Source: Bradyrhizobium sp. NFR13
GTDB taxonomy: Bacteria > Pseudomonadota > Alphaproteobacteria > Rhizobiales > Xanthobacteraceae
Length of the DNA stretch: 64,000 nt
Reading direction: 5' to 3'
NCBI RefSeq assembly: GCF_900114605.1
Contig: NZ_FOTP01000001.1
Span: 310,001 to 374,000 of the forward strand
The position numbers were made by a program, and so were the translations under genes. Of the stretch, positions 1 through 64,000 are shown piece after piece (within the stretch, counting starts at the first letter, position 1; every line of letters begins with the position of its first letter). The notes below the pieces were generated by a model. That model was given only the letters and a program-made list of their open reading frames with translations, was not told the origin of the DNA and searched no databases.

Positions 1-14
1 GAACTCGTTAAGAC

Positions 15-386
15 TTACTTCGGCCGAACGCTCTGATCGCCACCAGGACTGCCGGGCGGCGGAATCACCGGCGTATTGCTGCTATCCGAATTCGGCGGGG
101 GTGCTCGCATCGCGGGATCGACATTGCTCGGCGGGCACAGAACGCCATCGGACTTCGCAAGCCTATCGCCCAGCGGTTCCGGGCTCTGGCCCGTTGTCGT
201 ACCGCTGGGAGCAATCGTCCCCTTTGGAGTCGTTTGTGTCGGTGCGCAATTGGCATTTGCACGTTCGGCCGCCGGCGGCGCGGTCTGCGCGGGAGGGGTG
301 ATGGGCGTTGGCGGCGCCTGCGCGAAGACAGCGCTGGAACCGGCGATGACGAGACCTGCGATGACGAGTGACTGTTTGATCTGCAT
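15..386 (-). CDS. Small exported Pro-rich protein, unknown function
   Basis: Unrecognised protein of about 123 residues. From the ATG at 386 the first ~22 residues form a signal peptide (short basic start, hydrophobic run, Ala-type cleavage end before QAPP). The mature part is rich in Pro, Ala, Thr and Ser, looks disordered, and has two cysteines that could pair in the periplasm. A TTG at 434 would put 16 residues in front of the signal peptide, so 386 is preferred. It follows the methyltransferase gene by 51 bases on the same strand and may be the last gene of that transcript. No domain was recognised. Confidence 0.55.
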   Translation of the reverse strand: MQIKQSLVIAGLVIAGSSAVFAQAPPTPITPPAQTAPPAAERANANCAPTQTTPKGTIAPSGTTTGQSPEPLGDRLAKSDGVLCPPSNVDPAMRAPPPNSDSSNTPVIPPPGSPGGDQSVRPK

Positions 387-437
387 CCGGAGCAAACCGC
401 GGGCGCCAGCGGAGGTTCCGACCTCACGCTGCAACAG

Positions 438-1076
438 TCAGGATTTAATGTAGCGGATCAGCGAAAAATGCCCCATCGGCGGCATCGGCCGGCGCTCGGC
501 CAGCGTGATCCCGCCATGGACCGTCGCCCAGTCCGCCAGACGCTTCCACGGAAATTCCGGTCGCCAGCCGAGCCGGCGTGCCAGCGGCGCAAAGGCCAGT
601 TCGAAAACCTTGCGCGGACCGCTTTCGGCACCGATGTGATTGACGAGAATAAGCTCGCCGCCTGGCTTCAACACGCGGATGAAATCGTCCAGCGTCGCTT
701 CCGGATCGGGTACGGCGGTGATGACATATTGCGCCACGACGGCATCGAAATGATTGTCGGGGAATGCGAGATTTTTCGCATCCATGACCGCCAGCGTTTC
801 GACATTGGTGAGATTGTGGGTGCGAACGCGCTCATGCGCCTTGCGCAGCATCGGCTCGGAAATATCGACGCCGCAAATCTTCGTGGTGCGGGCGTAATCG
901 ACCAGCGACAATCCGGTGCCGACACCGACATCCAGAATGCGGCCGCCGATGCGATCAGCCTCGATGATGGTCGATTGCCGACCGCTATCGAACACCTTGC
1001 CAAAAACGAGATCGTAAATCGGCGCCCAGCGCCCGTAAGCCTTCGCGACCCCTGCGCGGTCGATATCGCCAGCCAT
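438..1076 (-). CDS. pmtA: PmtA-type phospholipid N-methyltransferase (class I SAM methyltransferase)
   Basis: 212 residues. The N-terminal YGRWAPIYDLVFG stretch (about residues 14-26), followed by a Gly-Arg and SAM motif I ILDVGVGTGLSL (about 46-57), is the pattern of the Rhodobacter-type phosphatidylethanolamine N-methyltransferases. These make monomethyl-PE and phosphatidylcholine precursors at the inner membrane. Motif II (VDIS), the post-II region (FPDNHFDAVV) and LKPGGELILVNH are also present, so the fold is complete. The gene starts 17 bases after the mnmA stop on the same strand and is probably co-transcribed. The exact substrate (PE or a methylated intermediate) cannot be read from sequence; a general small-molecule methyltransferase is the alternative. 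Confidence 0.7.
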   Translation of the reverse strand: MAGDIDRAGVAKAYGRWAPIYDLVFGKVFDSGRQSTIIEADRIGGRILDVGVGTGLSLVDYARTTKICGVDISEPMLRKAHERVRTHNLTNVETLAVMDAKNLAFPDNHFDAVVAQYVITAVPDPEATLDDFIRVLKPGGELILVNHIGAESGPRKVFELAFAPLARRLGWRPEFPWKRLADWATVHGGITLAERRPMPPMGHFSLIRYIKS

Positions 1077-1093
1077 GCCCCTACCCTGAACTC

Positions 1094-2290
1094 TTACACA
1101 CGCATCGCTGCGACGGGGGGCACATTAGCATCGCGTGGGGAGGCGCTGACAGGGCTTTTCGCCGCAGCGCTCTTGATGAAGCCGCCGCCAAGCACGCGGG
1201 CCTGACCGTCCGGCGCGTCGTAGAACACACAGGCCTGACCGGGCGATACACCCTCTTCGCCGCCGACCAGTTCGATCTCGTAGCCGCCATTCACAGCACG
1301 CAACCAAGCTGGCTGTGGTCCACGGGTCGAGCGCACCTTGACGAACAATTCGAGACCACTGCCCACAGCGCTTTCCAGCGTCCCGCCGCCGATCCAGTTG
1401 ACGTCGCGCAGCACAATGCGGTGCATCCGCAAGGCCTCACGCGGGCCGACGACCACGCGCCGGGTGACAGCGTCGAGCTTGATCACATAGAGCGGCGCAC
1501 TCGCTGCAATACCGAGGCCGCGGCGCTGGCCGATGGTGAAATGGATAATGCCGTCGTGGCGGCCGATGACATGGCCATCCATATCAACGATCTCGCCCGG
1601 CTCGAGCGCATTCGGCTTCAGGCGCTCGATCACGTCAGTGTAGCGGCCGGACGGCACGAAGCAGATGTCCTGGCTGTCCTGCTTGTCGGCGACCGACAGA
1701 TCGAACTGGCGGGCCAGTTCGCGGGTCTGCGGCTTGCTCATGTCGCCGAGTGGAAAGCGGAGATAATCGAGCTGCTCCTGCGTGGTGGCGAACAGGAAAT
1801 AGCTCTGGTCCCGATCGGCATCGGCCGCGCAGACCATGGCGCGCGAGCCGTCAGCAAGGCGGCGTGAGGCCACGTAATGCCCGGTCGCCAGCGCCTGCGC
1901 GCCGAGATCGCGCGCGGTCGCCAGCAGGTCGCGGAACTTGACCGAACGATTGCACTCGATGCACGGCACCGGCGTTTCACCGGAAGCATAGCTCGCGGCG
2001 AAATTGTCGATGACGGACTCGCGGAACCGGCTTTCGTAATCCAGCACGTAATGCGGAATCCCGATCCGCTCGGCCACATCACGGGCATCGTGGATGTCAC
2101 GGCCGGCACAGCAAGCGCCCTTGCGATGGGTGGCGGCGCCGTGATCGTAGAGTTGTAGCGTAATACCGACGACGTCGTAGCCCTGCGACTTCAACAGCGC
2201 AGCCGTCGCCGAGGAGTCGACGCCGCCGGACATGGCGACCACGACCCTGGTGTCCTCCGGACGGCCTTCGAGATCGAGACTGTTGAGCAT
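1094..2290 (-). CDS. mnmA: tRNA-specific 2-thiouridylase MnmA
   Basis: 398 residues, normal length. MnmA activates U34 of Lys, Glu and Gln tRNAs with ATP and inserts sulfur at position 2. The PP-loop SGGVDSS lies near residue 21. The catalytic cysteines sit in the PCIECN and QDICFV contexts, with the central ATGHY and DQSYFL motifs between them and the C-terminal beta-barrel domain intact. I chose the ATG at 2290 (MLNSLDLEG); a GTG at 2302 would add four residues and has no better ribosome-binding site. Upstream is a 300-bp divergent region shared with the flagellar gene fliK. Confidence 0.95.
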
Positions 2291-2558
2291 GGTTTCGGTC
2301 ACTGATGCGACCGCGCTGGCTGCAAACCGTCGCGATCAGGAAAACGGAGCCAAATCCCGGAACTTAAGGTCGGTCCGACGATGGTTGGGATATGGCACTT
2401 TAATATAGGCCGCCTTGCGCTCAATCAATCACGGCGCCTCGCCGGAAACGGCAATTCTTGCCGCCGGGCAGAAAAGATAATGCCGCGACGGTCCCCACGG
2501 AGGGTCCATCCGAATTACAACATACTGATTTATATAGATATTTTTATAAAACGAGAGG

Positions 2559-2574
2559 TGGCCCGGTCCTTGCT
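2559..2574 (+). promoter_or_regulatory. Candidate sigma-54 promoter for fliK-flgD
   Basis: TGGCCC-N5-TTGCT places GG (2560-2561) and GC (2572-2573) exactly 10 bases apart, the -24/-12 geometry of sigma-54 promoters, about 36 bases before the fliK start. The cluster encodes FlbD, the sigma-54 activator of late flagellar genes in alphaproteobacteria, which supports the call. The -24 box is not full consensus (TGGCAC). The rest of the 2303-2609 spacer is AT-rich (an A/T run near 2528-2550) with no gene. Confidence 0.5.
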
Positions 2575-2609
2575 GAAAGGAGGATAGAACTCTTCTGGAA
2601 AGGCCGCCC

Positions 2610-4133
2610 GTGGTTAGCGTCACGTCCGATATCGTCTCAAACGTCTCGTTTCAGAACGCACGATCGAATTCGTCCCGCGACGATCAGCGGTCGGATGCCG
2701 ACAGCTTCGGCTCGCTGGTCGACAGCAACACCGCCGCCAGCGTCGTGACCGATCGCGCCGCAGCCGCCCAGCCTGATCTGCCAGCACCCGCACGGCGCGA
2801 CGACACGCGCTCCTCGAGCAATGACCGCACACGGCAGTCTGACGATCGCGCTGACAACGCGGCTGCTAATACGCGCGACCGCGATACCCAGCCAGCCGAT
2901 GCCGCGCAGGACTCCCGCAAGGCGAAGAAGAGTGACCAGAGCGACACGAAGGCCGATTCCAAGGCCGACGCGAAGACAAGCGACAAGACCGACACCAAGG
3001 ACGCCTCGTCCAAGGATACCGACAAGACCGCAACGACCGACACCGACGCGACGGCCTCCACCGAGAAGCCCGTCGCTATCGCTGCCGTCGCCGTGGCGAT
3101 CCCTGTGCCAGCGGCCACGACCGATGTCGCAGCAACTCCGACGGCGCCCGAAACCACCGGCGTTACACAGCCTCTCGCCATCGCTGCAGCCGTTTTGAAG
3201 GCCCAGACGGCAGCGACTGAAGCCGCAACGACCGACGCCGAAGCGGCGCCCGCAACGACGCCCCCGGAAGCCGAAGCAAATTTCGCGGCACTTATCGCAT
3301 CCGCGACGCCAGCGGGCGGCAAAGCCGGCCCGAAGAAGACCGGCACAGCCGAAGCCACGGCATCAACGGCTGAGGTCAAATCAGAAGACAAGACTAAAGC
3401 GGCCACGACGACGCCCGCGCAGCCAGTCGACGCGGCCGCAGCGACGACCGTCGGCAAAGATACCAAGCCGGGCGACAAACCCGTGGATGGCGTGGCAACT
3501 GACCCGACCGCCGTTGCACCGGAAGCTGCAAAGCCTGCGGCTGGCGCTGCCCATGAGCGTCGCACCGAACACGTTGCTCAGGCTGCCGTGCCGGATGTGA
3601 TCGCGCCAGCCACCAATAGCTTGCAGCAGCAGCAGCCGTTGCAGACCGCACCGACGCCGATTGCAACTGCGACGCCGCAACTGACCGCCACGGTCGCGAC
3701 CAACGCGCCGGTGCCTTTGAATGGCGTCGCCGTCGAGATCGCGCAGAACGCCAAATCGGGCAAGAGCAGCTTCGACATCCGGCTCGACCCTGCTGAACTC
3801 GGCCGTATCGATGTCCGGCTCGAAGTCGACAAGCATGGCAATGTGACCTCGCACCTCACCGTCGAGAAGCCGGAAACACTGACCATGCTGCGGCAGGATG
3901 CGCCGCAACTGCAACGCGCGCTCGAACAGGCCGGCCTCAAGACCAACGACAGCGGACTACAATTCAGCCTGCGCGATCAATCGCAGGGTCAGCAACAGAA
4001 CAGCGGCGAGAATTCGGGCCGCAACGCCCAGCGCCTTGTCATCCATGAAGACGAGTCCGTGCCTGCGATTGCTGCGGGCCGCGGTTATGGCCGCATGCTG
4101 GGATCCAGCAGCGGCGTCGACATCAGTATCTGA
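2610..4133 (+). CDS. fliK: Flagellar hook-length control protein FliK
   Basis: 507 residues. FliK measures hook length and triggers the export switch from hook to filament substrates. Residues 1-360 are a low-complexity, Ala/Thr/Lys/Asp-rich linker with many KADSKADAKT-like repeats, as expected for the ruler part. From about residue 370 the conserved C-terminal Flg_hook domain appears (IRLDPAELGRIDVRLEV, then LTMLRQDAPQLQRALEQAGL). The last 40 residues are Gln/Gly-rich. The GTG start at 2610 has a GGAAAGG ribosome-binding site six bases upstream. flgD follows after 10 bases, so the two form an operon. The N-terminus is poorly conserved and its start is less certain. Confidence 0.85.
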   Translation: MVSVTSDIVSNVSFQNARSNSSRDDQRSDADSFGSLVDSNTAASVVTDRAAAAQPDLPAPARRDDTRSSSNDRTRQSDDRADNAAANTRDRDTQPADAAQDSRKAKKSDQSDTKADSKADAKTSDKTDTKDASSKDTDKTATTDTDATASTEKPVAIAAVAVAIPVPAATTDVAATPTAPETTGVTQPLAIAAAVLKAQTAATEAATTDAEAAPATTPPEAEANFAALIASATPAGGKAGPKKTGTAEATASTAEVKSEDKTKAATTTPAQPVDAAAATTVGKDTKPGDKPVDGVATDPTAVAPEAAKPAAGAAHERRTEHVAQAAVPDVIAPATNSLQQQQPLQTAPTPIATATPQLTATVATNAPVPLNGVAVEIAQNAKSGKSSFDIRLDPAELGRIDVRLEVDKHGNVTSHLTVEKPETLTMLRQDAPQLQRALEQAGLKTNDSGLQFSLRDQSQGQQQNSGENSGRNAQRLVIHEDESVPAIAAGRGYGRMLGSSSGVDISI

Positions 4134-4143
4134 GGAGTGAACC

Positions 4144-4848
4144 ATGGCAGTTGAAGCAACGACTCCCCCCCCAGTCGTATCCGGTACCACACAGAACTCG
4201 AACTCGAGCAACAACTCCAGCTCGACGACCACCGGCATTGCGGATAATTTCCAGACGTTCCTGACGCTACTGACGACGCAGCTGCAGAACCAGAACCCGC
4301 TCGACCCGCTCGATACCAACCAGTTCACCCAGCAGCTGGTGCAGTTCGCGGGCGTCGAACAGCAGCTCAAGTCAAACGATCAACTGAAAGCCCTGGTCGA
4401 TCTTGGCAAAGCTACAGAAGCGACGCAGGCACTCATCTATGTCGGCAACAACGTCGCCGTCGATGGCAGCACGGCACAATTCAAGACGTCGGCGACATGG
4501 AATCTGCTCGCCGACAAGGATGCTACAGCCACCGTCAACATTACGAATTCTGCTGGTAACGTTATCTACACCGGCAAATATACGTTGAAGTCCGGCAACG
4601 GCACTTTCGTATGGGATGGCAAAGGCAATGACGGCATTCAGTATCCCGAAGGGGCTTATAAGCTGACTGCAACGGGCAAGGACGACAACGGCCGCGATGT
4701 CGCCATCTCCACGGAAGTCCAGGGCGTTGTCGATTCCGTCGATCTGTCGGCGAGCCCCGCTCTGCTCTCGATCAACGGCAGCAACTACACGGTCGACAAG
4801 ATCAAGCGCGTGGTGCGTCCCACGACTCCAACAACACCGACAACCTGA
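4144..4848 (+). CDS. flgD: Flagellar hook assembly (hook cap) protein FlgD
   Basis: 234 residues. FlgD caps the growing hook and allows FlgE polymerisation outside the cell. The hallmark N-terminal segment FLTLLTTQLQNQNPLDPLD followed by NQFTQQLVQFAGVEQQ is at about residues 39-80. The C-terminal half holds the FlgD Ig-like/Tudor domain (GNGTFVWDGKGNDGIQYPEGAYKL). A GAGGAG ribosome-binding site precedes the ATG. It is the second gene after fliK and shares that gene's candidate sigma-54 promoter. The last ten residues are a Thr/Pro tail. Confidence 0.92.
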   Translation: MAVEATTPPPVVSGTTQNSNSSNNSSSTTTGIADNFQTFLTLLTTQLQNQNPLDPLDTNQFTQQLVQFAGVEQQLKSNDQLKALVDLGKATEATQALIYVGNNVAVDGSTAQFKTSATWNLLADKDATATVNITNSAGNVIYTGKYTLKSGNGTFVWDGKGNDGIQYPEGAYKLTATGKDDNGRDVAISTEVQGVVDSVDLSASPALLSINGSNYTVDKIKRVVRPTTPTTPTT

Positions 4849-4921
4849 CGCTGCGACGCATCATCCCCTCGGGACAACATTTCGAACCAAATCCAGTTCT
4901 ATTCGCATTGGAGTTGTAGGC

Positions 4922-4936
4922 TTAGGCAAATTTTAA
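4922..4936. promoter_or_regulatory. CtrA-like binding site upstream of sciP
   Basis: TTAG-N7-TTAA differs at one base from the CtrA consensus TTAA-N7-TTAA. It lies about 58 bases before the sciP start codon. In Caulobacter, sciP is itself in the CtrA regulon, so a site here is expected. Call by eye only. Confidence 0.4.
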
Positions 4937-4993
4937 GTCGCTGGGCGTAGATTGTCGAAGTGAGTTCAGTGGTTGAGAGTTTGTGAGTACGCC

Positions 4994-5269
4994 ATGACAG
5001 AACCCCATCGCCCGAGGGTCAAATACGTCATCGGGCCTGACGGCAGTCCGTTAACAATTGCGGATTTGCCCGCGCCCGGAACCAAACGGTGGGTCATCCG
5101 CCGCAAAGCTGAGGTCGTCGCCGCTGTGCGCGGTGGCCTTCTCTCCCTTGAGGAAGCCTGCAGCCGCTATACGCTGACGGTCGATGAATTCCTCTCCTGG
5201 CAGTTTTCTATCGACCAGCACGGTCTGGCCGGCCTGCGGACCACCCGCATCCAGCAGTATCGCCAGTAA
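4994..5269 (+). CDS. sciP: CtrA inhibitor SciP (DUF1153)
   Basis: 91 residues, full family length. SciP is a small helix-turn-helix protein that blocks CtrA-activated transcription in the cell cycle of alphaproteobacteria. The whole chain reads as the family: VKYVIGPDGSPLTIADLP at the N-terminus, KRWVIRRKAEVVAAVRGGLL in the middle and GLAGLRTTRIQQYRQ at the end. The ATG at 4994 gives the conserved start MTEPHRPRVKY; an upstream in-frame start at 4973 adds a non-conserved tail. It stands alone between flgD and fliF, with CtrA-like sites on both sides, as expected for a regulator of flagellar and division genes. Confidence 0.93.
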   Translation: MTEPHRPRVKYVIGPDGSPLTIADLPAPGTKRWVIRRKAEVVAAVRGGLLSLEEACSRYTLTVDEFLSWQFSIDQHGLAGLRTTRIQQYRQ

Positions 5270-5301
5270 ACGAATCCTTAACATCTCCAATTCGATGAAA
5301 A

Positions 5302-5330
5302 CCGGCTCCCTCGCGGGAAGCCGGCTTTCG
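5302..5330 (+). terminator. Hairpin after sciP
   Basis: CCGGCTCCC and GGGAAGCCGG form a stem with a TCGC loop and one bulge, followed by CTTTCG. The T run is weak, so this may be an attenuator or mRNA-stabilising hairpin rather than a full intrinsic terminator. Confidence 0.4.
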
Positions 5331-5355
5331 CCATTTGGCCATATTTTTGCCACCC

Positions 5356-5374
5356 GTTAACCGCCGTTAACCAT
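5356..5374. promoter_or_regulatory. Paired TTAAC (CtrA-type) half-sites upstream of fliF
   Basis: Two TTAACC elements, at 5357-5362 and 5367-5372, with the second extending to TTAACCAT (a known CtrA half-site form), lie 67-85 bases before the fliF start. Spacing between the TTAA cores is 6 rather than the canonical 7 bases. Class II flagellar operons headed by fliF are classical CtrA targets. Confidence 0.45.
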
Positions 5375-5440
5375 ATCGAAACCATACCTCGGCAAAATTT
5401 GCCCAGTCGGTCGCTGAGGCCGAATCTCAGGGGCTGGTTC

Positions 5441-7054
5441 GTGCAGAGTCTTCTAAGTTTCCTTAAAGGTCTCGGCGCGGCGCGCCTCATGGCGATGGTT
5501 GCGGTGACCGCCGCACTCATCGGCTTCTTTGCCTTCGTCATCATGCGGGTCACGACCCCCCAGATGACCACCCTGTTCACGGACCTGAGCGTCGAGGACT
5601 CCTCGGCGATCATCAAGGATCTGGAACGCCAGGCTATCCCCTATGAGCTGAAGAATGACGGCGCCGCCATCATGGTGCCGAAGGACAAGGTCACCCGGCT
5701 CCGCATGAAGCTTGCCGAAGGCGGTCTGCCCAAGGGCGGCGGCGTCGGCTACGAAATCTTCGACAAGTCGGACGCCCTCGGAACAACAAGTTTCGTTCAA
5801 AATATCAACCACTTACGCGCTCTCGAAGGTGAATTGGCACGAACCATCCGGGCGATCGACCGGGTGCAGTTTGCCCGCGTCCACCTGGTCCTGCCGGAAC
5901 GCCCCCTGTTCTCCCGCGAAGCGCCGGAGCCTTCGGCCTCGATCGTGGTTCGCGTCCGCGGCGCCCTCGACCCACAGCAGGTCCGGGCGATCCGCCATGT
6001 CGTCGCCTCGGCCGTCAACGGCCTGAAGCCGGCCCGAGTTTCGATCGTCGACGAAGCGGGACAGTTGCTCGCCGACGGCGCCGCAGACCCGACCATGGAA
6101 GGCGCCACCGGCGACGAGCGCCGCGCCGGCTTCGAGAAGCGGATGCGCAGCCAGGTCGAAGCGATCGTATCCTCGGTGGTGGGCGCAGGCCGCGCCCGGG
6201 TCCAGCTCACAGCCGACTTCGATTACAACAAGGTCACGCAGACCTCCGACAAATTCGACCCGGAAGGCCGGGTCTTGCGCTCCAGCCAAAGCCGCGAAGA
6301 ATCCTCTGCAGTCGGCGAGCGGGATGGCCAAGTCACCGTCAACAACGAACTGCCCGGCAATCAGGCGGCGGGCAATACGGGGACGGCGAAGGATCAAAGC
6401 AAGAAGTCGGAAGAAACCAACAATTACGAAATCTCCCGCGTCACCAAGACCGAAGTAACCGAAGCGGGCCGCGTCAATCGCATCTCGGTCGCGGTACTGG
6501 TCGACGGCAGCTACACCAAGAACGAGAAGGGCGAGCAGGTCTACGCCCAACGTCCCAAGGAAGAACTCGATCGCATCGCAGCACTGGTCCGTTCGGCCAT
6601 TGGCTTCGACCAGAAGCGCGGTGATCAGGTCGAAGTCGTCAACCTGAAATTCGCCGAGGGCCCAACGGTCGTTCCGACGCCGGAGCCGACAGGTCTGCTC
6701 GGCATGATGCAGTTCACCAAGGATGACGTGATGCGCGTCATCGAACTCGCAGTCATGATGCTGCTCGGTCTGGTCGTGATGTTCATGGTCATCCGCCCGC
6801 TGGTCCGCCGCGTCCTCGCCTCCGAGCCCGCGCCGGCGCTCCCCGCAGCCAACGCCCTCGTTCTTCCCGACGGTGTCGCCCTCAGCGCAGACGGACAGAC
6901 CGTTATTCCCGCCGGCGGCCCCAACATGATCGACGTCGCTACCATCCAGGGTCAGGTCCACGCGCAATCCGTACATCGCGTGGGCGAACTGGCCGATCGT
7001 AACCCCAACGAAACCGCAGCCATCGTTCGCGCATGGCTGCAGGAACCGGCGTGA
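5441..7054 (+). CDS. fliF: Flagellar MS-ring protein FliF
   Basis: 537 residues. FliF forms the MS ring in the inner membrane, the base of the flagellar motor. A first membrane segment is at about residues 10-32, and the periplasmic YscJ/FliF ring-building domains follow (FTDLSVEDSSAIIKDLERQ, DRVQFARVHLVLPERPLF). A second membrane segment is at about 431-453. The cytoplasmic tail ends in VGELADRNPNETAAIVRAWL, the FliG-binding helices. The GTG at 5441 has an AGGGG ribosome-binding site seven bases upstream and gives the conserved start MQSLLSFLKGLGAARL; a TTG at 5399 is unlikely. It is the first gene of the tight fliF-fliG-fliH-fliN-flbD operon. Confidence 0.95.
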   Translation: MQSLLSFLKGLGAARLMAMVAVTAALIGFFAFVIMRVTTPQMTTLFTDLSVEDSSAIIKDLERQAIPYELKNDGAAIMVPKDKVTRLRMKLAEGGLPKGGGVGYEIFDKSDALGTTSFVQNINHLRALEGELARTIRAIDRVQFARVHLVLPERPLFSREAPEPSASIVVRVRGALDPQQVRAIRHVVASAVNGLKPARVSIVDEAGQLLADGAADPTMEGATGDERRAGFEKRMRSQVEAIVSSVVGAGRARVQLTADFDYNKVTQTSDKFDPEGRVLRSSQSREESSAVGERDGQVTVNNELPGNQAAGNTGTAKDQSKKSEETNNYEISRVTKTEVTEAGRVNRISVAVLVDGSYTKNEKGEQVYAQRPKEELDRIAALVRSAIGFDQKRGDQVEVVNLKFAEGPTVVPTPEPTGLLGMMQFTKDDVMRVIELAVMMLLGLVVMFMVIRPLVRRVLASEPAPALPAANALVLPDGVALSADGQTVIPAGGPNMIDVATIQGQVHAQSVHRVGELADRNPNETAAIVRAWLQEPA

Positions 7055-7059
7055 TCTGA

Positions 7060-8151
7060 ATGGCATCCGTTCCGCAAACCACTGGCGACAACAGCAGCGA
7101 CATCGCCAGCGTTGTAGCATCGCTCGCACAGCGCCAGGGCGGCCGTGCACCCGCGAAGCCGCTCAGCGGCCCGAAGCGTGCGGCCATCCTGATGCTGGCG
7201 CTGGGCGAACAATATGGTGGCAAGGTCTGGTCGCTGCTCGATGACGACGAGGTCCGTGAGCTGTCCGTTCATATGTCGTCGCTCGGCACCATTGAGCCGG
7301 AGACGGTCGAGGACCTGTTGCTTGAGTTCGTGTCGCGAATGTCGGCCTCCGGCGCCCTGATGGGTACCTTCGATGCTACTGAGCGCTTGCTCACTCAGTA
7401 TCTCCCGTCGGAGCGTGTCACAGGCATTATGGAAGAAATCCGCGGCCCCGCCGGCCGCAACATGTGGGAGAAGCTCTCCAACGTGCAGGAAGAGGTTCTC
7501 GCGAACTACCTGAAGAACGAATATCCGCAGACCGTTGCCGTGGTGCTGTCGAAACTGAAACCGGAGCATGCAGCGCGCGTGCTCGGCATCCTGCCCGAGG
7601 ATCTCGCGCTCGACGTCATCAACCGCATGCTCAAGATGGAAGCGGTGCAGAAGGAAGTCATCGAGCGCGTCGAACAGACGCTGCGCGTCGAATTCATGTC
7701 GAACCTCTCGCAGACCCGCCGTCGCGACGCGCACGAAGTCATGGCGGAAATCTTCAATAACTTCGATCGCCAGACCGAAACGCGATTCATCACCTCGCTG
7801 GAAGAAGACAATCGCGAGGCGGCCGAGCGCATCAAGGCGCTGATGTTCACCTTCGACGATCTGATCAAGCTGGATGCCGGCTCGGCACAGACCCTGATGC
7901 GCAGCATCGACAAGGACAAGCTGGGTATCGCGCTGAAGAGCGCCAATGAGGAAGTTCGCGCCTTCTTCATGGGCAACATGTCATCCCGCGCTGCCAAGAT
8001 GTTGACCGACGATATGGCCGCGCTCGGCCCGGTCCGTCTGCGCGATGTCGACGAGGCACAGGCACTCCTGGTGAACTTGGCCAAGGATCTCGCCGCCAAG
8101 GGCGAAATCGTTCTGACCAAGAACCGCGCCGACGACGAGCTGGTGTATTGA
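7060..8151 (+). CDS. fliG: Flagellar motor switch protein FliG
   Basis: 363 residues. FliG couples stator torque to the rotor and sets rotation direction together with FliM and FliN. The three FliG domains are visible: an N-terminal FliF-binding part ([30 protein letters not shown]), a middle domain ([33 protein letters not shown]) and the torque-generating C-terminus ([20 protein letters not shown] through LAAKGEIVL) with its charged residues. It starts five bases after fliF and overlaps fliH by one base (TGATG), so translation is probably coupled. Confidence 0.95.
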
Positions 8152-8789
8152 TGGCCGCCCCCGCAAAATTCCTGTTCGATATGGACTTCGCAGCGCCCGA
8201 CAAGGCGCGTGCACCCGCGATCACGCCCGCGGAGATCGCGGAGAAGGTCGCCAATGCCGAGGCCCAGGCCTATCGCGCCGGCTTCGATGCCGCCCAGCGC
8301 GAAGCCAAGGCCGAAAGCGACCGTCGCGCTGCATTGGCACTGGAGCAGATCGGCGTCGCGATCTCCTCGATCTCGTCGCGCTTCGGGGCCATCGAAGAAA
8401 AGATGGAAACCGAAGCTGTCGATGTCGCGGTATCGGTGGCACGCAAGCTGTGCGACGAATTGATCGCGCGCGAGCCTCTGACGGAAGTCATGGCCCTGGT
8501 CCACGACTGTTTCAAGAATCTGGTGTCGACGCCGCATCTCGTGGTGCGCATCAACGACCAACTCTACGACGAAGCACGCGAGCGCATTGAGAAGCAGGCG
8601 AAGCAGAGCGGCTTCGCTGGCCGCCTCGTCATTCTCGCCGAGCCGGACATCGAGAACGGCGACTGCAAAATCGAATGGGCCGATGGCGGTGTCGTGCTGG
8701 AGCGCGCGGCCATCGATGCCAAGATCAACGAACTCGTCGGACGCTACATGGCGTCGCGCAATCAGGCCCGACAGGGCTGTGAGGACTAG
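8151..8789 (+). CDS. fliH: Flagellar assembly protein FliH/FlbE family
   Basis: 212 residues. FliH-type proteins regulate the FliI export ATPase and link it to the motor switch. The N-terminal third is an Ala/Glu/Arg-rich helical stretch with FliH-like periodic small residues (AEAQAYRAGFDAAQREAKAES), and the C-terminal two thirds carry the FliH/V-ATPase-E-like domain (VSVARKLCDELI, NGDCKIEWADGGVVLER). The position between fliG and fliN matches fliH, called flbE in Caulobacter. The ATG at 8151 overlaps the fliG stop; four bases separate it from fliN. The name is inferred partly from context because this family diverges strongly. Confidence 0.78.
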   Translation: MAAPAKFLFDMDFAAPDKARAPAITPAEIAEKVANAEAQAYRAGFDAAQREAKAESDRRAALALEQIGVAISSISSRFGAIEEKMETEAVDVAVSVARKLCDELIAREPLTEVMALVHDCFKNLVSTPHLVVRINDQLYDEARERIEKQAKQSGFAGRLVILAEPDIENGDCKIEWADGGVVLERAAIDAKINELVGRYMASRNQARQGCED

Positions 8790-8792
8790 AGC

Positions 8793-9137
8793 ATGAGCGA
8801 TCCACAGGTGCCGCTTCCCGATCTCAATGCCACCGATACCGGCGCGATGGGAGACGTTGGCTATGCCGACGAAGAACAGGTCACGCGCATTGCCGCCGAT
8901 CTCGAAGCGGTCTTCGACGTTCCGGTTCAGGTCTCAGCCGTGCTCGGCCGCTCCAAGATGGGGGTCGGTGAATTGCTGAAGCTCGGACCCGGCACCGTAC
9001 TCGAACTCGATCGCCGCGTCGGCGAAGCGATCGACATCTACGTGAACAACCGCCTCGTCGCACGCGGCGAAGTCGTGCTGGTCGAGGAAAAACTCGGCGT
9101 CACCATGACCGAAATCATCAAGGCTGAACGCAGCTAA
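8793..9137 (+). CDS. fliN: Flagellar motor switch protein FliN
   Basis: 114 residues. FliN is part of the C ring with FliM and FliG. The SpoA/FliN domain fills residues 35-110: VFDVPVQVSAVLGRSKMGVG, LKLGPGTVLELDRRVGEAID and VNNRLVARGEVVLVEEKLGV are classic FliN sequence. The short acidic N-terminus is typical. It lies three bases after fliH and 53 bases before flbD in the same operon. Confidence 0.95.
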   Translation: MSDPQVPLPDLNATDTGAMGDVGYADEEQVTRIAADLEAVFDVPVQVSAVLGRSKMGVGELLKLGPGTVLELDRRVGEAIDIYVNNRLVARGEVVLVEEKLGVTMTEIIKAERS

Positions 9138-9190
9138 CACCGGACAAATGGCGCCTCCATGGCGCGACTACGAGATAACAGGAGATCACC

Positions 9191-10576
9191 ATGCGGCTTC
9201 TCATCGTTGGCACCTTGAAGGGCCAGCTTACCACCGCCACCAAGATCGCCATGGATAACGGAGCCTCCGTCGTTCATGCCGAAGGCCACGAACAGGCGAT
9301 GGGCGTGTTGCGCGGCGGCAAGGGCGCGGACCTGCTGCTGGTCGATGTCGCTCTCGACATCCGCGACCTCGTGATGCGGCTGGAAGCCGAACACATCCAC
9401 GTGCCGATCGTCGCCTGCGGCATCACCACCGATGCCCGCGCCGCGGTCGCCGCGATCCATGCCGGCGCCAAAGAATACATCCCGCTGCCGCCGGACCCGG
9501 AACTGATTGCCGCCGTTCTCGCCGCCGTTGCCAATGACAGCCGCGACCTGATCTATCGCGACGAGATGATGGGCAAGGTGGTCAAGCTGGCACAGCAGAT
9601 CGCCGGCTCCGATGCGTCGGTGATGATCACGGGAGAATCCGGCACCGGCAAGGAAGTGCTGGCGCGCTACGTCCACACCCGCTCCAACCGTGCCAAGAAG
9701 CCGTTCATCAGCATCAACTGCGCTGCGATCCCCGAGCATCTCCTGGAGTCCGAACTGTTCGGCCATGAGAAGGGCGCCTTCACCGGCGCGATCGCGCGCC
9801 GTATCGGAAAATTCGAGGAAGCCACCGGCGGAACGCTCTTGTTGGACGAAATCTCGGAAATGGATGTTCGCCTGCAGTCGAAGTTGCTGCGCGCCATTCA
9901 GGAACGTGTCATCGACCGCGTCGGCGGGACCAAGCCGGTGCCGGTGGACATTCGCATCATCGCAACCTCGAACCGCAATCTCTCCGACGCCGTGCGCGAA
10001 GGGACGTTCCGCGAAGATCTGCTGTTCCGTCTCAACGTCGTGAACCTGAAGATTCCGCCGCTCCGCGATCGCCCAGCCGACATTCTCGAGCTCGCGCAGC
10101 ATTTCGCCAAGAAATATGCCGACGCCAACGGCGTGCCAATGCGCCCGATCTCCGCTGAAGCGCGCCGCGTGCTGACCGCCAATCGCTGGCAGGGCAATGT
10201 CCGCGAACTGGAAAACACCATCCACCGCTCAGTGCTGATGGCCTCAGGCGACGAGATCGGCCCCGATGCGATCCTCACACCAGATGGTGATCGTCTCGAT
10301 CTCGCCAAGACGCCGCCGGCCGTGGCGCATGCTACCATGGCAGCAGAAACGGTGACCCGCGCCCTCGTCGGTCGCACCGTGGCCGATGTCGAACGCGATC
10401 TCATCCTGGAGACGCTGAAGCATTGCCTCGGCAACCGGACCCATGCCGCCAACATTCTCGGCATCTCGATCCGCACGCTGCGCAACAAGCTGAACGAATA
10501 TGCCGATGGCGGCCTGCCGATCACCCCGGCCGGTGCGGGCACCGGCGACTATCGCGCGGCAATGGGTGCGATGTAA
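9191..10576 (+). CDS. flbD: Sigma-54-dependent flagellar regulator FlbD
   Basis: 461 residues. FlbD activates sigma-54-dependent hook and flagellin genes and represses early ones. Residues 1-110 are a receiver-like domain; an Asp in the phospho-acceptor strand (VDVAL, about residue 52) remains, but the acidic pair normally at the N-terminus is lost (LLIVGTL), so phosphorylation is doubtful. The AAA+ domain has Walker A GESGTGKE (148-155), the sigma-54 contact loop GAFTGA and Walker B GGTLLLDEI. A Fis-type helix-turn-helix lies near 405-435 (HAANILGISIRTLRNKL). A CAGGAG ribosome-binding site precedes the ATG. It is the last gene of the fliF operon. Confidence 0.93.
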   Translation: MRLLIVGTLKGQLTTATKIAMDNGASVVHAEGHEQAMGVLRGGKGADLLLVDVALDIRDLVMRLEAEHIHVPIVACGITTDARAAVAAIHAGAKEYIPLPPDPELIAAVLAAVANDSRDLIYRDEMMGKVVKLAQQIAGSDASVMITGESGTGKEVLARYVHTRSNRAKKPFISINCAAIPEHLLESELFGHEKGAFTGAIARRIGKFEEATGGTLLLDEISEMDVRLQSKLLRAIQERVIDRVGGTKPVPVDIRIIATSNRNLSDAVREGTFREDLLFRLNVVNLKIPPLRDRPADILELAQHFAKKYADANGVPMRPISAEARRVLTANRWQGNVRELENTIHRSVLMASGDEIGPDAILTPDGDRLDLAKTPPAVAHATMAAETVTRALVGRTVADVERDLILETLKHCLGNRTHAANILGISIRTLRNKLNEYADGGLPITPAGAGTGDYRAAMGAM

Positions 10577-10753
10577 TCAGACGAAACGCGACGCGCCCTG
10601 CGAATAGCTAGGCGCGTCCTGCTTGCGAAAAATCTTGATCGGATCGCCCGGTGTGAGATCGGGCCGCGTGAACATCGCATAGGCGTAAAGCGCGAGATAG
10701 CCGATCGAAATCGCGCCGATCACATAGACGATCCAGGTGCCGATCCGCTTCAT
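10577..10753 (-). CDS. Single-pass membrane protein of 58 residues, unknown
   Basis: From the ATG at 10753 the protein has one transmembrane helix (about residues 6-26, WIVYVIGAISIGYLALYAYAM in part) and a short soluble tail with TPGDPIKIFRKQDAP. It overlaps the stop of the upstream DUF4345 gene by four bases (ATGA), so the two are translationally coupled and may act together. An upstream in-frame start at 10789 lies inside that gene and is unlikely. Function unknown. Its 3-prime end directly abuts the convergent flbD stop. Confidence 0.6.
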   Translation of the reverse strand: MKRIGTWIVYVIGAISIGYLALYAYAMFTRPDLTPGDPIKIFRKQDAPSYSQGASRFV

Positions 10754-11136
10754 GCGGCCGCACCGCGTCGCACGAAATGGCGATGCCACAGCCAGATCAT
10801 CGGCACGACCACGAGTTCGCCGATCAGGCTGATCAGGAGTCCCACGGTCGGAAAGCCATGACTGAGCACCGCCAACAGACGTGCCGCCGCGCCGAATACA
10901 AGGATGACGGTCAAGATCGAAATCCGCTCAAAGCGCTTTTCGATCTGTGGGATCGCGGACCAGTAGATCAGCCCGACCGCCACCAGCACGCCCTTGATAA
11001 AGCGTACATAGCCTTCCATCGTTACGCCGAGCCTGACACCCGACAGGCTGGTGCCGAACAGCACGCCGGTCATGCCGAACAGGATGGCCACGAGGCCGAC
11101 AATCGCCAGTGCGATCTGAAGCAGTCTGCGTTCCAA
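10750..11136 (-). CDS. DUF4345 family membrane protein
   Basis: 128 residues with four predicted transmembrane helices. The middle part (VRFIKGVLVAVGLIYWSAIPQIEKR, read in pieces) and the helix that follows fit DUF4345, a small four-helix membrane family of unknown role. The TTG at 11136 is chosen because AGGAG lies six bases before it (complement of 11143-11147); a further-upstream TTG at 11196 has no ribosome-binding site and adds a non-hydrophobic stretch. A second DUF4345 protein is encoded at 22917-23327. It forms a two-gene operon with the 58-residue membrane protein. Confidence 0.7.
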   Translation of the reverse strand: MERRLLQIALAIVGLVAILFGMTGVLFGTSLSGVRLGVTMEGYVRFIKGVLVAVGLIYWSAIPQIEKRFERISILTVILVFGAAARLLAVLSHGFPTVGLLISLIGELVVVPMIWLWHRHFVRRGAAA

Positions 11137-11327
11137 AACGGTCTCCTGTCGCCCAAGCGGTCCCCTATAACTGCGCCATGAGGCAAGATTGGGCAACCGG
11201 CCACGGTGGCGCAGGCCATCTACCGCTTCGGCCCGCTTGCACCGACCGCTCGAATGGTTAGCTTGCCCCTGTGAGTCGCAGCAAATTGGGCTGCGAACCG
11301 CTTTCCCGAGATGCCAGCTATAGCATA

Positions 11328-12437
11328 ATGCCGACCTTTACCCCGCATCAGGACGCCGCGCTGAAAGCCGTCGACGACTGGCTGAAGGCGAAGCCAGGCC
11401 GCAACGGCACACCGCAGGTGTTCCGGCTGTTCGGCTTTGCCGGTACCGGCAAGACGACATTGGCGCGGCACGTCGCCGACAATGTCGATGGCGAGGTGAA
11501 ATTCGCAGCCTTCACAGGCAAGGCTGCGCTGGTGATGCGCAACAAGGGCTGCGAAGGCGCGTCCACGATTCACTCGCTGATCTATCGCGCCCGCGAGAGC
11601 GGCGAGGAGCAGCCGAATTTCGAACTGTGGGACGATGCACCGGCCTCGAAGGCCAAGCTGATCGTCATTGACGAATGCTCCATGGTGGACGCCGAACTCG
11701 GCCGCGATCTCCTGTCATTCGACTGCCCCCTGCTAGTGCTCGGCGATCCCGCGCAGTTGCCGCCAATCCAGGGCGGTGGCTTCTTCACCGAGACCGAGCC
11801 CGACGTGATGCTGACGGAAGTGCATCGTCAGGCCGAACACGATCCTATTGTGCGCATGTCGATGGATGTCCGCGAGGGTCGGTCGCTGCAGCCCGGGCAA
11901 TATGGCCTGAGCGAAATCGTGTCGCGCAAGGCGCTCGATCCGGACCGTGTGATGGCCGCCGATCAGGTGCTGGTCGGTCGCAACAACACGCGCCGCGCCT
12001 ACAATATGCGCGTGCGGCAGAAACTCGGCATCGAGGACCTGTTGCCGGTGGCCAATGACAAGCTGGTCTGCCTGCGCAACAACCGCAAGAAAGTCCTGTT
12101 CAACGGCGGTCTGTGGCGTGTGAAAGCGCGCGCTGCCTCGAAGTCGCAAATCATCACCATGCGCATTTCGCCGGATGAGGATTTCGGCGGCAAGGTCACC
12201 AAGGTATCTGTGCGCGCGGACTGTTTCTCGGGCGGTGTTGAGACGCTGCCATGGGAGCAGCGCAAGCCTTACGATGAATTCGACTACGGCTACGTGCTGA
12301 CCGTACACAAGAGCCAGGGCTCGCAATGGGATGATGTCGTCCTGTTCGACGAGAGCTTTGCATTTCAGGAGAGTCGCGCCCGCTGGCTCTACACCGGCAT
12401 AACCCGGGCAGCGAAGCGGTTAAGCATCGTGGTGTAA
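11328..12437 (+). CDS. Superfamily 1 DNA helicase, RecD/Dda-like
   Basis: 369 residues. The Walker A GFAGTGKTT is at about residues 36-44 and motif II (VIDECSMVD) at about 113-121. A Q-rich motif III (LVLGDPAQLPPI) follows, and the C-terminal UvrD_C_2-like motif (LTVHKSQGSQWDDVVLFDE) with the final TGITRAAKRL completes the set. This is the 5-to-3-prime helicase arrangement of Dda and short RecD proteins, lacking RecD N-terminal domains. The ATG at 11328 (MPTFTPHQDAAL) is preferred over a GTG at 11271, whose extra 19 residues look unconserved. It is a single gene with no obvious partner; the role is presumably replication or repair. Confidence 0.82.
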   Translation: MPTFTPHQDAALKAVDDWLKAKPGRNGTPQVFRLFGFAGTGKTTLARHVADNVDGEVKFAAFTGKAALVMRNKGCEGASTIHSLIYRARESGEEQPNFELWDDAPASKAKLIVIDECSMVDAELGRDLLSFDCPLLVLGDPAQLPPIQGGGFFTETEPDVMLTEVHRQAEHDPIVRMSMDVREGRSLQPGQYGLSEIVSRKALDPDRVMAADQVLVGRNNTRRAYNMRVRQKLGIEDLLPVANDKLVCLRNNRKKVLFNGGLWRVKARAASKSQIITMRISPDEDFGGKVTKVSVRADCFSGGVETLPWEQRKPYDEFDYGYVLTVHKSQGSQWDDVVLFDESFAFQESRARWLYTGITRAAKRLSIVV

Positions 12438-12556
12438 CGCCCGCGTTTTGCAATTCACAGCATGGGTTGATCTGACGCATCCCCCATCATTGTGCATTGT
12501 GGAACCATAAGGCCGCCCGCACGTTTCGGCCACTTACGCACAACAAGGAGTTCGAT

Positions 12557-12946
12557 ATGCATCCCGCGAAAATCCTGACGATGGCCACGATGATCGGCGC
12601 GAGTGCGCTGGCGTTTTCGGCGCCGGCAACGTCCGCGCCGCTGATCAGTCAGCCCGGCCTCGCCAGCGCCGTACCGTCGACCACCGAGAACGTGCAGTAT
12701 TATCGCCGCTACGGTTATGGCCCGCGCTATGGCTACGGTCCTGGCTACTATCGCCGGGGACCCGACGCCGGCGCCGTGATCGGCGGCCTCGCAGCGGGTG
12801 CCATCATCGGCGGCGCGATTGCGGCCGGTCAGGCCAACGCGGCAGCCCAGCAGAACGCAGCCTATTGCGCGCGGCGCTATCGTTCCTACGATCCGGCGTC
12901 AGGCACTTATCTGAATAACGACGGCAATCGTTATCCCTGCCCATAA
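12557..12946 (+). CDS. BA14K family exported protein
   Basis: 129 residues. A signal peptide covers about residues 1-26 (ending ATSAP). A Tyr/Gly/Arg-rich segment follows, then a glycine-zipper-like hydrophobic stretch (GGLAAGAIIGGAIAAG), then the C-terminal BA14K motif with the invariant pattern CARRYRSYDPASGTYL and the final YPCP. BA14K proteins are Brucella/Rhizobiales lectin-like or immunoreactive envelope proteins of unclear role. An AAGGAG ribosome-binding site precedes the ATG. It is monocistronic, ending at a strong terminator. Confidence 0.88.
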   Translation: MHPAKILTMATMIGASALAFSAPATSAPLISQPGLASAVPSTTENVQYYRRYGYGPRYGYGPGYYRRGPDAGAVIGGLAAGAIIGGAIAAGQANAAAQQNAAYCARRYRSYDPASGTYLNNDGNRYPCP

Positions 12947-12970
12947 GCGGTTTGCGTCATAGTCGATCAG

Positions 12971-13002
12971 AAAGCCGCGGGACGCATGTTCCGCGGCTTT
13001 TT
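12971..13002 (+). terminator. Intrinsic terminator after the BA14K gene
   Basis: AAAGCCGCGG and CCGCGGCTTTTT form a perfect 10-bp stem with a 10-base loop and a T run. Confidence 0.88.
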
Positions 13003-13158
13003 CGTACCATCCAGTCTCACGAACTCGTGTGCGGTATCGCGTAACAACTGGCATCCTCTTCCGTATCTCGGATGTGCCGACCGGAAATGCCGATTGCGTA
13101 CCATGGGCTCCGGTCTAGACTGCCGATATCCGGCCATCGATCATCAAGAGGACCTGCT

Positions 13159-13875
13159 ATGCGCCGCTCCCTGTTCAGCCGCCTCTCTCTCTGCGCCGTT
13201 GTCGGCGCCTTGGCGATTTCGACCGCCCTCGTTTGCCCCACTTTTGCTGCCGAAGAGGCTGTCATCATTCCCGCACCAGCAACGGACACACCGGCTGCGA
13301 CCGGCATTCAGACTGCGGTGATTGCGGGTGGGTGCTTCTGGGGCGTCCAGGGCGTGTTTCAGCACACGGCAGGCGTCGTTAACGCTGTGTCCGGTTATGC
13401 CGGCGGCTCCAAGAGCTCTGCCAATTACACCGCGGTCAGCGCCGGCTCGACCGGACACGCCGAAGCGGTTGAGATCAAATACGATCCGCAAAAGATCAGC
13501 TACGGCAAGATCCTGCAGATCTATTTCTCGGTGGCACATGACCCGACCCAGCTGAATCGCCAGGGCCCGGATTCGGGTACGCAATATCGGTCGGAAATTT
13601 TCGCGACGACACCTGAACAGAAGAAAGTGGCGGAAGCCTATATCGCCCAACTCAACGCTGCGAAGGTCTACAAGAAGCCGATCGTCACCAAGCTCGGAAT
13701 GCTTGAAGCCTTCTATCCGGCGGAAGCTTATCATCAGGACTACCTGACGCTGCACCCGAACCAGCCCTATATTGCCTATAACGATATTCCGAAGGTCGAG
13801 AACCTGAAGAAGATCTTTGCCCAGAACTATATCGAGAAGCCGACGCTGGTGAGTGCGTCGAAGGTCACAAACTGA
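13159..13875 (+). CDS. msrA: Periplasmic peptide methionine sulfoxide reductase MsrA
   Basis: 238 residues. MsrA reduces the S-epimer of methionine sulfoxide. A clear signal peptide covers residues 1-30 (ending PTFA-AEE), so this copy works in the periplasm. The catalytic GGCFWG has Cys at about residue 59, and GYAGG, VKYDP-like (IKYDPQKISYG), DSGTQYRS and YHQDYL motifs are all present. Periplasmic MsrA is usual in enzymes repairing envelope proteins. The ATG at 13159 has an AAGAGGA ribosome-binding site. msrB follows 41 bases downstream, but without an apparent signal peptide. Confidence 0.93.
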   Translation: MRRSLFSRLSLCAVVGALAISTALVCPTFAAEEAVIIPAPATDTPAATGIQTAVIAGGCFWGVQGVFQHTAGVVNAVSGYAGGSKSSANYTAVSAGSTGHAEAVEIKYDPQKISYGKILQIYFSVAHDPTQLNRQGPDSGTQYRSEIFATTPEQKKVAEAYIAQLNAAKVYKKPIVTKLGMLEAFYPAEAYHQDYLTLHPNQPYIAYNDIPKVENLKKIFAQNYIEKPTLVSASKVTN

Positions 13876-13916
13876 CCTGAGCATTCGCGGCCACGGCCGA
13901 TCGGGAAGGAGAACAA

Positions 13917-14330
13917 ATGACCGATACTAAGACGACATCCGGCAAGGTCGAAAAGAGCGAAGCCGAATGGCGCCGTGAACTGACCCCGATGCAATATGCG
14001 GTGCTCCGCGAAAAGGCGACCGAGCGTCCGTTCACCGGCGAGTACGAGCACGACCATACGCCGGGCACCTTCGTCTGCGCCGGCTGCGGTCAGGAGCTGT
14101 TCGAATCCGATGCCAAGTTCGATTCCGGCTGCGGCTGGCCGAGCTTCACGCAGCCCTCACGAGAAAGTCATATCGACGAAGAACGCGATGTGAGCCACGG
14201 CATGATCCGCACGGAAGTGCTGTGTTCAAAGTGCAATGGCCATCTCGGACATGTGTTCGACGACGGTCCGGGACCCACGGGATTGCGATACTGCATCAAC
14301 TCTGCGGCCTTGAAACTTCAGCCTAAATAA
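13917..14330 (+). CDS. msrB: Peptide methionine sulfoxide reductase MsrB
   Basis: 137 residues. MsrB reduces R-methionine sulfoxide. Zinc ligands are the pairs CAGC (54, 57) and CSKC (103, 106). The catalytic Cys is in RYCINS (about 126), and GCGWPSF and [10 protein letters not shown] are family signatures. No signal peptide is visible, so it is cytosolic, in contrast to the exported MsrA encoded just upstream. AAGGAG lies before the ATG. The two genes probably share a transcript that ends at the hairpin at 14358. Confidence 0.95.
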
Positions 14331-14357
14331 ATACGTATCTCGTATCGAACTGTTTCC

Positions 14358-14397
14358 ATGCCCCGTGCGACTCATCGAAGTCTCGCGGGGCATTTCT
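14358..14397 (+). terminator. Terminator after msrB
   Basis: ATGCCCCG-(T)-GCGA pairs with TCTCGCGGGGCAT around a 10-base loop, followed by TTTCTG. The stem is long and GC-rich and the T tract is short. Confidence 0.6.
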
Positions 14398-14495
14398 GTC
14401 CAATACTTGTCCGTAAGCGGCTTCGCTCATTGCCCGTTACTTGAACATGCCTTAACGGCATGCACGTTCGCGAAGAAGAATAAGAAAGTACCAAG

Positions 14496-14876
14496 ATGTC
14501 TACCCGTTCAAACCGTTTGTTGCTCGGCATCGCCCTTGCGGGTCTCATTCTCGAAAGTCTGGTGTCCCACCCCGCACTGGCGACCGACAAGGTGTCGCTG
14601 TTCAAGGTGATCACGGCCAAGGACGAAATCATCATCGGCATTAACGATGACCAGCTCTCCACTTTCGAAGCCAAGAACGCTGGCGGCGTCGCCAAGCATC
14701 TGGTCCAGAAGGGTACGCTGACGGCCTGGCAATACGCCGTGCGCAAGGCTGAAGCCGGGGCGCTGGAGCAGGCGCCTTTGCGGCAGGTGGGGCTTATGTC
14801 GACTGAGGCGCTGCGGGTCGAGCCATATACCACGCCCCTGAAAATCGTGCCGCTGCCGGACCAGACCGGACAATAG
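14496..14876 (+). CDS. Small exported protein of unknown function
   Basis: 126 residues. A signal peptide spans about residues 1-29 (NRLLLGIALAGLILE, ending HPALA). The mature part has no recognised domain; it reads as a compact protein with a central GVAKHLVQKGTLTAWQYAVR and a Pro-rich tail. It lies between msrB and the gene at 15123, with its own 165-bp upstream region. The coding character (third-position GC, no long rival frame with a signal peptide) supports a real gene. Function unknown. Confidence 0.65.
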   Translation: MSTRSNRLLLGIALAGLILESLVSHPALATDKVSLFKVITAKDEIIIGINDDQLSTFEAKNAGGVAKHLVQKGTLTAWQYAVRKAEAGALEQAPLRQVGLMSTEALRVEPYTTPLKIVPLPDQTGQ

Positions 14877-15122
14877 GCAAATATTGGGCTGCGCGGGCCG
14901 CTGCCCATGCCTTGAGCGACGGCTAAGCTCTTTAAATTACAACGCTATTACGGCAATACCGCCCGCGCCCGGCGATTCATCATGCTGTATCGCGGGTGTC
15001 GCAATCGGCCAAAACGTGCTTATATTGGGGTCTGTCCTGAAATGATGTTCCGCGCGCCGCCGCATTGGCTGCATTGCGAATGAGGCGTCGTTTCGTTGCG
15101 TATTCAGATGAGGTCCCCGACC

Positions 15123-15407
15123 ATGGCAGCTTTCAGCTACAACACCGCAGCCGAACTCTTCCCCGCCGCGATCCGCAAGAAAAAACGTGCCGGTTTCGCC
15201 TATCGTCGTTTCGATACGGCCGCAGCCGCCGTCCAGTTCGCGATCGAGGAGCTGCCGGCTGACTCGCTGAACGGCGCCTATCTGCAGGTCGAGGAAGCCC
15301 GTTTCGACCAGAGCGGCATCCGCTCGCTCTATGAGAGCCAGGACTTCCCGCTCGAGCGCCGCGTGCGCGCTGAAGAGCCCGCGACCGACGACGCCGACGC
15401 GGCTTGA
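15123..15407 (+). CDS. Conserved small protein of unknown function
   Basis: 94 residues from the ATG at 15123 (MAAFSYNTAAELFPAA). The chain carries a basic stretch KKKRAGFAYRRF near the N-terminus, a helical middle with an IEELPADSLNGAYLQVEE segment, and an acidic C-terminus (EEPATDDADAA). No domain was recognised and no membrane segment is present. An upstream in-frame ATG at 15096 lacks a ribosome-binding site. Transcription probably ends at the hairpin at 15433. Confidence 0.65.
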   Translation: MAAFSYNTAAELFPAAIRKKKRAGFAYRRFDTAAAAVQFAIEELPADSLNGAYLQVEEARFDQSGIRSLYESQDFPLERRVRAEEPATDDADAA

Positions 15408-15432
15408 GCTTGACTGATTGAGACGATCGCAG

Positions 15433-15465
15433 CCCGGACTCTGAACTAGAGTCTGGGTTGTTTTT
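15433..15465 (+). terminator. Terminator between convergent genes
   Basis: CCCGGACTCT and AGAGTCTGGG (one G-U pair) with a five-base loop, followed by TTGTTTTTC. It serves the plus-strand gene at 15123; the minus-strand DUF4112 gene ends inside it. Confidence 0.75.
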
Positions 15466-15967
15466 CGAGCCACTTGCGCAGCATTCTGACGTTGCGGACA
15501 TTGGCCCGGAACATCACGTCGAACGCATCGCCGACAAACGGCACGATGCCGACAGCGCCATCGACAGCAACATTGCCCAGCATTCGCGCCGTGAGATGCC
15601 ACGGCGCGCCGAGCGCCCGTGCCTCGCGCACCACCCATAGCGAGATCGCCGTGGTGATGATGTCGCCCACGATCGGAATCAAACCGATCAGACCATCGAT
15701 GCCGTAGCGGATCTTCGTGCCTGGCACGATGAAGGCAACGTCGAGCAGTTGCGCCAGCGCATCCAGCCGCGCCAGCCGTTGCTCGCGCGTGAGATTGGCG
15801 AATGGATTGGCGCCCGCTCCGAAGTCGAACCGGAAGCCCTGCACATCCGGCCGCAGCTGATCGGGCCGAACCTCAAAACCATCCTGATCGATGATCGGAC
15901 CATGCGCGGATGCCGGCTTGCGCGGGCGGCCGGCGTCGTAAGTATATGATTGACCTGTGCTCACCAT
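15446..15967 (-). CDS. DUF4112 family protein
   Basis: 173 residues from the ATG at 15967. Residues about 65-165 match DUF4112: RLARLDALAQLLDVAFIVPG, then YGIDGLIGLIPIVGDIITTAIS, then a second GIVPFVGDAFDVMFRAN repeat. The two hydrophobic IPIVGD/VPFVGD helical hairpins suggest membrane association. The role is unknown. The start lies 10 bases inside the region divergent from the PAS gene; an earlier ATG at 16009 is possible. Confidence 0.75.
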   Translation of the reverse strand: MVSTGQSYTYDAGRPRKPASAHGPIIDQDGFEVRPDQLRPDVQGFRFDFGAGANPFANLTREQRLARLDALAQLLDVAFIVPGTKIRYGIDGLIGLIPIVGDIITTAISLWVVREARALGAPWHLTARMLGNVAVDGAVGIVPFVGDAFDVMFRANVRNVRMLRKWLEKQPRL

Positions 15968-16133
15968 GGCCCAGACATGGGGGACACGCGCAGACTCTGC
16001 AAGCGACATCGCGTCACGCCCCGTCGGACTATCCACGGCCCCCGTATTCGCTGCGCAGAAATCCTCCAACCCCCGGTTGAATTGCGGGGAACCCGCTGTA
16101 TTCTCCCCCGCCGGGAACGGACGGGGATGGACG

Positions 16134-16646
16134 ATGCGACGACCCTTGGGTGACGTGTGCCTCGATATTGCAAGCTTCGCCCGGGAGCGGAAGCACGAAT
16201 TTCTCTCCTACATCCTGCGGCTCGCGGCAGCAGAGGCCTACAAGACAACGGCCGAGGACGACGCGTTCGAAATGCCGATGCCGCGCAGGCTCGCCGCCCG
16301 CGAATTGATTGTCGGTTTCTGGGACTGGGACATCAGCAACGACCGCAACTATCTTGATGCCGGGGCTGCCGGCTTCTTCAATATCGATCCCGACAAGGCC
16401 GCGCGCGGTCTGCAGAACACGGCCCATCTCGCGGCGGTCCATCCCGATGACGTTGACCGGGTGCGCGCGGCGGCCAGGGCCGCGATGCGATCAGGCGGCG
16501 TCTTTGAGTGCGAGTTTCGGCTGATCACGAAGGACCGGATTAGCTGGGTTCTCGCGCGCGGCAGCTGCACGCTGGACAGGGATGGCCGCGCCGTCCGCCT
16601 GCCCGGCGCACTCATCGATATCACCCACGACAAGACGATGAACTGA
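16134..16646 (+). CDS. PAS-domain sensory protein
   Basis: 170 residues. A single PAS domain of the PAS_3 type covers about residues 45-165 (IVGFWDWDISNDRNYLD, HPDDVDRVRAA, FECEFRLITKDRISWVLARG, GALIDITHDK). No output domain follows; the protein ends right after the PAS core, so it must act through a partner. It ends five bases before the convergent GGDEF gene stop. The ATG at 16134 follows a GGGGATGG ribosome-binding-like run; an upstream longer frame overlaps the DUF4112 gene and is rejected. The ligand is unknown. Confidence 0.75.
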   Translation: MRRPLGDVCLDIASFARERKHEFLSYILRLAAAEAYKTTAEDDAFEMPMPRRLAARELIVGFWDWDISNDRNYLDAGAAGFFNIDPDKAARGLQNTAHLAAVHPDDVDRVRAAARAAMRSGGVFECEFRLITKDRISWVLARGSCTLDRDGRAVRLPGALIDITHDKTMN

Positions 16647-16651
16647 AGCGA

Positions 16652-17881
16652 TCAGGCGAGCTTGCGGGCGCGCTCGATGGCTTCGTCCATGTCGAGATCC
16701 GGCACCATCGACGGCGCCTTGAGGTCGCAGGTGGCGAAGCGATTCTTGCCATCGTTCTTGGCGACATAGAGCGCCTGGTCCGCAGCGGCGATCAGGCGTT
16801 CCGGATATTGCCCGACCTGCGGGTGCCACTGCGCCACGCCGATGGATGCGGCGATCTGGATCTCGCCGGGCGCGCAGGCCGCGGCATCGGCACGGCACAC
16901 ATCCAGAATGCGGCGCGCGATGGCGGCTGCTTCGAGGAGTGTCGTCGCCGGCAGGATGATGCTGAACTCGTCGCCGCCGGAGCGCGCAAGCAGATCGCCG
17001 GGGCGAAGCTTGCTCTGGGTCATCAGCGTGAAGTGACGCAGGCAGTCGTCGCCGGCGGCGTGGCCGTGGCCGTCATTGATTTCCTTGAAGCCGTCGAGAT
17101 CGATCGCCAGCAGCGCGAATGGTTTTTGCGTGCGGCGCGCCAGCGCGCATTCCTCGGTGAGACGCTGCACCAGATGGCGGCGATTGGCGACGCCGGTGAG
17201 GTCGTCGACCAGCGCGAGTTCGGCGACTTCGCCGCGCAGGCGGTCGATGGCCATCAGCAGGAATCCGAAATTCCACGACATCGCCAGGAACACCAGCACC
17301 AGCACCATGGCGGCCTGGAAACTGTTGAAATCGGCAAAGGTCATGTTGCCGCCGATATTCGCCAGAGCGGCCGCCGAGCGCACGGCATGCACCACAATAA
17401 GCGTGATGGCGAGCCAGCCGGCGAGACGCGCGCCGGCATTGCCGCCGCCATCCTTGCGCGACAGCAGCAGTGGCACGGTCATGGCAACGGTGACCGACTG
17501 GCCGGCGGAATAGATCAGCACGCGCACTGCCATGTTGTCGTGCCACAGCGTGAACAGCAGCAGGCCGGCCAGGGTGACGGCGATGATGACGGCTTGCGCG
17601 CGCCAGCCCGCCGGGCGGCCATAGAACTGGTTCATGCCGATGGCGGCGAGGCTGGTGGCCAGCAGCAGCAGGCCGTTGCCCAGCACGATGGCGATCAGCG
17701 GATCGACGCCAACGCCGCGCAGCAACGAGATGCTGTTGCCGACCGCGGCGGCCAATGCCGCCGCGGTCCAGTAACGTGCCGCGTGCAGGTTGGGATAGCT
17801 GGTGGCCACATAGGCCCAGACCACGCCGAGCGCCAGAAAGTTGACGGTGAACACCGTGAACAGCGTGCCGACATTCAACAT
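16652..17881 (-). CDS. Membrane-bound diguanylate cyclase (GGDEF)
   Basis: 409 residues. The N-terminal half contains about six or seven transmembrane helices and no recognised sensor motif. The GGDEF domain fills residues 225-395, with the active-site SGGDEF near 301-306 and a product-binding I-site RPGD five residues before it. It should therefore make cyclic di-GMP and be feedback-inhibited. LALVDDLTGVANRRHL is the usual domain start. It converges with the PAS gene and is monocistronic. No EAL domain. Its link to motility control through the nearby flagellar cluster is only an inference. Confidence 0.9.
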   Translation of the reverse strand: MLNVGTLFTVFTVNFLALGVVWAYVATSYPNLHAARYWTAAALAAAVGNSISLLRGVGVDPLIAIVLGNGLLLLATSLAAIGMNQFYGRPAGWRAQAVIIAVTLAGLLLFTLWHDNMAVRVLIYSAGQSVTVAMTVPLLLSRKDGGGNAGARLAGWLAITLIVVHAVRSAAALANIGGNMTFADFNSFQAAMVLVLVFLAMSWNFGFLLMAIDRLRGEVAELALVDDLTGVANRRHLVQRLTEECALARRTQKPFALLAIDLDGFKEINDGHGHAAGDDCLRHFTLMTQSKLRPGDLLARSGGDEFSIILPATTLLEAAAIARRILDVCRADAAACAPGEIQIAASIGVAQWHPQVGQYPERLIAAADQALYVAKNDGKNRFATCDLKAPSMVPDLDMDEAIERARKLA

Positions 17882-18152
17882 CGGCCAACCCCCTCACATC
17901 GCGTGCTGCGCATTTGCGCGCTGCTGCCGATCCCCGCCATCTCGCTCACCACTGATTCCCGCTGGGTGGCAAAATGCAACTTTGAGCCTTAACGGAATCT
18001 GACTGGCAGTGGATAATCCCCAGCGTGGTTTTGAAAGAGTGAAAGGGAATAGATTAATCCGACTTTCACCATCAGGGTGCCCCAGGTTCGCCCAGCGGGC
18101 GCGCGGTCTACCGAAAGTTTAGAACCGCGCGCTCCTCGCCTGTCGCCCCTGC

Positions 18153-18980
18153 CTATCGGCCGGCCGCGAGGCGATCGGCGAAATAGCCGATGGTCTTGCG
18201 ATAGATCGTGGCCCTGTTCCACTCGCGCATCGCCTCGAAATTCGCCGTGCCCTCGCCATAAGGCTGGCCGCCCCGGAAGCCCGCGGTCTTCAGCAGGTTC
18301 GCGGTCGAGGCCAGCACGTCCGGCACCGAATGCCTGAGATCCACATGGCCGTTGCCGTCGAAATCGACGCCGTATTTGATGTAGCTCGACGGCAGGAATT
18401 GCGTCTGGCCGAGCTCGCCGGCATAGGCGCCGATCAGGTCGCGCTGCGGCAGGTCGCCGCGCTGCAGGATCTTCAGCGCCGCGATCAGCTCGCCCTGAAA
18501 CAGTTCGGTGCGGCGGCAGTCATGCGCCATGGTGGAGAGCGTGCGGATCACCGGCATCTTGCCGATATCGCCCTTGCCGAAATCCGACTCGAGGCCCCAG
18601 ATCGCCACCACGATTTCAGGCGGCACGCCGAAGCGCTGCTCGATGCGCGACAGCAGCGAGGCGTGACGCTGCATCATCTGCAGGCCCATGGAGATGCGGC
18701 CCTGGCCGACGCGCGTCGCGACATATTGTTCGAAACTCTTGTTGAAGGTGCCGCGCTGGCGGCGATCGAAGGACAGCACCGCGGGGTCCTGCGTCACGCC
18801 GGCAAAGGCCTGCGCAATCACGCCCTGCGACACGCCGGCAGCGGCCGCCTCCTGCGACATTTGCGCAATGAAGGTCTGGAAGTCGCCGCCGCATTTGGCG
18901 GCCTGCGCGGATGTGGCCGTCAGCGCAACCGAGACGAAGGACACAGCGGCTATGGCAATGGCGGTGATACGATTGGTCAT
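18153..18980 (-). CDS. Lytic murein transglycosylase, MltB family
   Basis: 275 residues from the ATG at 18980. A signal peptide covers about residues 1-27 (ending SAQAAK). It lacks a lipobox, so it is soluble periplasmic. The SLT_2 domain follows with the catalytic Glu in WGLESDFGKG, then AYAGELGQTQFLPSSYIKYGVDFDGNGHVDL, typical of the MltB fold. It cleaves peptidoglycan with formation of 1,6-anhydromuramic acid. No peptidoglycan-binding domain is fused. An upstream start at 19037 lengthens the N-terminus without reason. Monocistronic. Confidence 0.9.
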   Translation of the reverse strand: MTNRITAIAIAAVSFVSVALTATSAQAAKCGGDFQTFIAQMSQEAAAAGVSQGVIAQAFAGVTQDPAVLSFDRRQRGTFNKSFEQYVATRVGQGRISMGLQMMQRHASLLSRIEQRFGVPPEIVVAIWGLESDFGKGDIGKMPVIRTLSTMAHDCRRTELFQGELIAALKILQRGDLPQRDLIGAYAGELGQTQFLPSSYIKYGVDFDGNGHVDLRHSVPDVLASTANLLKTAGFRGGQPYGEGTANFEAMREWNRATIYRKTIGYFADRLAAGR

Positions 18981-19054
18981 GAAAAACCTGTTGGGTTGGC
19001 GATACCGGAGTGTGGCATGACCGGTGTGTCCGAACAACGGCGCGCCTTGTTCTC

Positions 19055-19191
19055 GTCATTCCGGGGCGCGCGCGACGCCGAAGGCGGCAAGCGTGAACCC
19101 GGAATCCCGACATGGCCTAGCGCTATCTGAGCCTCCCATGTCGGGATTCCGGGCTCGCGTCCGGCAAGCGCCGGCCGCGCCCCGGAATGAC
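19055..19191. repeat. Family A palindromic repeat, copy 1
   Basis: 137 bp bounded by GTCATTCCGGGG and CCCCGGAATGAC. An inner inverted repeat is built from CCCGGAATCCCGACATGG and its complement, separated by about 15 bases. The whole unit can fold as a long cruciform. Four relatives occur at 30702, 31497, 50550 and 52100. Confidence 0.85.
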
Positions 19192-19192
19192 G

Positions 19193-19893
19193 TGCGTGGG
19201 ATATTCAGACATGCGTCATCACCCCTGTTGTTTGCGGCGCGGGGGCGCCGTCGTGTTTCGCATTCCCGCCCCCCTTGTGAGAGGGCGTGCGGAACGCCAG
19301 GTGCCCGTTGCACCCGTGGGCCTGATGCGAATGCGGTCTTCCGCAATTGTGAGTGCATCAGGACTTTCGGAGGCGCCGAGCAAGTGCCCGACGTTCCGCC
19401 TGCGGTGTTTTTTCGGTTGCTTGCACATCTGCCATGGCGAACGGTCCCATCACCAAAATTAATGTCCCAGGGCGGAGGGACAGGGTAGCCTCAAGCGAGT
19501 AAGCCGAACGCGTTTTGACTTGGTCGTCCGTCACACTGTCCAGGGAGTCTTTCCATCCCAAGATCGGCCGTCTCCTTGCCAGTGGCAGTGCTGGCGCAGA
19601 TCCGTCCTGCCCGAAGACAGACGTTCCCCCATGAACCGCGTGACGCCGCATCTCCGGCGTCCACCGCATCCCACCCCGCGAACGTGACGATCGCGATCGC
19701 CCCTCTCGGTGGGGCAGGACGGAGGGGACAATAATCCTTATTCCTGAAACGTCAAGAACAAACCATGAACTTTTAATCGCGGGCCGGGCGGCGCGTCCCG
19801 CCGGTAACCACTGCCCGCTTTTGCCCACAGATGCATGCACGCTTTGCGCGCTAAGGCTTTGACTTCGCCTGCGCTATCCCCCACTTAACCGCC
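19193..19893. other. About 700 bp without a supported gene
   Basis: No reading frame here has a ribosome-binding site or a recognisable protein family. The longest (minus strand, about 19358-19840) is arginine-rich low-complexity translation of GC-rich DNA. The stretch contains a small stem (CCGC-CT-GCGG) followed by TGTTTTTTC near 19399 and a 12-base CGATCGCGATCG palindrome near 19688. It looks like degraded or repeat-derived intergenic DNA; a small RNA cannot be excluded. Confidence 0.4.
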
Positions 19894-20130
19894 ATGGCCA
19901 AGAAACCCGGTACCAATCCCAAAGGCGAATTCGCCTTCTTCAACGTCTTCTATGAAGACGGCTCGCAGCGCTCCAACCGCCGCGTCCCCTCCGAATTGCT
20001 GGGGGGACTCGACGGCGATGAGCCGGCCAAGGCCGCCATCGCCGAGCAGGACCGCGAGATCGCCGAGAAGTCCGGCCGTCCGGCGCTGGAAATCAAGAGC
20101 GTCGAGCGCGTGGGCGCGAAGAAGAAGTAG
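19894..20130 (+). CDS. Conserved small basic protein, unknown
   Basis: 78 residues, Lys/Glu/Arg-rich, starting MAKKPGTNPKGEFAFFNVFY and ending in a KKK tail. A likely compact N-terminal beta-hairpin (FNVFYEDGSQRSNRRVP) is followed by a charged helix. No domain was recognised. It is the last chromosomal gene before the AT-richer reverse-transcriptase island. The clean start and high third-position GC support a real gene. Confidence 0.6.
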   Translation: MAKKPGTNPKGEFAFFNVFYEDGSQRSNRRVPSELLGGLDGDEPAKAAIAEQDREIAEKSGRPALEIKSVERVGAKKK

Positions 20131-20243
20131 TTAGCTTCGCGAAATCTGCATCTGAATTTGGAATGGCCGGGCTTGTCCCGGCTGTCTACGTTAGGCCGCA
20201 CAAATCGAAAGAGTTCAACGGCACCGACGTCGCGCTACAGCGA

Positions 20244-21686
20244 TTAACGTGCGAACTTTTCGAGCTCTGCATTCAAGCGGAATGCTACTGCCTCGCGCAG
20301 ATGCCTTAATTGCCTTAGGATTGGCGCACCCCTTGAACCAAATATCACTGATGCACGTCTGGCGTAGGTCCAGAACGTCCAAGTCCGATAGTCATCGCTG
20401 TGTTCGCCAAAATCGACGACCCTTCCAAAACGCTGAACAACGGCCTCAACCTTAATTTTAGACTTCAAAAACGCGCGATCTTTTCCCGGGTACCGCTTGA
20501 TAAGACTAAACACATGAGCCTTCGCGACGCGAGCAATCTTGCGATTAAGGTTCGCCAGCGTGCTATCCCTCAAAAAAATGTTTTTCCCATCAAATCGAAA
20601 CCCCAAATACTCAATTCCATTCCTTCCCTGCGAGCCATGCACCAACTCGCACGTTTGCCGCATACCCGTTTTTTTGAACTCAAAGACAGAACACTTTTCT
20701 TCTTTGATACGCAGCTTCTTTCCAAACTTTTCAATCTGTTTTCTTGCTTCATTCATAAGTGAAATTCCGGCGGCGGCCTGCCCTGGAATAATAAGCAGAA
20801 TATCGTCGGAGTATCGCATGTAAGCTCCACCGAGCTTTCGCGTGATGTCATTCATCACGATATCAAACTCAAAAAGATACATATTTGCCAACAGATCGGA
20901 GATTGGCGAGCCTTGCGGAATACCGAAAGGCTTGAAGTTTACTTGTATAAGACTCTTTCGACCGTCGCCGCCTGCGATCTTTTCCCGAAATTGCTTTCCG
21001 GTACACAACTGCTTGGGCATTGACTTGAATGGAACAAGATATCCATTGATTGCCTCGCCTTTACTCCCCTTTCGCTTCTCGCCGAACAGGTCCAAGCGCT
21101 CATAGACGCTCAATTTCTCTACCACCGAATATCTTGTCACAGCGCGAAACACCCGCTCATGGTCGGGCGGCAGCTTTTTCTGTTTGATAATGTTTGACCA
21201 TTGAGCACGGAGACGGTCGTGATCCAGATGCTCAAAAAAACTACTGATATCCAAAGCTACGACCGCACAATCGCCAGCAAGACTGATTGTATTGAACGCA
21301 TCGTTAGCAAAATGGATATTGCACTTACCGGCACCCGTTTCAGTACGCAAACGGCGATATGCCAAGACGCATTCGCTGATCTCAGCCTTAGCAAGCGCAA
21401 CTTCATAAAGCTGAGAAATCTGATGCCTGTAATAAGATAGTATATATGCGTCAGACCGTGCTGCGTAGCGAATAGGGCGTTCTTTCATTTTCCCAGCTGC
21501 TCCTTTCGGAGCGAATTTTGTCCAACGGTTGCTGAACAACATGAAGGGATAGAAGGTGTGCTTTGCGACCCGCTCGGGGTCGGTCGCAAGTGCCATAGCT
21601 TCGGGGATGGAAATCAGCGCGTCGAAATGAGGATAGCGTTTGAGATCCCCGGGACGCATTTCCCATTTCGTCAAGCGACGCTCCAT
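20244..21686 (-). CDS. Reverse transcriptase, probable DRT2 (UG2)-type antiviral RT
   Basis: 480 residues from the ATG at 21686. RT motifs in order: motif A with the first catalytic Asp in VALDISSFFEHLDH (about residue 146), motif B FGIPQGSPISDLLANMYL (about 254-271), motif C MRYSDDILLI (YSDD, 292-295), a motif D-like KCSVFEF and motif E IEYLGFRFDG. The N-terminal KRYPHFD, ERPIRYAARSDAYILSYY and GKCNIHFAND stretches resemble, from memory, Drt2 proteins. The retron VTG signature is absent, and there is no maturase, HNH or nitrilase domain. Such RTs act with an upstream non-coding RNA template against phage. Other starts: GTG 21740, ATG 21659. Base composition is clearly AT-richer than neighbours, indicating transfer. 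A different UG class is possible. Confidence 0.72.
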   Translation of the reverse strand: MERRLTKWEMRPGDLKRYPHFDALISIPEAMALATDPERVAKHTFYPFMLFSNRWTKFAPKGAAGKMKERPIRYAARSDAYILSYYRHQISQLYEVALAKAEISECVLAYRRLRTETGAGKCNIHFANDAFNTISLAGDCAVVALDISSFFEHLDHDRLRAQWSNIIKQKKLPPDHERVFRAVTRYSVVEKLSVYERLDLFGEKRKGSKGEAINGYLVPFKSMPKQLCTGKQFREKIAGGDGRKSLIQVNFKPFGIPQGSPISDLLANMYLFEFDIVMNDITRKLGGAYMRYSDDILLIIPGQAAAGISLMNEARKQIEKFGKKLRIKEEKCSVFEFKKTGMRQTCELVHGSQGRNGIEYLGFRFDGKNIFLRDSTLANLNRKIARVAKAHVFSLIKRYPGKDRAFLKSKIKVEAVVQRFGRVVDFGEHSDDYRTWTFWTYARRASVIFGSRGAPILRQLRHLREAVAFRLNAELEKFAR

Positions 21687-21693
21687 CCGAGAG

Positions 21694-22001
21694 GGGGCGA
21701 GGCATTCGGTTGCGGTCCGAATTATCTCCCCGCCCCACACCGTTTGTTACGAGTCGTCACCAACTCTAGATCCGCAACAGATCGATATTCTAGTCTATTA
21801 TGTCATCCTGGGGCTTTACGCCTTCGGAGCGCATGCGGACTACAACCGACGAGAGACCACATTGGATCAATTACTCATTCAGTTATTCGTCAACATTTGC
21901 CTTGACAGTTTCAACCGTCGCTCCGTCCCTCCGAGAAGGTTTGGATAACGCCCCCGCGAAGGAACGCGGGTTCCATTTAGGCACAGATTTTGGCTGTTCA
22001 A
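21694..22001 (-). ncRNA. Putative template ncRNA of the reverse transcriptase
   Basis: The space between the 229-aa gene and the RT holds no credible gene, but by eye it folds on the RT strand. In transcript order: hairpin CCCGCG/CGCGGG (21970-21953); long-range stem CGGAGCG (21925-21919) with CGCTCCG (21831-21825). The long-range stem encloses GACGGTT-CTGTC (21919-21904, including a G-U pair) and GACGA/TCGTC (21891-21887, 21852-21848), which in turn holds ATTG/CAAT. The 3-prime stem GGGGCG/CGCCCC (21736-21694) encloses TTCGG/CCGAA and ends eight bases before the RT ATG. The length of about 308 nt fits DRT2 ncRNAs. Ends are estimates. Confidence 0.5.
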
Positions 22002-22007
22002 TGGGCG

Positions 22008-22034
22008 ATAATAGGACTTTTACACAACTATCAA
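22008..22034 (-). promoter_or_regulatory. Candidate promoter of the RT ncRNA
   Basis: On the minus strand TTGATA (22034-22029), a 15-base spacer and TATTAT (22013-22008). The spacer is short, but both boxes are near consensus and the region is the most AT-rich of the window. The predicted start is near 22001. Confidence 0.35.
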
Positions 22035-22155
22035 ATAAGCATCTGAAATCTATATAATAATCGAATCTCGCAATGTTCCGTCTGCCGTTAAATCGCCCAA
22101 TATGTGACAAATAAACGATAACGCACCGCAAAATCGCAAGCCAGCTGGCCTCGCA

Positions 22156-22845
22156 TCAAAAGCCGAAATCTGGGTCATCATCTTTGCGAGGGGGCCGATG
22201 CGGACGCTCTGGAATTAGTTCAATCGCCTTCTCATAATATGACGAAACCTGATCAAGCCTCGCATCAAGTTCGTCTTTCGACAGAAGTGAGAACTTTCGA
22301 CTAGTGACCTGACGCAACTCGCGTCTATGCGTGACGAGCCCCTTCGACAGATCAACGATCATGGTGCCTTCGTCGTCGGACTGAAATTCGTATACTAGAG
22401 CACTACGCCACATTCTGAGCTGCTCATCGTTCGGACATTCTTCTTGGCGTGGCTGTAGCGCAACCAACCAATTTGAGTTCGTCTTCTTCGAGAAGTATCG
22501 ACCGATCGCTTCGATCTTAGTCGTTCGACCATTTGGCAATCGATAAGCGCTCGGAGCGAGAGAGTTGCCGCTCCATTGATGATTATCCGCAAATCTGACG
22601 AACAGTTCGACCGCCTTAAGTACAGATGCTTGCGCCTCGGGATAAACCTTCTGCCGAACAGCATTGCGCAGCGCGGTTTCCGGCAATTCGCGTGTCATTA
22701 CAATTGGTGCGACTTTGCGCAGCCACCCCAATGTCACCACAGGCGCTGGCGTTCGTCGAAACGACAAGCAAGCACCCATCGTGGAGGCCCCTGACAAGTG
22801 CCAGAACCTGACCAGATCGTGGATTGGCGGAAGATTCTCTGCCAT
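22156..22845 (-). CDS. Unrecognised protein upstream of the RT system
   Basis: 229 residues, ATG at 22845 after an AGGTAGAG ribosome-binding-like run. I recognise no domain. The N-terminal 50 residues are hydrophobic/basic and contain two Cys-poor helices. The middle has GRTTKIEAIGRYFSKKTNSNWLV (in pieces) and LVYEFQSDDEGTMIVDLSKGL, which reads like alternating beta strands. The C-terminus is a charged helix with a Pro/Arg/Asp-rich tail (PHRPPRKDDDPDFGF). Composition and codon use match the RT rather than the surrounding chromosome. It is on the RT strand and ends just before the ncRNA region, so it may be an accessory of the island or an unrelated passenger. Confidence 0.6.
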   Translation of the reverse strand: MAENLPPIHDLVRFWHLSGASTMGACLSFRRTPAPVVTLGWLRKVAPIVMTRELPETALRNAVRQKVYPEAQASVLKAVELFVRFADNHQWSGNSLAPSAYRLPNGRTTKIEAIGRYFSKKTNSNWLVALQPRQEECPNDEQLRMWRSALVYEFQSDDEGTMIVDLSKGLVTHRRELRQVTSRKFSLLSKDELDARLDQVSSYYEKAIELIPERPHRPPRKDDDPDFGF

Positions 22846-22916
22846 TCGGCAACTCTACCTGAGTCGCTGTAAAGATGTATTTTATCGTCACGTATTCTTG
22901 GGTTGCGAAGAAGCCT

Positions 22917-23327
22917 CTACCCCGCCCCACCCGCCATCTGCCTGTTCGTCATCACCTGCGCCGCGATGATGATCCACGGGAGCACCAGCTCCGGCACGAG
23001 ATAGGTGATCCACAGCGCGTGCGGTTCGGGCAAGCCGACCTTTGATATCGACAGCACGCGGCCGAGGCCGCCGACGAACACCGTCGCCGCCATCAGGACA
23101 ACCAGCGTGTTGTGCTCGCGGATGGTCGATGCCGCCCACAGGCCCATGACGCCCGACATCAGATAGATGCCGCCCATGAAGCGATGCACATTGTCGAGCC
23201 GCGGCGCGGTCTCGGGCTGGCCGAGATACATCTGCAGCGAGCCGCCGAAGATGGCGATGGCGCCGACCAGAAACAGGCACACCTGGGCAACGCGCTGGCT
23301 GAGCAGCATCGGCGCGAGTGACGTCAT
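22917..23327 (-). CDS. DUF4345 family membrane protein (second copy)
   Basis: 136 residues. Four transmembrane helices and the family core (VHRFMGGIYLMSGVMGLWAAS, then TVFVGGLGRVLSI) identify DUF4345; the protein at 10750 belongs to the same family with low similarity. The ATG at 23327 follows GAGGACATTGCC, a good ribosome-binding site; upstream in-frame extensions to 23618 read through repeat DNA and are not coding. It is the first chromosomal gene on the right side of the RT island. Function unknown. Confidence 0.75.
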   Translation of the reverse strand: MTSLAPMLLSQRVAQVCLFLVGAIAIFGGSLQMYLGQPETAPRLDNVHRFMGGIYLMSGVMGLWAASTIREHNTLVVLMAATVFVGGLGRVLSISKVGLPEPHALWITYLVPELVLPWIIIAAQVMTNRQMAGGAG

Positions 23328-23440
23328 GGCAATGTCCTCGGGATCAAATGTGCAACGGCAATGCGCGACGCTAGCGCGGGAACGGGTGCAATCAAAGGGT
23401 GTGGCGGAGTTATCAACGTAGGCCGCGTCGTGTGCGGTGC

Positions 23441-23636
23441 CCTTCTCCCGCTCCCGCGCACAGCGAGCTGTGCCAAGCGGGGTGAGGGGCCGGGCACAAG
23501 TCCGGAGATGCGGACATTCTCCCGGTTCGAGACAGCGCGACGCGAAAGGTCGTGATTGCGGCGGCGTTGGTGACGGCCCCTCACCCGACCGGCTCCGCCG
23601 GTCGACCTCTCCCCGCATTGCGGGGAGAGGTTGAGA
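23441..23636. repeat. Family B composite palindromic repeat, copy 1
   Basis: Left part CTTCTCCCGCTCC followed by GGGGTGAGGGGCCG, right part CGGCCCCTCACCC followed by CCTCTCCCCGC-ATT-GCGGGGAGAGG. The two parts are mutually inverted and each contains its own stem. It fills most of the gap upstream of the DUF4345 gene. No gene is supported here. Confidence 0.7.
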
Positions 23637-23659
23637 GCGCGCACGATAAAAAAGGCGGA

Positions 23660-23669
23660 CCTTGCGGTC
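23660..23669 (+). repeat. Left 10-bp target-site duplication
   Basis: CCTTGCGGTC, identical to 24559-24568 on the other side of the cassette. Together with GGCGGA before it and CGCC after the right copy, it reconstitutes one perfect terminator palindrome. Confidence 0.8.
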
Positions 23670-24558
23670 CCAGCCCCTAGCTTAAGTGTGGAATTCTAGC
23701 TCCACCTTCATCGGCATCCCTTATTTCTTATGGAATATGGAGTGCAGACGATGCCGGAGATTTCTGCGGGAGGGGCCAAACGGCATCGTTTCCCTCTCCC
23801 CTTCGAGGGGTAAACGTCAACTTCTGCAAGAACCCGTATTCCTAATTCGCGCGTTTTGTGGGGGCTTGAGACATGTCCACTGTCCGTCGCGGTACAGACC
23901 TTTATTGGACATCGCCTCAGGTCCGAAAAGTGCCCACAAGCGGACGCTAGTTTAGTCCGACCAAGCACTTGAGAGTGCTGATCGACACACGCTAAGGTCG
24001 AGGTGAACAATAGCTCGCACTGAATAGCGATTTCGAGCAGGACTCTGATATGCGGAAGGCCGAAATCGTCGTTCTGATCATCCTGTTCACAGCACTCGCC
24101 TATGTCGGCGTCGTCGAAGAGGGGCGGAACAGGATCGTAGCCGTCGCTACAATCGCCATTTTCGCAGGGCTTGTTTACGGCGGCGTCCTGCAAGATCGAG
24201 CGCGCAGCAAGGCATATGGCCCGGGCACGTCAATATTTTCAGTTGGTGCCATGTTTCGGGCGCTCTTCACGAAAGAGATGTTCTATTTTGTCCTACTCAC
24301 GCTGGCGATGGCTGCGTTCGCAGGAACAATGATTGCGTTGGATAGTGCGGGCTACCTATCTCGCTAAGGTCCGCTCGAAAACGTGACGTCCGCCTCGGGT
24401 CATTCGCGTCGCTTCCGGCGTGTCTGCGGCATGTCTGCTATCCGACCCATTTCCGCAAAAAGGAGAGGCACCGAATTCACTCTTTCTCATGAATTCACCG
24501 CCCCTTGATGCAAGTGATTTAGCTGTTTTTGCGATTCCACATTTAAGCTAAGGGCTGG
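23670..24558. mobile_element. 889-bp transposase-less insertion cassette
   Basis: The two ends form 25-bp terminal inverted repeats beginning CCAGCCC and matching at 23 of 25 positions (23670-23694 and the complement of 24558-24534). They are flanked by the 10-bp direct repeat CCTTGCGGTC. Removing the cassette and one repeat restores AAAAAAGGCGGACC-TTGC-GGTCCGCCTTTTTT, a perfect intrinsic terminator, so the insertion point lies in the hairpin. Inside there is one supported gene (24050-24367) and no transposase. This resembles mobile insertion cassettes of the IS231/IS4 type, moved in trans. The left 355 bp and right 190 bp hold no further gene that I can support. Confidence 0.75.
24050..24367 (+). 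CDS. Small membrane protein carried by the insertion cassette
   Basis: 105 residues with three predicted transmembrane helices (about 5-22, 29-47 and 76-97) and a short basic loop with QDRARSK after helix 2. No domain was recognised. The ATG at 24050 follows GCAGGA with acceptable spacing. It is the only believable gene inside the 889-bp cassette and so is the likely passenger. The minus-strand frame over the same bases (23708-24193) is its shadow. Confidence 0.55.
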   Translation: MRKAEIVVLIILFTALAYVGVVEEGRNRIVAVATIAIFAGLVYGGVLQDRARSKAYGPGTSIFSVGAMFRALFTKEMFYFVLLTLAMAAFAGTMIALDSAGYLSR

Positions 24559-24578
24559 CCTTGCGGTCCGCCTTTTTT
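24559..24578 (-). terminator. Right half of the split terminator, with right target duplication
   Basis: 24559-24568 is the second copy of CCTTGCGGTC; it is followed by CGCCTTTTTT. Before the insertion this was half of a perfect 14-bp hairpin with A/T tracts on both sides, 45 bases past the stop of the gene at 24624, and so its probable terminator. Confidence 0.6.
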
Positions 24579-24623
24579 ATTCGGTCACCCCGCTCGTCGC
24601 GGAGAAGTATCTCAGGCCCCGCG

Positions 24624-24971
24624 TCACGCCAGCCTGAGCGTGAGCTGCTGCTCGCGGCCGGCGTGGCGCTGGACGAAGTCGTCGAGCGACGAGGTCACGT
24701 CCTCGTAATTGCGGTCGGCGCGGCGGCGGATCTCGCGGGCGACGTCTTCCGACACGTCGTCGGCCCAGCGCTCGGCCGTGTTGAAGGCGATCACGCGCTG
24801 CGGATCGTTGTACTGGCCGGACATCAGGTCGGCGATGACGGTTTCGAGATCGGTCGCCGCGACATCGGCCTCGCGCCAGGCGCAGCCGGCGCGGTCAAAC
24901 CAATCCAGCACGAGATAGACGGTCTGCTCGCCGGCATCCGGCACCAGCGACGGGGTCCAGGCGCGCGTCAT
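24624..24971 (-). CDS. Conserved hypothetical protein co-transcribed with ku
   Basis: 115 residues, no membrane segment. The first half reads as a beta-alpha fold (EQTVYLVLDWFDRAGCAWREAD, read in pieces) and the second as a charged helix pair (DDVSEDVAREIRRRADRNYEDV, in pieces). No family was recognised. Its ATG overlaps the ku stop by four bases (ATGA), so it is translationally coupled to ku. The tight coupling suggests a link to end joining, but the sequence itself gives no function. Confidence 0.7.
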   Translation of the reverse strand: MTRAWTPSLVPDAGEQTVYLVLDWFDRAGCAWREADVAATDLETVIADLMSGQYNDPQRVIAFNTAERWADDVSEDVAREIRRRADRNYEDVTSSLDDFVQRHAGREQQLTLRLA

Positions 24972-25903
24972 CCCGCCTTCCTTCCCTTGGTCACCCCTTT
25001 GGCCACCGGCCGCGCCGCCTTCTTCGCCGGCGCGGACTCCTTCTTGCCGGTGATCGGCAGCAGCATTTCCTTCTGGCCGGTGGCGCGCTTCGGAGGCTTC
25101 TTCGCCTTCGGCTTCGGCGCGGCGCCGCCGCCCTTGAGGCTCTGCTGCAGGGCGGTCATCAGATCGACCACATTGGTGCCGGGCCGCGCCTTGCCATGCG
25201 GCTTGATGGCGAGGCCGCTGCGCTTCTGGTTGACGAGATCGACCAGCGCGGACTCGTAGCGATCCTCGAATTTGCCGGGCTCGAATTCGGCGGCCTTCTG
25301 CTCCACGATATGCCGCGCCAGATCGAGCATGTCCTTGGTGACCTTGACGTCCTGGATGTCGTCGAAATACTCCGCCTCGTCGCGCACCTCATAGGGATAG
25401 CGCAACAACGTGCCCATCAGCCCGTTCTTCAGCGGCTCCAGCGCGATGATGTGCTCGCGATTGGTGAGCACGAGCCGGCCGATGGCCACCTTGCCCATAT
25501 CGCGGATCGTCTCGCGGATCACCGCATAGGCGTCATGGCCGATCTTGCCGTCGGGTACGAGATAATAGGGACGGATGGCGTAGCGCGGGTCGATATCGGC
25601 CTTCGGCACGAATTCGTCGATCTCGATGGTCCGGGTGGAGTCCAGCGCGATGTTGTCGAGCTCGTCTTTCGACACCTCGACATAGGTATCGGTATCGACC
25701 TTGAAGCCCTTCATGATGTCGTCTGCCGCCACCTCTTCGCCGGTATCGGCATCGACCTTGAGATATTTGATGCGATGGCCGGTGTTGCGGTTAATCTGGT
25801 TGAAACTGATCTTCTCGGAATCCGACGTGGCGGGAAACAGCGCGACCGGACAGCTCACGAGGGACAGGCGCAAAAAGCCCTTCCAATTGGCACGCGGGGC
25901 CAT
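24968..25903 (-). CDS. ku: Non-homologous end-joining protein Ku
   Basis: 311 residues from the ATG at 25903 (MAPRANWKGFLRLSLVSCPVAL). Bacterial Ku binds double-strand DNA ends as a homodimer and recruits LigD. The Ku core spans about residues 8-255 (NRNTGHRIKYLKVDADTGEEV, YYLVPDGKIGHDAYAVIRETI, EVRDEAEYFDDI, in pieces). It is followed by a Lys/Ala/Pro-rich tail that can bind DNA non-specifically. A longer start at 25933 lacks a ribosome-binding site. No ligD is adjacent in this window. Confidence 0.95.
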   Translation of the reverse strand: MAPRANWKGFLRLSLVSCPVALFPATSDSEKISFNQINRNTGHRIKYLKVDADTGEEVAADDIMKGFKVDTDTYVEVSKDELDNIALDSTRTIEIDEFVPKADIDPRYAIRPYYLVPDGKIGHDAYAVIRETIRDMGKVAIGRLVLTNREHIIALEPLKNGLMGTLLRYPYEVRDEAEYFDDIQDVKVTKDMLDLARHIVEQKAAEFEPGKFEDRYESALVDLVNQKRSGLAIKPHGKARPGTNVVDLMTALQQSLKGGGAAPKPKAKKPPKRATGQKEMLLPITGKKESAPAKKAARPVAKGVTKGRKAG

Positions 25904-26106
25904 GGCAATACTCCAACTCACACGACGCGACACAATCCCGACTCAAGCGGGACCCGCCCGATTTGTTCCCGGCGCCGGAACCACGCGCTGCGCGGCGAGT
26001 GAAGCACACGCGCGGCACAAAGCCTCTTGACACAAAGAACAAATCATGAACATATTGCAGGCAGGTACCTCGGCAACGCGCGCATGAAAGCACGGCACGC
26101 ACATAC

Positions 26107-26133
26107 GAAAATGCCCGGCGCGAGGCCGGGCAT
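26107..26133 (-). terminator. Terminator after rpoD
   Basis: ATGCCCGGC and GCCGGGCAT form a perfect stem with a five-base loop; in the minus direction it is followed by TTTTCG. It lies 33 bases past the rpoD stop. Confidence 0.8.
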
Positions 26134-26165
26134 CATCAGAAGGATCGAGAGATCGACAGCGACCG

Positions 26166-28298
<2,133 letters not shown>

Positions 28299-28569
28299 TC
28301 AATGCTCCTGAAACGCGCTCACGCCGGGGATGTCGCCATCCCGCTTTATTCATTGTCACCGTTTGACGCACAAAGGGCGGCGCAGATTGTTCGCCACCCC
28401 GACCTCGTCTTCACGGTGTTCGCAACTTAAGCCCGAGACCCTTAACGGGAGAGCCTTAAGCCCGGATTAACCCTGTTTTTGCAGCCAAACCATAGGTTTG
28501 GCGAGTCTTTTCGCGGTTTGCCCGGGCACCATCCGCAGCAAAGTTGACCGGACCCATCTTGGGCCCACA

Positions 28570-30594
28570 TCACGAACTGCGCTGGAACCGTCCCGAGGAT
28601 TCTCCGAATCCCTCGATCAGCGCCTCGATCCCGTCGACCTCAGCCAACCGGGCCTTCACATCGCGCAACCAGCCGTAGTTCGTTTCGCTCGCTTCTGCGC
28701 CCAGAGCAAGCTCCGCGTCTTTAAGTTCTCTAAGTAATGAGTGCCACTGACGATGCAAGGCAACGAGCTGCGTCCAGGTCGAAAGAACGTCCTCGCGGGC
28801 CGCGCCGGGCTGCGCCGCCCATACCGCCTGGGTGGTAACTGCCTGCTCAACGTGTTGTAATTGCTCGGAATATCCGGCCTTAACCAGATCTGAACGCATT
28901 TCCGCACTTTGCTCGGCCTCATCGCCATGATGATGCTCATGGGCGAAGGCGGCGATGATCCCGGCGCGCAGCCGGTGCATCTCGGGATGGGCGAGTTCCA
29001 GCGCCGCCACCTCCTCCAGCCGGTCATGCAGCAGCCAGGGGTGGTTGATCAGCGACTGCACGATCAGCGCCTCGCGCCGCGAGATGGCGCTGCGCTGGCC
29101 GCGCATGAGCGACGAGGTCGCAAGCTGTGGACTGACCACCTGATAGGGCCCGCGCTGGATGGTCTGGGGCCCGGAGCCCGCCCCGCCGCGGCCGCCGCCA
29201 CTGATTCGCCCCGCCGGCCCCGGCGTGAACGGTCGCTGGGTACGGGCAAAACCACCGCCTCCTCCGCCCTGCTGGAAGCCGCCCCGGCCACCGCCGCCAT
29301 AGTTACCGCCGTAGTTTTTTGGCCCGGTGCCGAAGGCACGCTGCAGCCGCTCGGTCATGTCCTGGCGATAGTATTTCTTCACGACATCGTCGCGAATGCC
29401 ATTCGCGAGCTCGTTGATCCGTGCCTCCAGCGCCGCGCGGCGCTCCGGCGTCGCGAATGTGCCGCCAGCGACTTCGCGGGCCCAGATCAGATCCGACAGC
29501 GATCCTGCGGCGGCCATCACGTCCTCGATGGCCGCGCGGCCGCCGGAGCGTGCGAGATCGTCGGGGTCCTGCCCTTCGGGCAGCAGCGCAAAGCGCAAAC
29601 TCTTGCCGGGCTTGAGATGCGGCAGCGCCAGCTCCGCCGCGCGCCATGCTGCCTTCTGTCCGGCCTTGTCGCCGTCGAAACACAGGATCGGCTCGTCGGC
29701 CATCTTCCAGAGCAGTTGAAGCTGGTTCTCGGTCAGCGCCGTGCCGAGCGGCGCGACGGCACCGGGAAAGCCGACACCGACCATGGCGATGACGTCGACA
29801 TAGCCTTCGACCACCACCAGCGGCGCGCCGTCATGCGCGGCCTTGCGCGCCATCGGCAGGTTGTAGAGATTGTCGCCCTTGTGAAACAGCGGGGTTTCCG
29901 GCGAGTTCAGATATTTCGCAGGCGCATCTTTCTTCAGCGCGCGGCCGCCAAAGGCGATGATGCGTCCGCGCACGTCGGAAATCGGAAACATCACGCGATC
30001 GCGGAAGCGGTCATAGGGCACGGGGATATCGTCGCCCGCGATCAGGAGGCCGGCTTCGACCATGTCGGGCACGGGAACGCCGGCGGCGCCGAGATATTCC
30101 TTGAGCGCGAAACGATTGTCGGGCGCAAAGCCCATGCGAAACTGCAACTGCACCGCAGGCGTGATGCCGCGATCGGCGAGATAGCCGCGCGCGCGGGCGC
30201 CTTCGCGCCCCACCAGCGTCTCCGCAAAGAATTTCGCGGCCAGATCCATCACATCATAGAGCGACTTGCGGCGCTGTTCCTGACGCGCGGCATCGGGCGT
30301 CGCCGCCGGCAGCGCCACACCCGCCATCTGCGCCAGCCGCTCCACCGCCTCGACGAAACTGGCGCCGTCGGTCTCCATCACGAAATTGATGATGTCGCCA
30401 TGCTTGCCGCTGGAGAAGTCGTGGTAAAATCCCTTCTCGTCATTGACGAAAAACGACGGCGACTTCTCCTGCTGGAACGGTGACAGCCCCTTCCACTCCC
30501 GCCCCGCCTTCTTCAACTTGACGCGTTTGCTCACGACTTCCGAAACCGGAAGCCGGGCACGCAGATCGTCGAGAAATTGGGGCGTGAAACGCAT
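28570..30594 (-). CDS. dnaG: DNA primase DnaG
   Basis: 674 residues from the ATG at 30594 (MRFTPQFLDDLRARLPVSEVV). DnaG makes RNA primers for replication. The N-terminal CHC2-type domain is recognisable, but all four expected zinc ligands are replaced: Ser38, Gln41, Asp59 and Ser62 stand where Cys, His, Cys and Cys are usual. The RNA-polymerase core follows (RVMFPISDVRGRIIAFGGR, Toprim VVVEGYVDVIAM and CFDGDKAGQKAAWR). A Gly/Arg-rich linker near residues 430-490 precedes the helicase-binding C-terminus. Ligand loss may be a Rhizobiales-wide trait. A start at 30696 would lie in non-coding DNA. Confidence 0.93.
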   Translation of the reverse strand: MRFTPQFLDDLRARLPVSEVVSKRVKLKKAGREWKGLSPFQQEKSPSFFVNDEKGFYHDFSSGKHGDIINFVMETDGASFVEAVERLAQMAGVALPAATPDAARQEQRRKSLYDVMDLAAKFFAETLVGREGARARGYLADRGITPAVQLQFRMGFAPDNRFALKEYLGAAGVPVPDMVEAGLLIAGDDIPVPYDRFRDRVMFPISDVRGRIIAFGGRALKKDAPAKYLNSPETPLFHKGDNLYNLPMARKAAHDGAPLVVVEGYVDVIAMVGVGFPGAVAPLGTALTENQLQLLWKMADEPILCFDGDKAGQKAAWRAAELALPHLKPGKSLRFALLPEGQDPDDLARSGGRAAIEDVMAAAGSLSDLIWAREVAGGTFATPERRAALEARINELANGIRDDVVKKYYRQDMTERLQRAFGTGPKNYGGNYGGGGRGGFQQGGGGGGFARTQRPFTPGPAGRISGGGRGGAGSGPQTIQRGPYQVVSPQLATSSLMRGQRSAISRREALIVQSLINHPWLLHDRLEEVAALELAHPEMHRLRAGIIAAFAHEHHHGDEAEQSAEMRSDLVKAGYSEQLQHVEQAVTTQAVWAAQPGAAREDVLSTWTQLVALHRQWHSLLRELKDAELALGAEASETNYGWLRDVKARLAEVDGIEALIEGFGESSGRFQRSS

Positions 30595-30701
30595 GGGGTG
30601 TACTGCATATAGGGCGCGCGGCGGCAAAGGCCAGAAATCGCAGCCCGTTGCCGGGGTTCGCCCCATTATACACAGGGCGGCCGGACTTAGACGCACCCAT
30701 C

Positions 30702-30858
30702 GTCATTCCGGGATGACCAGAAGACGGCGACGCCGTTTGGCGGTCAGACCCGGAATCCCGATGTGTTGGGCACATCTTTCCTCCCGCAAGGACAGAGGTG
30801 ATGAACATTCAGGGATTCCGGGGTCACGTGCGGCTGTCGCCGCGCGCCCCGGCATGAC
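30702..30858. repeat. Family A palindromic repeat, copy 2
   Basis: 157 bp from GTCATTCCGGGATGAC to CGCCCCGGCATGAC. The inner CCCGGAATCCCGATGTG arm and its partner AGGGATTCCGGGG are kept; the centre is 20 bases longer than in the other copies. It lies between dnaG and the chlorite dismutase gene. Confidence 0.75.
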
Positions 30859-30921
30859 GAGTATGTGGCAAGCTTGTTTCAAATTGCTTGAACTCGCCCC
30901 GGTTCCACGTTCTCATATCCC

Positions 30922-31479
30922 ATGTTCACGACATTCCGCGGCGGAAATACCGGTGCATGGCAGGTGATCTCGATTTCGCCCGTCAAGGGCGAGACGCTGA
31001 AACCCGTTGCGGCACTGTCCATCACCCATGCCGACGCCATTTCGCTGCCGCTGCTGCCCTCGCAGACATCCTGGCGCCTTGCCGGCGTCGCCAGCCATGT
31101 CCGCTATGTCGAGCGGACCGAGAAGATCGCGCTGGTCGCCGTGCAGGCCGGCCTTGGCCGACCCGAGGCAACCCATGGCGCGCTGATCCCGATCAGGAAG
31201 AACGCGGCGTGGTGGGACATGACCCAGAACGAGCGCCGCCGCATCTTCGAAGACAAATCCCGCCACATCGCCGACAGCCTGAAATACCTGCCCGCCATCG
31301 CCCGCCAGCTCTACCATTCCCGCGACCTCGGCGAGCCCTTCGATTTCCTCACCTGGTTCGAATATGCGCCGGAGCACGCGCAGGAGTTCGAGGATCTCGT
31401 CGGCGGCCTGCGCGAAACCGAAGAGTGGAGCTATGTGGAGCGCGAGGTCGATGTGCGGGTGGTGAAGGTGGTGGTGTAA
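30922..31479 (+). CDS. cld: Chlorite dismutase family protein (short, clade 2)
   Basis: 185 residues. These heme b enzymes split chlorite into chloride and oxygen. The chain follows the compact dimeric Nitrobacter-type Cld closely: GAWQVISISPV, LGRPEATHGALIPIRKNAAWW (in part), RHIADSLKYLPAIARQLYHSRDLGEPFDFLTWFEYAPE (in pieces) and WSYVEREVDVRV. The proximal heme ligand would be His115 and the distal catalytic Arg128, both present at the expected spacing. No signal peptide, so it is cytosolic. It is a single gene flanked by family A repeats on both sides. It could act in chlorite or peroxide detoxification; no perchlorate genes are nearby. Confidence 0.85.
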   Translation: MFTTFRGGNTGAWQVISISPVKGETLKPVAALSITHADAISLPLLPSQTSWRLAGVASHVRYVERTEKIALVAVQAGLGRPEATHGALIPIRKNAAWWDMTQNERRRIFEDKSRHIADSLKYLPAIARQLYHSRDLGEPFDFLTWFEYAPEHAQEFEDLVGGLRETEEWSYVEREVDVRVVKVVV

Positions 31480-31496
31480 GGCAGCGCCCCTCCACT

Positions 31497-31631
31497 GTCA
31501 TTCCGGGGCGTGCGTTGCCGGCGAAGCCGGCAGAGCGCGAACCCGGAATCCCGATGTGTGAGTCTCCGGTAACGCCAGGCCATATCGGGATTCCGGGTTC
31601 GCGTGCGAAGACGCACGCGCCCCGGAATGAC
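31497..31631. repeat. Family A palindromic repeat, copy 3
   Basis: 135 bp from GTCATTCCGGGGCGTGCG to CGCCCCGGAATGAC. Inner arms CCCGGAATCCCGATGTG and CATATCGGGATTCCGGG. It starts 17 bases past the cld stop, where it may serve as a transcript end. Confidence 0.85.
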
Positions 31632-31739
31632 GGCTGTAAGGCTGCACGCTGCATGGCTCCCATTCAAGACGCCGCACTTCTGGCATGGCATCACATGCGC
31701 CATATCTGACCGCAATCGCCCCGCCCGCCGAAAGCCTGC

Positions 31740-32957
31740 ATGTCCCATCCTGCCGAACATCCCGCCCGCGACCACGGTCCCGGCGGCTGGCTGATTTTTT
31801 CCTTTGCCGTCGCCTGCGGCGTCACCGTCGCCAATATCTATTACGCGCAACCGCTGGTCGGACCGATCAGCGAGAGCTTCGGGCTCGATTTGTCCTCGGC
31901 CGGCATCATGCTGACCATGGTGATGTTCGGCTATGTGCTGGGCCTGCTGTTCCTGGTGCCGCTCGGCGATCTCGTCGAGAACAAGCGGCTGATCCTGATC
32001 ACCCTGGGCGCCCTCATCGTCAGCCTGCTGATCGCCGCAGCGGCGCCCACCGCGCCCGTCTTCATCGCCTCGACACTGCTGCTCGGCGTCGCCGCCGTGG
32101 GCACGCAGATGATCCTGCCTGTGGTGGCGCATCTGGCGCCGGAGCAACGGCGCGGGCAGATCGTCGGCACCGTGATGAGCGGGCTGTTGTTCGGCATCCT
32201 GCTGTCGCGGCCGCTGGCCACCATGGTGGCAGGCTCGTTCGGCTGGCGCGCCGTGTTCGTGATGTCCGCGGTGCTGATGTGCGGCGTGTTCGCGCTGATG
32301 GTGATCGCGCTGCCGCGCCGGCAGCCGAAGCATGAGTTGACCTATGCGACGCTGATCCACTCGCTGTGGGACCTGATGCTGACCACGCGGGTGCTGCAGC
32401 AGCGCTCGGCCTATCAATGCCTGCTCTATGGGTCCTTCAGCCTGTTCTGGACGGCGATGCCGCTGGTGCTGGAGCAGCCGCCATTTTCGTTCGGCCATAT
32501 CGCCATGTCCGCCTTCCTGCTGTCGGGTGCTGGCGGCGCGCTGGTGGCGCCGCTTGCGGGACGCCTCGCCGATCGCGGTCGCGGCGATCTCGTCACCATC
32601 ACCGCGATGTTGCTGGTGCTGACGAGTTTCGTGCTGACCTGGATCGGCGGCCATACCGGCGGCGCGACGGCCGTGACGCTGTTCGTGATCGCGGGCATCC
32701 TTATCGACGCCGGCACACAGGGTAATGTCGTGGCCGGACAGCGCGCGATCTATGCGCTTGCCGGCCATATCCGCAGCCGGCTCAACGCGCTGTTTCTTGC
32801 TTGCGCCTTTTTCGGCGGCGCTGTCGGCTCGGGCTTCAGCGGCTTTGCGGTCGCATCGGGCGGCACGACGATGATCGCCATCATCGGCATCGGTGCGTCG
32901 CTGATTGCGCTGGCGCTGTTCGGCCTCGAGGTCGCCAGCCGGCGCAAAGTGAGCTAG
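31740..32957 (+). CDS. MFS transporter
   Basis: 405 residues with 12 predicted transmembrane helices. Family features include an NIYYAQPL segment in helix 1, the loop 2-3 motif GDLVENKRLIL and a positive loop RLADRGRGDLV between helices 8 and 9. Proteins starting with NIYYAQPL-like sequence are often annotated as drug or sugar efflux transporters of the YgaY/AraJ type; the substrate is unknown. It converges with, and overlaps by four bases, the gamma-glutamylcyclotransferase gene. No regulator is adjacent. Confidence 0.85.
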   Translation: MSHPAEHPARDHGPGGWLIFSFAVACGVTVANIYYAQPLVGPISESFGLDLSSAGIMLTMVMFGYVLGLLFLVPLGDLVENKRLILITLGALIVSLLIAAAAPTAPVFIASTLLLGVAAVGTQMILPVVAHLAPEQRRGQIVGTVMSGLLFGILLSRPLATMVAGSFGWRAVFVMSAVLMCGVFALMVIALPRRQPKHELTYATLIHSLWDLMLTTRVLQQRSAYQCLLYGSFSLFWTAMPLVLEQPPFSFGHIAMSAFLLSGAGGALVAPLAGRLADRGRGDLVTITAMLLVLTSFVLTWIGGHTGGATAVTLFVIAGILIDAGTQGNVVAGQRAIYALAGHIRSRLNALFLACAFFGGAVGSGFSGFAVASGGTTMIAIIGIGASLIALALFGLEVASRRKVS

Positions 32958-33349
32958 GGCGCAAGGAAGCGCCCGGACATGATGCGCTTCGTCTCATCGA
33001 CCGGCCTGTTGTAGATATAGGTCCAGGCTTCGCTCACGCTGCCATCGGCCAGCATCACCGGTATCCGCTCGCGCAGATACAGCGTCGGCTGCGGATGGCC
33101 GGGGCCGACGCTCTCATAATCGTCGAGCGCGGCCATCAGTTCATCGACATTTCTCAGCCGGAACAGCTCGCCGAACACGACGTCATTGGCATCGTCGGAA
33201 TACAGCAGGCCGGGATAATGCGCGATCATATAGAGCTTGCCGCGGCAGGAGGCTTCACCAAGGAAATCCGCACTGGCCGAGAGCAGCTTCGACATCGGAT
33301 GATCGAAGCCGCGCATCAATGTGCCATAGACGAAAACGCGATCGGGCAT
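32954..33349 (-). CDS. Gamma-glutamylcyclotransferase family protein
   Basis: 131 residues. The AIG2/GGCT fold is shown by the start VFVYGTLMRGFDHP (substrate-loop YGTL), FLGEASCRGKLYMIAHYPGL (in part), the catalytic acidic residue in ALDDYESVGPG and the final AWTYIYNRPV. Such enzymes release 5-oxoproline from gamma-glutamyl amines or peptides; the exact substrate is not predictable. It lies eight bases after the transglutaminase-like gene on the same strand and is probably in its operon. Confidence 0.85.
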   Translation of the reverse strand: MPDRVFVYGTLMRGFDHPMSKLLSASADFLGEASCRGKLYMIAHYPGLLYSDDANDVVFGELFRLRNVDELMAALDDYESVGPGHPQPTLYLRERIPVMLADGSVSEAWTYIYNRPVDETKRIMSGRFLAP

Positions 33350-33357
33350 GGGGTCAG

Positions 33358-34275
33358 TCAGACTTTCTCGGCAACTGCAGCATCGTCACCGGCGGAGACC
33401 ACATTGATGCTCACATCCATGCCGAGAAATGCATCCGCCGAGCCCATATAGGTGCCGTGCAGCGGGATCGCCTGACGCGGATCGCGCGCCACCGCGACAC
33501 GAATGAGATCGCGGCTGCCGACGATGCCATTGGTCGGATCGAATTCGATCCAGCCCGCGGCCGGGAGATAGACCTGCACCCAGGCATGCGTCGAGCCGCC
33601 GCCGACATAGTTGTGATCGCGGTCGCCAGGGATGAACAGATAGCCCGACACGAACCGCGCGGCGATGCCGAGTCGGCGCAGCGCCTCGATCATGAACAGC
33701 GTAAAGTCGCGGCAAGTGCCGGATTTGGTCTGCAGCGTATCGAGCGGATGCTGCGTGCCGTGCTCGTAGCGCTTGCGATAGGCGAACTGCTTGCGGATGC
33801 CGAGCGTCATGCCGGACAGAATGTTGAAGGTCGGCGTGCGGCCCTGCGGATCGAGAAATCCGCGCGCCCAGGTCGCCAGCTCACCGTCGGGATCGCCATA
33901 TTGCGGCCGGATGAATTCCTGCAGGTCGGGCAGTTCTTCGGCCTCGTAAAGGAACGGATAGAAATAGGCCTGGTCATCGGCGGTCAGCGCGAACTCCTCC
34001 GACGGCAGATGTTCGATGGTCGCGGTCGAGACGAAAGTGAGTTTGCGTGCGCGCTCGTCGAAGGTGGCGATGGCGACCGAATTGCCGAACACGTCGTGGA
34101 TCCAGCGCAGCGACGCCGGCTCGGGCGTGATCTCGAGCTTGCCATTGAGCATGCGCAGATCGTGGCCATCGCGCGGCCGCAGCATGATCCGGTGTTCACC
34201 GAATTCGACCGGATGGGCGTAGCGATATTCGGTCTTGTGATGAATCGTGAGCAGGGGCATCAATGGTTCGTTCAT
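33358..34275 (-). CDS. Transglutaminase-like cysteine peptidase family protein
   Basis: 305 residues. An N-terminal bacterial transglutaminase-like domain (about 10-100, LTIHHKTEYRYAHPVEFGEH) is followed by the papain-like core with the triad Cys in SGTCRDFTLFMIEALRRLGI (in part), His in STHAWVQVYLP and Asp in WIEFDPTNG. No signal peptide, so a cytosolic peptidase or amidase is expected. It begins divergently from the N-formylglutamate amidohydrolase gene, with about 100 bases between them, and is followed by the cyclotransferase gene. Such proteins often sit with circularly permuted ATP-grasp or alpha-E genes, which are absent here. Confidence 0.85.
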   Translation of the reverse strand: MNEPLMPLLTIHHKTEYRYAHPVEFGEHRIMLRPRDGHDLRMLNGKLEITPEPASLRWIHDVFGNSVAIATFDERARKLTFVSTATIEHLPSEEFALTADDQAYFYPFLYEAEELPDLQEFIRPQYGDPDGELATWARGFLDPQGRTPTFNILSGMTLGIRKQFAYRKRYEHGTQHPLDTLQTKSGTCRDFTLFMIEALRRLGIAARFVSGYLFIPGDRDHNYVGGGSTHAWVQVYLPAAGWIEFDPTNGIVGSRDLIRVAVARDPRQAIPLHGTYMGSADAFLGMDVSINVVSAGDDAAVAEKV

Positions 34276-34380
34276 GCGTGATTTGTCCCGCGTAATTTAT
34301 ACTGAAGCCCGTGGAATCACAGGCCGGGATGCCGCATCATTAGGCAGATTGGGAAAAAGCCTTTGGATAGCGATCAGGAC

Positions 34381-35166
34381 ATGTCTCTACGCCTCGGATC
34401 GACCGAGGTTCCGCCCGTTCTGGAACTCAATGCCGCCGGTACATCCCCTTTTCTCTTCACCTGCGATCACTACGGCCGGCTGATTCCCGAGATGCTAGGC
34501 GATCTCGGCCTGCCCGACGGCGAGCTCGTCCGCCACATCGCCTGGGATATCGGCATCGCCGGCGTCGCCGAGCAGATGGCCAAGGCGCTGGGTGCGCATC
34601 TCGTGGCGCAGCGCTATTCGCGGCTCGTCATCGACTGCAACCGGCCGCCCGAGGCCGTCAGCTCGATCCCGCTGATGAGCGAAGCCACGACGGTGCCCGG
34701 CAATGACGGACTCACACAGGACATCAAGGCGCGGCGGCGCGAGTTGATTTTCGATCCGTATCATCGGCGCATCCGCGAGGTGATCGATGCAAGGCTGGCG
34801 AAGGGCCAGCCGACGGTGCTGGTGTCGCTGCACAGTTTTACGCCTGTCTATGCCGGCATTCAGCGACCCTGGCATATCGGCACGCTGTATCAGCACGACA
34901 CCAGATTGCCGCCGCTGCTGCTGCATCATCTGCGCGCGGAAGCCGATCTGGTGGTGGGCGACAACGAACCCTATGCGGTCTCCGATGCTACCGACTACAC
35001 GATCCCCGTGCATGGCGAAAAACGCGGACTGATGAATACCGGCATCGAGATCCGGCAGGATCTGATCACCGATGTCAGTGGCCAGACCGAATGGGCAGAA
35101 CGGCTCACGCGTATATTCAGCGAAATCGAGGCGACGCTAATCACGCCGCGCGCGTCGCATCTTTAG
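34381..35166 (+). CDS. N-formylglutamate amidohydrolase family protein
   Basis: 261 residues from the ATG at 34381 (MSLRLGSTEVPPVLELNAAG). The family motifs are LFTCDHYGRLIP, HIAWDIGIAGVAEQMAKALGA (in part), YSRLVIDCNRP, VLVSLHSFTPVYAG and TDYTIPVHGEKRGLMNTGIEIRQDL (in pieces). Classical FGase makes glutamate and formate from N-formylglutamate in histidine breakdown; many related proteins of about 260 residues have unknown substrates. A TTG at 34363 is the alternative. No histidine-degradation genes are near. It is divergent from the transglutaminase-like gene. Confidence 0.82.
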   Translation: MSLRLGSTEVPPVLELNAAGTSPFLFTCDHYGRLIPEMLGDLGLPDGELVRHIAWDIGIAGVAEQMAKALGAHLVAQRYSRLVIDCNRPPEAVSSIPLMSEATTVPGNDGLTQDIKARRRELIFDPYHRRIREVIDARLAKGQPTVLVSLHSFTPVYAGIQRPWHIGTLYQHDTRLPPLLLHHLRAEADLVVGDNEPYAVSDATDYTIPVHGEKRGLMNTGIEIRQDLITDVSGQTEWAERLTRIFSEIEATLITPRASHL

Positions 35167-35214
35167 GCCCTGATCCCGGCGTAGCTGCCAATGCATCTGC
35201 GCGGCATGCGGTCC

Positions 35215-36192
35215 CTAGCCGTGCGTCCCGATGAAATAAGCCACCACCACAAATCCCGCCGCGACCGCCCACAGGAAATAGGCCGCGCCGCCACCGGGGC
35301 TCAGCGTCGAGTCAGACGGATTGTCCGGATTGACGAAGACCTTCACAGCGTCGCCGTTCTTGTAGTCCATTCCGAACAGCCGCACCTGCCATTGCGGCGG
35401 GTTCGGGTTGCTCGTGCTCAAGCTCCCGGCGGATCCGATATAGGCGACGTGCTTGAAACGATAGTTGTATTGCACGTTCCGGGTCTGCATCACGGGCCCG
35501 CTTCGACCGGTGTCGCTGTCCCGGCTCACATAGGTTTCGGGCGCACCCAGCTTGACGATCCCCGGCACCACCGGCCACTTCCGTGCCAGAGACGCCTGCC
35601 GGTGGAGCGCCAGGCCGAACAAGGCAACGAGGAAGCCGAATCCGCAGAGCGCCGTCACAATCGGCGATCGTTTCGGATCGACAACAAGATGTTCTGCGAT
35701 GAATTCGTTGATGCGGGCGGCGCCAAAGATGCCGCCGACCACAATCACCAGCACGATGACGGCAGCGATGCCAAGGCAGCCGCCGATGCCCTTCGGCATC
35801 TCGCGATCGAGTACGGCGTCGCGCGGATGCCGCGGGTTATAGTAAACCATGACGGAGGTGCCAACCGGATAGCGCGCGATCGTTTCCGCGACTTCGAAAT
35901 TGCCCCGGTCCTCGCCAATACTGACGCGGTTGTTGGTGAGCTTCTGTCCGCTCACGGTGTATTCGTAGACGATATTCGCAAAATTGCGCTTTTCGGTGCG
36001 CTTGCGATCTTCCCGCGTGTCGTCGAGCACCTTGACGTCTCGCACCTCGGAGGTTGAAACGATCACCTTGCCGAATGTGGAAGGCCAGTCGCTGGCAGCG
36101 CGGACCTGCAGATATTTATAGCCGGCGGCAACCAGGATCAGGCCGAACGGCGCCAGCAGCATCGCATAGACGAACCAGGGAATGTCGGGCAC
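35215..36192 (-). CDS. DUF3592 membrane protein
   Basis: 325 residues with about four transmembrane helices: near 7-27, 140-160, 180-200 and 300-320. Two DUF3592-like soluble domains lie between helices, each with the YEYTVSGQ / YNYRFK strand and the VMVYYNPRHPRDAVLD / VKVFVNPDNPSDSTL motif, suggesting an internal duplication. The GTG start at 36192 follows GAGGT at seven bases. Function unknown. Monocistronic. Confidence 0.8.
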   Translation of the reverse strand: MPDIPWFVYAMLLAPFGLILVAAGYKYLQVRAASDWPSTFGKVIVSTSEVRDVKVLDDTREDRKRTEKRNFANIVYEYTVSGQKLTNNRVSIGEDRGNFEVAETIARYPVGTSVMVYYNPRHPRDAVLDREMPKGIGGCLGIAAVIVLVIVVGGIFGAARINEFIAEHLVVDPKRSPIVTALCGFGFLVALFGLALHRQASLARKWPVVPGIVKLGAPETYVSRDSDTGRSGPVMQTRNVQYNYRFKHVAYIGSAGSLSTSNPNPPQWQVRLFGMDYKNGDAVKVFVNPDNPSDSTLSPGGGAAYFLWAVAAGFVVVAYFIGTHG

Positions 36193-36272
36193 GGCGAAAC
36201 CTCATGACGCGGCGCGGCGCGCCCCGAGGTTTGACGTGACGATGCGGGATAAGGTTCAGCGCGATAAGAGAT

Positions 36273-36890
36273 TCAGCGGGCGCGTGTCAGTGCCAGCCAG
36301 ACTCCGCCGCCGATCATGAAGCCGCCGGAGATGCGCGACAGCAGCCGCGTCCGCCGCGCCGAGAAGAATTGTCGCGCGCGGCCCGCGGCCACCGCATAGA
36401 CCATATCGGTGAGCGCGGCCGTCACCATGAAGGTGGCACCGAGGATGCCGACCTGCAGGATGTGGTTCTTCTCCATATCGACGAATTGCGGAATGAAGGC
36501 ACCGAAGAACACCAGTACTTTCGGATTGCTCAGCAGCACCATCATGCCCTGCAAGAAGAAGCCGCCGCGCGGCGGCGCTGGCGGCGTATCCGCATCGATG
36601 CCCTCGACCGGCGCACGGACCATCTTGATGCCGAGCCACACCAGATAGGCAGCGCCGGCAAAACGCACCCAGTCGAACCAGTAGCCCATGGTCGCCATCA
36701 GTGTCGCAAGCCCCAGCGCGACGATGCCGATCACCACGGCAAGCCCTGCCTGCGTGCCGGCAATGCTGATCATCGCCGCGCGCGTGCCGTAACGCAGGCC
36801 GTTGGCGATCACCAGCGTGACATTCGGGCCGGGCAGCAGCGCCAGTGCGACGCAGGCAGCGACAAAGGCGAGATAGACCTGAAGCGACAT
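36273..36890 (-). CDS. LysE/RhtB family exporter
   Basis: 205 residues from the ATG at 36890 (MSLQVYLAFVAACVALALLPGPN). Six hydrophobic helices and the signature LPGPNVTLVIANGLRYGTRA (in part), AYLVWLGIKMVR and LLSNPKVLVFFGAFIPQFV place it among amino-acid or small-molecule exporters. A start at 36974 would overlap the operator/promoter of the divergent ArsR gene, so it is rejected. The substrate is unknown. Confidence 0.88.
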   Translation of the reverse strand: MSLQVYLAFVAACVALALLPGPNVTLVIANGLRYGTRAAMISIAGTQAGLAVVIGIVALGLATLMATMGYWFDWVRFAGAAYLVWLGIKMVRAPVEGIDADTPPAPPRGGFFLQGMMVLLSNPKVLVFFGAFIPQFVDMEKNHILQVGILGATFMVTAALTDMVYAVAAGRARQFFSARRTRLLSRISGGFMIGGGVWLALTRAR

Positions 36891-36963
36891 CGGCGTTTCT
36901 TTTCGTTTGGCGTGTTCGATCGCGGCGGAGCCTAACCCACACAGCCCGGCAAACAAAGGTGCA

Positions 36964-36993
36964 TTGACATGCAACCATTTGGTTGCCTATTAT
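36964..36993 (+). promoter_or_regulatory. Promoter with internal palindromic operator, leaderless arsR
   Basis: TTGACA (36964-36969) and TATTAT (36988-36993) are 18 bases apart. The spacer holds the inverted repeat GCAACC-ATTT-GGTTGC (36971-36986), placed to let the ArsR-type product block its own promoter. The arsR ATG lies seven bases after the -10 box, so the transcript would start at or next to the start codon (leaderless). There is no ribosome-binding site, which agrees. Confidence 0.7.
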
Positions 36994-37000
36994 CCTGGTC

Positions 37001-37315
37001 ATGGATGAGGTCTTCAAGGCACTGGCCGACGCGTCGCGGCGCTCATTGCTGGACCGGCTTCATGCTGACAACGGCCAGACGCTGAACGAGCTCTGCGACG
37101 GACTGGACATGTCGCGGCAGGCCGTGACCAAGCACCTTGCGATTCTGGAAGCGGCCAATCTCGTCGTGACCATCAGGCATGGCCGCGAGAAGCTACATTA
37201 CATCAATCCCGTCCCGATCCATGAGATCGGCGAACGCTGGATCAGGAAATTCGAGCGTGGCAGGCTCGCCGCGCTCAGCGAGTTGAAACGGCAGTTGGAG
37301 ACGCGTGATGAGTAA
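37001..37315 (+). CDS. ArsR-family transcriptional regulator
   Basis: 104 residues. A winged helix-turn-helix fills the chain: MDEVFKALADASRRSLLDRL, then LNELCDGLDMSRQAVTKHLAILEAANLVV (in part) and HGREKLHYINPVPIHEI. No metal-binding cysteine pair of the arsenic type is present (only one Cys), so it is of the ArsR subgroup coupled to SRPBCC proteins rather than an arsenic sensor. The overlapping operator palindrome implies self-repression. It overlaps the first SRPBCC gene by eight bases, so the three genes form an operon. Confidence 0.88.
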   Translation: MDEVFKALADASRRSLLDRLHADNGQTLNELCDGLDMSRQAVTKHLAILEAANLVVTIRHGREKLHYINPVPIHEIGERWIRKFERGRLAALSELKRQLETRDE

Positions 37316-37760
37316 GCCTGAATTTGTTTACGTCACTTTCATCGAGACCACACCTGACAAGCTTTGGCAGGCACTCACGAATGGCGACTTCACCGAGTGC
37401 TACTGGTTCGGTTATCGCCTCGATAGCGACTGGAAAGTCGGTTCGTCCATGACGCTCGGCAAGGGTGGCAATGTGATGGATGAATGCGTGATTCTGGAAT
37501 CCGATCCGCCGCGCCGCATCTCATATAGCTGGCATCCGATCTATGACGACGATATGGCCAAGGAGAAGCCCTCTCGCGTCACGCTCGATCTCGAACCCCG
37601 TGGCAAAGTGGTCAAACTCACCGTCACACATCAGGACTTCCCGGAGCACAGCAAAGTATTGCCGAGCATCTCCGGTGGCTGGCCGATGGTGTTCGCAAGC
37701 CTAAAGACCTTCCTCGAAACCGGGCAGCCGCTGTCGCTCGACCCGACGAGCGGGACGTAA
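37308..37760 (+). CDS. SRPBCC (AHSA1-type) domain protein
   Basis: 150 residues from the ATG at 37308. The Aha1-C/START-like fold is evident: VYVTFIETTPDKLWQALTNGDF, YWFGYRLDSDWKVGSSM, CVILESDPPRRISYSW and a C-terminal WPMVFASLKTFLETG helix. These proteins bind hydrophobic ligands; the ligand here is unknown. It overlaps arsR by eight bases and precedes a second SRPBCC gene by 10 bases, an arrangement in which the regulator senses the compound the SRPBCC proteins process. Confidence 0.85.
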   Translation: MSKPEFVYVTFIETTPDKLWQALTNGDFTECYWFGYRLDSDWKVGSSMTLGKGGNVMDECVILESDPPRRISYSWHPIYDDDMAKEKPSRVTLDLEPRGKVVKLTVTHQDFPEHSKVLPSISGGWPMVFASLKTFLETGQPLSLDPTSGT

Positions 37761-37770
37761 GGAGCAGCCG

Positions 37771-38289
37771 ATGGATATCAGCACTTTCAAACCTGCGTTC
37801 GTCTATACGATCTATATCGCCTCCACGCCGGAGAAGATCTGGCAGGCGCTGACCTCGGCAGAGTTCAGCCGGCAGTATTTTTCCGGCTTTGCCGTAGAGC
37901 TTGAAGAAAAAGTCGGCGGTACGTTCAGGGTGCTGATGCCGGATGGTTCGCTACATATCTCAGGCGACGTGATTGTCTGCGATCCACCGCGCAAGCTTGT
38001 CATGACATGGGACGTCAACTGGCCCGGTCTCATCGAGGCACTCGGCTCGACGCTGGTGACCTACGACATCGAGCCAAGCGGCGAGACTGTAAAGCTGACA
38101 CTGACACAATCGCATGACCGCGAACTCAGCGACGACATCCTGTCCGGCGGACGCGCCGGCTGGCCGGCGATCCTGTCGAGCCTGAAGAGCCTGCTGGAGA
38201 CGGGCAAGGTCCCCGCGATCCAGATGGAGCCACCGCTGAAGCTGCTGGCGGCACTGAAGGAGATGGGGATCAAGGTGCCGGGGATGTGA
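37771..38289 (+). CDS. SRPBCC (AHSA1-type) domain protein, second
   Basis: 172 residues. Same fold as the previous gene: FVYTIYIASTPEKIWQALTS, FSGFAVELEEKVGGTFRVL, VIVCDPPRKLVMTWDVNW, and a C-terminal GWPAILSSLKSLLETGK helix followed by a unique tail ending KEMGIKVPGM. A truncated near-identical copy of its last ~97 residues lies at 41541-41834. It is the third gene of the arsR operon and the point after which the foreign TetR/amidase segment begins. Confidence 0.85.
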   Translation: MDISTFKPAFVYTIYIASTPEKIWQALTSAEFSRQYFSGFAVELEEKVGGTFRVLMPDGSLHISGDVIVCDPPRKLVMTWDVNWPGLIEALGSTLVTYDIEPSGETVKLTLTQSHDRELSDDILSGGRAGWPAILSSLKSLLETGKVPAIQMEPPLKLLAALKEMGIKVPGM

Positions 38290-38510
38290 GGTGGCACTCC
38301 ACACTCTCCGACGTCATACGCGGGCGGCGCGAAGCGAGCTTAGCTAGGTCGTCAACCCATAAATATGCCGGGTGGACGGCTGGTCAGAGTCCGCTATGCA
38401 CCGATAGAGACCATGTTCTGCGCAGCTAAATGACGCGATGGGCCAGAGGCCCACGTCGGTGATTCGAGTCCATAGGGATATCCAAGCTGAGCCTCTCCGG
38501 CCTTCCTAAT

Positions 38511-39107
38511 CTAGAAAGACGGAGCTCGTGCCAAGTGCAACGCGGCCTCAACACCGCCTTCCAGTATCTGCTCCGCCCGTGCAGCGTCGGGCACGGCCCG
38601 CGCGAACTGGAGGGTGCCAACCATGAGGCCGAAAATGGCCGTCGCGCGGCGGCTGCTCGCTGCGGAATCGGCGTCAGGAAGCAGTGCAGCCAGAGTGGAC
38701 ACGTAGCTTTGCAGCGCTTTCTCGTAGTCTTGCCGAGTGGACCGGGGCTGGCGGGCGATTTCGGGGAGCAACGCCGCCGAGGGGCAACCGCCCGCCGGAT
38801 CTTCCAGATGTGCGCTGTTCAGGTATCTCCGAATCGCGCCTTCAAGGTCTAGGCCACTCCGCTGATCTTCATCGAGACGATCTTGCTGGTCGCCGAGCGC
38901 GCTTGCCAGCGCCTCGCGAACGAGCGCGTCCTTGGACTCGAAGTGCGGGGAGAATGCCCCTTTGGTCAGGCCAGCCTCGCCCATGATCCCGGCGATCCCG
39001 GCGGCGGAGATGCCGTCTCGGCGCACGCACTTCGACGCCACATCGACGATGTGCCGTCGCGTCGCTGCCTTATGACCTTTCTCGAAACGCATCTTCTCCC
39101 ACTCCAT
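38511..39107 (-). CDS. TetR/AcrR family transcriptional regulator
   Basis: 198 residues from the ATG at 39107; an ATG at 39092 (MRFEKGHKAATRRHIVDVAS) is nearly as good. The TetR helix-turn-helix is at about residues 10-56 (HIVDVASKCVRRDGISAAGIAGIMGEAGLTKGAFSPHFESKDALV, in pieces). The C-terminal part is the ligand and dimer domain with a GGCPSAALLPEIAR segment. It is the last gene of the amidase-DUF302-TetR group on the minus strand. A perfect 16-base palindrome in the amidase promoter is the likely operator, making the group self-regulated. The inducer is unknown. Confidence 0.88.
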   Translation of the reverse strand: MEWEKMRFEKGHKAATRRHIVDVASKCVRRDGISAAGIAGIMGEAGLTKGAFSPHFESKDALVREALASALGDQQDRLDEDQRSGLDLEGAIRRYLNSAHLEDPAGGCPSAALLPEIARQPRSTRQDYEKALQSYVSTLAALLPDADSAASSRRATAIFGLMVGTLQFARAVPDAARAEQILEGGVEAALHLARAPSF

Positions 39108-39123
39108 TAGTATCCCGCGACCG

Positions 39124-39614
39124 TTAGGCTGCAGCCGCTCCCAACAAGGCTTGGAGGTCGCGATCAAGCTGCTGGGCTATTATGTCGACATTATCGCTGC
39201 CGAGCTGGCCGAAAACGGATGCTGGTCGATCATATTCAAACGCGACACCGCCGCCGTCGTCCTCCCGCAGCAGGACGCGGATGGGCGCATGAAGCCCCGC
39301 CGAAAGATGGTGACGAGTCATCTTGGAGGCGGTGAGCGGATTTCCGATATCGTACTGGATAGATCGGCGCGTCAGCCGCGCAATAGCTAGCAGCGCCCCA
39401 TGGTCGCGCTGGCCGAAGATGGTGAGCGGCGGGCAGGCCTCCAACTCGCGAAGCGCGCGCGCTTTCACCGTATCGCAATCGCGTGAAGATTGCCGTCATC
39501 GATGCGAGGGGCCAAGGCCGCGAGCTTGGCTTGGACCTCCTCGAAAGGCTGTGTTGAGCTGATGGTCACGTGCTCGACCATAGTGGCACGCGTTGAGTAT
39601 TGTGCATTTCCCAT
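39124..39614 (-). pseudogene. DUF302 protein gene broken by two frameshifts
   Basis: The ATG at 39614 has an AGAGGA ribosome-binding site. It reads MGNAQYSTRATMVEHVTISS and on to APRIDDG in one frame, continues as IFTRLRYGESARA in a second, and finishes as LRELEACPPLTIFGQRDHGA through DIIAQQLDRDLQALLGAAAA in a third. Joined, these give one DUF302-like protein of about 160 residues. Two frame changes fall within about 50 bases (near 39495 and 39450). Either the gene is dead or the read has two errors. It lies between the amidase and TetR genes on the same strand. Confidence 0.7.
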
Positions 39615-39675
39615 CTGTTGATCCTCTAAATTGCTTGTCGTTGTGAGCAATCGGCCCTTCGAAAGGGGCCAAACG

Positions 39676-41142
39676 TCAGATCGTAGCCAACGGGGTACCC
39701 ACGACGCCCTCGATGCGGCGGGCAACTTCAAGAAGCGCCCTGTCGCTCCCCAAGGGGGCGTCCAGCTCAAGGCCAATCGGTAGCCCAGCGCGAGACAAGC
39801 CAACGGGAATGCTGATACCCGGCATTCCCACGCTGCTTGCTGACACAGTGTGGTTCGCCAAAGCGAGGTAGCTGACTTCCTGCCCTGCGATATGGACGGT
39901 CGCCTGCTCCTTGATCAAAGGGGCTGTGCAGGGCGTGGTCGGTTGCAGAATGACCTGCGCCCCATGAGAGACGAACGCCGTATTGAGGCGGCGCTGGATT
40001 TCCGGGCGGCTCACGTTGAGCGCCGTCTGATAGGCGTCTGCCGAGATTGCGCCTGCACCGCCCGGCAGCACGATCTGCCCCCAAGCCTGTTGAAGCTGGG
40101 GCTTGAGGCCCTCGTAAATCGCCTCGAACGTGGTCGGAATGTCGTGGCGGCGAATGAATTCCGAGATCGCCCCCATCGTCTCATGGGCGAAGATGCCCCA
40201 TGTCGCGGTTTGGATGAGAGCATTGAAATCGTCGCCAAGATCTACCTCGATGACCTCGGCACCGGCGTTCTGCAACTGCCGAACCACGTCGCGGAAACGG
40301 CCCTCGACTTCCGAGTCCACCAAATCTAGGAACTGTCGCGGCGCAATGGCCAGTCTGACTCCCTTCAAGTCATATCCGCCGTCTGAGTGCTCTGCAGCGA
40401 CTTCACCGGTCACGACCTGATCCACCAGAATGCAGTCGTCGACGCTTCGGGCGAATGCACCGGTCGTGTCGAGAGTATGGGAGATTGGGGCGACGCCGTT
40501 GCGCGGCCAACGCCCGGTAGTTGGCTTGAATCCCACGACGCCGCAGAACGATGCGGGCACCCGGATCGAGCCGACCGTATCCCCACCTAAGGAGGCGGGT
40601 ACGATCCCAGCGGCCACGGATGCGGCAGAGCCGCTTGAGGAGCCGCCCGAAACGTGATCGCGAGCGTGCGGATTCTTCACTTGGCCGTAGCGCTCGTTGT
40701 GGCCGGTTAAGCCGTAAGACATCTCCACTAGATTGTTCTTGCCGAAGACGAGGGCTCCTGCATCCTTAATTGCGCGGACAGCGTCCGCGTCTTCGCGCGG
40801 CACGAAGTGAGCGAGAGCGCCGAGACCTAGGCTCGTAGGCAACCCTTTCGTTAAATAGCTGTCCTTCACCCCCAGCGGCACGCCCAGTAGCAGCGCCGCC
40901 GATCCGGCTGCACGTGCTTTGTCCGCGTCCCTTGCCGCCGCCATCACGGCGTCCTCGTCAATAGTAGTGAAGGCGTTAAGCTCGGCGAGCGTTCGGGCGC
41001 GCTGCAGAAGCGCCGTCGTGTAGGCTTCCGACGTGATATCGCCGTCACGAACCGCCGCCGCAGCGGCTGCGAGCCCCAGCGAGGAGAGATTCGTGATTTC
41101 TCGCGATGCGATGTGGCGCGAAATAGCGGTGGTGTCGTTCAT
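39676..41142 (-). CDS. Amidase-signature family amidase
   Basis: 488 residues from the ATG at 41142 (GAGGA ribosome-binding site at five bases). The Ser-cisSer-Lys triad is visible: Lys in LGVKDSYLT, cis-Ser in the GGSSSGSAASVAAG loop and Ser in GGDTVGSIRVPASFCGVVGFKPT (in part). Overall order (AGALVFGKNNLVEMSYGLTG, NPHARDHVSGGSSSGS) resembles indoleacetamide hydrolase and mandelamide amidase. It should hydrolyse an aryl-alkyl amide; the substrate is not determinable. It heads the amidase-DUF302-TetR group under a palindrome-bearing promoter and was probably acquired with that group. Confidence 0.85.
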   Translation of the reverse strand: MNDTTAISRHIASREITNLSSLGLAAAAAAVRDGDITSEAYTTALLQRARTLAELNAFTTIDEDAVMAAARDADKARAAGSAALLLGVPLGVKDSYLTKGLPTSLGLGALAHFVPREDADAVRAIKDAGALVFGKNNLVEMSYGLTGHNERYGQVKNPHARDHVSGGSSSGSAASVAAGIVPASLGGDTVGSIRVPASFCGVVGFKPTTGRWPRNGVAPISHTLDTTGAFARSVDDCILVDQVVTGEVAAEHSDGGYDLKGVRLAIAPRQFLDLVDSEVEGRFRDVVRQLQNAGAEVIEVDLGDDFNALIQTATWGIFAHETMGAISEFIRRHDIPTTFEAIYEGLKPQLQQAWGQIVLPGGAGAISADAYQTALNVSRPEIQRRLNTAFVSHGAQVILQPTTPCTAPLIKEQATVHIAGQEVSYLALANHTVSASSVGMPGISIPVGLSRAGLPIGLELDAPLGSDRALLEVARRIEGVVGTPLATI

Positions 41143-41219
41143 GAAATCCTCGCAAAGAGCTGTGACGCGACATTTTCGGTGCTGCAAACGGCCTCCGCAG
41201 CATCAAAGCCATGACGATC

Positions 41220-41247
41220 ATAATATAAAATTACGATCGTAATTCAA
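41220..41247 (-). promoter_or_regulatory. Promoter and TetR-type operator of the amidase operon
   Basis: In the minus direction TTGAAT (41247-41242), a 16-base spacer and TATTAT (41225-41220). The perfect 16-base palindrome AATTACGATCGTAATT (41229-41244) covers the spacer and part of the -35 box, the standard place for a TetR repressor. A weaker ATGA-CGA-TCAT repeat follows at 41211-41221. Confidence 0.7.
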
Positions 41248-41460
41248 TTGCCTTTCTCGCGGCGCAGGGGCCTTACCGGACACATAAGCGTGAGGTGCCG
41301 ATGACGATTGATCGAGCCGGCAATCAACCGTTTCGACCAAGTCCGCTATGCCACCGAAAGCGGAAGCAAATTCAGAGCATTAGCAGCACGGCCGCAGAGC
41401 CTTGTCGGTTGATGGCGCGGCCCTAGACGTGATTCAAGCTCCGAAACCGGAGGCGAATCA

Positions 41461-41547
41461 TGCGCTACGAACTAAGCGATTACGAATGGACAGCCATCAA
41501 GCCGATGCTGCGAACAAGCCGCGCGGCGTTCGGCGCGTAAATGACCG
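41461..41547 (+). pseudogene. IS5-family transposase remnant
   Basis: MRYELSDYEWTAIKPML, the invariant start of IS5/IS427-group transposases, begins at 41461. It loses frame, and the continuation NKPRGVRRVNDR is seen in another frame up to about 41547. There the sequence switches abruptly to the SRPBCC duplicate. The element's left end lies in the ~60 bases before the ATG (CAAGCTCCGAAACCGGAGG region). More than 90 percent of the transposase is missing. Confidence 0.75.
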
Positions 41548-41834
41548 TCACATGGGACGTGAACTGGCTCGGACTTGTCGAAGCGCGCGGCTCGACACTC
41601 GTCACCTATGATCTCGCGCCATCAGGCGAGACGGTGAAGCTGACGATGACGCAGGCGCATGACCGCGAACTCAGCGACGACATCCTGTCCGGCGGACGCG
41701 CTGGCTGGCCGGCGATCCTGTCGAGCCTGAAGAGCCTGCTGGAAACAGGCAAGGTCCCCGCGATCCAGATGGAGCCGCCGCTGAAGCTGCTGGCGGCGCT
41801 GAAGGAGATGGGGATCAAGGTGCCGGGGATGTGA
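41541..41834 (+). pseudogene. Truncated duplicate of the second SRPBCC gene
   Basis: From about 41548 to the stop at 41834 this repeats the C-terminal ~96 residues of the gene at 37771-38289 (TWDVNW through KVPGM). The last ~175 bases differ at only about five positions, while the first ~110 differ at roughly twenty or more, so the two copies look partly homogenised by gene conversion. The upstream half is missing and replaced by the IS remnant. The accidental ATG at 41541 gives an open frame but no ribosome-binding site. Confidence 0.75.
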
Positions 41835-41850
41835 GGCGAAGCGCTGTCGC

Positions 41851-42032
41851 TCCCTCTCCCCGCTCTGCGCGGGGAGAGAGGTGGGGTGAGGGGCAAAGGC
41901 ACGTCGGCGTCGCGGAGTTTTGCTATCGGGTCGGAGCGATTCGATAGCAGCTTGATTGTCGTGAGTACGTGCCATGCCCCTCACCCGCTGCGAAGACGCG
42001 GCGACCTCTCCCCGCAAAGGGCGGGGAGAGGT
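41851..42032. repeat. Family B composite palindromic repeat, copy 2
   Basis: CTCTCCCCGCTCTGCGCGGG then GGTGAGGGGC, a ~75-base spacer with GGCACGT / ACGTGCC inner arms, then GCCCCTCACC and CTCTCCCCGCAAAGGGCGGG. The two halves are inverted copies, and each is itself a stem. It ends six bases before the acyl-CoA synthetase stop. Confidence 0.8.
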
Positions 42033-42038
42033 TAAGAA

Positions 42039-43649
42039 CTACCCCAGCGCCCGTAATTCCCGCCTGAGCACCTTGCCCGTCGCCGTCATCGGCAGCGACT
42101 CCGCGAACTGCACGTGGCGCGGATATTCATGCGCGGCGAGTTGCGACTTGACGAAATCCTGCAGCTCGCGCGCCAGTGCATCGCTAGGCGTGAAGCCCGG
42201 GCGCAGCACGATCCAGGCCTTCACGGCCTCGGTGCGGATCGGATCGGGAATACCGACCACCGCCGACAGCGCCACCGCGGGATGCTTCAGCAGCGTGTGC
42301 TCGATCTCCGATGGACCGATGCGATAGCCCGCGGAGGTGATGACGTCGTCCTCGCGTGACACGTACCAGAAGTACCCGTCGTCATCCTGGATGCCGAGAT
42401 CGCCGGTCAGCAGAAACTCGCCAGCGAATTTCTTCGCCGTGCCTTCGGGGTTCTGCCAGTAGCCGAGCATGGTGCAGGGATTGGGCTGTCTGATACCAAC
42501 GATGCCGCGCTCGCCGCGCGGCAGTTCCTCGCCTTGTTCATTGACGATACGTACATCGAAGCCCGGCGTCGGCTTGCCCATGGAGCCCGGCCGGATCGGA
42601 AACAGATAGGCATTGTTGCCGACCACGAGATTGCATTCGGTCTGGCCGTAGATCTCATGCGCATCGATGCCGAACGTATTGCGCACCCAGTCGAGCAATT
42701 CCGAACCGAGCGACTCGCCGCCGGTGAGCATGCTGCGCAGCTTCACGCCATCATGCTTGACGTTTGCTTGCCGCATCAGCTTCAGCGCCGTCGGTGGCAG
42801 GAACACATTGCGCACCCCGTGATCGGCCATCAGCTGCATCGCGGCGTCAGGCTCAAATTTCCTGGCGCGATAGCCGACGATCGGCACGCCGTGATACCAG
42901 GCCGGAAACAGCGCATCGAACAGCCCGCCGATCCACGCCCAGTCGGCCGGCGTCCAGTAGACGTCGCCCGGCTTCGGAAAGAAGCCGTGCACCATCTCCA
43001 CATTGGGCAGATGGCCGAGCAGCACGCGATGCGCATGCAGCGCGCCCTTGGGATTTCCCGTCGTGCCCGAGGTGTAGATGATGATGGCGGGGTCGTCGCA
43101 GGACGTATCGACCGTGGTGAAGTCTTCGGACGCCCCCTCGATCGCCGACCAGAACGGCTTGGCGCCGGCATGCGGTGCACTGTCCGTGACGTAGATATCT
43201 TGCAAATGAGGCAGCCGCTCGCGGATTTTCGACAACTTGTCCCAGCCACTCGCGTCGGTAACGATGGCCTTGGCCCCGGAATTGGCAAGGCGGAATTCCA
43301 GCGCGTCCTCGCCGAACAGCGTGAACAGCGGCACCGAGACCAGACCCGAACGGAACGCGGCGAGATGCACGATCGGCAATTCCACCGATTGCGACAAAAA
43401 CACCGCAATGCGGTCGCCGCGCTGCAGGCCATCCGCCTTCAGCACATTGGCGAAGCTGCGCGAGAAAGCCTGCATCTCGTCGAAGGAGAAGCGATGCGTG
43501 CCGCGGTCCTCGTCCACATAGATCAGCGCCAGCCGCCCGCTACCGTCGGCATGACGGTCGCAGGCCACCGTCGCGATGTTGAATCGCTCCGGCACATCCC
43601 AGCGGAAATTGCGGGCGAGCGTCTCATAATCCGTGGTTTCGACCAGCAT
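42039..43649 (-). CDS. Acyl-CoA synthetase (AMP-binding, medium-chain type)
   Basis: 536 residues. An ANL-superfamily adenylating enzyme that would activate a carboxylic acid with ATP and CoA. The P-loop IIYTSGTTGNPKGALHAH is near residues 190-207. YGQTECNLVVGN (A5), LTGDLGIQDDDGYFWYVSREDDVI (A7-A8, in pieces) and the catalytic Lys in PMTATGKVLRRELR (A10) are intact. Overall it resembles medium-chain acyl-CoA synthetases; whether the substrate is butyrate, benzoate-like or another acid cannot be told. It is a single gene, bounded by a family B repeat downstream. Confidence 0.87.
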   Translation of the reverse strand: MLVETTDYETLARNFRWDVPERFNIATVACDRHADGSGRLALIYVDEDRGTHRFSFDEMQAFSRSFANVLKADGLQRGDRIAVFLSQSVELPIVHLAAFRSGLVSVPLFTLFGEDALEFRLANSGAKAIVTDASGWDKLSKIRERLPHLQDIYVTDSAPHAGAKPFWSAIEGASEDFTTVDTSCDDPAIIIYTSGTTGNPKGALHAHRVLLGHLPNVEMVHGFFPKPGDVYWTPADWAWIGGLFDALFPAWYHGVPIVGYRARKFEPDAAMQLMADHGVRNVFLPPTALKLMRQANVKHDGVKLRSMLTGGESLGSELLDWVRNTFGIDAHEIYGQTECNLVVGNNAYLFPIRPGSMGKPTPGFDVRIVNEQGEELPRGERGIVGIRQPNPCTMLGYWQNPEGTAKKFAGEFLLTGDLGIQDDDGYFWYVSREDDVITSAGYRIGPSEIEHTLLKHPAVALSAVVGIPDPIRTEAVKAWIVLRPGFTPSDALARELQDFVKSQLAAHEYPRHVQFAESLPMTATGKVLRRELRALG

Positions 43650-43847
43650 GGCAGGCTCCCTGCGGCCTTGCTTGCTTCTTCTCGTTATTCCAGGGGAGAA
43701 GTCTGAACGGCCGCAGCCCTATTCTTAAACGAGGAGTTCTGTCCGCCAAAGTGCCTTGAAATTCCCGGCCCGGCATGGTCTCAAGCACCCTGTTCGGAAC
43801 CCGGCGCTATCAGCGCCTTCGCAAGCTCAATCCGGTAGAAATTCCTC

Positions 43848-44693
43848 ATGGCACGCAGGTTTTCGGCCGCCTACCAGTCGGAACCAGTGTCCAGCCTGGC
43901 GCTGTGGGCGCGGCGCCTCGCGGTTTTCGCCGCCATTGCCGCCCTCACCTCGATCATCATCGTCCGCTTCGGGTTCCTCGAAGTCAAACCGGCGCTGATG
44001 ACCTTCTTCGGTGCGTTGGGCTTCGCCGGCCTGTCGATCCTGGTGGCGCTCGCCGGCTTTGCCGCGATCTGGCAGAACGGCTCGCGCGGCATGAGCGTGA
44101 TCCTGGTCGCGCTGATGCTCGACGCGGTGATCCTGGCCTATCCCGGCTACCTTGCGTACCAGTATCGCAAGCTGCCAAAGATCCACGACATCACCACCGA
44201 CCCGATCGACCCGCCGCGCTTCGAGGCGCTGGCGCGGCTGCGTATCGGCGACGACACCAACTCCGCCGTCTATTCCGGCCTTTACTCCGCCGAACAGCAG
44301 CGCGCTGCCTATCCGGATATCGAGCCGGTGGAACTGGAGGTGCCGGTCCAGCGCGCCTATGACGTGACACGCGCTTTGGTGGAGAAGCGCAAGTGGACGA
44401 TCATCGACGAGCGTCCGCCTCAGCCGCCGCGCCGCATCGGACGTATCGAGGCCGTGGCGCGCACGCCGATCATGGGTTTTCGTGAGGACGTCGCGATCCG
44501 CGTGACGCCGGATGGCGAGGGTTCGCGCGTCGATATCCGCTCGTCGTCACGCTATTTCGAAGGCGATCTCGGCAGCAACGCGGCGCGCGTCACCAAGCTG
44601 ATCGACGATATCAATACCGCCGTCGATAGCGCGCCGGCGCCAAAGAAGGCGGCGACGCCGGCGAAAGCCGCGGTCAAGGGCGTGAAGAAGTAG
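43848..44693 (+). CDS. DUF1499 membrane-anchored protein
   Basis: 281 residues. Three N-terminal transmembrane helices lie at about 25-45, 53-75 and 83-103. The DUF1499 domain follows at about 110-260 (DITTDPIDPPRFEALARLR, in part; IEAVARTPIMGFREDVAIRV; GSRVDIRSSSRYFEGDLGSN). The tail is Lys/Ala/Pro-rich. DUF1499 proteins have no established role. Divergent from the acyl-CoA synthetase gene, with about 200 bases between them. Confidence 0.85.
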   Translation: MARRFSAAYQSEPVSSLALWARRLAVFAAIAALTSIIIVRFGFLEVKPALMTFFGALGFAGLSILVALAGFAAIWQNGSRGMSVILVALMLDAVILAYPGYLAYQYRKLPKIHDITTDPIDPPRFEALARLRIGDDTNSAVYSGLYSAEQQRAAYPDIEPVELEVPVQRAYDVTRALVEKRKWTIIDERPPQPPRRIGRIEAVARTPIMGFREDVAIRVTPDGEGSRVDIRSSSRYFEGDLGSNAARVTKLIDDINTAVDSAPAPKKAATPAKAAVKGVKK

Positions 44694-44710
44694 GCTCCGA
44701 TACGCCGGCC

Positions 44711-44747
44711 TCTCGCTCCCTCGCCCCGCACTTGCGGGGAGAGGTTA
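44711..44747. repeat. Family B repeat unit, copy 3
   Basis: TCTCGCTCCCTCGCCCCGCA-CTT-GCGGGGAGAGG: a single-stem unit between the convergent DUF1499 and aminotransferase genes, where it may act as a bidirectional terminator. Confidence 0.6.
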
Positions 44748-44758
44748 AGGAAGAGCGC

Positions 44759-46006
44759 TCACCCCCGCGCACGTTTCTCCACATTCGCGATCCGCTGGGG
44801 CACACCGAACTCCCGCCGGCAGACATCCGCGAGCACCGCGATCCCTTCGCGGATTTCCTGATGGGTCGGACTGGCGAAGCAGATGCGAATGTGGCTGTGC
44901 GCATAGGCCTTGTCGACAGACCATTCCGGGCCGGGATTGATCGACACGCCGGCCTTGAGCGCAGCCTGGTAGAGCTTCATCGCATCGACATTGGCGGGCA
45001 GTTTCACCCACAGGAAGATGCCGCCTTTGGGTTCGTCGAATTCTGCCGCCGTGCCGAACTGCTCGTTGAGCGCATCCATCAATGTCTCGAGCTTGGCGCG
45101 CAACCCGCGCGTCGCCTTTGGCACATGGGTGGCGAAATGCGGCACGCAATATTCGGCGAGCACCATCTGCTCCAGCGCGCCGGAGCCGGCATCGGTCTTC
45201 AGCGCCAGCATGCGTGACATGATCTCCCAGGGCGCGACGATGTAGCCGACGCGGAGAGCGGGCGCGATCGACTTCGAGAACGAGCCGATATGGATCACGC
45301 TGCCGGTCTTATCCATCGCGTGAATCGCCGGCGGACGCTCGCCGTTCCAGATCAAGTCGGCATAGCAATCGTCCTCGAAGATGGGGACGCCATATCTGGC
45401 CGACAGCGCCAGCAGTTCGCGGCGACGGCTTTCCGGCATGATGGTGGCGGTCGGGTTCTGGACGGTCGGGATCGTATAGATATATTTCGGCCGGATGCCT
45501 TTCGCCTTCAGATCTTCCAATGCCGTGGCCAGCGCGTCCATCCGCATGCCGTCGTCATCCAGGGGGATGCCGACGATATTGACGCCGAGACGGGTGAGCC
45601 GGTTGATGGAGCCTTGATAGCAATCGCGCTCGATGATGACGGTGTCGCCCCTGGCCAGCAGGCTGTGATTGACAAGGTCGAGCGCCTGCAGCGAGCCGGA
45701 GACAATCAGGATGTCATCGGCGCTGCAATCGATGCTTGCGTCGCGCTTCAGCTTGTCGGCGATGAAGGTGCGCAGCGGCAGATAGCCCTGCGGGCCGCTC
45801 GCCAGACCGTAGGTTGCGAGCGTGCGCCCCTCGCGCAGCATGACGGCATTGGCGGCGGCGGTCAGCCCCTCCACCGGCACCTGGTCCATATCGTTGTTCC
45901 CGCCGACGAAGCTGTATTTGGCGAGGCCGGTCCATTTTGCCGCAGCCGCGGGCAGGCCCGGAGGCAGCAATGGCGCATAATCGAACCGTGTGGTGGTGGT
46001 AGTCAT
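44759..46006 (-). CDS. PLP-dependent aminotransferase (class I/II, 2-aminoadipate type)
   Basis: 415 residues. Fold-type I aminotransferase: YGLASGPQGYLPLRTFIAD, DILIVSGSLQALDLVNHSLL (in part), YTIPTVQNPTATIMPESRR (in part) and FEDDCYADLIW. The PLP lysine is in GSFSKSIAPALRVGYIVAP. The C-terminal substrate Arg is in HIRICFASP. This matches the stand-alone enzymes related to the MocR aminotransferase domain, such as 2-aminoadipate or valine-pyruvate aminotransferases; there is no DNA-binding domain. The ATG at 46006 is the only good start. Monocistronic. Confidence 0.87.
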   Translation of the reverse strand: MTTTTTRFDYAPLLPPGLPAAAAKWTGLAKYSFVGGNNDMDQVPVEGLTAAANAVMLREGRTLATYGLASGPQGYLPLRTFIADKLKRDASIDCSADDILIVSGSLQALDLVNHSLLARGDTVIIERDCYQGSINRLTRLGVNIVGIPLDDDGMRMDALATALEDLKAKGIRPKYIYTIPTVQNPTATIMPESRRRELLALSARYGVPIFEDDCYADLIWNGERPPAIHAMDKTGSVIHIGSFSKSIAPALRVGYIVAPWEIMSRMLALKTDAGSGALEQMVLAEYCVPHFATHVPKATRGLRAKLETLMDALNEQFGTAAEFDEPKGGIFLWVKLPANVDAMKLYQAALKAGVSINPGPEWSVDKAYAHSHIRICFASPTHQEIREGIAVLADVCRREFGVPQRIANVEKRARG

Positions 46007-46179
46007 GAACGTCGTCTCCCAAGGCCTTTTTGGAGCGAAGGCCGCTTTTTATGACGAAGGCTGCCTCGTTGGACCGCCCTCCGCGTGTACCCTGCGCCGA
46101 ATGCCGGATATTACCCCTTTGCCCTCACGCGACGCACCATTAGAGTGCCGCCGAAATGTAAGGCTTTTCCGGCAGGGGC

Positions 46180-47910
46180 ATGCACGACTTAATCCGCGAT
46201 ATCACGCTGTGCATCCTGTTTGCGTGGGGCATCGGGCTCATCGCGCATTTTTTCAAGCAACCGTTGATTCTGGCCTATCTGGTCGCCGGCTTCTTCATTG
46301 GGCCATTCGGAATCGGACTGGTCAAGTCGGACGAATCCATCAGCACGATCTCCGAACTCGGCCTGATCTTCATGCTGTTCATGATCGGTCTCGAAATCGA
46401 TCTGAAGAAGATCATCCGCGCCGGCAAGGTCATCCTGTTCGCCGCGGGTGGCCAGTTGATCGCAGGCTGCGTGCTTGGCGCGATCTTCTTCATGGCACTC
46501 GGGCTGAAACTCGGCGGCGGCGGATTCGACGCGCTGTATCTCAGCGTCGCCTGCGCACTGTCCTCGACGGTGGTCATCGTCAAGGTACTCTATGAGAAAC
46601 GCGAGCTCGACACCCTGCCGGGCCGTATCACCCTCGGCATCCTGGTGCTGCAGGACATTTTTGCGATCCTGTTTCTGGCGGTGCAGCCGAGCCTCGCCGA
46701 TCTGCAGGTCGGCGTCATCGCCCTGTCGATCGCCCGCGTCGGCGTGCTGGTCGCCACTGCGCTGATCCTGAGCCGCTACGTGCTGCCGCCGCTGTTCCAC
46801 CAGATCGCACGGCGCCCGGAATTGGTGCTGCTCGGCGCGCTGGCCTGGTGCTTCCTGATCGGCGAGATCGCCGAGCGGCTGCATCTGTCGCGCGAGATGG
46901 GCTCGCTGGTTGCCGGCGTATCGCTGTCGACCTTCCCCTATGCGCTCGACGTCACTGCCAAGGTGACGACGCTGCGGGATTTCTTCATCACGCTGTTCTT
47001 CGTCGCCGTCGGCATGACGATCCCGATCCCGAACGGCGCGACCATCGGCCTCGCACTGGTCATCGCCGTGTTCACCGTGGTCAGCCGCATACTCACGACC
47101 TTCACGCCGCTGTATCTGATGAAGCAGGGGCTGCGCGCCAGCCTGCTGCCGGCGCTCAATCTGGCGCAGATCAGCGAATTCTCGCTGGTGGTGCTGCAAA
47201 CGGGGATCGCCGCCGGTCATATCACCACGCAGACCGCCAGCGCGGCGTCCTTTGCCTTCGTGATCCTGGCGGTGCTCTCCACCTTCGCGATGATGCGCAG
47301 CGACCAGATCACGCGCCTCTTGATCGGCCCGATGAAGCGCATCGGGCTGCGCGACCTCGATCACGGCCAGAAGACTCATGACGCCGATCACGCCGCCGGC
47401 CATGGCGAAGCCCGCCGCATCGTCATTCTCGGTTTTTTCCGCACCGCCTCTGCCCTGCTCGCCGAGATCGAGCGCCAGAACGAGTCGCTGCTCGACCAGA
47501 TCAGCGTCGTCGATTTCAATCCGAACGTCTTCCGCACTCTGGTCGGGCGCGGCCAGCATGTGATCTATGGCGACATCAGCAATGTCGACACGCTGGTCCA
47601 TGCCGGCGTCGGCAATGCCGAGATCATCATTCTCAGCGTGCCGGACTCGCTGCTCAAGGGCGCCAATAACGAGAAGCTGGTCCGCCATGTCCGCTCGATC
47701 AACCCGAAGGCCAGGATCATCTCCACCGCCGATGTGCTCGGCGACGTTAACGATATCTACGCCGCCGGCGCCGACTACGTCACCGTGCCCCGCCTCTGCG
47801 ACGCCCACGCGCTGTATGAGGTGATCGAGGCCATCGATCAGGGCCTCCTGGACGCCAAACGCGCCGAAATGGACGCGCAGCTGGCGGAGCGGCGGGAGGT
47901 GCTGCCGTAG
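46180..47910 (+). CDS. CPA2 cation/proton antiporter with TrkA-N domain (KefB/YbaL type)
   Basis: 576 residues. About 12-13 transmembrane helices form the Na+/H+ exchanger domain (residues 1-385), with the ion-site region CALSSTVVIVKVL and ILVLQDIFAILFL. A His/Asp-rich linker (HGQKTHDADHAAGHG, about 393-407) precedes a Rossmann TrkA-N/RCK domain (RIVILGFFRTASALL, VVDFNPNVFR, YGDISNVDTL). The RCK glycine motif GFFRTAS is altered from GxGxxG, so nucleotide binding may differ. The protein probably exports K+ or Na+ in exchange for protons. Monocistronic. Confidence 0.85.
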   Translation: MHDLIRDITLCILFAWGIGLIAHFFKQPLILAYLVAGFFIGPFGIGLVKSDESISTISELGLIFMLFMIGLEIDLKKIIRAGKVILFAAGGQLIAGCVLGAIFFMALGLKLGGGGFDALYLSVACALSSTVVIVKVLYEKRELDTLPGRITLGILVLQDIFAILFLAVQPSLADLQVGVIALSIARVGVLVATALILSRYVLPPLFHQIARRPELVLLGALAWCFLIGEIAERLHLSREMGSLVAGVSLSTFPYALDVTAKVTTLRDFFITLFFVAVGMTIPIPNGATIGLALVIAVFTVVSRILTTFTPLYLMKQGLRASLLPALNLAQISEFSLVVLQTGIAAGHITTQTASAASFAFVILAVLSTFAMMRSDQITRLLIGPMKRIGLRDLDHGQKTHDADHAAGHGEARRIVILGFFRTASALLAEIERQNESLLDQISVVDFNPNVFRTLVGRGQHVIYGDISNVDTLVHAGVGNAEIIILSVPDSLLKGANNEKLVRHVRSINPKARIISTADVLGDVNDIYAAGADYVTVPRLCDAHALYEVIEAIDQGLLDAKRAEMDAQLAERREVLP

Positions 47911-47920
47911 CCGGTTCTCT

Positions 47921-47950
47921 TAACCTCTCCCCGCTTGCGGGGAGAAGGTA
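47921..47950. repeat. Family B repeat unit, copy 4
   Basis: TAACCTCTCCCCGC-TT-GCGGGGAGAAGG: a single stem 11 bases past the antiporter stop, a plausible transcript end. Confidence 0.65.
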
Positions 47951-48058
47951 AACTGCCCCATTCCGCAGAGCGAACCCGCATACCGCCCCCCATTTGCGCG
48001 GGTTGCACCGCCCCCCGCTCTGCGCCATATCACTGCCATAACGAGCGAGAGTGGACTG

Positions 48059-49135
48059 ATGGCCGACCCGATTTCAGACGTTCTGCAAGCCTTTGCCGCC
48101 GGCGAAATGGTCGTCGTGACCGACGATGACGACCGCGAGGGCGAAGGCGACCTCATCGTCGCCGCGTCGTTCTGTACCGCCGAGAAGATGGCTTTCATCA
48201 TCCGGCATACGTCCGGCATCGTCTGCGCGCCGATCACCACCGAGGATGCGCGCCGGTTGCGGCTCGATCCGATGGTCGTCAACAACGATAGCAACCACAC
48301 CACCGCCTTTACCGTCTCCATCGACTACAAGCCCGATGGCGGCACCGGTATTTCAGCCGATGAGCGCGCCTCCTGCTGCCGCGCACTGGCCAATCCGAAT
48401 GCCGGCGCCAATGACTTCGCCCGCCCCGGCCACATCTTCCCGCTGATCGCCAGGGAAGGCGGCGTGCTGATGCGCTCCGGCCATACCGAAGCCGCCGTCG
48501 ATCTGTGCAAGCTGGCCAGTCTTCCGCCCGTCGGCGTCATCAGCGAATTGATGAATGACGACGGCTCGGTGATGAAGGGCCAGCAGGTCGTCGACTTCGC
48601 GGCCAAGCACAAGCTCAAGCATGTCACCATCGCCGACATGATCGCCTATCGCCAGGCGCGCGAGAAGCTGATCGAGCGCGTCTCGGCCTTCACCACCGAC
48701 AGCCCGATCGGCCCGCTGCACGGCTATTCCTATCGCTCGCCGTTCGATCCGATCCACCACGTCGCCTTCGTCTATGGCAGCGTCGGCGACGGCAAGAATG
48801 TGCTGACGCGCTTCCACAAGCCGAACATCGTCCGCGACGTATTCTTCGGGCCGGCGAAGATGCAGACCGTGCTGGAACGCTTCAAGAAGAACGGCAGCGG
48901 CGTGCTGGTCTATCTGCGCGACGGCGCCGCGGGCGTGCCCGTCGAGCCGCTCGATGCGCCGAAGTCGGCGGAAGCCGACCGCAACCGGCAGTGGCGTGAA
49001 ATCGGCGTCGGTGCACAGATCCTGCGCGATCTCGGCGTCACCTCGATCCGCCACCTGACCTCGTCGACCCATGACTACAAGGGCCTGTCGGGTTTCGGCA
49101 TCGAGATCGCCTGCAACGAACAGCTTGATGGCTAA
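48059..49135 (+). CDS. ribB: 3,4-dihydroxy-2-butanone 4-phosphate synthase RibB with degenerate GCHII domain
   Basis: 358 residues. The N-terminal DHBPS domain (1-205) is intact: VVVTDDDDREGEGDLIVAA (metal and phosphate-binding acidic loop), the RHTSG motif, NNDSNHTTAFTVSID (in part) and GHTEAAVDLCKLA. It makes the four-carbon unit of riboflavin from ribulose 5-phosphate. The C-terminal half has the GTP cyclohydrolase II fold but lacks the three zinc cysteines and the catalytic Tyr/Arg context, so it is probably not a working RibA. The 148 bases upstream hold a family B unit and no FMN riboswitch that I can recognise. Confidence 0.9.
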   Translation: MADPISDVLQAFAAGEMVVVTDDDDREGEGDLIVAASFCTAEKMAFIIRHTSGIVCAPITTEDARRLRLDPMVVNNDSNHTTAFTVSIDYKPDGGTGISADERASCCRALANPNAGANDFARPGHIFPLIAREGGVLMRSGHTEAAVDLCKLASLPPVGVISELMNDDGSVMKGQQVVDFAAKHKLKHVTIADMIAYRQAREKLIERVSAFTTDSPIGPLHGYSYRSPFDPIHHVAFVYGSVGDGKNVLTRFHKPNIVRDVFFGPAKMQTVLERFKKNGSGVLVYLRDGAAGVPVEPLDAPKSAEADRNRQWREIGVGAQILRDLGVTSIRHLTSSTHDYKGLSGFGIEIACNEQLDG

Positions 49136-49274
49136 AGGTCGAAGACCTAAAATAGCGCATTCCACATAGGCTAAGGTCACCTCTGGCGGCAATGGCCTAT
49201 GTGAGACGTAGATGCGCAGGCAAGGAAACCAAAAAGCCTGCGCACGAACCAGCCACGATATGAAAGGGATTTCG

Positions 49275-50486
49275 ATGAGCGTTGCCCCCAAGGGTAAGGA
49301 CAAGCCTGCTGCGAATTTTCAGTGGGACGATGCGTTCCTGCTCGATAGCCAGCTCACCGAAGACGAGCGTATGATCCGCGACACCGCGCGCGCTTACGCC
49401 CAGGACAAGCTGCTGCCGCGCGTCACCAACGCTTACCTGAACGAGTACACCGACCGCGAGATCTTCAACGAGATGGGCGAGCTCGGCCTGATCGGCGTCA
49501 CCCTGCCGGAAGATTATGGCTGCGCCAATGCCAGCTATGTCGCCTACGGCCTGATCAACCGCGAGATCGAGCGCGTGGACTCGGGCTACCGCTCGATGAA
49601 CTCGGTGCAGTCATCGCTGGTGATGTATCCGATCTACGCTTACGGCAGCGAAGACCAGCGCAAGAAGTACCTGCCCAAGCTCGCCACCGGCGAGTGGGTC
49701 GGCTGCTTCGGCCTCACTGAACCCGATGCTGGCTCCGATCCCGGTGGCATGAAGACCCGCGCCGAGAAGGTATCGGATGGCTACAAGCTGACCGGTTCGA
49801 AGATGTGGATTTCGAACGCCCCGATCGCCGATGTGTTTGTGGTGTGGGCGAAGTCTGCTGCCCATGACAACCAGATCCGCGGCTTCGTTCTCGAAAAGGG
49901 CATGAAGGGCCTGTCGGCGCCGAAGATTGGCGGCAAGCTGTCGCTGCGCGCCTCGATCACCGGCGAAATCGTCATGGATAACGTGATCGTGCCGGAAGAA
50001 AACCTGCTGCCCAACGTGTCGGGCCTCAAGGGTCCGTTCGGCTGCCTCAACCGCGCCCGTTACGGCATCTCCTGGGGCGTGCTCGGCGCCGCCGAGGACT
50101 GCATGGCCCGCGCCCGCCAGTACACGCTGGACCGCAAGCAGTTCAACCGCCCGCTCGCTGCCACCCAACTGGTGCAGAAGAAGCTCGCCGACATGCTGAC
50201 CGAAATCTCGCTCGGCCTGCAGGGTTCGCTGCGCGTCGGCCGCCTGATGGATGAAGGCAATTTCCACCCGGACATGATCTCGGTGGTGAAGCGCAACAAT
50301 TGCGGCAAGGCCCTCGATATCGCCCGCGTCGCCCGCGACATGCATGGCGGCAATGGCATCCAGATCGAGTACCAGGTGATGCGGCACGCGCAGAACCTGG
50401 AGACCGTGAACACCTATGAAGGCACCCACGACGTGCACGCACTGATCCTGGGCCGTGCCATCACGGGGATTCAGGCGTTCGGTTAA
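49275..50486 (+). CDS. gcdH: Glutaryl-CoA dehydrogenase (acyl-CoA dehydrogenase family)
   Basis: 403 residues from the ATG at 49275 (AAAGGGA ribosome-binding site). FAD enzyme of lysine/tryptophan breakdown converting glutaryl-CoA to crotonyl-CoA. [20 protein letters not shown] (in part), [56 protein letters not shown] and the final [20 protein letters not shown] (catalytic Glu) fit GCDH specifically rather than short-chain dehydrogenases. An earlier ATG at 49260 is possible. It ends at a clear terminator. Confidence 0.92.
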
Positions 50487-50510
50487 GCGCCGTCTGCTTT
50501 CAATGTTTCG

Positions 50511-50537
50511 AAATGCCCGGCGAGAGCCGGGCATTTT
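50511..50537 (+). terminator. Terminator after gcdH
   Basis: ATGCCCGGC and GCCGGGCAT with a GAGA tetraloop, then TTTTG. Same stem sequence as the rpoD terminator. Confidence 0.82.
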
Positions 50538-50549
50538 GCATTTGAGCTC

Positions 50550-50686
50550 GTCATTCCGCGGCGCGACCGGCCCTTGCCGGACGCGAACCCGGAAGCCCGA
50601 CGTGGCTTGGCGCTGTCGGAGACTCCCATGTTGAGATTCCGGGTTCGGTCCCGTCGCCTGCGGCGTCGGGGCCGCCCCGGAATGAC
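50550..50686. repeat. Family A palindromic repeat, copy 4
   Basis: 137 bp from GTCATTCCGCGGCGCGACC to GGCCGCCCCGGAATGAC. Inner arms are partly decayed (CCCGGAAGCCCGACGTGG / CCCATGTTGAGATTCCGGG). Confidence 0.8.
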
Positions 50687-50708
50687 GGAGGGTTGACGCC
50701 TAGCCTAT

Positions 50709-50731
50709 CATGTATCATCATAAGTTACATG
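50709..50731. promoter_or_regulatory. Candidate operator overlapping the Rrf2 gene start
   Basis: CATGTA (50709-50714) and TACATG (50726-50731) form an inverted repeat with an 11-base AT-rich centre. The right arm contains the start codon. A TTGACG at 50693-50698 lies upstream as a possible -35. Autorepression by the Rrf2 protein is the likely use. Confidence 0.5.
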
Positions 50732-51196
50732 AGACGAGACAACCGCCTCTCGGCCACACTGCATGCGCTGCTGCATATGGCAGAGCAGAACGGCCCGATG
50801 ACCTCGGCCGAACTGGCCATGTGTATGACCACCAATGCAGTCGTCGTCCGCCGCACCATGGCGGGGCTGCGCGAGGCTGGCTTCGTGCGCTCCGAAAAGG
50901 GCCATGGCGGTGGCTGGGAGATCGCACGCGATCTCGCCACCGTAACGTTGAAGGACATCTATGACGCGCTGGGCAAGCCCAGCCTGATGGCCATGGGCAT
51001 TCATCTGGAAAGCCCGACCTGCCTTGTCGAACAGGCGGTCAATCACTCGCTCACATCGGCCTTCGCGGAAGCGGAAGCCGTCCTCATCGGCCGCCTTGCG
51101 GATGTCACGCTGGCGCAGCTCGCCGCGGATTTTCACGCACGGGCGCTCAACCATCACGGCAAGATTCAAAGCAAAATTCGCGGGAAGACAAAATGA
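50729..51196 (+). CDS. Rrf2 family transcriptional regulator
   Basis: 155 residues from the ATG at 50729. Winged helix-turn-helix: RDNRLSATLHALLHMAEQNG, MTSAELAMCMTTNAVVVRRTM (in part), LREAGFVRSEKGHGGGWEIA. The Fe-S cysteine cluster of NsrR/IscR is absent (only isolated cysteines near 43 and 108), so it senses something other than a bound cluster, possibly by thiol oxidation. Its last four bases (ATGA) overlap the start of the oxidoreductase gene, so the two form an operon; the regulator and enzyme probably respond to the same electrophile or redox stress. Confidence 0.87.
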   Translation: MRRDNRLSATLHALLHMAEQNGPMTSAELAMCMTTNAVVVRRTMAGLREAGFVRSEKGHGGGWEIARDLATVTLKDIYDALGKPSLMAMGIHLESPTCLVEQAVNHSLTSAFAEAEAVLIGRLADVTLAQLAADFHARALNHHGKIQSKIRGKTK

Positions 51197-52092
51197 GTTT
51201 CGATGCCATCGTCGTCGGCGGCAGCTATGCCGGCCTCTCCGCAGCGCTGCAATTGGCGCGTGCGCGCCGCAAGGTTCTGGTGATGGATTCCGGCCAGCGC
51301 CGCAATCGCTTCACGGCGCATTCGCATGGCTTCCTCGGTCAGGACGGCCGCGCCCCCGGCGACATCGCCGCGGATGCCCGCGCGCAATTGCTGGCCTATC
51401 CGACGGTGCAATGGGTCGATGCAACGGCCACCGCCGGCAAGGGCCAGGCCGATGAGTTCACCGTCAGCGCGGGGAACGGCGCGCAATACGAGGCCCGGCG
51501 CATCATCCTCGCGGCCGGTGTGGTCGATGCGTTGCCCGACGTCCCCGGTCTCGCCGAACGCTGGGGCAAGCATGTGTTTCATTGCCCCTATTGCCACGGC
51601 TACGAACTCGATCAGGGCCGCATCGGCGTGCTGGCCTCATCGGAGATGTCGATGCATCACGCCTTGATGCTGCCGGACTGGGGATCGACGACGTTGTTCC
51701 TCAACGGTGCCTTCACGCCGGACGCTGACCAGATGGCGCAGCTGAAGCAGCGCGGCGTCACGGTCGAGCGTATACCGGTCGCGCAATTCTCCGGCGCGGC
51801 GCTTGATGTCGAACTCACGGACGGCCGTATCATTCCCCTCGATGGCATATTCACGCTGACGCGTACCAGTCCGGCGTCGCCGCTCGGCGCGCAGCTCGGC
51901 TGCGCCATGGAAGACGGGCCGATGGGACCGTTCCTGCAGACCGACATGTTCAAGGAAACCACGGTTCCCGGCGTGTTCGCCTGCGGCGACATGGCGCGCG
52001 CCACCGGCTCTGTCGCGCTTGCGGTTGGCGACGGCGCCATGGCCGGGGTCGGTGCGCACCGATCGCTGATGTTCGGAGCGGGGCACGGGTAA
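51193..52092 (+). CDS. Thioredoxin-reductase-like NAD(P)/FAD oxidoreductase
   Basis: 299 residues. FAD-binding VVGGSYAGLSAALQLARA at the start, a redox-active CPYCHGYE near residue 135, and CGDMARATGSVALAVGDGAM (in part) at the C-terminus. The NAD(P)-binding GxGxxA loop is weak (GVLASSEMSMHH), as in many TrxR-like proteins that use other electron donors. It is coupled to the Rrf2 gene by a four-base overlap and ends 8 bases before a family A repeat. Confidence 0.87.
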   Translation: MSFDAIVVGGSYAGLSAALQLARARRKVLVMDSGQRRNRFTAHSHGFLGQDGRAPGDIAADARAQLLAYPTVQWVDATATAGKGQADEFTVSAGNGAQYEARRIILAAGVVDALPDVPGLAERWGKHVFHCPYCHGYELDQGRIGVLASSEMSMHHALMLPDWGSTTLFLNGAFTPDADQMAQLKQRGVTVERIPVAQFSGAALDVELTDGRIIPLDGIFTLTRTSPASPLGAQLGCAMEDGPMGPFLQTDMFKETTVPGVFACGDMARATGSVALAVGDGAMAGVGAHRSLMFGAGHG

Positions 52093-52099
52093 CACAGTC

Positions 52100-52235
52100 G
52101 TCATTCCGGGGCGCGGCCGGCCCTTGCCGGACGTGAACCCGGAATCCCGAGATGGCTTCAAGCTCCGCAACTCCCATGTCGGGATTCCGGGTTCGGTTCC
52201 CGTCGCCTACGGCGCCGCGACCGCCCCGGAATGAC
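52100..52235. repeat. Family A palindromic repeat, copy 5
   Basis: 136 bp from GTCATTCCGGGGCGCGGCC to GACCGCCCCGGAATGAC with well-kept inner arms CCCGGAATCCCGAGATGG and CCCATGTCGGGATTCCGGG. It lies right after the oxidoreductase stop. Confidence 0.85.
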
Positions 52236-52330
52236 GCGTGTTGACGCATATCAGCCGCGACCCGCCGCCGTTTGATTTCCCCCACCACCTTGCTAGTCAT
52301 CACGGTCAAGAATTCTGGGAAGGACCGACC

Positions 52331-53266
52331 ATGAGCGACAACGACAGCAGCGCCAACGACGACGTTCCGTTCAATCGCGATTACTCGCTGAAGCCCGGCG
52401 TCGTCGATCAGGTGCGTCCGGGCGTGCGCCGCGTTCTCTGCAACAACCCCTCGCCTTTCACCTTCACTGGCACCAACAGCTACATCGTCGGCACCGGCAA
52501 GGTCGCGATCATCGATCCCGGCCCGGCCAATGACGCGCATCTGCAGGCGCTGCTCGACGCCGTGAAGGGCGAGACCGTGACGCATATTCTCGTCACCCAC
52601 ACCCATAGCGATCATTCGCCGAATACGGCGGCGCTCAAGGCCGCGACCGGCGCCACGGTCTATGCCGAAGGTCCGCACCGCGCCTCGCGGCCGCGCTTCG
52701 AGAGCGAGAAACATTCGCCGGAGTCCGGCGCCGATCGCGACTTCAAGCCGGACGTGCTGGTGGCCGACGGCGACGTGATCGAGGGCGACGGCTGGGCGCT
52801 GGAGGGCGTGGCGACGCCGGGCCACACCGCCAACCACATGGCCTTCGCCTGGCGCGAGAAGAAATATCTGTTTGTCGCCGATCATGTGATGGGCTGGTCG
52901 ACCTCCATCGTGGCGCCGCCCGATGGCTCGATGATCGACTACATGGCCTCACTGGACAAACTCGCCGCGCGCGACGAGGACCTGTATTTCTCAGGCCACG
53001 GTCCGGACATTCCCGATGCGCAGCGCTATGTGCGCTTTCTCATTCGCCATCGCCGCGCCCGCGAAGCCTCGATCCTGCATCGCCTTGGCAAGGGCGAAGC
53101 GGATATCCCGACCATCGTGCGCGCGATCTATATCGGCCTTGATCCGCGCCTCACCAATGCCGCCGGCTATTCGGTGCTGGCGCATCTGGAAGATCTCGTC
53201 GCCCGCGGTGTGGTTCTGACGGATGGCGACCCGGTCATTGGCGGAAGCTATCGGGTGGCGTCCTAA
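52331..53266 (+). CDS. MBL-fold metallo-hydrolase with winged-helix C-terminus
   Basis: 311 residues. Zinc ligands: HTHSDHSP (about 89-96), His in TPGHTANHMAF, Asp in LFVADHVMGW and His in FSGHGPDIP. The C-terminal ~70 residues (HRRAREASILHRLGKGEADI, in part; GYSVLAHLEDLVARGVV) are the BLACT-type winged helix of the LACTB2/glyoxalase-II-like group. The probable activity is a hydrolase on a thioester, lactone or RNA end; not determinable. The ATG at 52331 follows GGGAAGGA; an earlier frame start at 52238 begins in repeat DNA. Confidence 0.87.
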   Translation: MSDNDSSANDDVPFNRDYSLKPGVVDQVRPGVRRVLCNNPSPFTFTGTNSYIVGTGKVAIIDPGPANDAHLQALLDAVKGETVTHILVTHTHSDHSPNTAALKAATGATVYAEGPHRASRPRFESEKHSPESGADRDFKPDVLVADGDVIEGDGWALEGVATPGHTANHMAFAWREKKYLFVADHVMGWSTSIVAPPDGSMIDYMASLDKLAARDEDLYFSGHGPDIPDAQRYVRFLIRHRRAREASILHRLGKGEADIPTIVRAIYIGLDPRLTNAAGYSVLAHLEDLVARGVVLTDGDPVIGGSYRVAS

Positions 53267-53300
53267 CTTCTCCCCGCATTGCGGGGAGAGGGAGCGAGAG
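53266..53300. repeat. Family B repeat unit, copy 5
   Basis: ACTTCTCCCCGC-ATT-GCGGGGAGAGGG directly after the MBL stop and before the convergent lactonase gene; single stem. Confidence 0.6.
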
Positions 53301-53331
53301 GCAGGTGCGTCGGCTCGAAGTGAGACGGCCG

Positions 53332-54483
53332 TTACGGCAGGTTCACGATCTCCACCCAGTTTGGATTCTTGCCCACCGCGGTTTCGCTCAGCTTGGTCAG
53401 GCTGCCCGTCGCCTTGTCGATGGAATAGGCCGTCATGCTGTTCGACAACTGCCCGACTGCCAGCAGATAGCGGCCAGACGGATCGATGCTGAAGCCACGC
53501 GGCTGCTTCTCCGTGGCCGTGGAGCCCAGCGATGTGAGCGCGCCCGTTTTGGGATCGACGCGGAACGCCGCGATCGTGTTGCTGGTGCGCTCCGATGCAT
53601 AGAGAAACTTGCCATCCGGCGTGAGGTGGATATCCGCGGCCCAGGGTTTGCCGTCGAAGCCCTTTGGCAAGGCGGAGGCGACCAGCGTCTCCTTCTTCAG
53701 CGTCCCGGTCGCGGCATCCCACGGAAATACGTAGATCGCCGCGTCGAGTTCGTTGAGCAGATAGACGAACTTCTTGTCCGGCGAGAACACCAGATGGCGC
53801 GGGCCGCCTTTCGCCTTCACGCTCACGGTCGGAGGATCGTTGGGCACCAGCTTGCCGGCCTTGGCATCGAACTTTTGCTGATAGATGACGTCACCGCCGA
53901 GACTCGTATGCAGCACATAGCGATTGGTGGGATCGACGATGATGCAATGTGCGTTCGGTTCGGTGGCGACCACCTGCTGCGCCGGCGCGATCACGCCATT
54001 CGGCCCGATGGCATTCACCGCCACCTTGTTGCCGCCATAGGACGCGCTGAGCAGGAAGCGTCCGGTGCGATCAATCGCGAGATAGGCCATGGAATCGGCC
54101 AGCGGCCCGGGGCCGACCAGTTTCAGCTTGCCGGTTTTGGCATCGATATCGAAGGTCACCGCCGTATAGGGCTCGTTGCGGAGGCCAGCATAGAGCCGGT
54201 GCTTCTCAGGGCTGATAGCCAGCGGCAGCGAGCCGCCGGGCTTCGCCGGTCCCGGCACCGCCACCGTATCGATCGCAGCGAGATTGCCATTCGCCTTCAG
54301 TTCGAGAACGCTGATGTTCTGGCTGTCGGCATTGCCGACATAGACGATGGTAGTGGCGCTGGCCGATGACATGATGGATCCTATTGCGAACGGGAGCGAC
54401 ACGATCGCCAGCAGCGCCCTCAAACCGGCACCCGCATGCCTGAACGGCCAACGACGCGAAACGGAACGAACCCGTGCGAGCAT
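53332..54483 (-). CDS. Lactonase-family seven-bladed beta-propeller protein, exported
   Basis: 383 residues from the ATG at 54483, which has a strong GGGAGG ribosome-binding site. A signal peptide ends near SASATTIVY (about residue 44); its long n-region contains a double Arg (SRRWPF), but not a full Tat motif. The rest is the 6-phosphogluconolactonase (Pgl/YkgB-like) propeller: repeated blades with a LAISPEKHRLYAGLRNE or LVFSPDKKFVYLLNE pattern. Being exported, it is unlikely to be a true pentose-phosphate enzyme; it more likely handles an extracytoplasmic lactone or has a binding role. An ATG at 54507 is possible. Confidence 0.82.
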   Translation of the reverse strand: MLARVRSVSRRWPFRHAGAGLRALLAIVSLPFAIGSIMSSASATTIVYVGNADSQNISVLELKANGNLAAIDTVAVPGPAKPGGSLPLAISPEKHRLYAGLRNEPYTAVTFDIDAKTGKLKLVGPGPLADSMAYLAIDRTGRFLLSASYGGNKVAVNAIGPNGVIAPAQQVVATEPNAHCIIVDPTNRYVLHTSLGGDVIYQQKFDAKAGKLVPNDPPTVSVKAKGGPRHLVFSPDKKFVYLLNELDAAIYVFPWDAATGTLKKETLVASALPKGFDGKPWAADIHLTPDGKFLYASERTSNTIAAFRVDPKTGALTSLGSTATEKQPRGFSIDPSGRYLLAVGQLSNSMTAYSIDKATGSLTKLSETAVGKNPNWVEIVNLP

Positions 54484-54575
54484 CAACACCTCCCTGCCTC
54501 TTTTCATTGGGAGGGATGATGCTACCGCCTTCTGGAATAGGCAAGCTGCGCTGCGGCAATGCCAGAACCGCGCGA

Positions 54576-56876
54576 TCAGAACCGGCCGGCCAGTGTCACC
54601 CGCAGTGCCAGCGGCTCCACCGGATGCAGCACGCGATCCATGATGCCGGTCTGGCACACCGCGGCAGGCGCCGTCGGTGCTCCGCCGCCTGCCGGAAAAC
54701 ACGCGGCGAACAACGAGTCCGTCTTCAACAGCGAACCATAGGCATAGGTGATCTGGTCGGACTTGCTGTCGAGAATGTTGAACGCATCGAGCTGGATGCG
54801 CCAGCCATTCTCGAAGCGATAGCCGAGCTGCCCGTTGAGCAGGCCCGTGGCTGGCGAGATGAAGGCCGCGTCTTCGGTGAGTGGACGCGGACCGAAATAA
54901 CGATAGCGCAGCGCGCCGAACCAGCCGGTGGCTTCACCCAGACGAATGCCCGCCGAGGCGATCATGTTGGGGGCGCCGGGGATATAATTTCCGGGCGCGT
55001 TGCCGATCTGCGAGGCCGGATAGCCGTCGAGCTCCGCATAGGCCGCCGCCTGATCGGCATTGCTGCCGCGGAAGCGCGCGCGCGTCATCGCAAGATCGGC
55101 CTCAAAGCTCAGCCACGATGTCGGCTTGTAGTCATTGGTCCATTCGAAACCGACACGGCGGCTGGGGCGGCTCGCCTCGGTATCGCCGGCATCGCCGACG
55201 AACAGGATTTCGGACGCCGAATCCAGCATGAAGAAAGCGATCGAGCTGGTCAGCCCCGGAACGAGTTTGGTCCGCAATCCGACTTCGGCGCCCTTGGTCT
55301 TCACCAGAAACGGCGAACTATCCACCGGCGATCCATCGGACGGCGACTCCTTGATGGTCACGCCTCGCGCATCGTTGCTGTGAAAGCCTTCGCCGGCATT
55401 GAGAAAAAGCTCAGTCCTGGCGAACGGCCCGATCACCAGCCCCGCTTTCGGGCTGCCGATGGTCGCATTGGCCGTGCCGGAATTCACCGGGCTCAGCAAC
55501 GAATTGACCGATGTGTTGTAGTAATCGCCGCGCCAGCCGATATTGGTGCGCAGCCAGTCGGTCCAGAACGACGTGTTCTGCACGAAGATGCCGACGCTGC
55601 CTTCTTTCACCAGATCGCTGCGCGTGCTGGAGAGATATTGCCGCTTGATGGTGTTGCCGAGGCTGACATTGATGTCGTCGTAGCGGCTCTGGATGCCGAC
55701 TTCGGTCTCGTTGCGGAAGCCCGCAATATTATACTTGAATGTATGCGATGCATTGATGCCGCCGAGCACGCGGTCGTCATGCTGATGAAACTGATCGCCA
55801 TTGACGGGATCACTGAGAAAGAACGTGAAGTTGTTCCAGAGATTGAGCTTGCTCTTGATCGCGTAGAAATCGAGTTTGGTCGCGCTGTCGCGGTCGGTGT
55901 CGCGATAGCGGCCGGACAGCGAGAAACGCTCTGAATTGCCGCTATCACTGGGATCTAGCGCGCCATAGCGACCAATCTCGCCCGAGGTGATCGCGCGCAA
56001 CGGTACCTGATCGGTGGAATTCCATTTGTTGCCATAGGCCATGCCGGTCAGCGAGAAGCCGTTATCCAGCGTGCCCTGGCTGTAGCGGATCACGCCGTTG
56101 ACCTTCTGCAGTCTGTCGGGATTATCCCACGGGCCGTTATAGAGATTGGCCTCGGCGGCAACGAGCAGGTTTCCCTCGCCGACCTTGCCCGAGGTGACGC
56201 CGAAGGCGCGGTTGTAACCGAAACTTCCCAATGTGATCGACGCCATGGTGCGGGCGACACTGTCGATCAGGCTGACATGAATTGCGCCCACCGAGGAGAA
56301 GTCGCCTTCATCGACGAAATACGGCCCCTTGCGGACATTGACCGAACTGATCAGCTCCGGAATCAGGAAGTTGATGTCGGCATAGCCCTGGCCGTGACCA
56401 TGAGTGCGCATGTTCACTGGCATGCCGTCGATGGAGATGGCGAGATCCGTGCCGTGATCGAGATTCACGCCGCGCAGGAAATACTGATTGGCTTTGCCGT
56501 CGCCGGAATGCTGGGTGATGATCAGGCCGGGCGCGACTTCCAGCGCTTCGGCTGGGCGCGACAGCGGCCGTGCGTTGACCTCGGCGCCGCTGATCGTCTT
56601 TTCGCTGGCCGCTGCGAGCGGCGCCTGCGCAGCGCTGGCGCCGGGCATGACGCCTGCGCCGCCGGCCCCTGCCGTTGGCGCAGCGACGCGGCGCGCGACC
56701 GGACGACCATGATCGGTAGAGCTGCGCTTCCGGACCGGCGCAGTCGCGCGCGGTTTCGGTGCCATGATTTCGACGGGCGCCAGTGTGGTGTTCGTGGAGC
56801 CCTGCGCCCCTGCTTCGGTCGACGCGGTGAGGACAGCCGCGACAACCAGAGACAGATCACGCGATACTCGCTTCAT
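54576..56876 (-). CDS. TonB-dependent receptor, probable nickel-regulated
   Basis: 766 residues. A signal peptide covers 1-24. An unusual Ala/Pro/Arg-rich stretch (30-90) precedes the plug domain (ALEVAPGLIITQHSGDGKANQYFLRG, in part; LAISIDGMPVNMRTHGHGQGYADINF, in pieces). The 22-strand barrel ends in Phe (LAGRF), as outer-membrane proteins do. The His-rich HGHGQGY in the plug could contact metal. It is divergent from nikR, with a consensus NikR operator in between, so the substrate is probably nickel or a nickel chelate. No TonB or ExbBD gene is in the window. The first Met at 56876 is the only plausible start. Confidence 0.87.
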   Translation of the reverse strand: MKRVSRDLSLVVAAVLTASTEAGAQGSTNTTLAPVEIMAPKPRATAPVRKRSSTDHGRPVARRVAAPTAGAGGAGVMPGASAAQAPLAAASEKTISGAEVNARPLSRPAEALEVAPGLIITQHSGDGKANQYFLRGVNLDHGTDLAISIDGMPVNMRTHGHGQGYADINFLIPELISSVNVRKGPYFVDEGDFSSVGAIHVSLIDSVARTMASITLGSFGYNRAFGVTSGKVGEGNLLVAAEANLYNGPWDNPDRLQKVNGVIRYSQGTLDNGFSLTGMAYGNKWNSTDQVPLRAITSGEIGRYGALDPSDSGNSERFSLSGRYRDTDRDSATKLDFYAIKSKLNLWNNFTFFLSDPVNGDQFHQHDDRVLGGINASHTFKYNIAGFRNETEVGIQSRYDDINVSLGNTIKRQYLSSTRSDLVKEGSVGIFVQNTSFWTDWLRTNIGWRGDYYNTSVNSLLSPVNSGTANATIGSPKAGLVIGPFARTELFLNAGEGFHSNDARGVTIKESPSDGSPVDSSPFLVKTKGAEVGLRTKLVPGLTSSIAFFMLDSASEILFVGDAGDTEASRPSRRVGFEWTNDYKPTSWLSFEADLAMTRARFRGSNADQAAAYAELDGYPASQIGNAPGNYIPGAPNMIASAGIRLGEATGWFGALRYRYFGPRPLTEDAAFISPATGLLNGQLGYRFENGWRIQLDAFNILDSKSDQITYAYGSLLKTDSLFAACFPAGGGAPTAPAAVCQTGIMDRVLHPVEPLALRVTLAGRF

Positions 56877-56991
56877 CGCAGGCTTGCCCCAGCGCTCATA
56901 CGTGTGCTGACTCGTACGAAATCACGGGTCCCGCCAAGATCGGTGGCAGGCTATGTTGCATCCCGGCACGATTTGAAAACTGGCATACAGA

Positions 56992-57019
56992 GTATGATAT
57001 TGTCAATAAATCATCATAC
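56992..57019. promoter_or_regulatory. NikR operator between the TonB receptor and nikR
   Basis: GTATGA (56992-56997), 16 bases, TCATAC (57014-57019): an exact match to the Escherichia coli NikR operator consensus. It lies 115 bases before the receptor start and 16 bases before nikR, so it can control both directions. Confidence 0.85.
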
Positions 57020-57035
57020 TATTCCGGAGATATAC

Positions 57036-57476
57036 ATGCAGCGCATTACGATCACGCTCGATGACGACCTGATGGAAGAGCTGGATGCTGTCATCGCCGA
57101 ACAGGGCTATCAGAACCGCTCCGAAGCGATCCGCGATCTCACCCGCGCCGGCATACAGCAGGCCGCACAGGAGAAGGGCAAGGCCGGCGAATGCGTCGCC
57201 GCACTGGTCTATGTCTATGACCACGCCCAGCGTGACCTGTCGCGTCGGCTGGTCGACACCTATCACCATCACCACGACCTCTCGCTGGCGACGCTGCACG
57301 TCCATCTCGACGGCGACAACTGCATGGAAGTCACGGCGCTGCGCGGCTCGGGCAACGAGGTACAGCATTTCGCCGATCACATCATTGCGGAGCGCGGCGT
57401 GAAATATGGCCGCGTGGTGATGATGCCGACGGGGAAGAAGGCGGAGGGGAAGAAGAAGGGGCACAGCCACGGGTGA
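57036..57476 (+). CDS. nikR: Nickel-responsive regulator NikR
   Basis: 146 residues. Ribbon-helix-helix DNA-binding domain at 1-45 (MQRITITLDDDLMEELDAVI) and an ACT-like nickel domain after it. The nickel ligands are present: His77 (start of the HHHH run), His88 and His90 (LHVHLD) and Cys96 (DGDNCMEV). The C-terminus is extended by a Lys-rich KKAEGKKKGHSHG tail with two more His. The ATG at 57036 follows CGGAGAT. When loaded with nickel it should repress the divergent TonB receptor gene and its own. Confidence 0.93.
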   Translation: MQRITITLDDDLMEELDAVIAEQGYQNRSEAIRDLTRAGIQQAAQEKGKAGECVAALVYVYDHAQRDLSRRLVDTYHHHHDLSLATLHVHLDGDNCMEVTALRGSGNEVQHFADHIIAERGVKYGRVVMMPTGKKAEGKKKGHSHG

Positions 57477-57487
57477 TGGGGTGCCTT

Positions 57488-57680
57488 CCTTCCCCTCTTC
57501 CCCAGCGCGGCAAAGCCGCGCGCAGCGGGAGAGGGTGCCTGAGCGAAGCGAAGGCGGGAGAGGGCAACCACGAAGAGCGGAGCTTAGGCGCCCCCTCTCC
57601 CGTCTCGAACATGCCTCGCATGTTCGATCCACCCTCTCCCACCTCGCGAAGCTTCGCTTCGCTGGGGGAGAGGGGAAGCA
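57488..57680. repeat. Family B-like long palindromic repeat, copy 6
   Basis: Outer arms CTTCCCCTCTTCCCC and GGGGGAGAGGGGAAG, with inner stems CGCGGC-AAA-GCCGCG and GAACATGC-CTC-GCATGTTC. It fills the space between the convergent nikR and aldo/keto reductase genes. Confidence 0.7.
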
Positions 57681-57687
57681 AGAAAGA

Positions 57688-58506
57688 TCAATCCCAATCC
57701 GGCGCAAATGCCGGGTTAACCAGCCTCTGCGCCTTCGGCAGCGAAGCGATCGCCTTGCGGTCGTCGTCGTCCAGCGTAACCTTGAGTGCGTCGAGATTGG
57801 CCTGCTGGCTCTCCCTGCGCGACGCCTTGGGGATCGCAGCCACGCCGTCCTGATCGAGCAGCCACTTCAATGCGACCTGCGCGGCGGTGACACCATGCTT
57901 GGCAGCGATGGTCTTCATCGCATCGTTGTCGGCCAGCCGCCCCTGACCGAGCGGACAATAGGCCACCAGCGGGATCGACTTCGCGCGCAGATAGGTCAAC
58001 AGCTTGGTCTGATCCAGCAGCGCGTGATATTCGACCTGATTGCAGGCAACTGGCGCGCCGATCTCCTCCACTGCCTGCTTCATCAGCCTGACCGGGAAAT
58101 TCGCCACTCCGATGGCGCGGACACGGCCCTCGTCCTTCAGCTTCAGCAGCGTCTCGAAGATCGCCGGCAGGTTCATGCCGTTCGAGGGCCAATGCACCAG
58201 ATAGAGATCGATGACATCGAGACCGAGCTTCTTCAGGCTGGTGTCGAAGGCGCGCCTAATGGCATCCGGCGCGAGATTCTCGTGCCAGACCTTGGTGGTG
58301 ACATGGAGATCCTTGCGCGCGATGCCCGAGGCCTTGATGCCGGCGCCGACCTCAGCCTCGTTGCCATACATTTCGGCGGTGTCGATGTGGCGATAGCCGA
58401 GACCGATGGCACTTTCCACGCCGGCGACACAGCCGTCGCCCGTGAGCTTGAAAGTGCCGAGGCCGAGTTTCGGCACGCGAATGCCCTGGGTGTTCAAATT
58501 GTCCAT
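57688..58506 (-). CDS. Aldo/keto reductase
   Basis: 272 residues. NADPH-dependent carbonyl reductase of the 2,5-diketo-D-gluconate reductase type. The catalytic tetrad is seen as Asp and Tyr in HIDTAEMYGNE, Lys in VTTKVW and His in LYLVHWP. KASRRESQQANLD near the C-terminus is the coenzyme 2-prime-phosphate contact region (IPKASRRE). There is no signal peptide. Single gene; the substrate is not predictable. Confidence 0.9.
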   Translation of the reverse strand: MDNLNTQGIRVPKLGLGTFKLTGDGCVAGVESAIGLGYRHIDTAEMYGNEAEVGAGIKASGIARKDLHVTTKVWHENLAPDAIRRAFDTSLKKLGLDVIDLYLVHWPSNGMNLPAIFETLLKLKDEGRVRAIGVANFPVRLMKQAVEEIGAPVACNQVEYHALLDQTKLLTYLRAKSIPLVAYCPLGQGRLADNDAMKTIAAKHGVTAAQVALKWLLDQDGVAAIPKASRRESQQANLDALKVTLDDDDRKAIASLPKAQRLVNPAFAPDWD

Positions 58507-58614
58507 GTCAATTCCTCAATATGGCGAAACCGTCCGCGACGACGGCGCCTGAAGTGTTTGCTACGGTGCCAGCCTGCAACGATAAATTCAAATCACCGGG
58601 AGAGTTTCAGCACC

Positions 58615-58740
58615 ATGGAAAAGGCATTACGCGGATGGCTCGAATCCCACGGCCTGCTCGCCATCATCACTGCGGTCCTCGGAGTGATCAGTTTGCTGTC
58701 CGTGACACTGGTGCTTGGGGGCTTTTGGCTGGCGCGCTAA
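58615..58740 (+). CDS. Small single-pass membrane protein, 41 residues
   Basis: The ATG at 58615 follows CGGGAGAG at a fair distance. One hydrophobic helix covers about residues 15-38 (LAIITAVLGVISLLSVTLVL in part), with an amphipathic RGWLESHG start and a positive end (LAR). No family recognised. It lies between the aldo/keto reductase and the sarcosine oxidase operon, 110 bases before soxB. Small size keeps confidence low. Confidence 0.45.
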   Translation: MEKALRGWLESHGLLAIITAVLGVISLLSVTLVLGGFWLAR

Positions 58741-58849
58741 ACGGCACAATTTCACGATGTCGCTAATAGGCTTCTCTATGTCGCTCATGGACTGGTGCCG
58801 ATCCCCAGAATACGCGACACTTCGGGCCTGATCGCCACCCGGATTCTCC

Positions 58850-60100
58850 ATGCGCTATTCGCTGACGTCACTGCTCAGGCAGACCCTCACCGGCCACAAA
58901 GGCTGGACGCCGCAATGGCGCGATGCTGCGCCGAAGGCCGAATATGACATCGTCATTGTCGGCGGCGGCGGTCATGGCCTCGCGACCGCCTATTATCTGG
59001 CGAAGGAATACGGCCTCACAAATATCGCCGTGCTCGAGAAGAGCTGGATCGGATCAGGCAATATCGGCCGCAACACCACGATCATCCGCTCCAACTATCT
59101 GCTCTCCGAAAATATCTCGCTCTACGAGCTGTCGCTGAAACTGTGGGAAGGCCTCGAGCAGGACTTCAACTACAATGCCATGGTCAGCCAGCGCGGCGTG
59201 CTGAACCTCTATCATTCCGACGGCCAGCGCGACGCCTATGCCCGGCGCAGCAACATGATGCGGCTGAACGGTGCCGACTCCGAATTGCTGGACAAAGAAG
59301 GGGTGCGGAAACTCTATCCGTTCCTGAATTTCGACGCGGCGCGCTTCCCGATCCAGGGTGGCCTGCTGCAAAAGCGCGGCGGCACCGTGCGCCATGACGC
59401 GGTTGCCTGGGGCTATGCCCGCGGCGCCAGCGATCGCGGCGTCGACGTGATCCAGAATTGCGAGGTCACGGGGATCGACATCGTCGATGGCCGCGCGGTG
59501 GGCGTGCAGACCTCGCGCGGCGCGATCAGGGCGAAGAAGATCGGCATTGCTGTCGCCGGCTCGTCGTCGCGCGTCGCGGCGATGGCGGGGATGCGGCTGC
59601 CGATCGAGAGCCACGTATTGCAGGCCTTCGTCTCCGAAGGGCTGAAGCCGATCATTCCCGGTGTCATCACCTTCGGCGCCGGTCATTTCTATATCAGCCA
59701 GTCAGACAAGGGCGGGCTGGTGTTCGGCGGCGATATCGACGGCTACAACTCCTATGCCCAGCGCGGCAACCTGCCTGTGGTGGAGGATGTCTGCGAAGGC
59801 GGCATGGCCCTGATGCCCGCGATCGGCCGCGCGCGGATGTTGCGCAACTGGGGCGGTCTGGTCGACATGTCGATGGACGGCTCGCCGATCATCGACCGCA
59901 CCCATATCGACGGGCTCTATCTCAATGCCGGCTGGTGCTATGGCGGCTTCAAGGCCACGCCCGGCTCCGGCTTCGTCTTCGCGCATCTGCTAGCAAGGGA
60001 CGAACCGCATCCCGCCGCCAATCGGCTGCTGCTGGATCGCTTTCGCTCCGGCCATATCGTCGATGAAAAGGGCCAGGGCGCCCAACCGAACCTGCACTGA
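58850..60100 (+). CDS. soxB: Sarcosine oxidase subunit beta
   Basis: 416 residues. SoxB carries covalent FMN and FAD and oxidises sarcosine to glycine, formaldehyde and H2O2. Dinucleotide fold YDIVIVGGGGHGLATAYYLA (in part) near residue 32, SWIGSGNIGRNTTIIRSNYL (in part), GHFYISQSDKGGLVFGGDID (in part) and NAGWCYGGFKATPGSG are typical. It is the first gene of the operon, soxB then D at six bases, D-A overlap of four bases, A-G overlap of eight bases. The heterotetramer is cytosolic. No GlyA or folate gene follows in the window. Confidence 0.95.
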   Translation: MRYSLTSLLRQTLTGHKGWTPQWRDAAPKAEYDIVIVGGGGHGLATAYYLAKEYGLTNIAVLEKSWIGSGNIGRNTTIIRSNYLLSENISLYELSLKLWEGLEQDFNYNAMVSQRGVLNLYHSDGQRDAYARRSNMMRLNGADSELLDKEGVRKLYPFLNFDAARFPIQGGLLQKRGGTVRHDAVAWGYARGASDRGVDVIQNCEVTGIDIVDGRAVGVQTSRGAIRAKKIGIAVAGSSSRVAAMAGMRLPIESHVLQAFVSEGLKPIIPGVITFGAGHFYISQSDKGGLVFGGDIDGYNSYAQRGNLPVVEDVCEGGMALMPAIGRARMLRNWGGLVDMSMDGSPIIDRTHIDGLYLNAGWCYGGFKATPGSGFVFAHLLARDEPHPAANRLLLDRFRSGHIVDEKGQGAQPNLH

Positions 60101-60106
60101 GGCCCC

Positions 60107-60367
60107 ATGCGCATCCCCTGCCCTTATTGCGGATCCCGCGACAGTTCGGAGTTCTCATACTCTGGCGATGCCACGCTGACGCGGCCCACGCCCGACAACG
60201 CCGATGCAATGTTCGACTATGTCTATCTGCGCGACAATCCCGTCGGCCTGCACAGGGAATACTGGTATCACGCCGCCGGCTGTCACGCCTGGCTGAAGGT
60301 CACGCGCAACGTCTCGACCCATGAGGTAATCGAGGCTGTGCTCGCCCATGACGAGGCGGCGTCATGA
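60107..60367 (+). CDS. soxD: Sarcosine oxidase subunit delta
   Basis: 86 residues. Zinc-binding subunit of heterotetrameric sarcosine oxidase: CPYCGSRDSSEFSYSGDA at the start, then the paired HAAGCHAWLKVTRN, giving a Cys2-Cys/His zinc site. It starts six bases after soxB and overlaps soxA (ATGA). Confidence 0.95.
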   Translation: MRIPCPYCGSRDSSEFSYSGDATLTRPTPDNADAMFDYVYLRDNPVGLHREYWYHAAGCHAWLKVTRNVSTHEVIEAVLAHDEAAS

Positions 60368-63330
60368 GCATCTCGCGTCGCCTCGCCTCCGGCGGACTGA
60401 TCGATCGGTCCAGGCCGCTCAATTTCACCTTCGATGGCAAGACCTATGGCGGCTATGCCGGCGACACGCTGGCCTCTGCGCTGCTCGCCAATGACACGAT
60501 GCTGGTCGGCCGCTCGTTCAAATATCACCGGCCGCGCGGCATCTTCTCCGCCGGCCCTGAAGAGCCGAATGCGCTGGTGACGCTGCGCTCCGGCCCGCGC
60601 GCCGAGCCGAACACCAAGGCCACCACGATTGAGCTCTTTGATGGGCTGAAAGCCTCGAGCCAGAATTGCTGGCCCTCGCCGCAATTCGATCTCCGCGCCG
60701 TGCATCAGCTTGCGGGCCCGCTACTCAATGCCGGCTTCTACTACAAGACCTTCATGTGGCCGGCGGCGTTCTGGGAGAAGTTCTACGAACCCGCAATCCG
60801 CGCCTCGGCGGGATTGGGCGCGCTCAGCGGCCTCGACGATCCCGACACTTACGAGAAATCGCACGCCTTCTGCGATTTGCTGGTGATCGGCGCCGGTCCT
60901 GCAGGACTTGCCGCCGCGCTGGCCGCGGGCCGCGCCGGGGCGCGGGTCATTCTCGCCGAAGAAGATTTCGTGCTGGGGGGACGATTGCTGGGCGATACCG
61001 CGCAGATCGACGGCGTCTCGGCGGCCTCATGGGCGGCGCTGGCTGAAGCCGAGCTCGGCACGCTGCCGAATGTCCGCATCCTCAAGCGCACCGCCGTGTT
61101 CGGCGCCTATGACGGCGAATATGGCGCCATCGAGCGCGTCAGCGATCACCTGCAGGTGCCGCCGCCTTTCGTGCCGCGCCAGCGGCTGTGGAAGATCGTC
61201 GCGAGGCAATGCGTGCTCGCCGCCGGGGCGCAGGAACGGCCGCTTGTGTTTCCCGGCAATGACAGGCCCGGCATCATGCTGGCTTCGGCGTTGCGGACCT
61301 ATGCCAACCGCTTCGGCGTCACGCCGGGCCGGCGCATCGCAATCTTCACGACATCCGACTATGGCTGGCGCAGCGCGTTCGAGTTGCAGAAGGCCGGCGC
61401 TGAGATTGCCGTCGTGGTCGATGCACGGGCGGAGGTCTCGCCAGAAGTTCGCAAGCTCGCCGGCAATGCACCGCAATTCCTCGGAGCGCATGTCTCCGAC
61501 ACGTCAGGCTATCGCCGGCTCACGGGCATCACCATCACCGACAGCGCCGGCAAGACGCGCCGCGTGGCCGTCGATACGCTTGGCGTCTCCGGCGGCTGGT
61601 CGCCGAGCATCGGTATCGCCACGCATCTCGGCGGCAAGGGCAGTTGGGCGGAGGAGCAATCGGCATTTCTCTGCGACGAACGGCCACCAGGCATGCAGAT
61701 TGCGGGTGCGGCTGCCGCGCAATGGACATTAGCCCAAGCGCTGGAGAACGGCGCCTTGGCCGGTGCGAAGGCCGCCTCGCAGGTCGGCTTGGGCCTGCAG
61801 GCGCAGAAGTCGATCGTCGCGAGTGACGAAGCATCTGGCGCCACCCCGATGTGGCTGTTCAAGGGCTCGCGCCGCAAGGCCTTCGTCGATCTGCAGAACG
61901 ACGTCACCGCAACCGACGTCGCGCTGGCCGCACAGGAAGGCTTTCGCTCCGTCGAGCAGCTCAAGCGCTACACCACGCTGGGCATGGCCACCGATCAGGG
62001 CAAGACATCCAACGTCAACGGACTGGCAATCCTCGCCGGCGAGATCAGGAAGACCATCGCCGAGACCGGCGCCACGCGCGCGCGCCCGCCGCATGTGCCG
62101 GTTGCCATCGGCGCCTTTGCGGGCCTGCACAGCGGCAAGCATTTCAAGCCGACCCGGCTGACGTCCAGCCACGCGGCCTCCGCCGCGTTGAACGCCACCT
62201 TCGTTGAAGCCGGCCAATGGATGCGGGCACAATGGTTTAACGCGCCCGGCGAAAATGACTGGCTCACGAGTGTCACCCGTGAGGTGAAGGCCGTCCGCTC
62301 CACCGTCGGCATCTGCGATGTCTCGACTCTCGGCAAGATCGCGCTCTGCGGGTCCGATGTCGGAACGTTCCTCGACCGCGTCTATATCAACACCTTCTCG
62401 ACCCTCCCCGTCGGCAAGGTGCGTTACGGCGTGATGCTGCGCGAGGACGGCTTCGTCATGGATGATGGCACCACCGCGCACCTCACCGCCGATCACTGGG
62501 TAATGACGACCACCACGGTGAATGCCGGCAAGGTGATGCAGCATCTGGAATATTGCCATCAGGTGCTGTGGCCCGAACTCGACGTGCAGACGGTCTCGGT
62601 CACCGAGCAATGGGCGCAAGTTGCGGTCGCGGGGCCGAAGTCGCGAGACCTGCTGCAGGCGCTGCTCGGGGATGCCTTCGATGTCTCCAACGAGGCCTTC
62701 CCCTATCTGGCCTGTGCCGAATTCCACGTCGGCAACATCCCGCTACGGCTATTTCGCGTCTCGTTCTCCGGCGAACTCGCTTATGAGATCGCCGTCCCCG
62801 CGGGTTATGGCGAGGCGCTGTTCAATGCATTGATGCAAGCCGGCAAGCCGCTCGGCGTCACGCCCTATGGCACCGAAGCGCTCAGCGTGATGCGCATCGA
62901 GAAGGGCCATGTCGCCGGCTCCGAACTCAACGGCCAGACCGTGGCCCGCGATCTCGGACTTGGCCGCATGATGTCGGCGAAGAAGGATTATATCGGCCGC
63001 ACCATGGCGGCGCGTGAAGCGCTGGTCGATTCCAACCGGCCGACGCTGGTCGGCTTGCGGCCGGTCGATCGCAGTCATCGCCTGCGCAACGGCGCGCTGC
63101 TGTTTGCGCGCGACGTGACGCCTGCACCGGACACCAATGCCGGCTTCATCACCTCGACGGCCTTCAGCCCGGACCACAATCACTGGATCGGGCTCGGCCT
63201 GCTCGCACGCGGGCCGGAGCGGCATGGCGAGATCATTCGCGCCTGGGACCCGGTCCGGTCAGGCGACTACGAGCTCGAAGTCGTCGATCCCGTCTTCGTC
63301 GATGCAGAAGGAGCGCGGCTTCGTGCTTGA
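60364..63330 (+). CDS. soxA: Sarcosine oxidase subunit alpha
   Basis: 988 residues, full length. The N-terminal ferredoxin-like domain lacks iron-sulfur cysteines, as usual (LNFTFDGKTYGGYAGDTLASAL, in pieces; RSFKYHRPRGIFSAGPEEPN in part). The NAD-binding part has LLVIGAGPAGLAAALAAGRAGA (in pieces) near residue 178. The C-terminal GcvT-like folate domain (VAVAGPKSRDLLQAL, FRVSFSGELAYEIAVPAGYG, in part) would receive the methyl carbon as methylene-tetrahydrofolate. It overlaps soxD by four bases and soxG by eight. Confidence 0.95.
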   Translation: MSISRRLASGGLIDRSRPLNFTFDGKTYGGYAGDTLASALLANDTMLVGRSFKYHRPRGIFSAGPEEPNALVTLRSGPRAEPNTKATTIELFDGLKASSQNCWPSPQFDLRAVHQLAGPLLNAGFYYKTFMWPAAFWEKFYEPAIRASAGLGALSGLDDPDTYEKSHAFCDLLVIGAGPAGLAAALAAGRAGARVILAEEDFVLGGRLLGDTAQIDGVSAASWAALAEAELGTLPNVRILKRTAVFGAYDGEYGAIERVSDHLQVPPPFVPRQRLWKIVARQCVLAAGAQERPLVFPGNDRPGIMLASALRTYANRFGVTPGRRIAIFTTSDYGWRSAFELQKAGAEIAVVVDARAEVSPEVRKLAGNAPQFLGAHVSDTSGYRRLTGITITDSAGKTRRVAVDTLGVSGGWSPSIGIATHLGGKGSWAEEQSAFLCDERPPGMQIAGAAAAQWTLAQALENGALAGAKAASQVGLGLQAQKSIVASDEASGATPMWLFKGSRRKAFVDLQNDVTATDVALAAQEGFRSVEQLKRYTTLGMATDQGKTSNVNGLAILAGEIRKTIAETGATRARPPHVPVAIGAFAGLHSGKHFKPTRLTSSHAASAALNATFVEAGQWMRAQWFNAPGENDWLTSVTREVKAVRSTVGICDVSTLGKIALCGSDVGTFLDRVYINTFSTLPVGKVRYGVMLREDGFVMDDGTTAHLTADHWVMTTTTVNAGKVMQHLEYCHQVLWPELDVQTVSVTEQWAQVAVAGPKSRDLLQALLGDAFDVSNEAFPYLACAEFHVGNIPLRLFRVSFSGELAYEIAVPAGYGEALFNALMQAGKPLGVTPYGTEALSVMRIEKGHVAGSELNGQTVARDLGLGRMMSAKKDYIGRTMAAREALVDSNRPTLVGLRPVDRSHRLRNGALLFARDVTPAPDTNAGFITSTAFSPDHNHWIGLGLLARGPERHGEIIRAWDPVRSGDYELEVVDPVFVDAEGARLRA

Positions 63331-63904
63331 TCTCGCTTACATCTCCGCATTTTCCGGCTTGCGATCCATCGGTGATGGCCGAGGCGTCATCGCGCGGGAA
63401 CGCCGCGGCATCGCCATTGCTACGGTGATGGCGCGCAAGGGCCAGGGCACCGCGCTCGCTGCTGCCGTAAAGGAACACTTCGACATCAACCTGCCGCTGG
63501 GGCCCCATGGCTCCGGCAGCGTTTCCACGTCATTTCTCGGCACTGGTCCCGGCCGCTGGCTGGTCACGCATGATGCGGGCACACCGCGTTTCGTGGAGCG
63601 GCTTGCGCAACAACTCGAAGGCCTCGCCTCGGTGGTCGATCAGTCCGATGGCGTCGGATTGCTGCGACTGACCGGCCCGGCCCTGCTCGACGTGCTCGCC
63701 AAGGGCGTCGCCGTGGATCTCAACACGACAGCCTTCCCCGCCGGCAGCGTTGCCGTCACGCAGATCGCGCATATGGGCGTGACGCTATGGAAGGTCGACG
63801 AGACACCGACTTTCCATATCGCGATCGCGCGCAGCATGGCGGGGAGCTTTTTGCACTGGCTGGAAGCGTCAGCGGCCGTGACGGGGCTGGTGGCGGACGG
63901 CTAG
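63323..63904 (+). CDS. soxG: Sarcosine oxidase subunit gamma
   Basis: 193 residues from the GTG at 63323, which has AAGGAG nine bases before it; an ATG at 63302 would extend the chain by seven residues and overlap soxA more. SoxG family features: a FLGTGPGRWLVTH segment (GPGRWLV is typical), VDQSDGVGLLRLTGPALLDVLAKGVAVDL (in pieces) and VAVTQIAHMGVTLWKVDE. It has the GcvT-like half-domain that completes the complex. Last gene of soxBDAG. Confidence 0.9.
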   Translation: MLDLAYISAFSGLRSIGDGRGVIARERRGIAIATVMARKGQGTALAAAVKEHFDINLPLGPHGSGSVSTSFLGTGPGRWLVTHDAGTPRFVERLAQQLEGLASVVDQSDGVGLLRLTGPALLDVLAKGVAVDLNTTAFPAGSVAVTQIAHMGVTLWKVDETPTFHIAIARSMAGSFLHWLEASAAVTGLVADG

Positions 63905-63905
63905 C

Positions 63906-64000
63906 TCAGTAGCCCCGGCTGCGATCCACCGAATCCTTCGGCTGCACACCAACCTTCACCGCCTCGGCCGTCGCCAAAATCGTATCGCCTATGGCGGTCA
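63906..64000 (-). CDS. C-terminal fragment of an unrecognised gene
   Basis: The minus strand is open from the window edge to a TGA at 63908-63906, with the last residues reading about ...AIGDTILATAEAVKVGVQPKDSVDRSRGY. The reading is GC-rich and codon-like, and converges on soxG at one base. Too short to assign a family; the rest lies beyond the window. Confidence 0.4.
   Translation of the reverse strand, partial: TAIGDTILATAEAVKVGVQPKDSVDRSRGY

Follow-up and report, generated by a model that had tools for sequence, protein, structure and literature searches.

A diverged DRT2-type reverse transcriptase locus in Bradyrhizobium with a structured upstream RNA and a predicted junction-promoted neo gene

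The nearest relative with a solved structure is KpnDRT2 of Klebsiella pneumoniae (PMC12039810, PMC11100668; PDB 9c0i). In the sections of these papers used here, the system is described as a lone reverse transcriptase (RT) with an upstream non-coding RNA (ncRNA) on the same strand. The template in this RNA is flanked by a jump motif that occurs twice (ACA-1 and ACA-2; PMC11100668), and tandem copying brings the scrambled promoter elements TATAAT and TTGACA together at 17 bp (PMC12039810). The resulting repeat of 120 nt is divisible by three and carries one open frame. A pseudoknot between a post-template segment and a distal segment has also been described (PMC12596737, in the part consulted); a pseudoknot that holds the thumb is expected of DRT2 systems. 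The related DRT9 and DRT10 are class 2 RTs with an ncRNA and, according to the portion of PMC12632851 considered here, they make repetitive non-coding cDNA. Tang et al., as far as their text was used, state that Neo is harder to annotate in more divergent DRT2 clades and that alternative mechanisms are possible there. Our literature search found no paper on the clade described below, although an earlier annotation may exist in supplementary material or in the journal version of the work by Tang et al.

Here we analyse a 64-kb stretch of the genome of Bradyrhizobium sp. NFR13 (the window), in which an original prediction had placed a lone RT of the UG2/DRT2 class with a structured upstream region.

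The reverse transcriptase, its relatives and its genomic setting

The locus was delimited as follows:

20244..21674, minus strand: predicted DRT2-type RT, 476 aa, with a YSDD active site; TTG start, with ATG 21686 and GTG 21740 as alternatives
20183..22913, no strand assigned: variable insertion in which the system lies next to a 229-aa gene unrelated to it, delimited by comparison with same-genus relatives, the left edge falling at 20131-20183 depending on the relative

The intact lone RT and the AT-rich, gene-free and structured stretch upstream of it are real. The open reading frame and the Pfam search agree with the claim of an intact YSDD enzyme without a fused domain, RVT_1 being the only Pfam family to pass its cut-off. 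The GC content is 48 % for the RT and 46.5 % for the gap at 21741-22155, against 62 % for the window, and no supported gene was found in the gap, as had been anticipated on both counts. The claim that YSDD is a diverged active site fell. This motif is common among DRT2-type loci, being present in 23 of 26, while YCDD, the form found in KpnDRT2, occurs in two and one broken copy has no motif.

Profile searches supported the proposed class. The PADLOC Drt2 profile matched the RT with 440 bits (E 2.6e-132), the next-best RT class reached 73 bits and the Drt9 profile 48 bits. No other gene in the genome matched Drt2 at E 0.001. The score with the NCBIfam Drt2 profile, a curated equivalog, was 360.2 bits and stayed below the cut-off of 390, for which reason we class the RT as a variant. 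The top sequence match in PDB was KpnDRT2 (E 5e-60), with about 30 % identity. The fold predicted from six sequences (mean pLDDT 76) is also nearest to KpnDRT2 (E 9e-30, TM 0.71/0.79), followed by DRT9 (E 3e-9), whose profile score is far lower.

Some weak matches of the RT core to retron and group II intron profiles could suggest an RT of one of these two kinds. We consider this origin hardly conceivable, as both trail Drt2 by more than 350 bits in PADLOC, the PDB match, tree and fold contradict it, the strings VTG and NAxxH were not found in the RT (the lack of the retron VTG signature had been foreseen), and no Rfam family matched the window at gathering thresholds.

In a tree of 25 RTs, calculated without L038 and the broken RTs of L006 and L007, the RT belongs to a clade of nine with 100/100 support, together with L035, L036, L037, L045, L046, L048, L049 and L059. 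This clade stands apart from KpnDRT2 with L047, from eight other alphaproteobacterial sequences, from L008 and L009 and from the planctomycete sequences. L006 and L007 are further clade loci with 58 % and 54 % identity; the RT of the former is split over two frames and that of the latter is without a large middle part. Among plasmid-borne 16S copies, those of Bosea, Methylosinus and Methylobacterium come closest to the 16S of the genome (91-92 %), which places it in the Hyphomicrobiales of the Alphaproteobacteria. The RT clade members with names are Azospirillum and Paracoccus, that is the Azospirillum brasilense Sp 7 plasmid (L045) and Paracoccus ferrooxidans pFER4 (L046), both of whose records are without DRT2 annotation. 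The plasmid search gave 26 records, three of which were retrieved, and phage records gave three distant matches; in viral contigs the single protein as query found no relative. Profiles, PDB match, fold and tree taken from sequence thus support a UG2/DRT2-type RT. The class named in the original prediction was upheld, but the NCBIfam shortfall and the failure to find the ACA/ACA jump motif at the edges of the template mark the system as a diverged variant of it and not as a typical member.

Regarding the start of the RT gene, the ORF caller chose GTG 21740, giving 498 aa, and ATG 21686 would yield 480 aa. We favour TTG 21674 over GTG 21740 because the GTG falls on the base of a hairpin conserved in the RNA (21691-21740) and because the N-terminus shared by the clade RTs (M-x-x-W ... 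LKxYPHFD), also seen in L006 and L007, fits this TTG. A GGAG motif is located 6 nt upstream of it.

Comparison with 18 same-genus genomes shows flanks that are conserved up to about 20130-20183, the left edge varying with the relative, and again from about 22914. Among the five relatives compared in detail (L061-L065), the site is near-empty in G107, with 277 bp between the flanks, and G088, G026, G140 and G066 carry different genes, some of them defence-like by eye. The latter include, judging by eye from translations, a helicase-like ORF of 913 aa and a pair consisting of a methylase and a nuclease-like gene. Since the site is near-empty or differently filled in all five, the locus occupies a variable insertion site. 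A dispersed repeat of about 530 bp (19204-19741) adjoins it; many copies, with about 80-95 % identity, are present in the genome and in several same-genus genomes.

We also asked whether the 229-aa gene (22156-22845, minus strand) could be a second component. This was rejected, as no similar ORF was found in the available flanks of the other clade loci, searches of PADLOC, Pfam, NCBIfam and PHROGs assigned the gene to no family, and neither the 247 other family genomes nor the plasmid collection yielded a relative. The available flanks of 11 clade loci have no neighbour gene in common, which agrees with a one-gene DRT2 system.

The upstream RNA

The following RNA features were predicted on the minus strand:

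21687..21985, minus strand: upstream ncRNA with both ends estimated, supported by a match to the covariance model R1 and by covariation
21922..21945, minus strand: 5′ handle hairpin, from the covariation of the 5′ region in six loci
21750..21767, minus strand: short stem AGAG...CTC(G), buttress-like, helix 1 of the scaffold
21691..21740, minus strand: long hairpin, tower-like, with changes on both sides in 9 of 14 pairs
21772..21777, minus strand: possible pseudoknot strand UUGCGG
21710..21715, minus strand: CCGCAA within the long hairpin's loop, the possible partner of this strand
21974..22001, minus strand: candidate ncRNA promoter TTGAAC-16-TAAATG, read by eye

We built the covariance model R1 from six relatives, leaving the window out. 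It matched the window at 21678-21807 (minus strand) with 88.9 bits and E 6.4e-19, and no second match was found in the 64 kb up to E 10. Among 391 family genomes three were matched, each beside a clade RT. Across 25 other loci, where the six building loci match by construction, the 19 non-building loci gave two weak matches (L036 with 25 bits and L046 with 20 bits, the scaffold of the latter being more diverged), L008 was not significant (E 0.54), and R1 found nothing in the remaining 16, to which two clade members, L037 and L049, belong. L006 and L007, the nearest relatives by identity, have well-matching RNAs (113-114 bits), both having been used for the model.

Covariation is seen in both parts of the RNA. 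For the 3′ scaffold, the 21 pairs were formed in 95.9 % of cells of a seven-sequence alignment, and 11 of them showed changes on both sides, compared with 1-3 in slid controls; the count benefits from the fitting of this alignment to the model. An independent fold of six loci including the window likewise gave double changes in 11/21 pairs. In the 5′ region (six loci), double-sided changes were present in six of 13 pairs and slid controls yielded 0-1. The fold of the window RNA has a z of -2.6, with 3 of 200 shuffles as good.

The RNA had been predicted within the gene-free gap. It is indeed conserved beside homologous RTs, but it is not confined to the gap: the structured RNA spans the RT-proximal part of it together with about 54 nt of the ORF start in its annotated style (GTG), overlapping the annotated start of the RT. 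The comparison of loci indicates that a conserved structured RNA is present upstream of the homologous clade RTs.

A 5′ handle, and a long hairpin plus a short stem in the 3′ scaffold, would be common to this RNA and that of KpnDRT2, whose features were taken from the consulted parts of the papers and compared by description rather than by RNA alignment. For the candidate pseudoknot, 9 of 14 flank pairs were formed with a permutation fraction of 0.043, a count that excludes an alternative register in L045 which was spotted post hoc and would raise it. We regard the UUGCGG/CCGCAA pseudoknot as suggestive only.

Near the predicted 5′ end of the RNA the window carries a GC-rich hairpin, CCCGCG...CGCGGG (21953-21970, minus strand). 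The other clade loci have, by eye, seemingly unrelated hairpins at this place.

The template, its jump sites and the predicted neo frame

The elements of the predicted neo gene are:

21784..21912, plus strand: template region as cDNA, 129-bp neo repeat unit, divisible by three, with one stop-free frame
21796..21801, plus strand: -10 element TATTAT of the predicted junction promoter
21902..21907, plus strand: -35 element TTGACA of the predicted junction promoter
21911..21915, minus strand: predicted 5′ jump site, RNA GUUGA, at a conserved position
21781..21786, minus strand: predicted 3′ jump site, RNA AUCGAU
21862..21864, plus strand: TTG, the 27th of 43 codons in the neo frame, at the place where 8/10 clade loci have a start preceded by a Shine-Dalgarno sequence

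On the plus strand, which has the sense of the cDNA, TATTAT stands before TTGACA, an order that forms no promoter in the chromosome. The two hexamers contain one mismatch in total. Joined head to tail at a spacing of 17 bp, copies of the template form a repeat of 129 bp in which one frame is free of stops; the point of the junction is uncertain by a few bases and the length is fixed by the spacing. A first blind scan, which required perfect microhomology, failed to pick out the correct unit, which emerged instead from the comparison of relatives.

We picked anchors by eye in nine clade loci and imposed the 17-bp spacing on them, leaving out L037, which shows no clear -35 element, and L038, whose upstream sequence reads N. 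The units measured 120-141 bp and all were divisible by three. In each of the nine the cDNA strand had one stop-free frame and no more, always in the same phase. The chance of such stop-free frames is about 1e-4 (shuffled interiors), and that of the unit lengths about 2e-4 for the eight further loci, both if the loci are independent; shared descent weakens these figures, although the unit lengths differ by in-frame steps. The RNA-strand frame was also open in five of the nine loci, the window not being among them. The products of frame 0 have a positive GRAVY in 8/9 loci.

To remove the by-eye choice of anchors, we ran a fixed scan on 26 DRT2-type loci, L038 being left out. A promoter pair with at most one mismatch was recovered in 16 loci, and all 16 were in frame and open. 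The opposite strand gave two pairs with none passing, in 100 shuffles a pair occurred in 0.63 loci on average and 0.03 loci passed (maximum 1), and no pair passed in 376 tiles of the other-RT loci L014-L034. Within the window, both strands included, the only pair was the one at the RT locus. No pair at this threshold was found in 10 of the 26 loci, among them the clade member L037. L047, the positive control that groups with KpnDRT2, failed even at two mismatches, with one stop in its top candidates. These results suggest that the logic of the neo gene extends to the diverged clade, and the expected neo gene would be present here as an open frame with a 17-bp promoter.

The window, L045 (used to build R1) and L046 share the promoter pair and phase as well as corresponding jump sites. 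The other DRT2 clades (L008-L013, L039-L042 and planctomycete L001-L003) mostly have the same scrambled promoter and an open frame, and differ in their Neo sequences, in an earlier neo start and in giving no significant match to R1. The three planctomycete loci combine a scrambled promoter and an open frame with other Neo sequences, L001 and L003 passing only with two mismatches. The neo frame is also open in L006 and L007, beside their broken RT genes.

For the jump sites and neo starts we compared 20 of the 26 loci, dropping those without a candidate unit. The clade cDNAs contain TCAAC after the -35 element and TCGAC or a similar sequence before the -10 element (TCAAC/TCGAY in cDNA sense), whereas the consulted description of KpnDRT2 gives ACA/ACA in the RNA. 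Jump-site homology of at least 2 nt ended at the same offset in 17/20 loci, and in nine of the ten clade loci. In L035 both sites deviate from the consensus in the same way. The window is the remaining clade locus and one of the three exceptions, with TCAAC against TCGAT matching only as TC-A-.

A neo start preceded by a Shine-Dalgarno sequence was found at codon 25-31 in eight of ten clade loci and at codon 10-14 in nine of ten loci outside the clade. L045 and L046 have an ATG of this kind, which the window lacks: its neo frame contains no ATG and no strict Shine-Dalgarno start. By the same criterion no neo start was found in L006.

Among the ten clade loci, the window copy matches least well at the jump sites and its neo start is one of the two weakest, so that it may be impaired. 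This raises an alternative in which the lineage is a working DRT2 clade and the window copy is decaying, its RT intact and its jump site and neo start damaged. It would account for the missing jump homology that the nine other clade loci possess and for a start codon limited to TTG without a strict ribosome site, and it fits the broken RT genes in the two nearest relatives by identity. On the other hand, the RT is open over 476-480 aa with all motifs, the scaffold still scores 88.9 bits, the hexamers are nearly perfect and the neo frame is open. We consider decay improbable, if worth keeping in mind.

The weak neo start of the window is also compatible with an effector that is the repeat DNA itself and not an encoded protein, as described for DRT9 or DRT10; the part of PMC12632851 used here reports repetitive non-coding cDNA from these related class 2 RTs. 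Such an effector would leave unexplained why the frame is kept together with the promoter spacing in every one of the 16 loci with a pair, and why a Shine-Dalgarno-preceded start sits at a constant place in most of the clade. We judge it very unlikely.

Proposed mechanism and its meaning for DRT2 systems

The locus most probably belongs to a distinct clade of DRT2-type anti-phage systems, in which copying of a 129-nt template would lead to a junction-promoted repeat Neo; this assessment draws on comparative sequence analysis. By analogy to KpnDRT2, the RT would bind the 5′ handle and the 3′ scaffold of the upstream RNA and copy the template between the two predicted jump sites. The tandem cDNA would place TTGACA 17 bp upstream of TATTAT and create a putative promoter absent from the chromosome. 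Transcription from it would read an endless frame, visible in the sequence, with the presumed repeat DILVYYVILGLYAFGAHADYNRRETTLDQLLIQLFVNICLDSF, in which the residue at the junction would be D or N depending on the jump point. The largely hydrophobic repeat protein may then arrest the infected cell, as judged by analogy.

Several observations count against the DRT2 explanation. The RT falls short of the NCBIfam cut-off, and the window has a jump-site mismatch and a weak neo start. Ten of the 26 loci are without a pair, L047 and L037 fail, and R1 misses L037 and L049. The RNA strand also has open frames in five of nine loci, and the relatives are few and share descent.

Beyond this locus, we lean slightly towards viewing the clade as a deep DRT2 branch which would have kept the core trick, a promoter and reading frame locked by the 17-bp junction, with the jump letters, the RNA scaffold, the place of the neo start and the Neo protein replaced. 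If this is true, the combination of TATAAT ... TTGACA, spaced at 17 bp over the junction, with a single open frame would be a general key to hidden neo genes in DRT2 systems, and Neo would be several dissimilar effectors, not one. One rule that combines promoter and frame recovers an open neo frame in this diverged clade as well as in several other clades, planctomycete loci among them. With concrete hidden genes named, the generality of RNA-templated gene assembly becomes testable.
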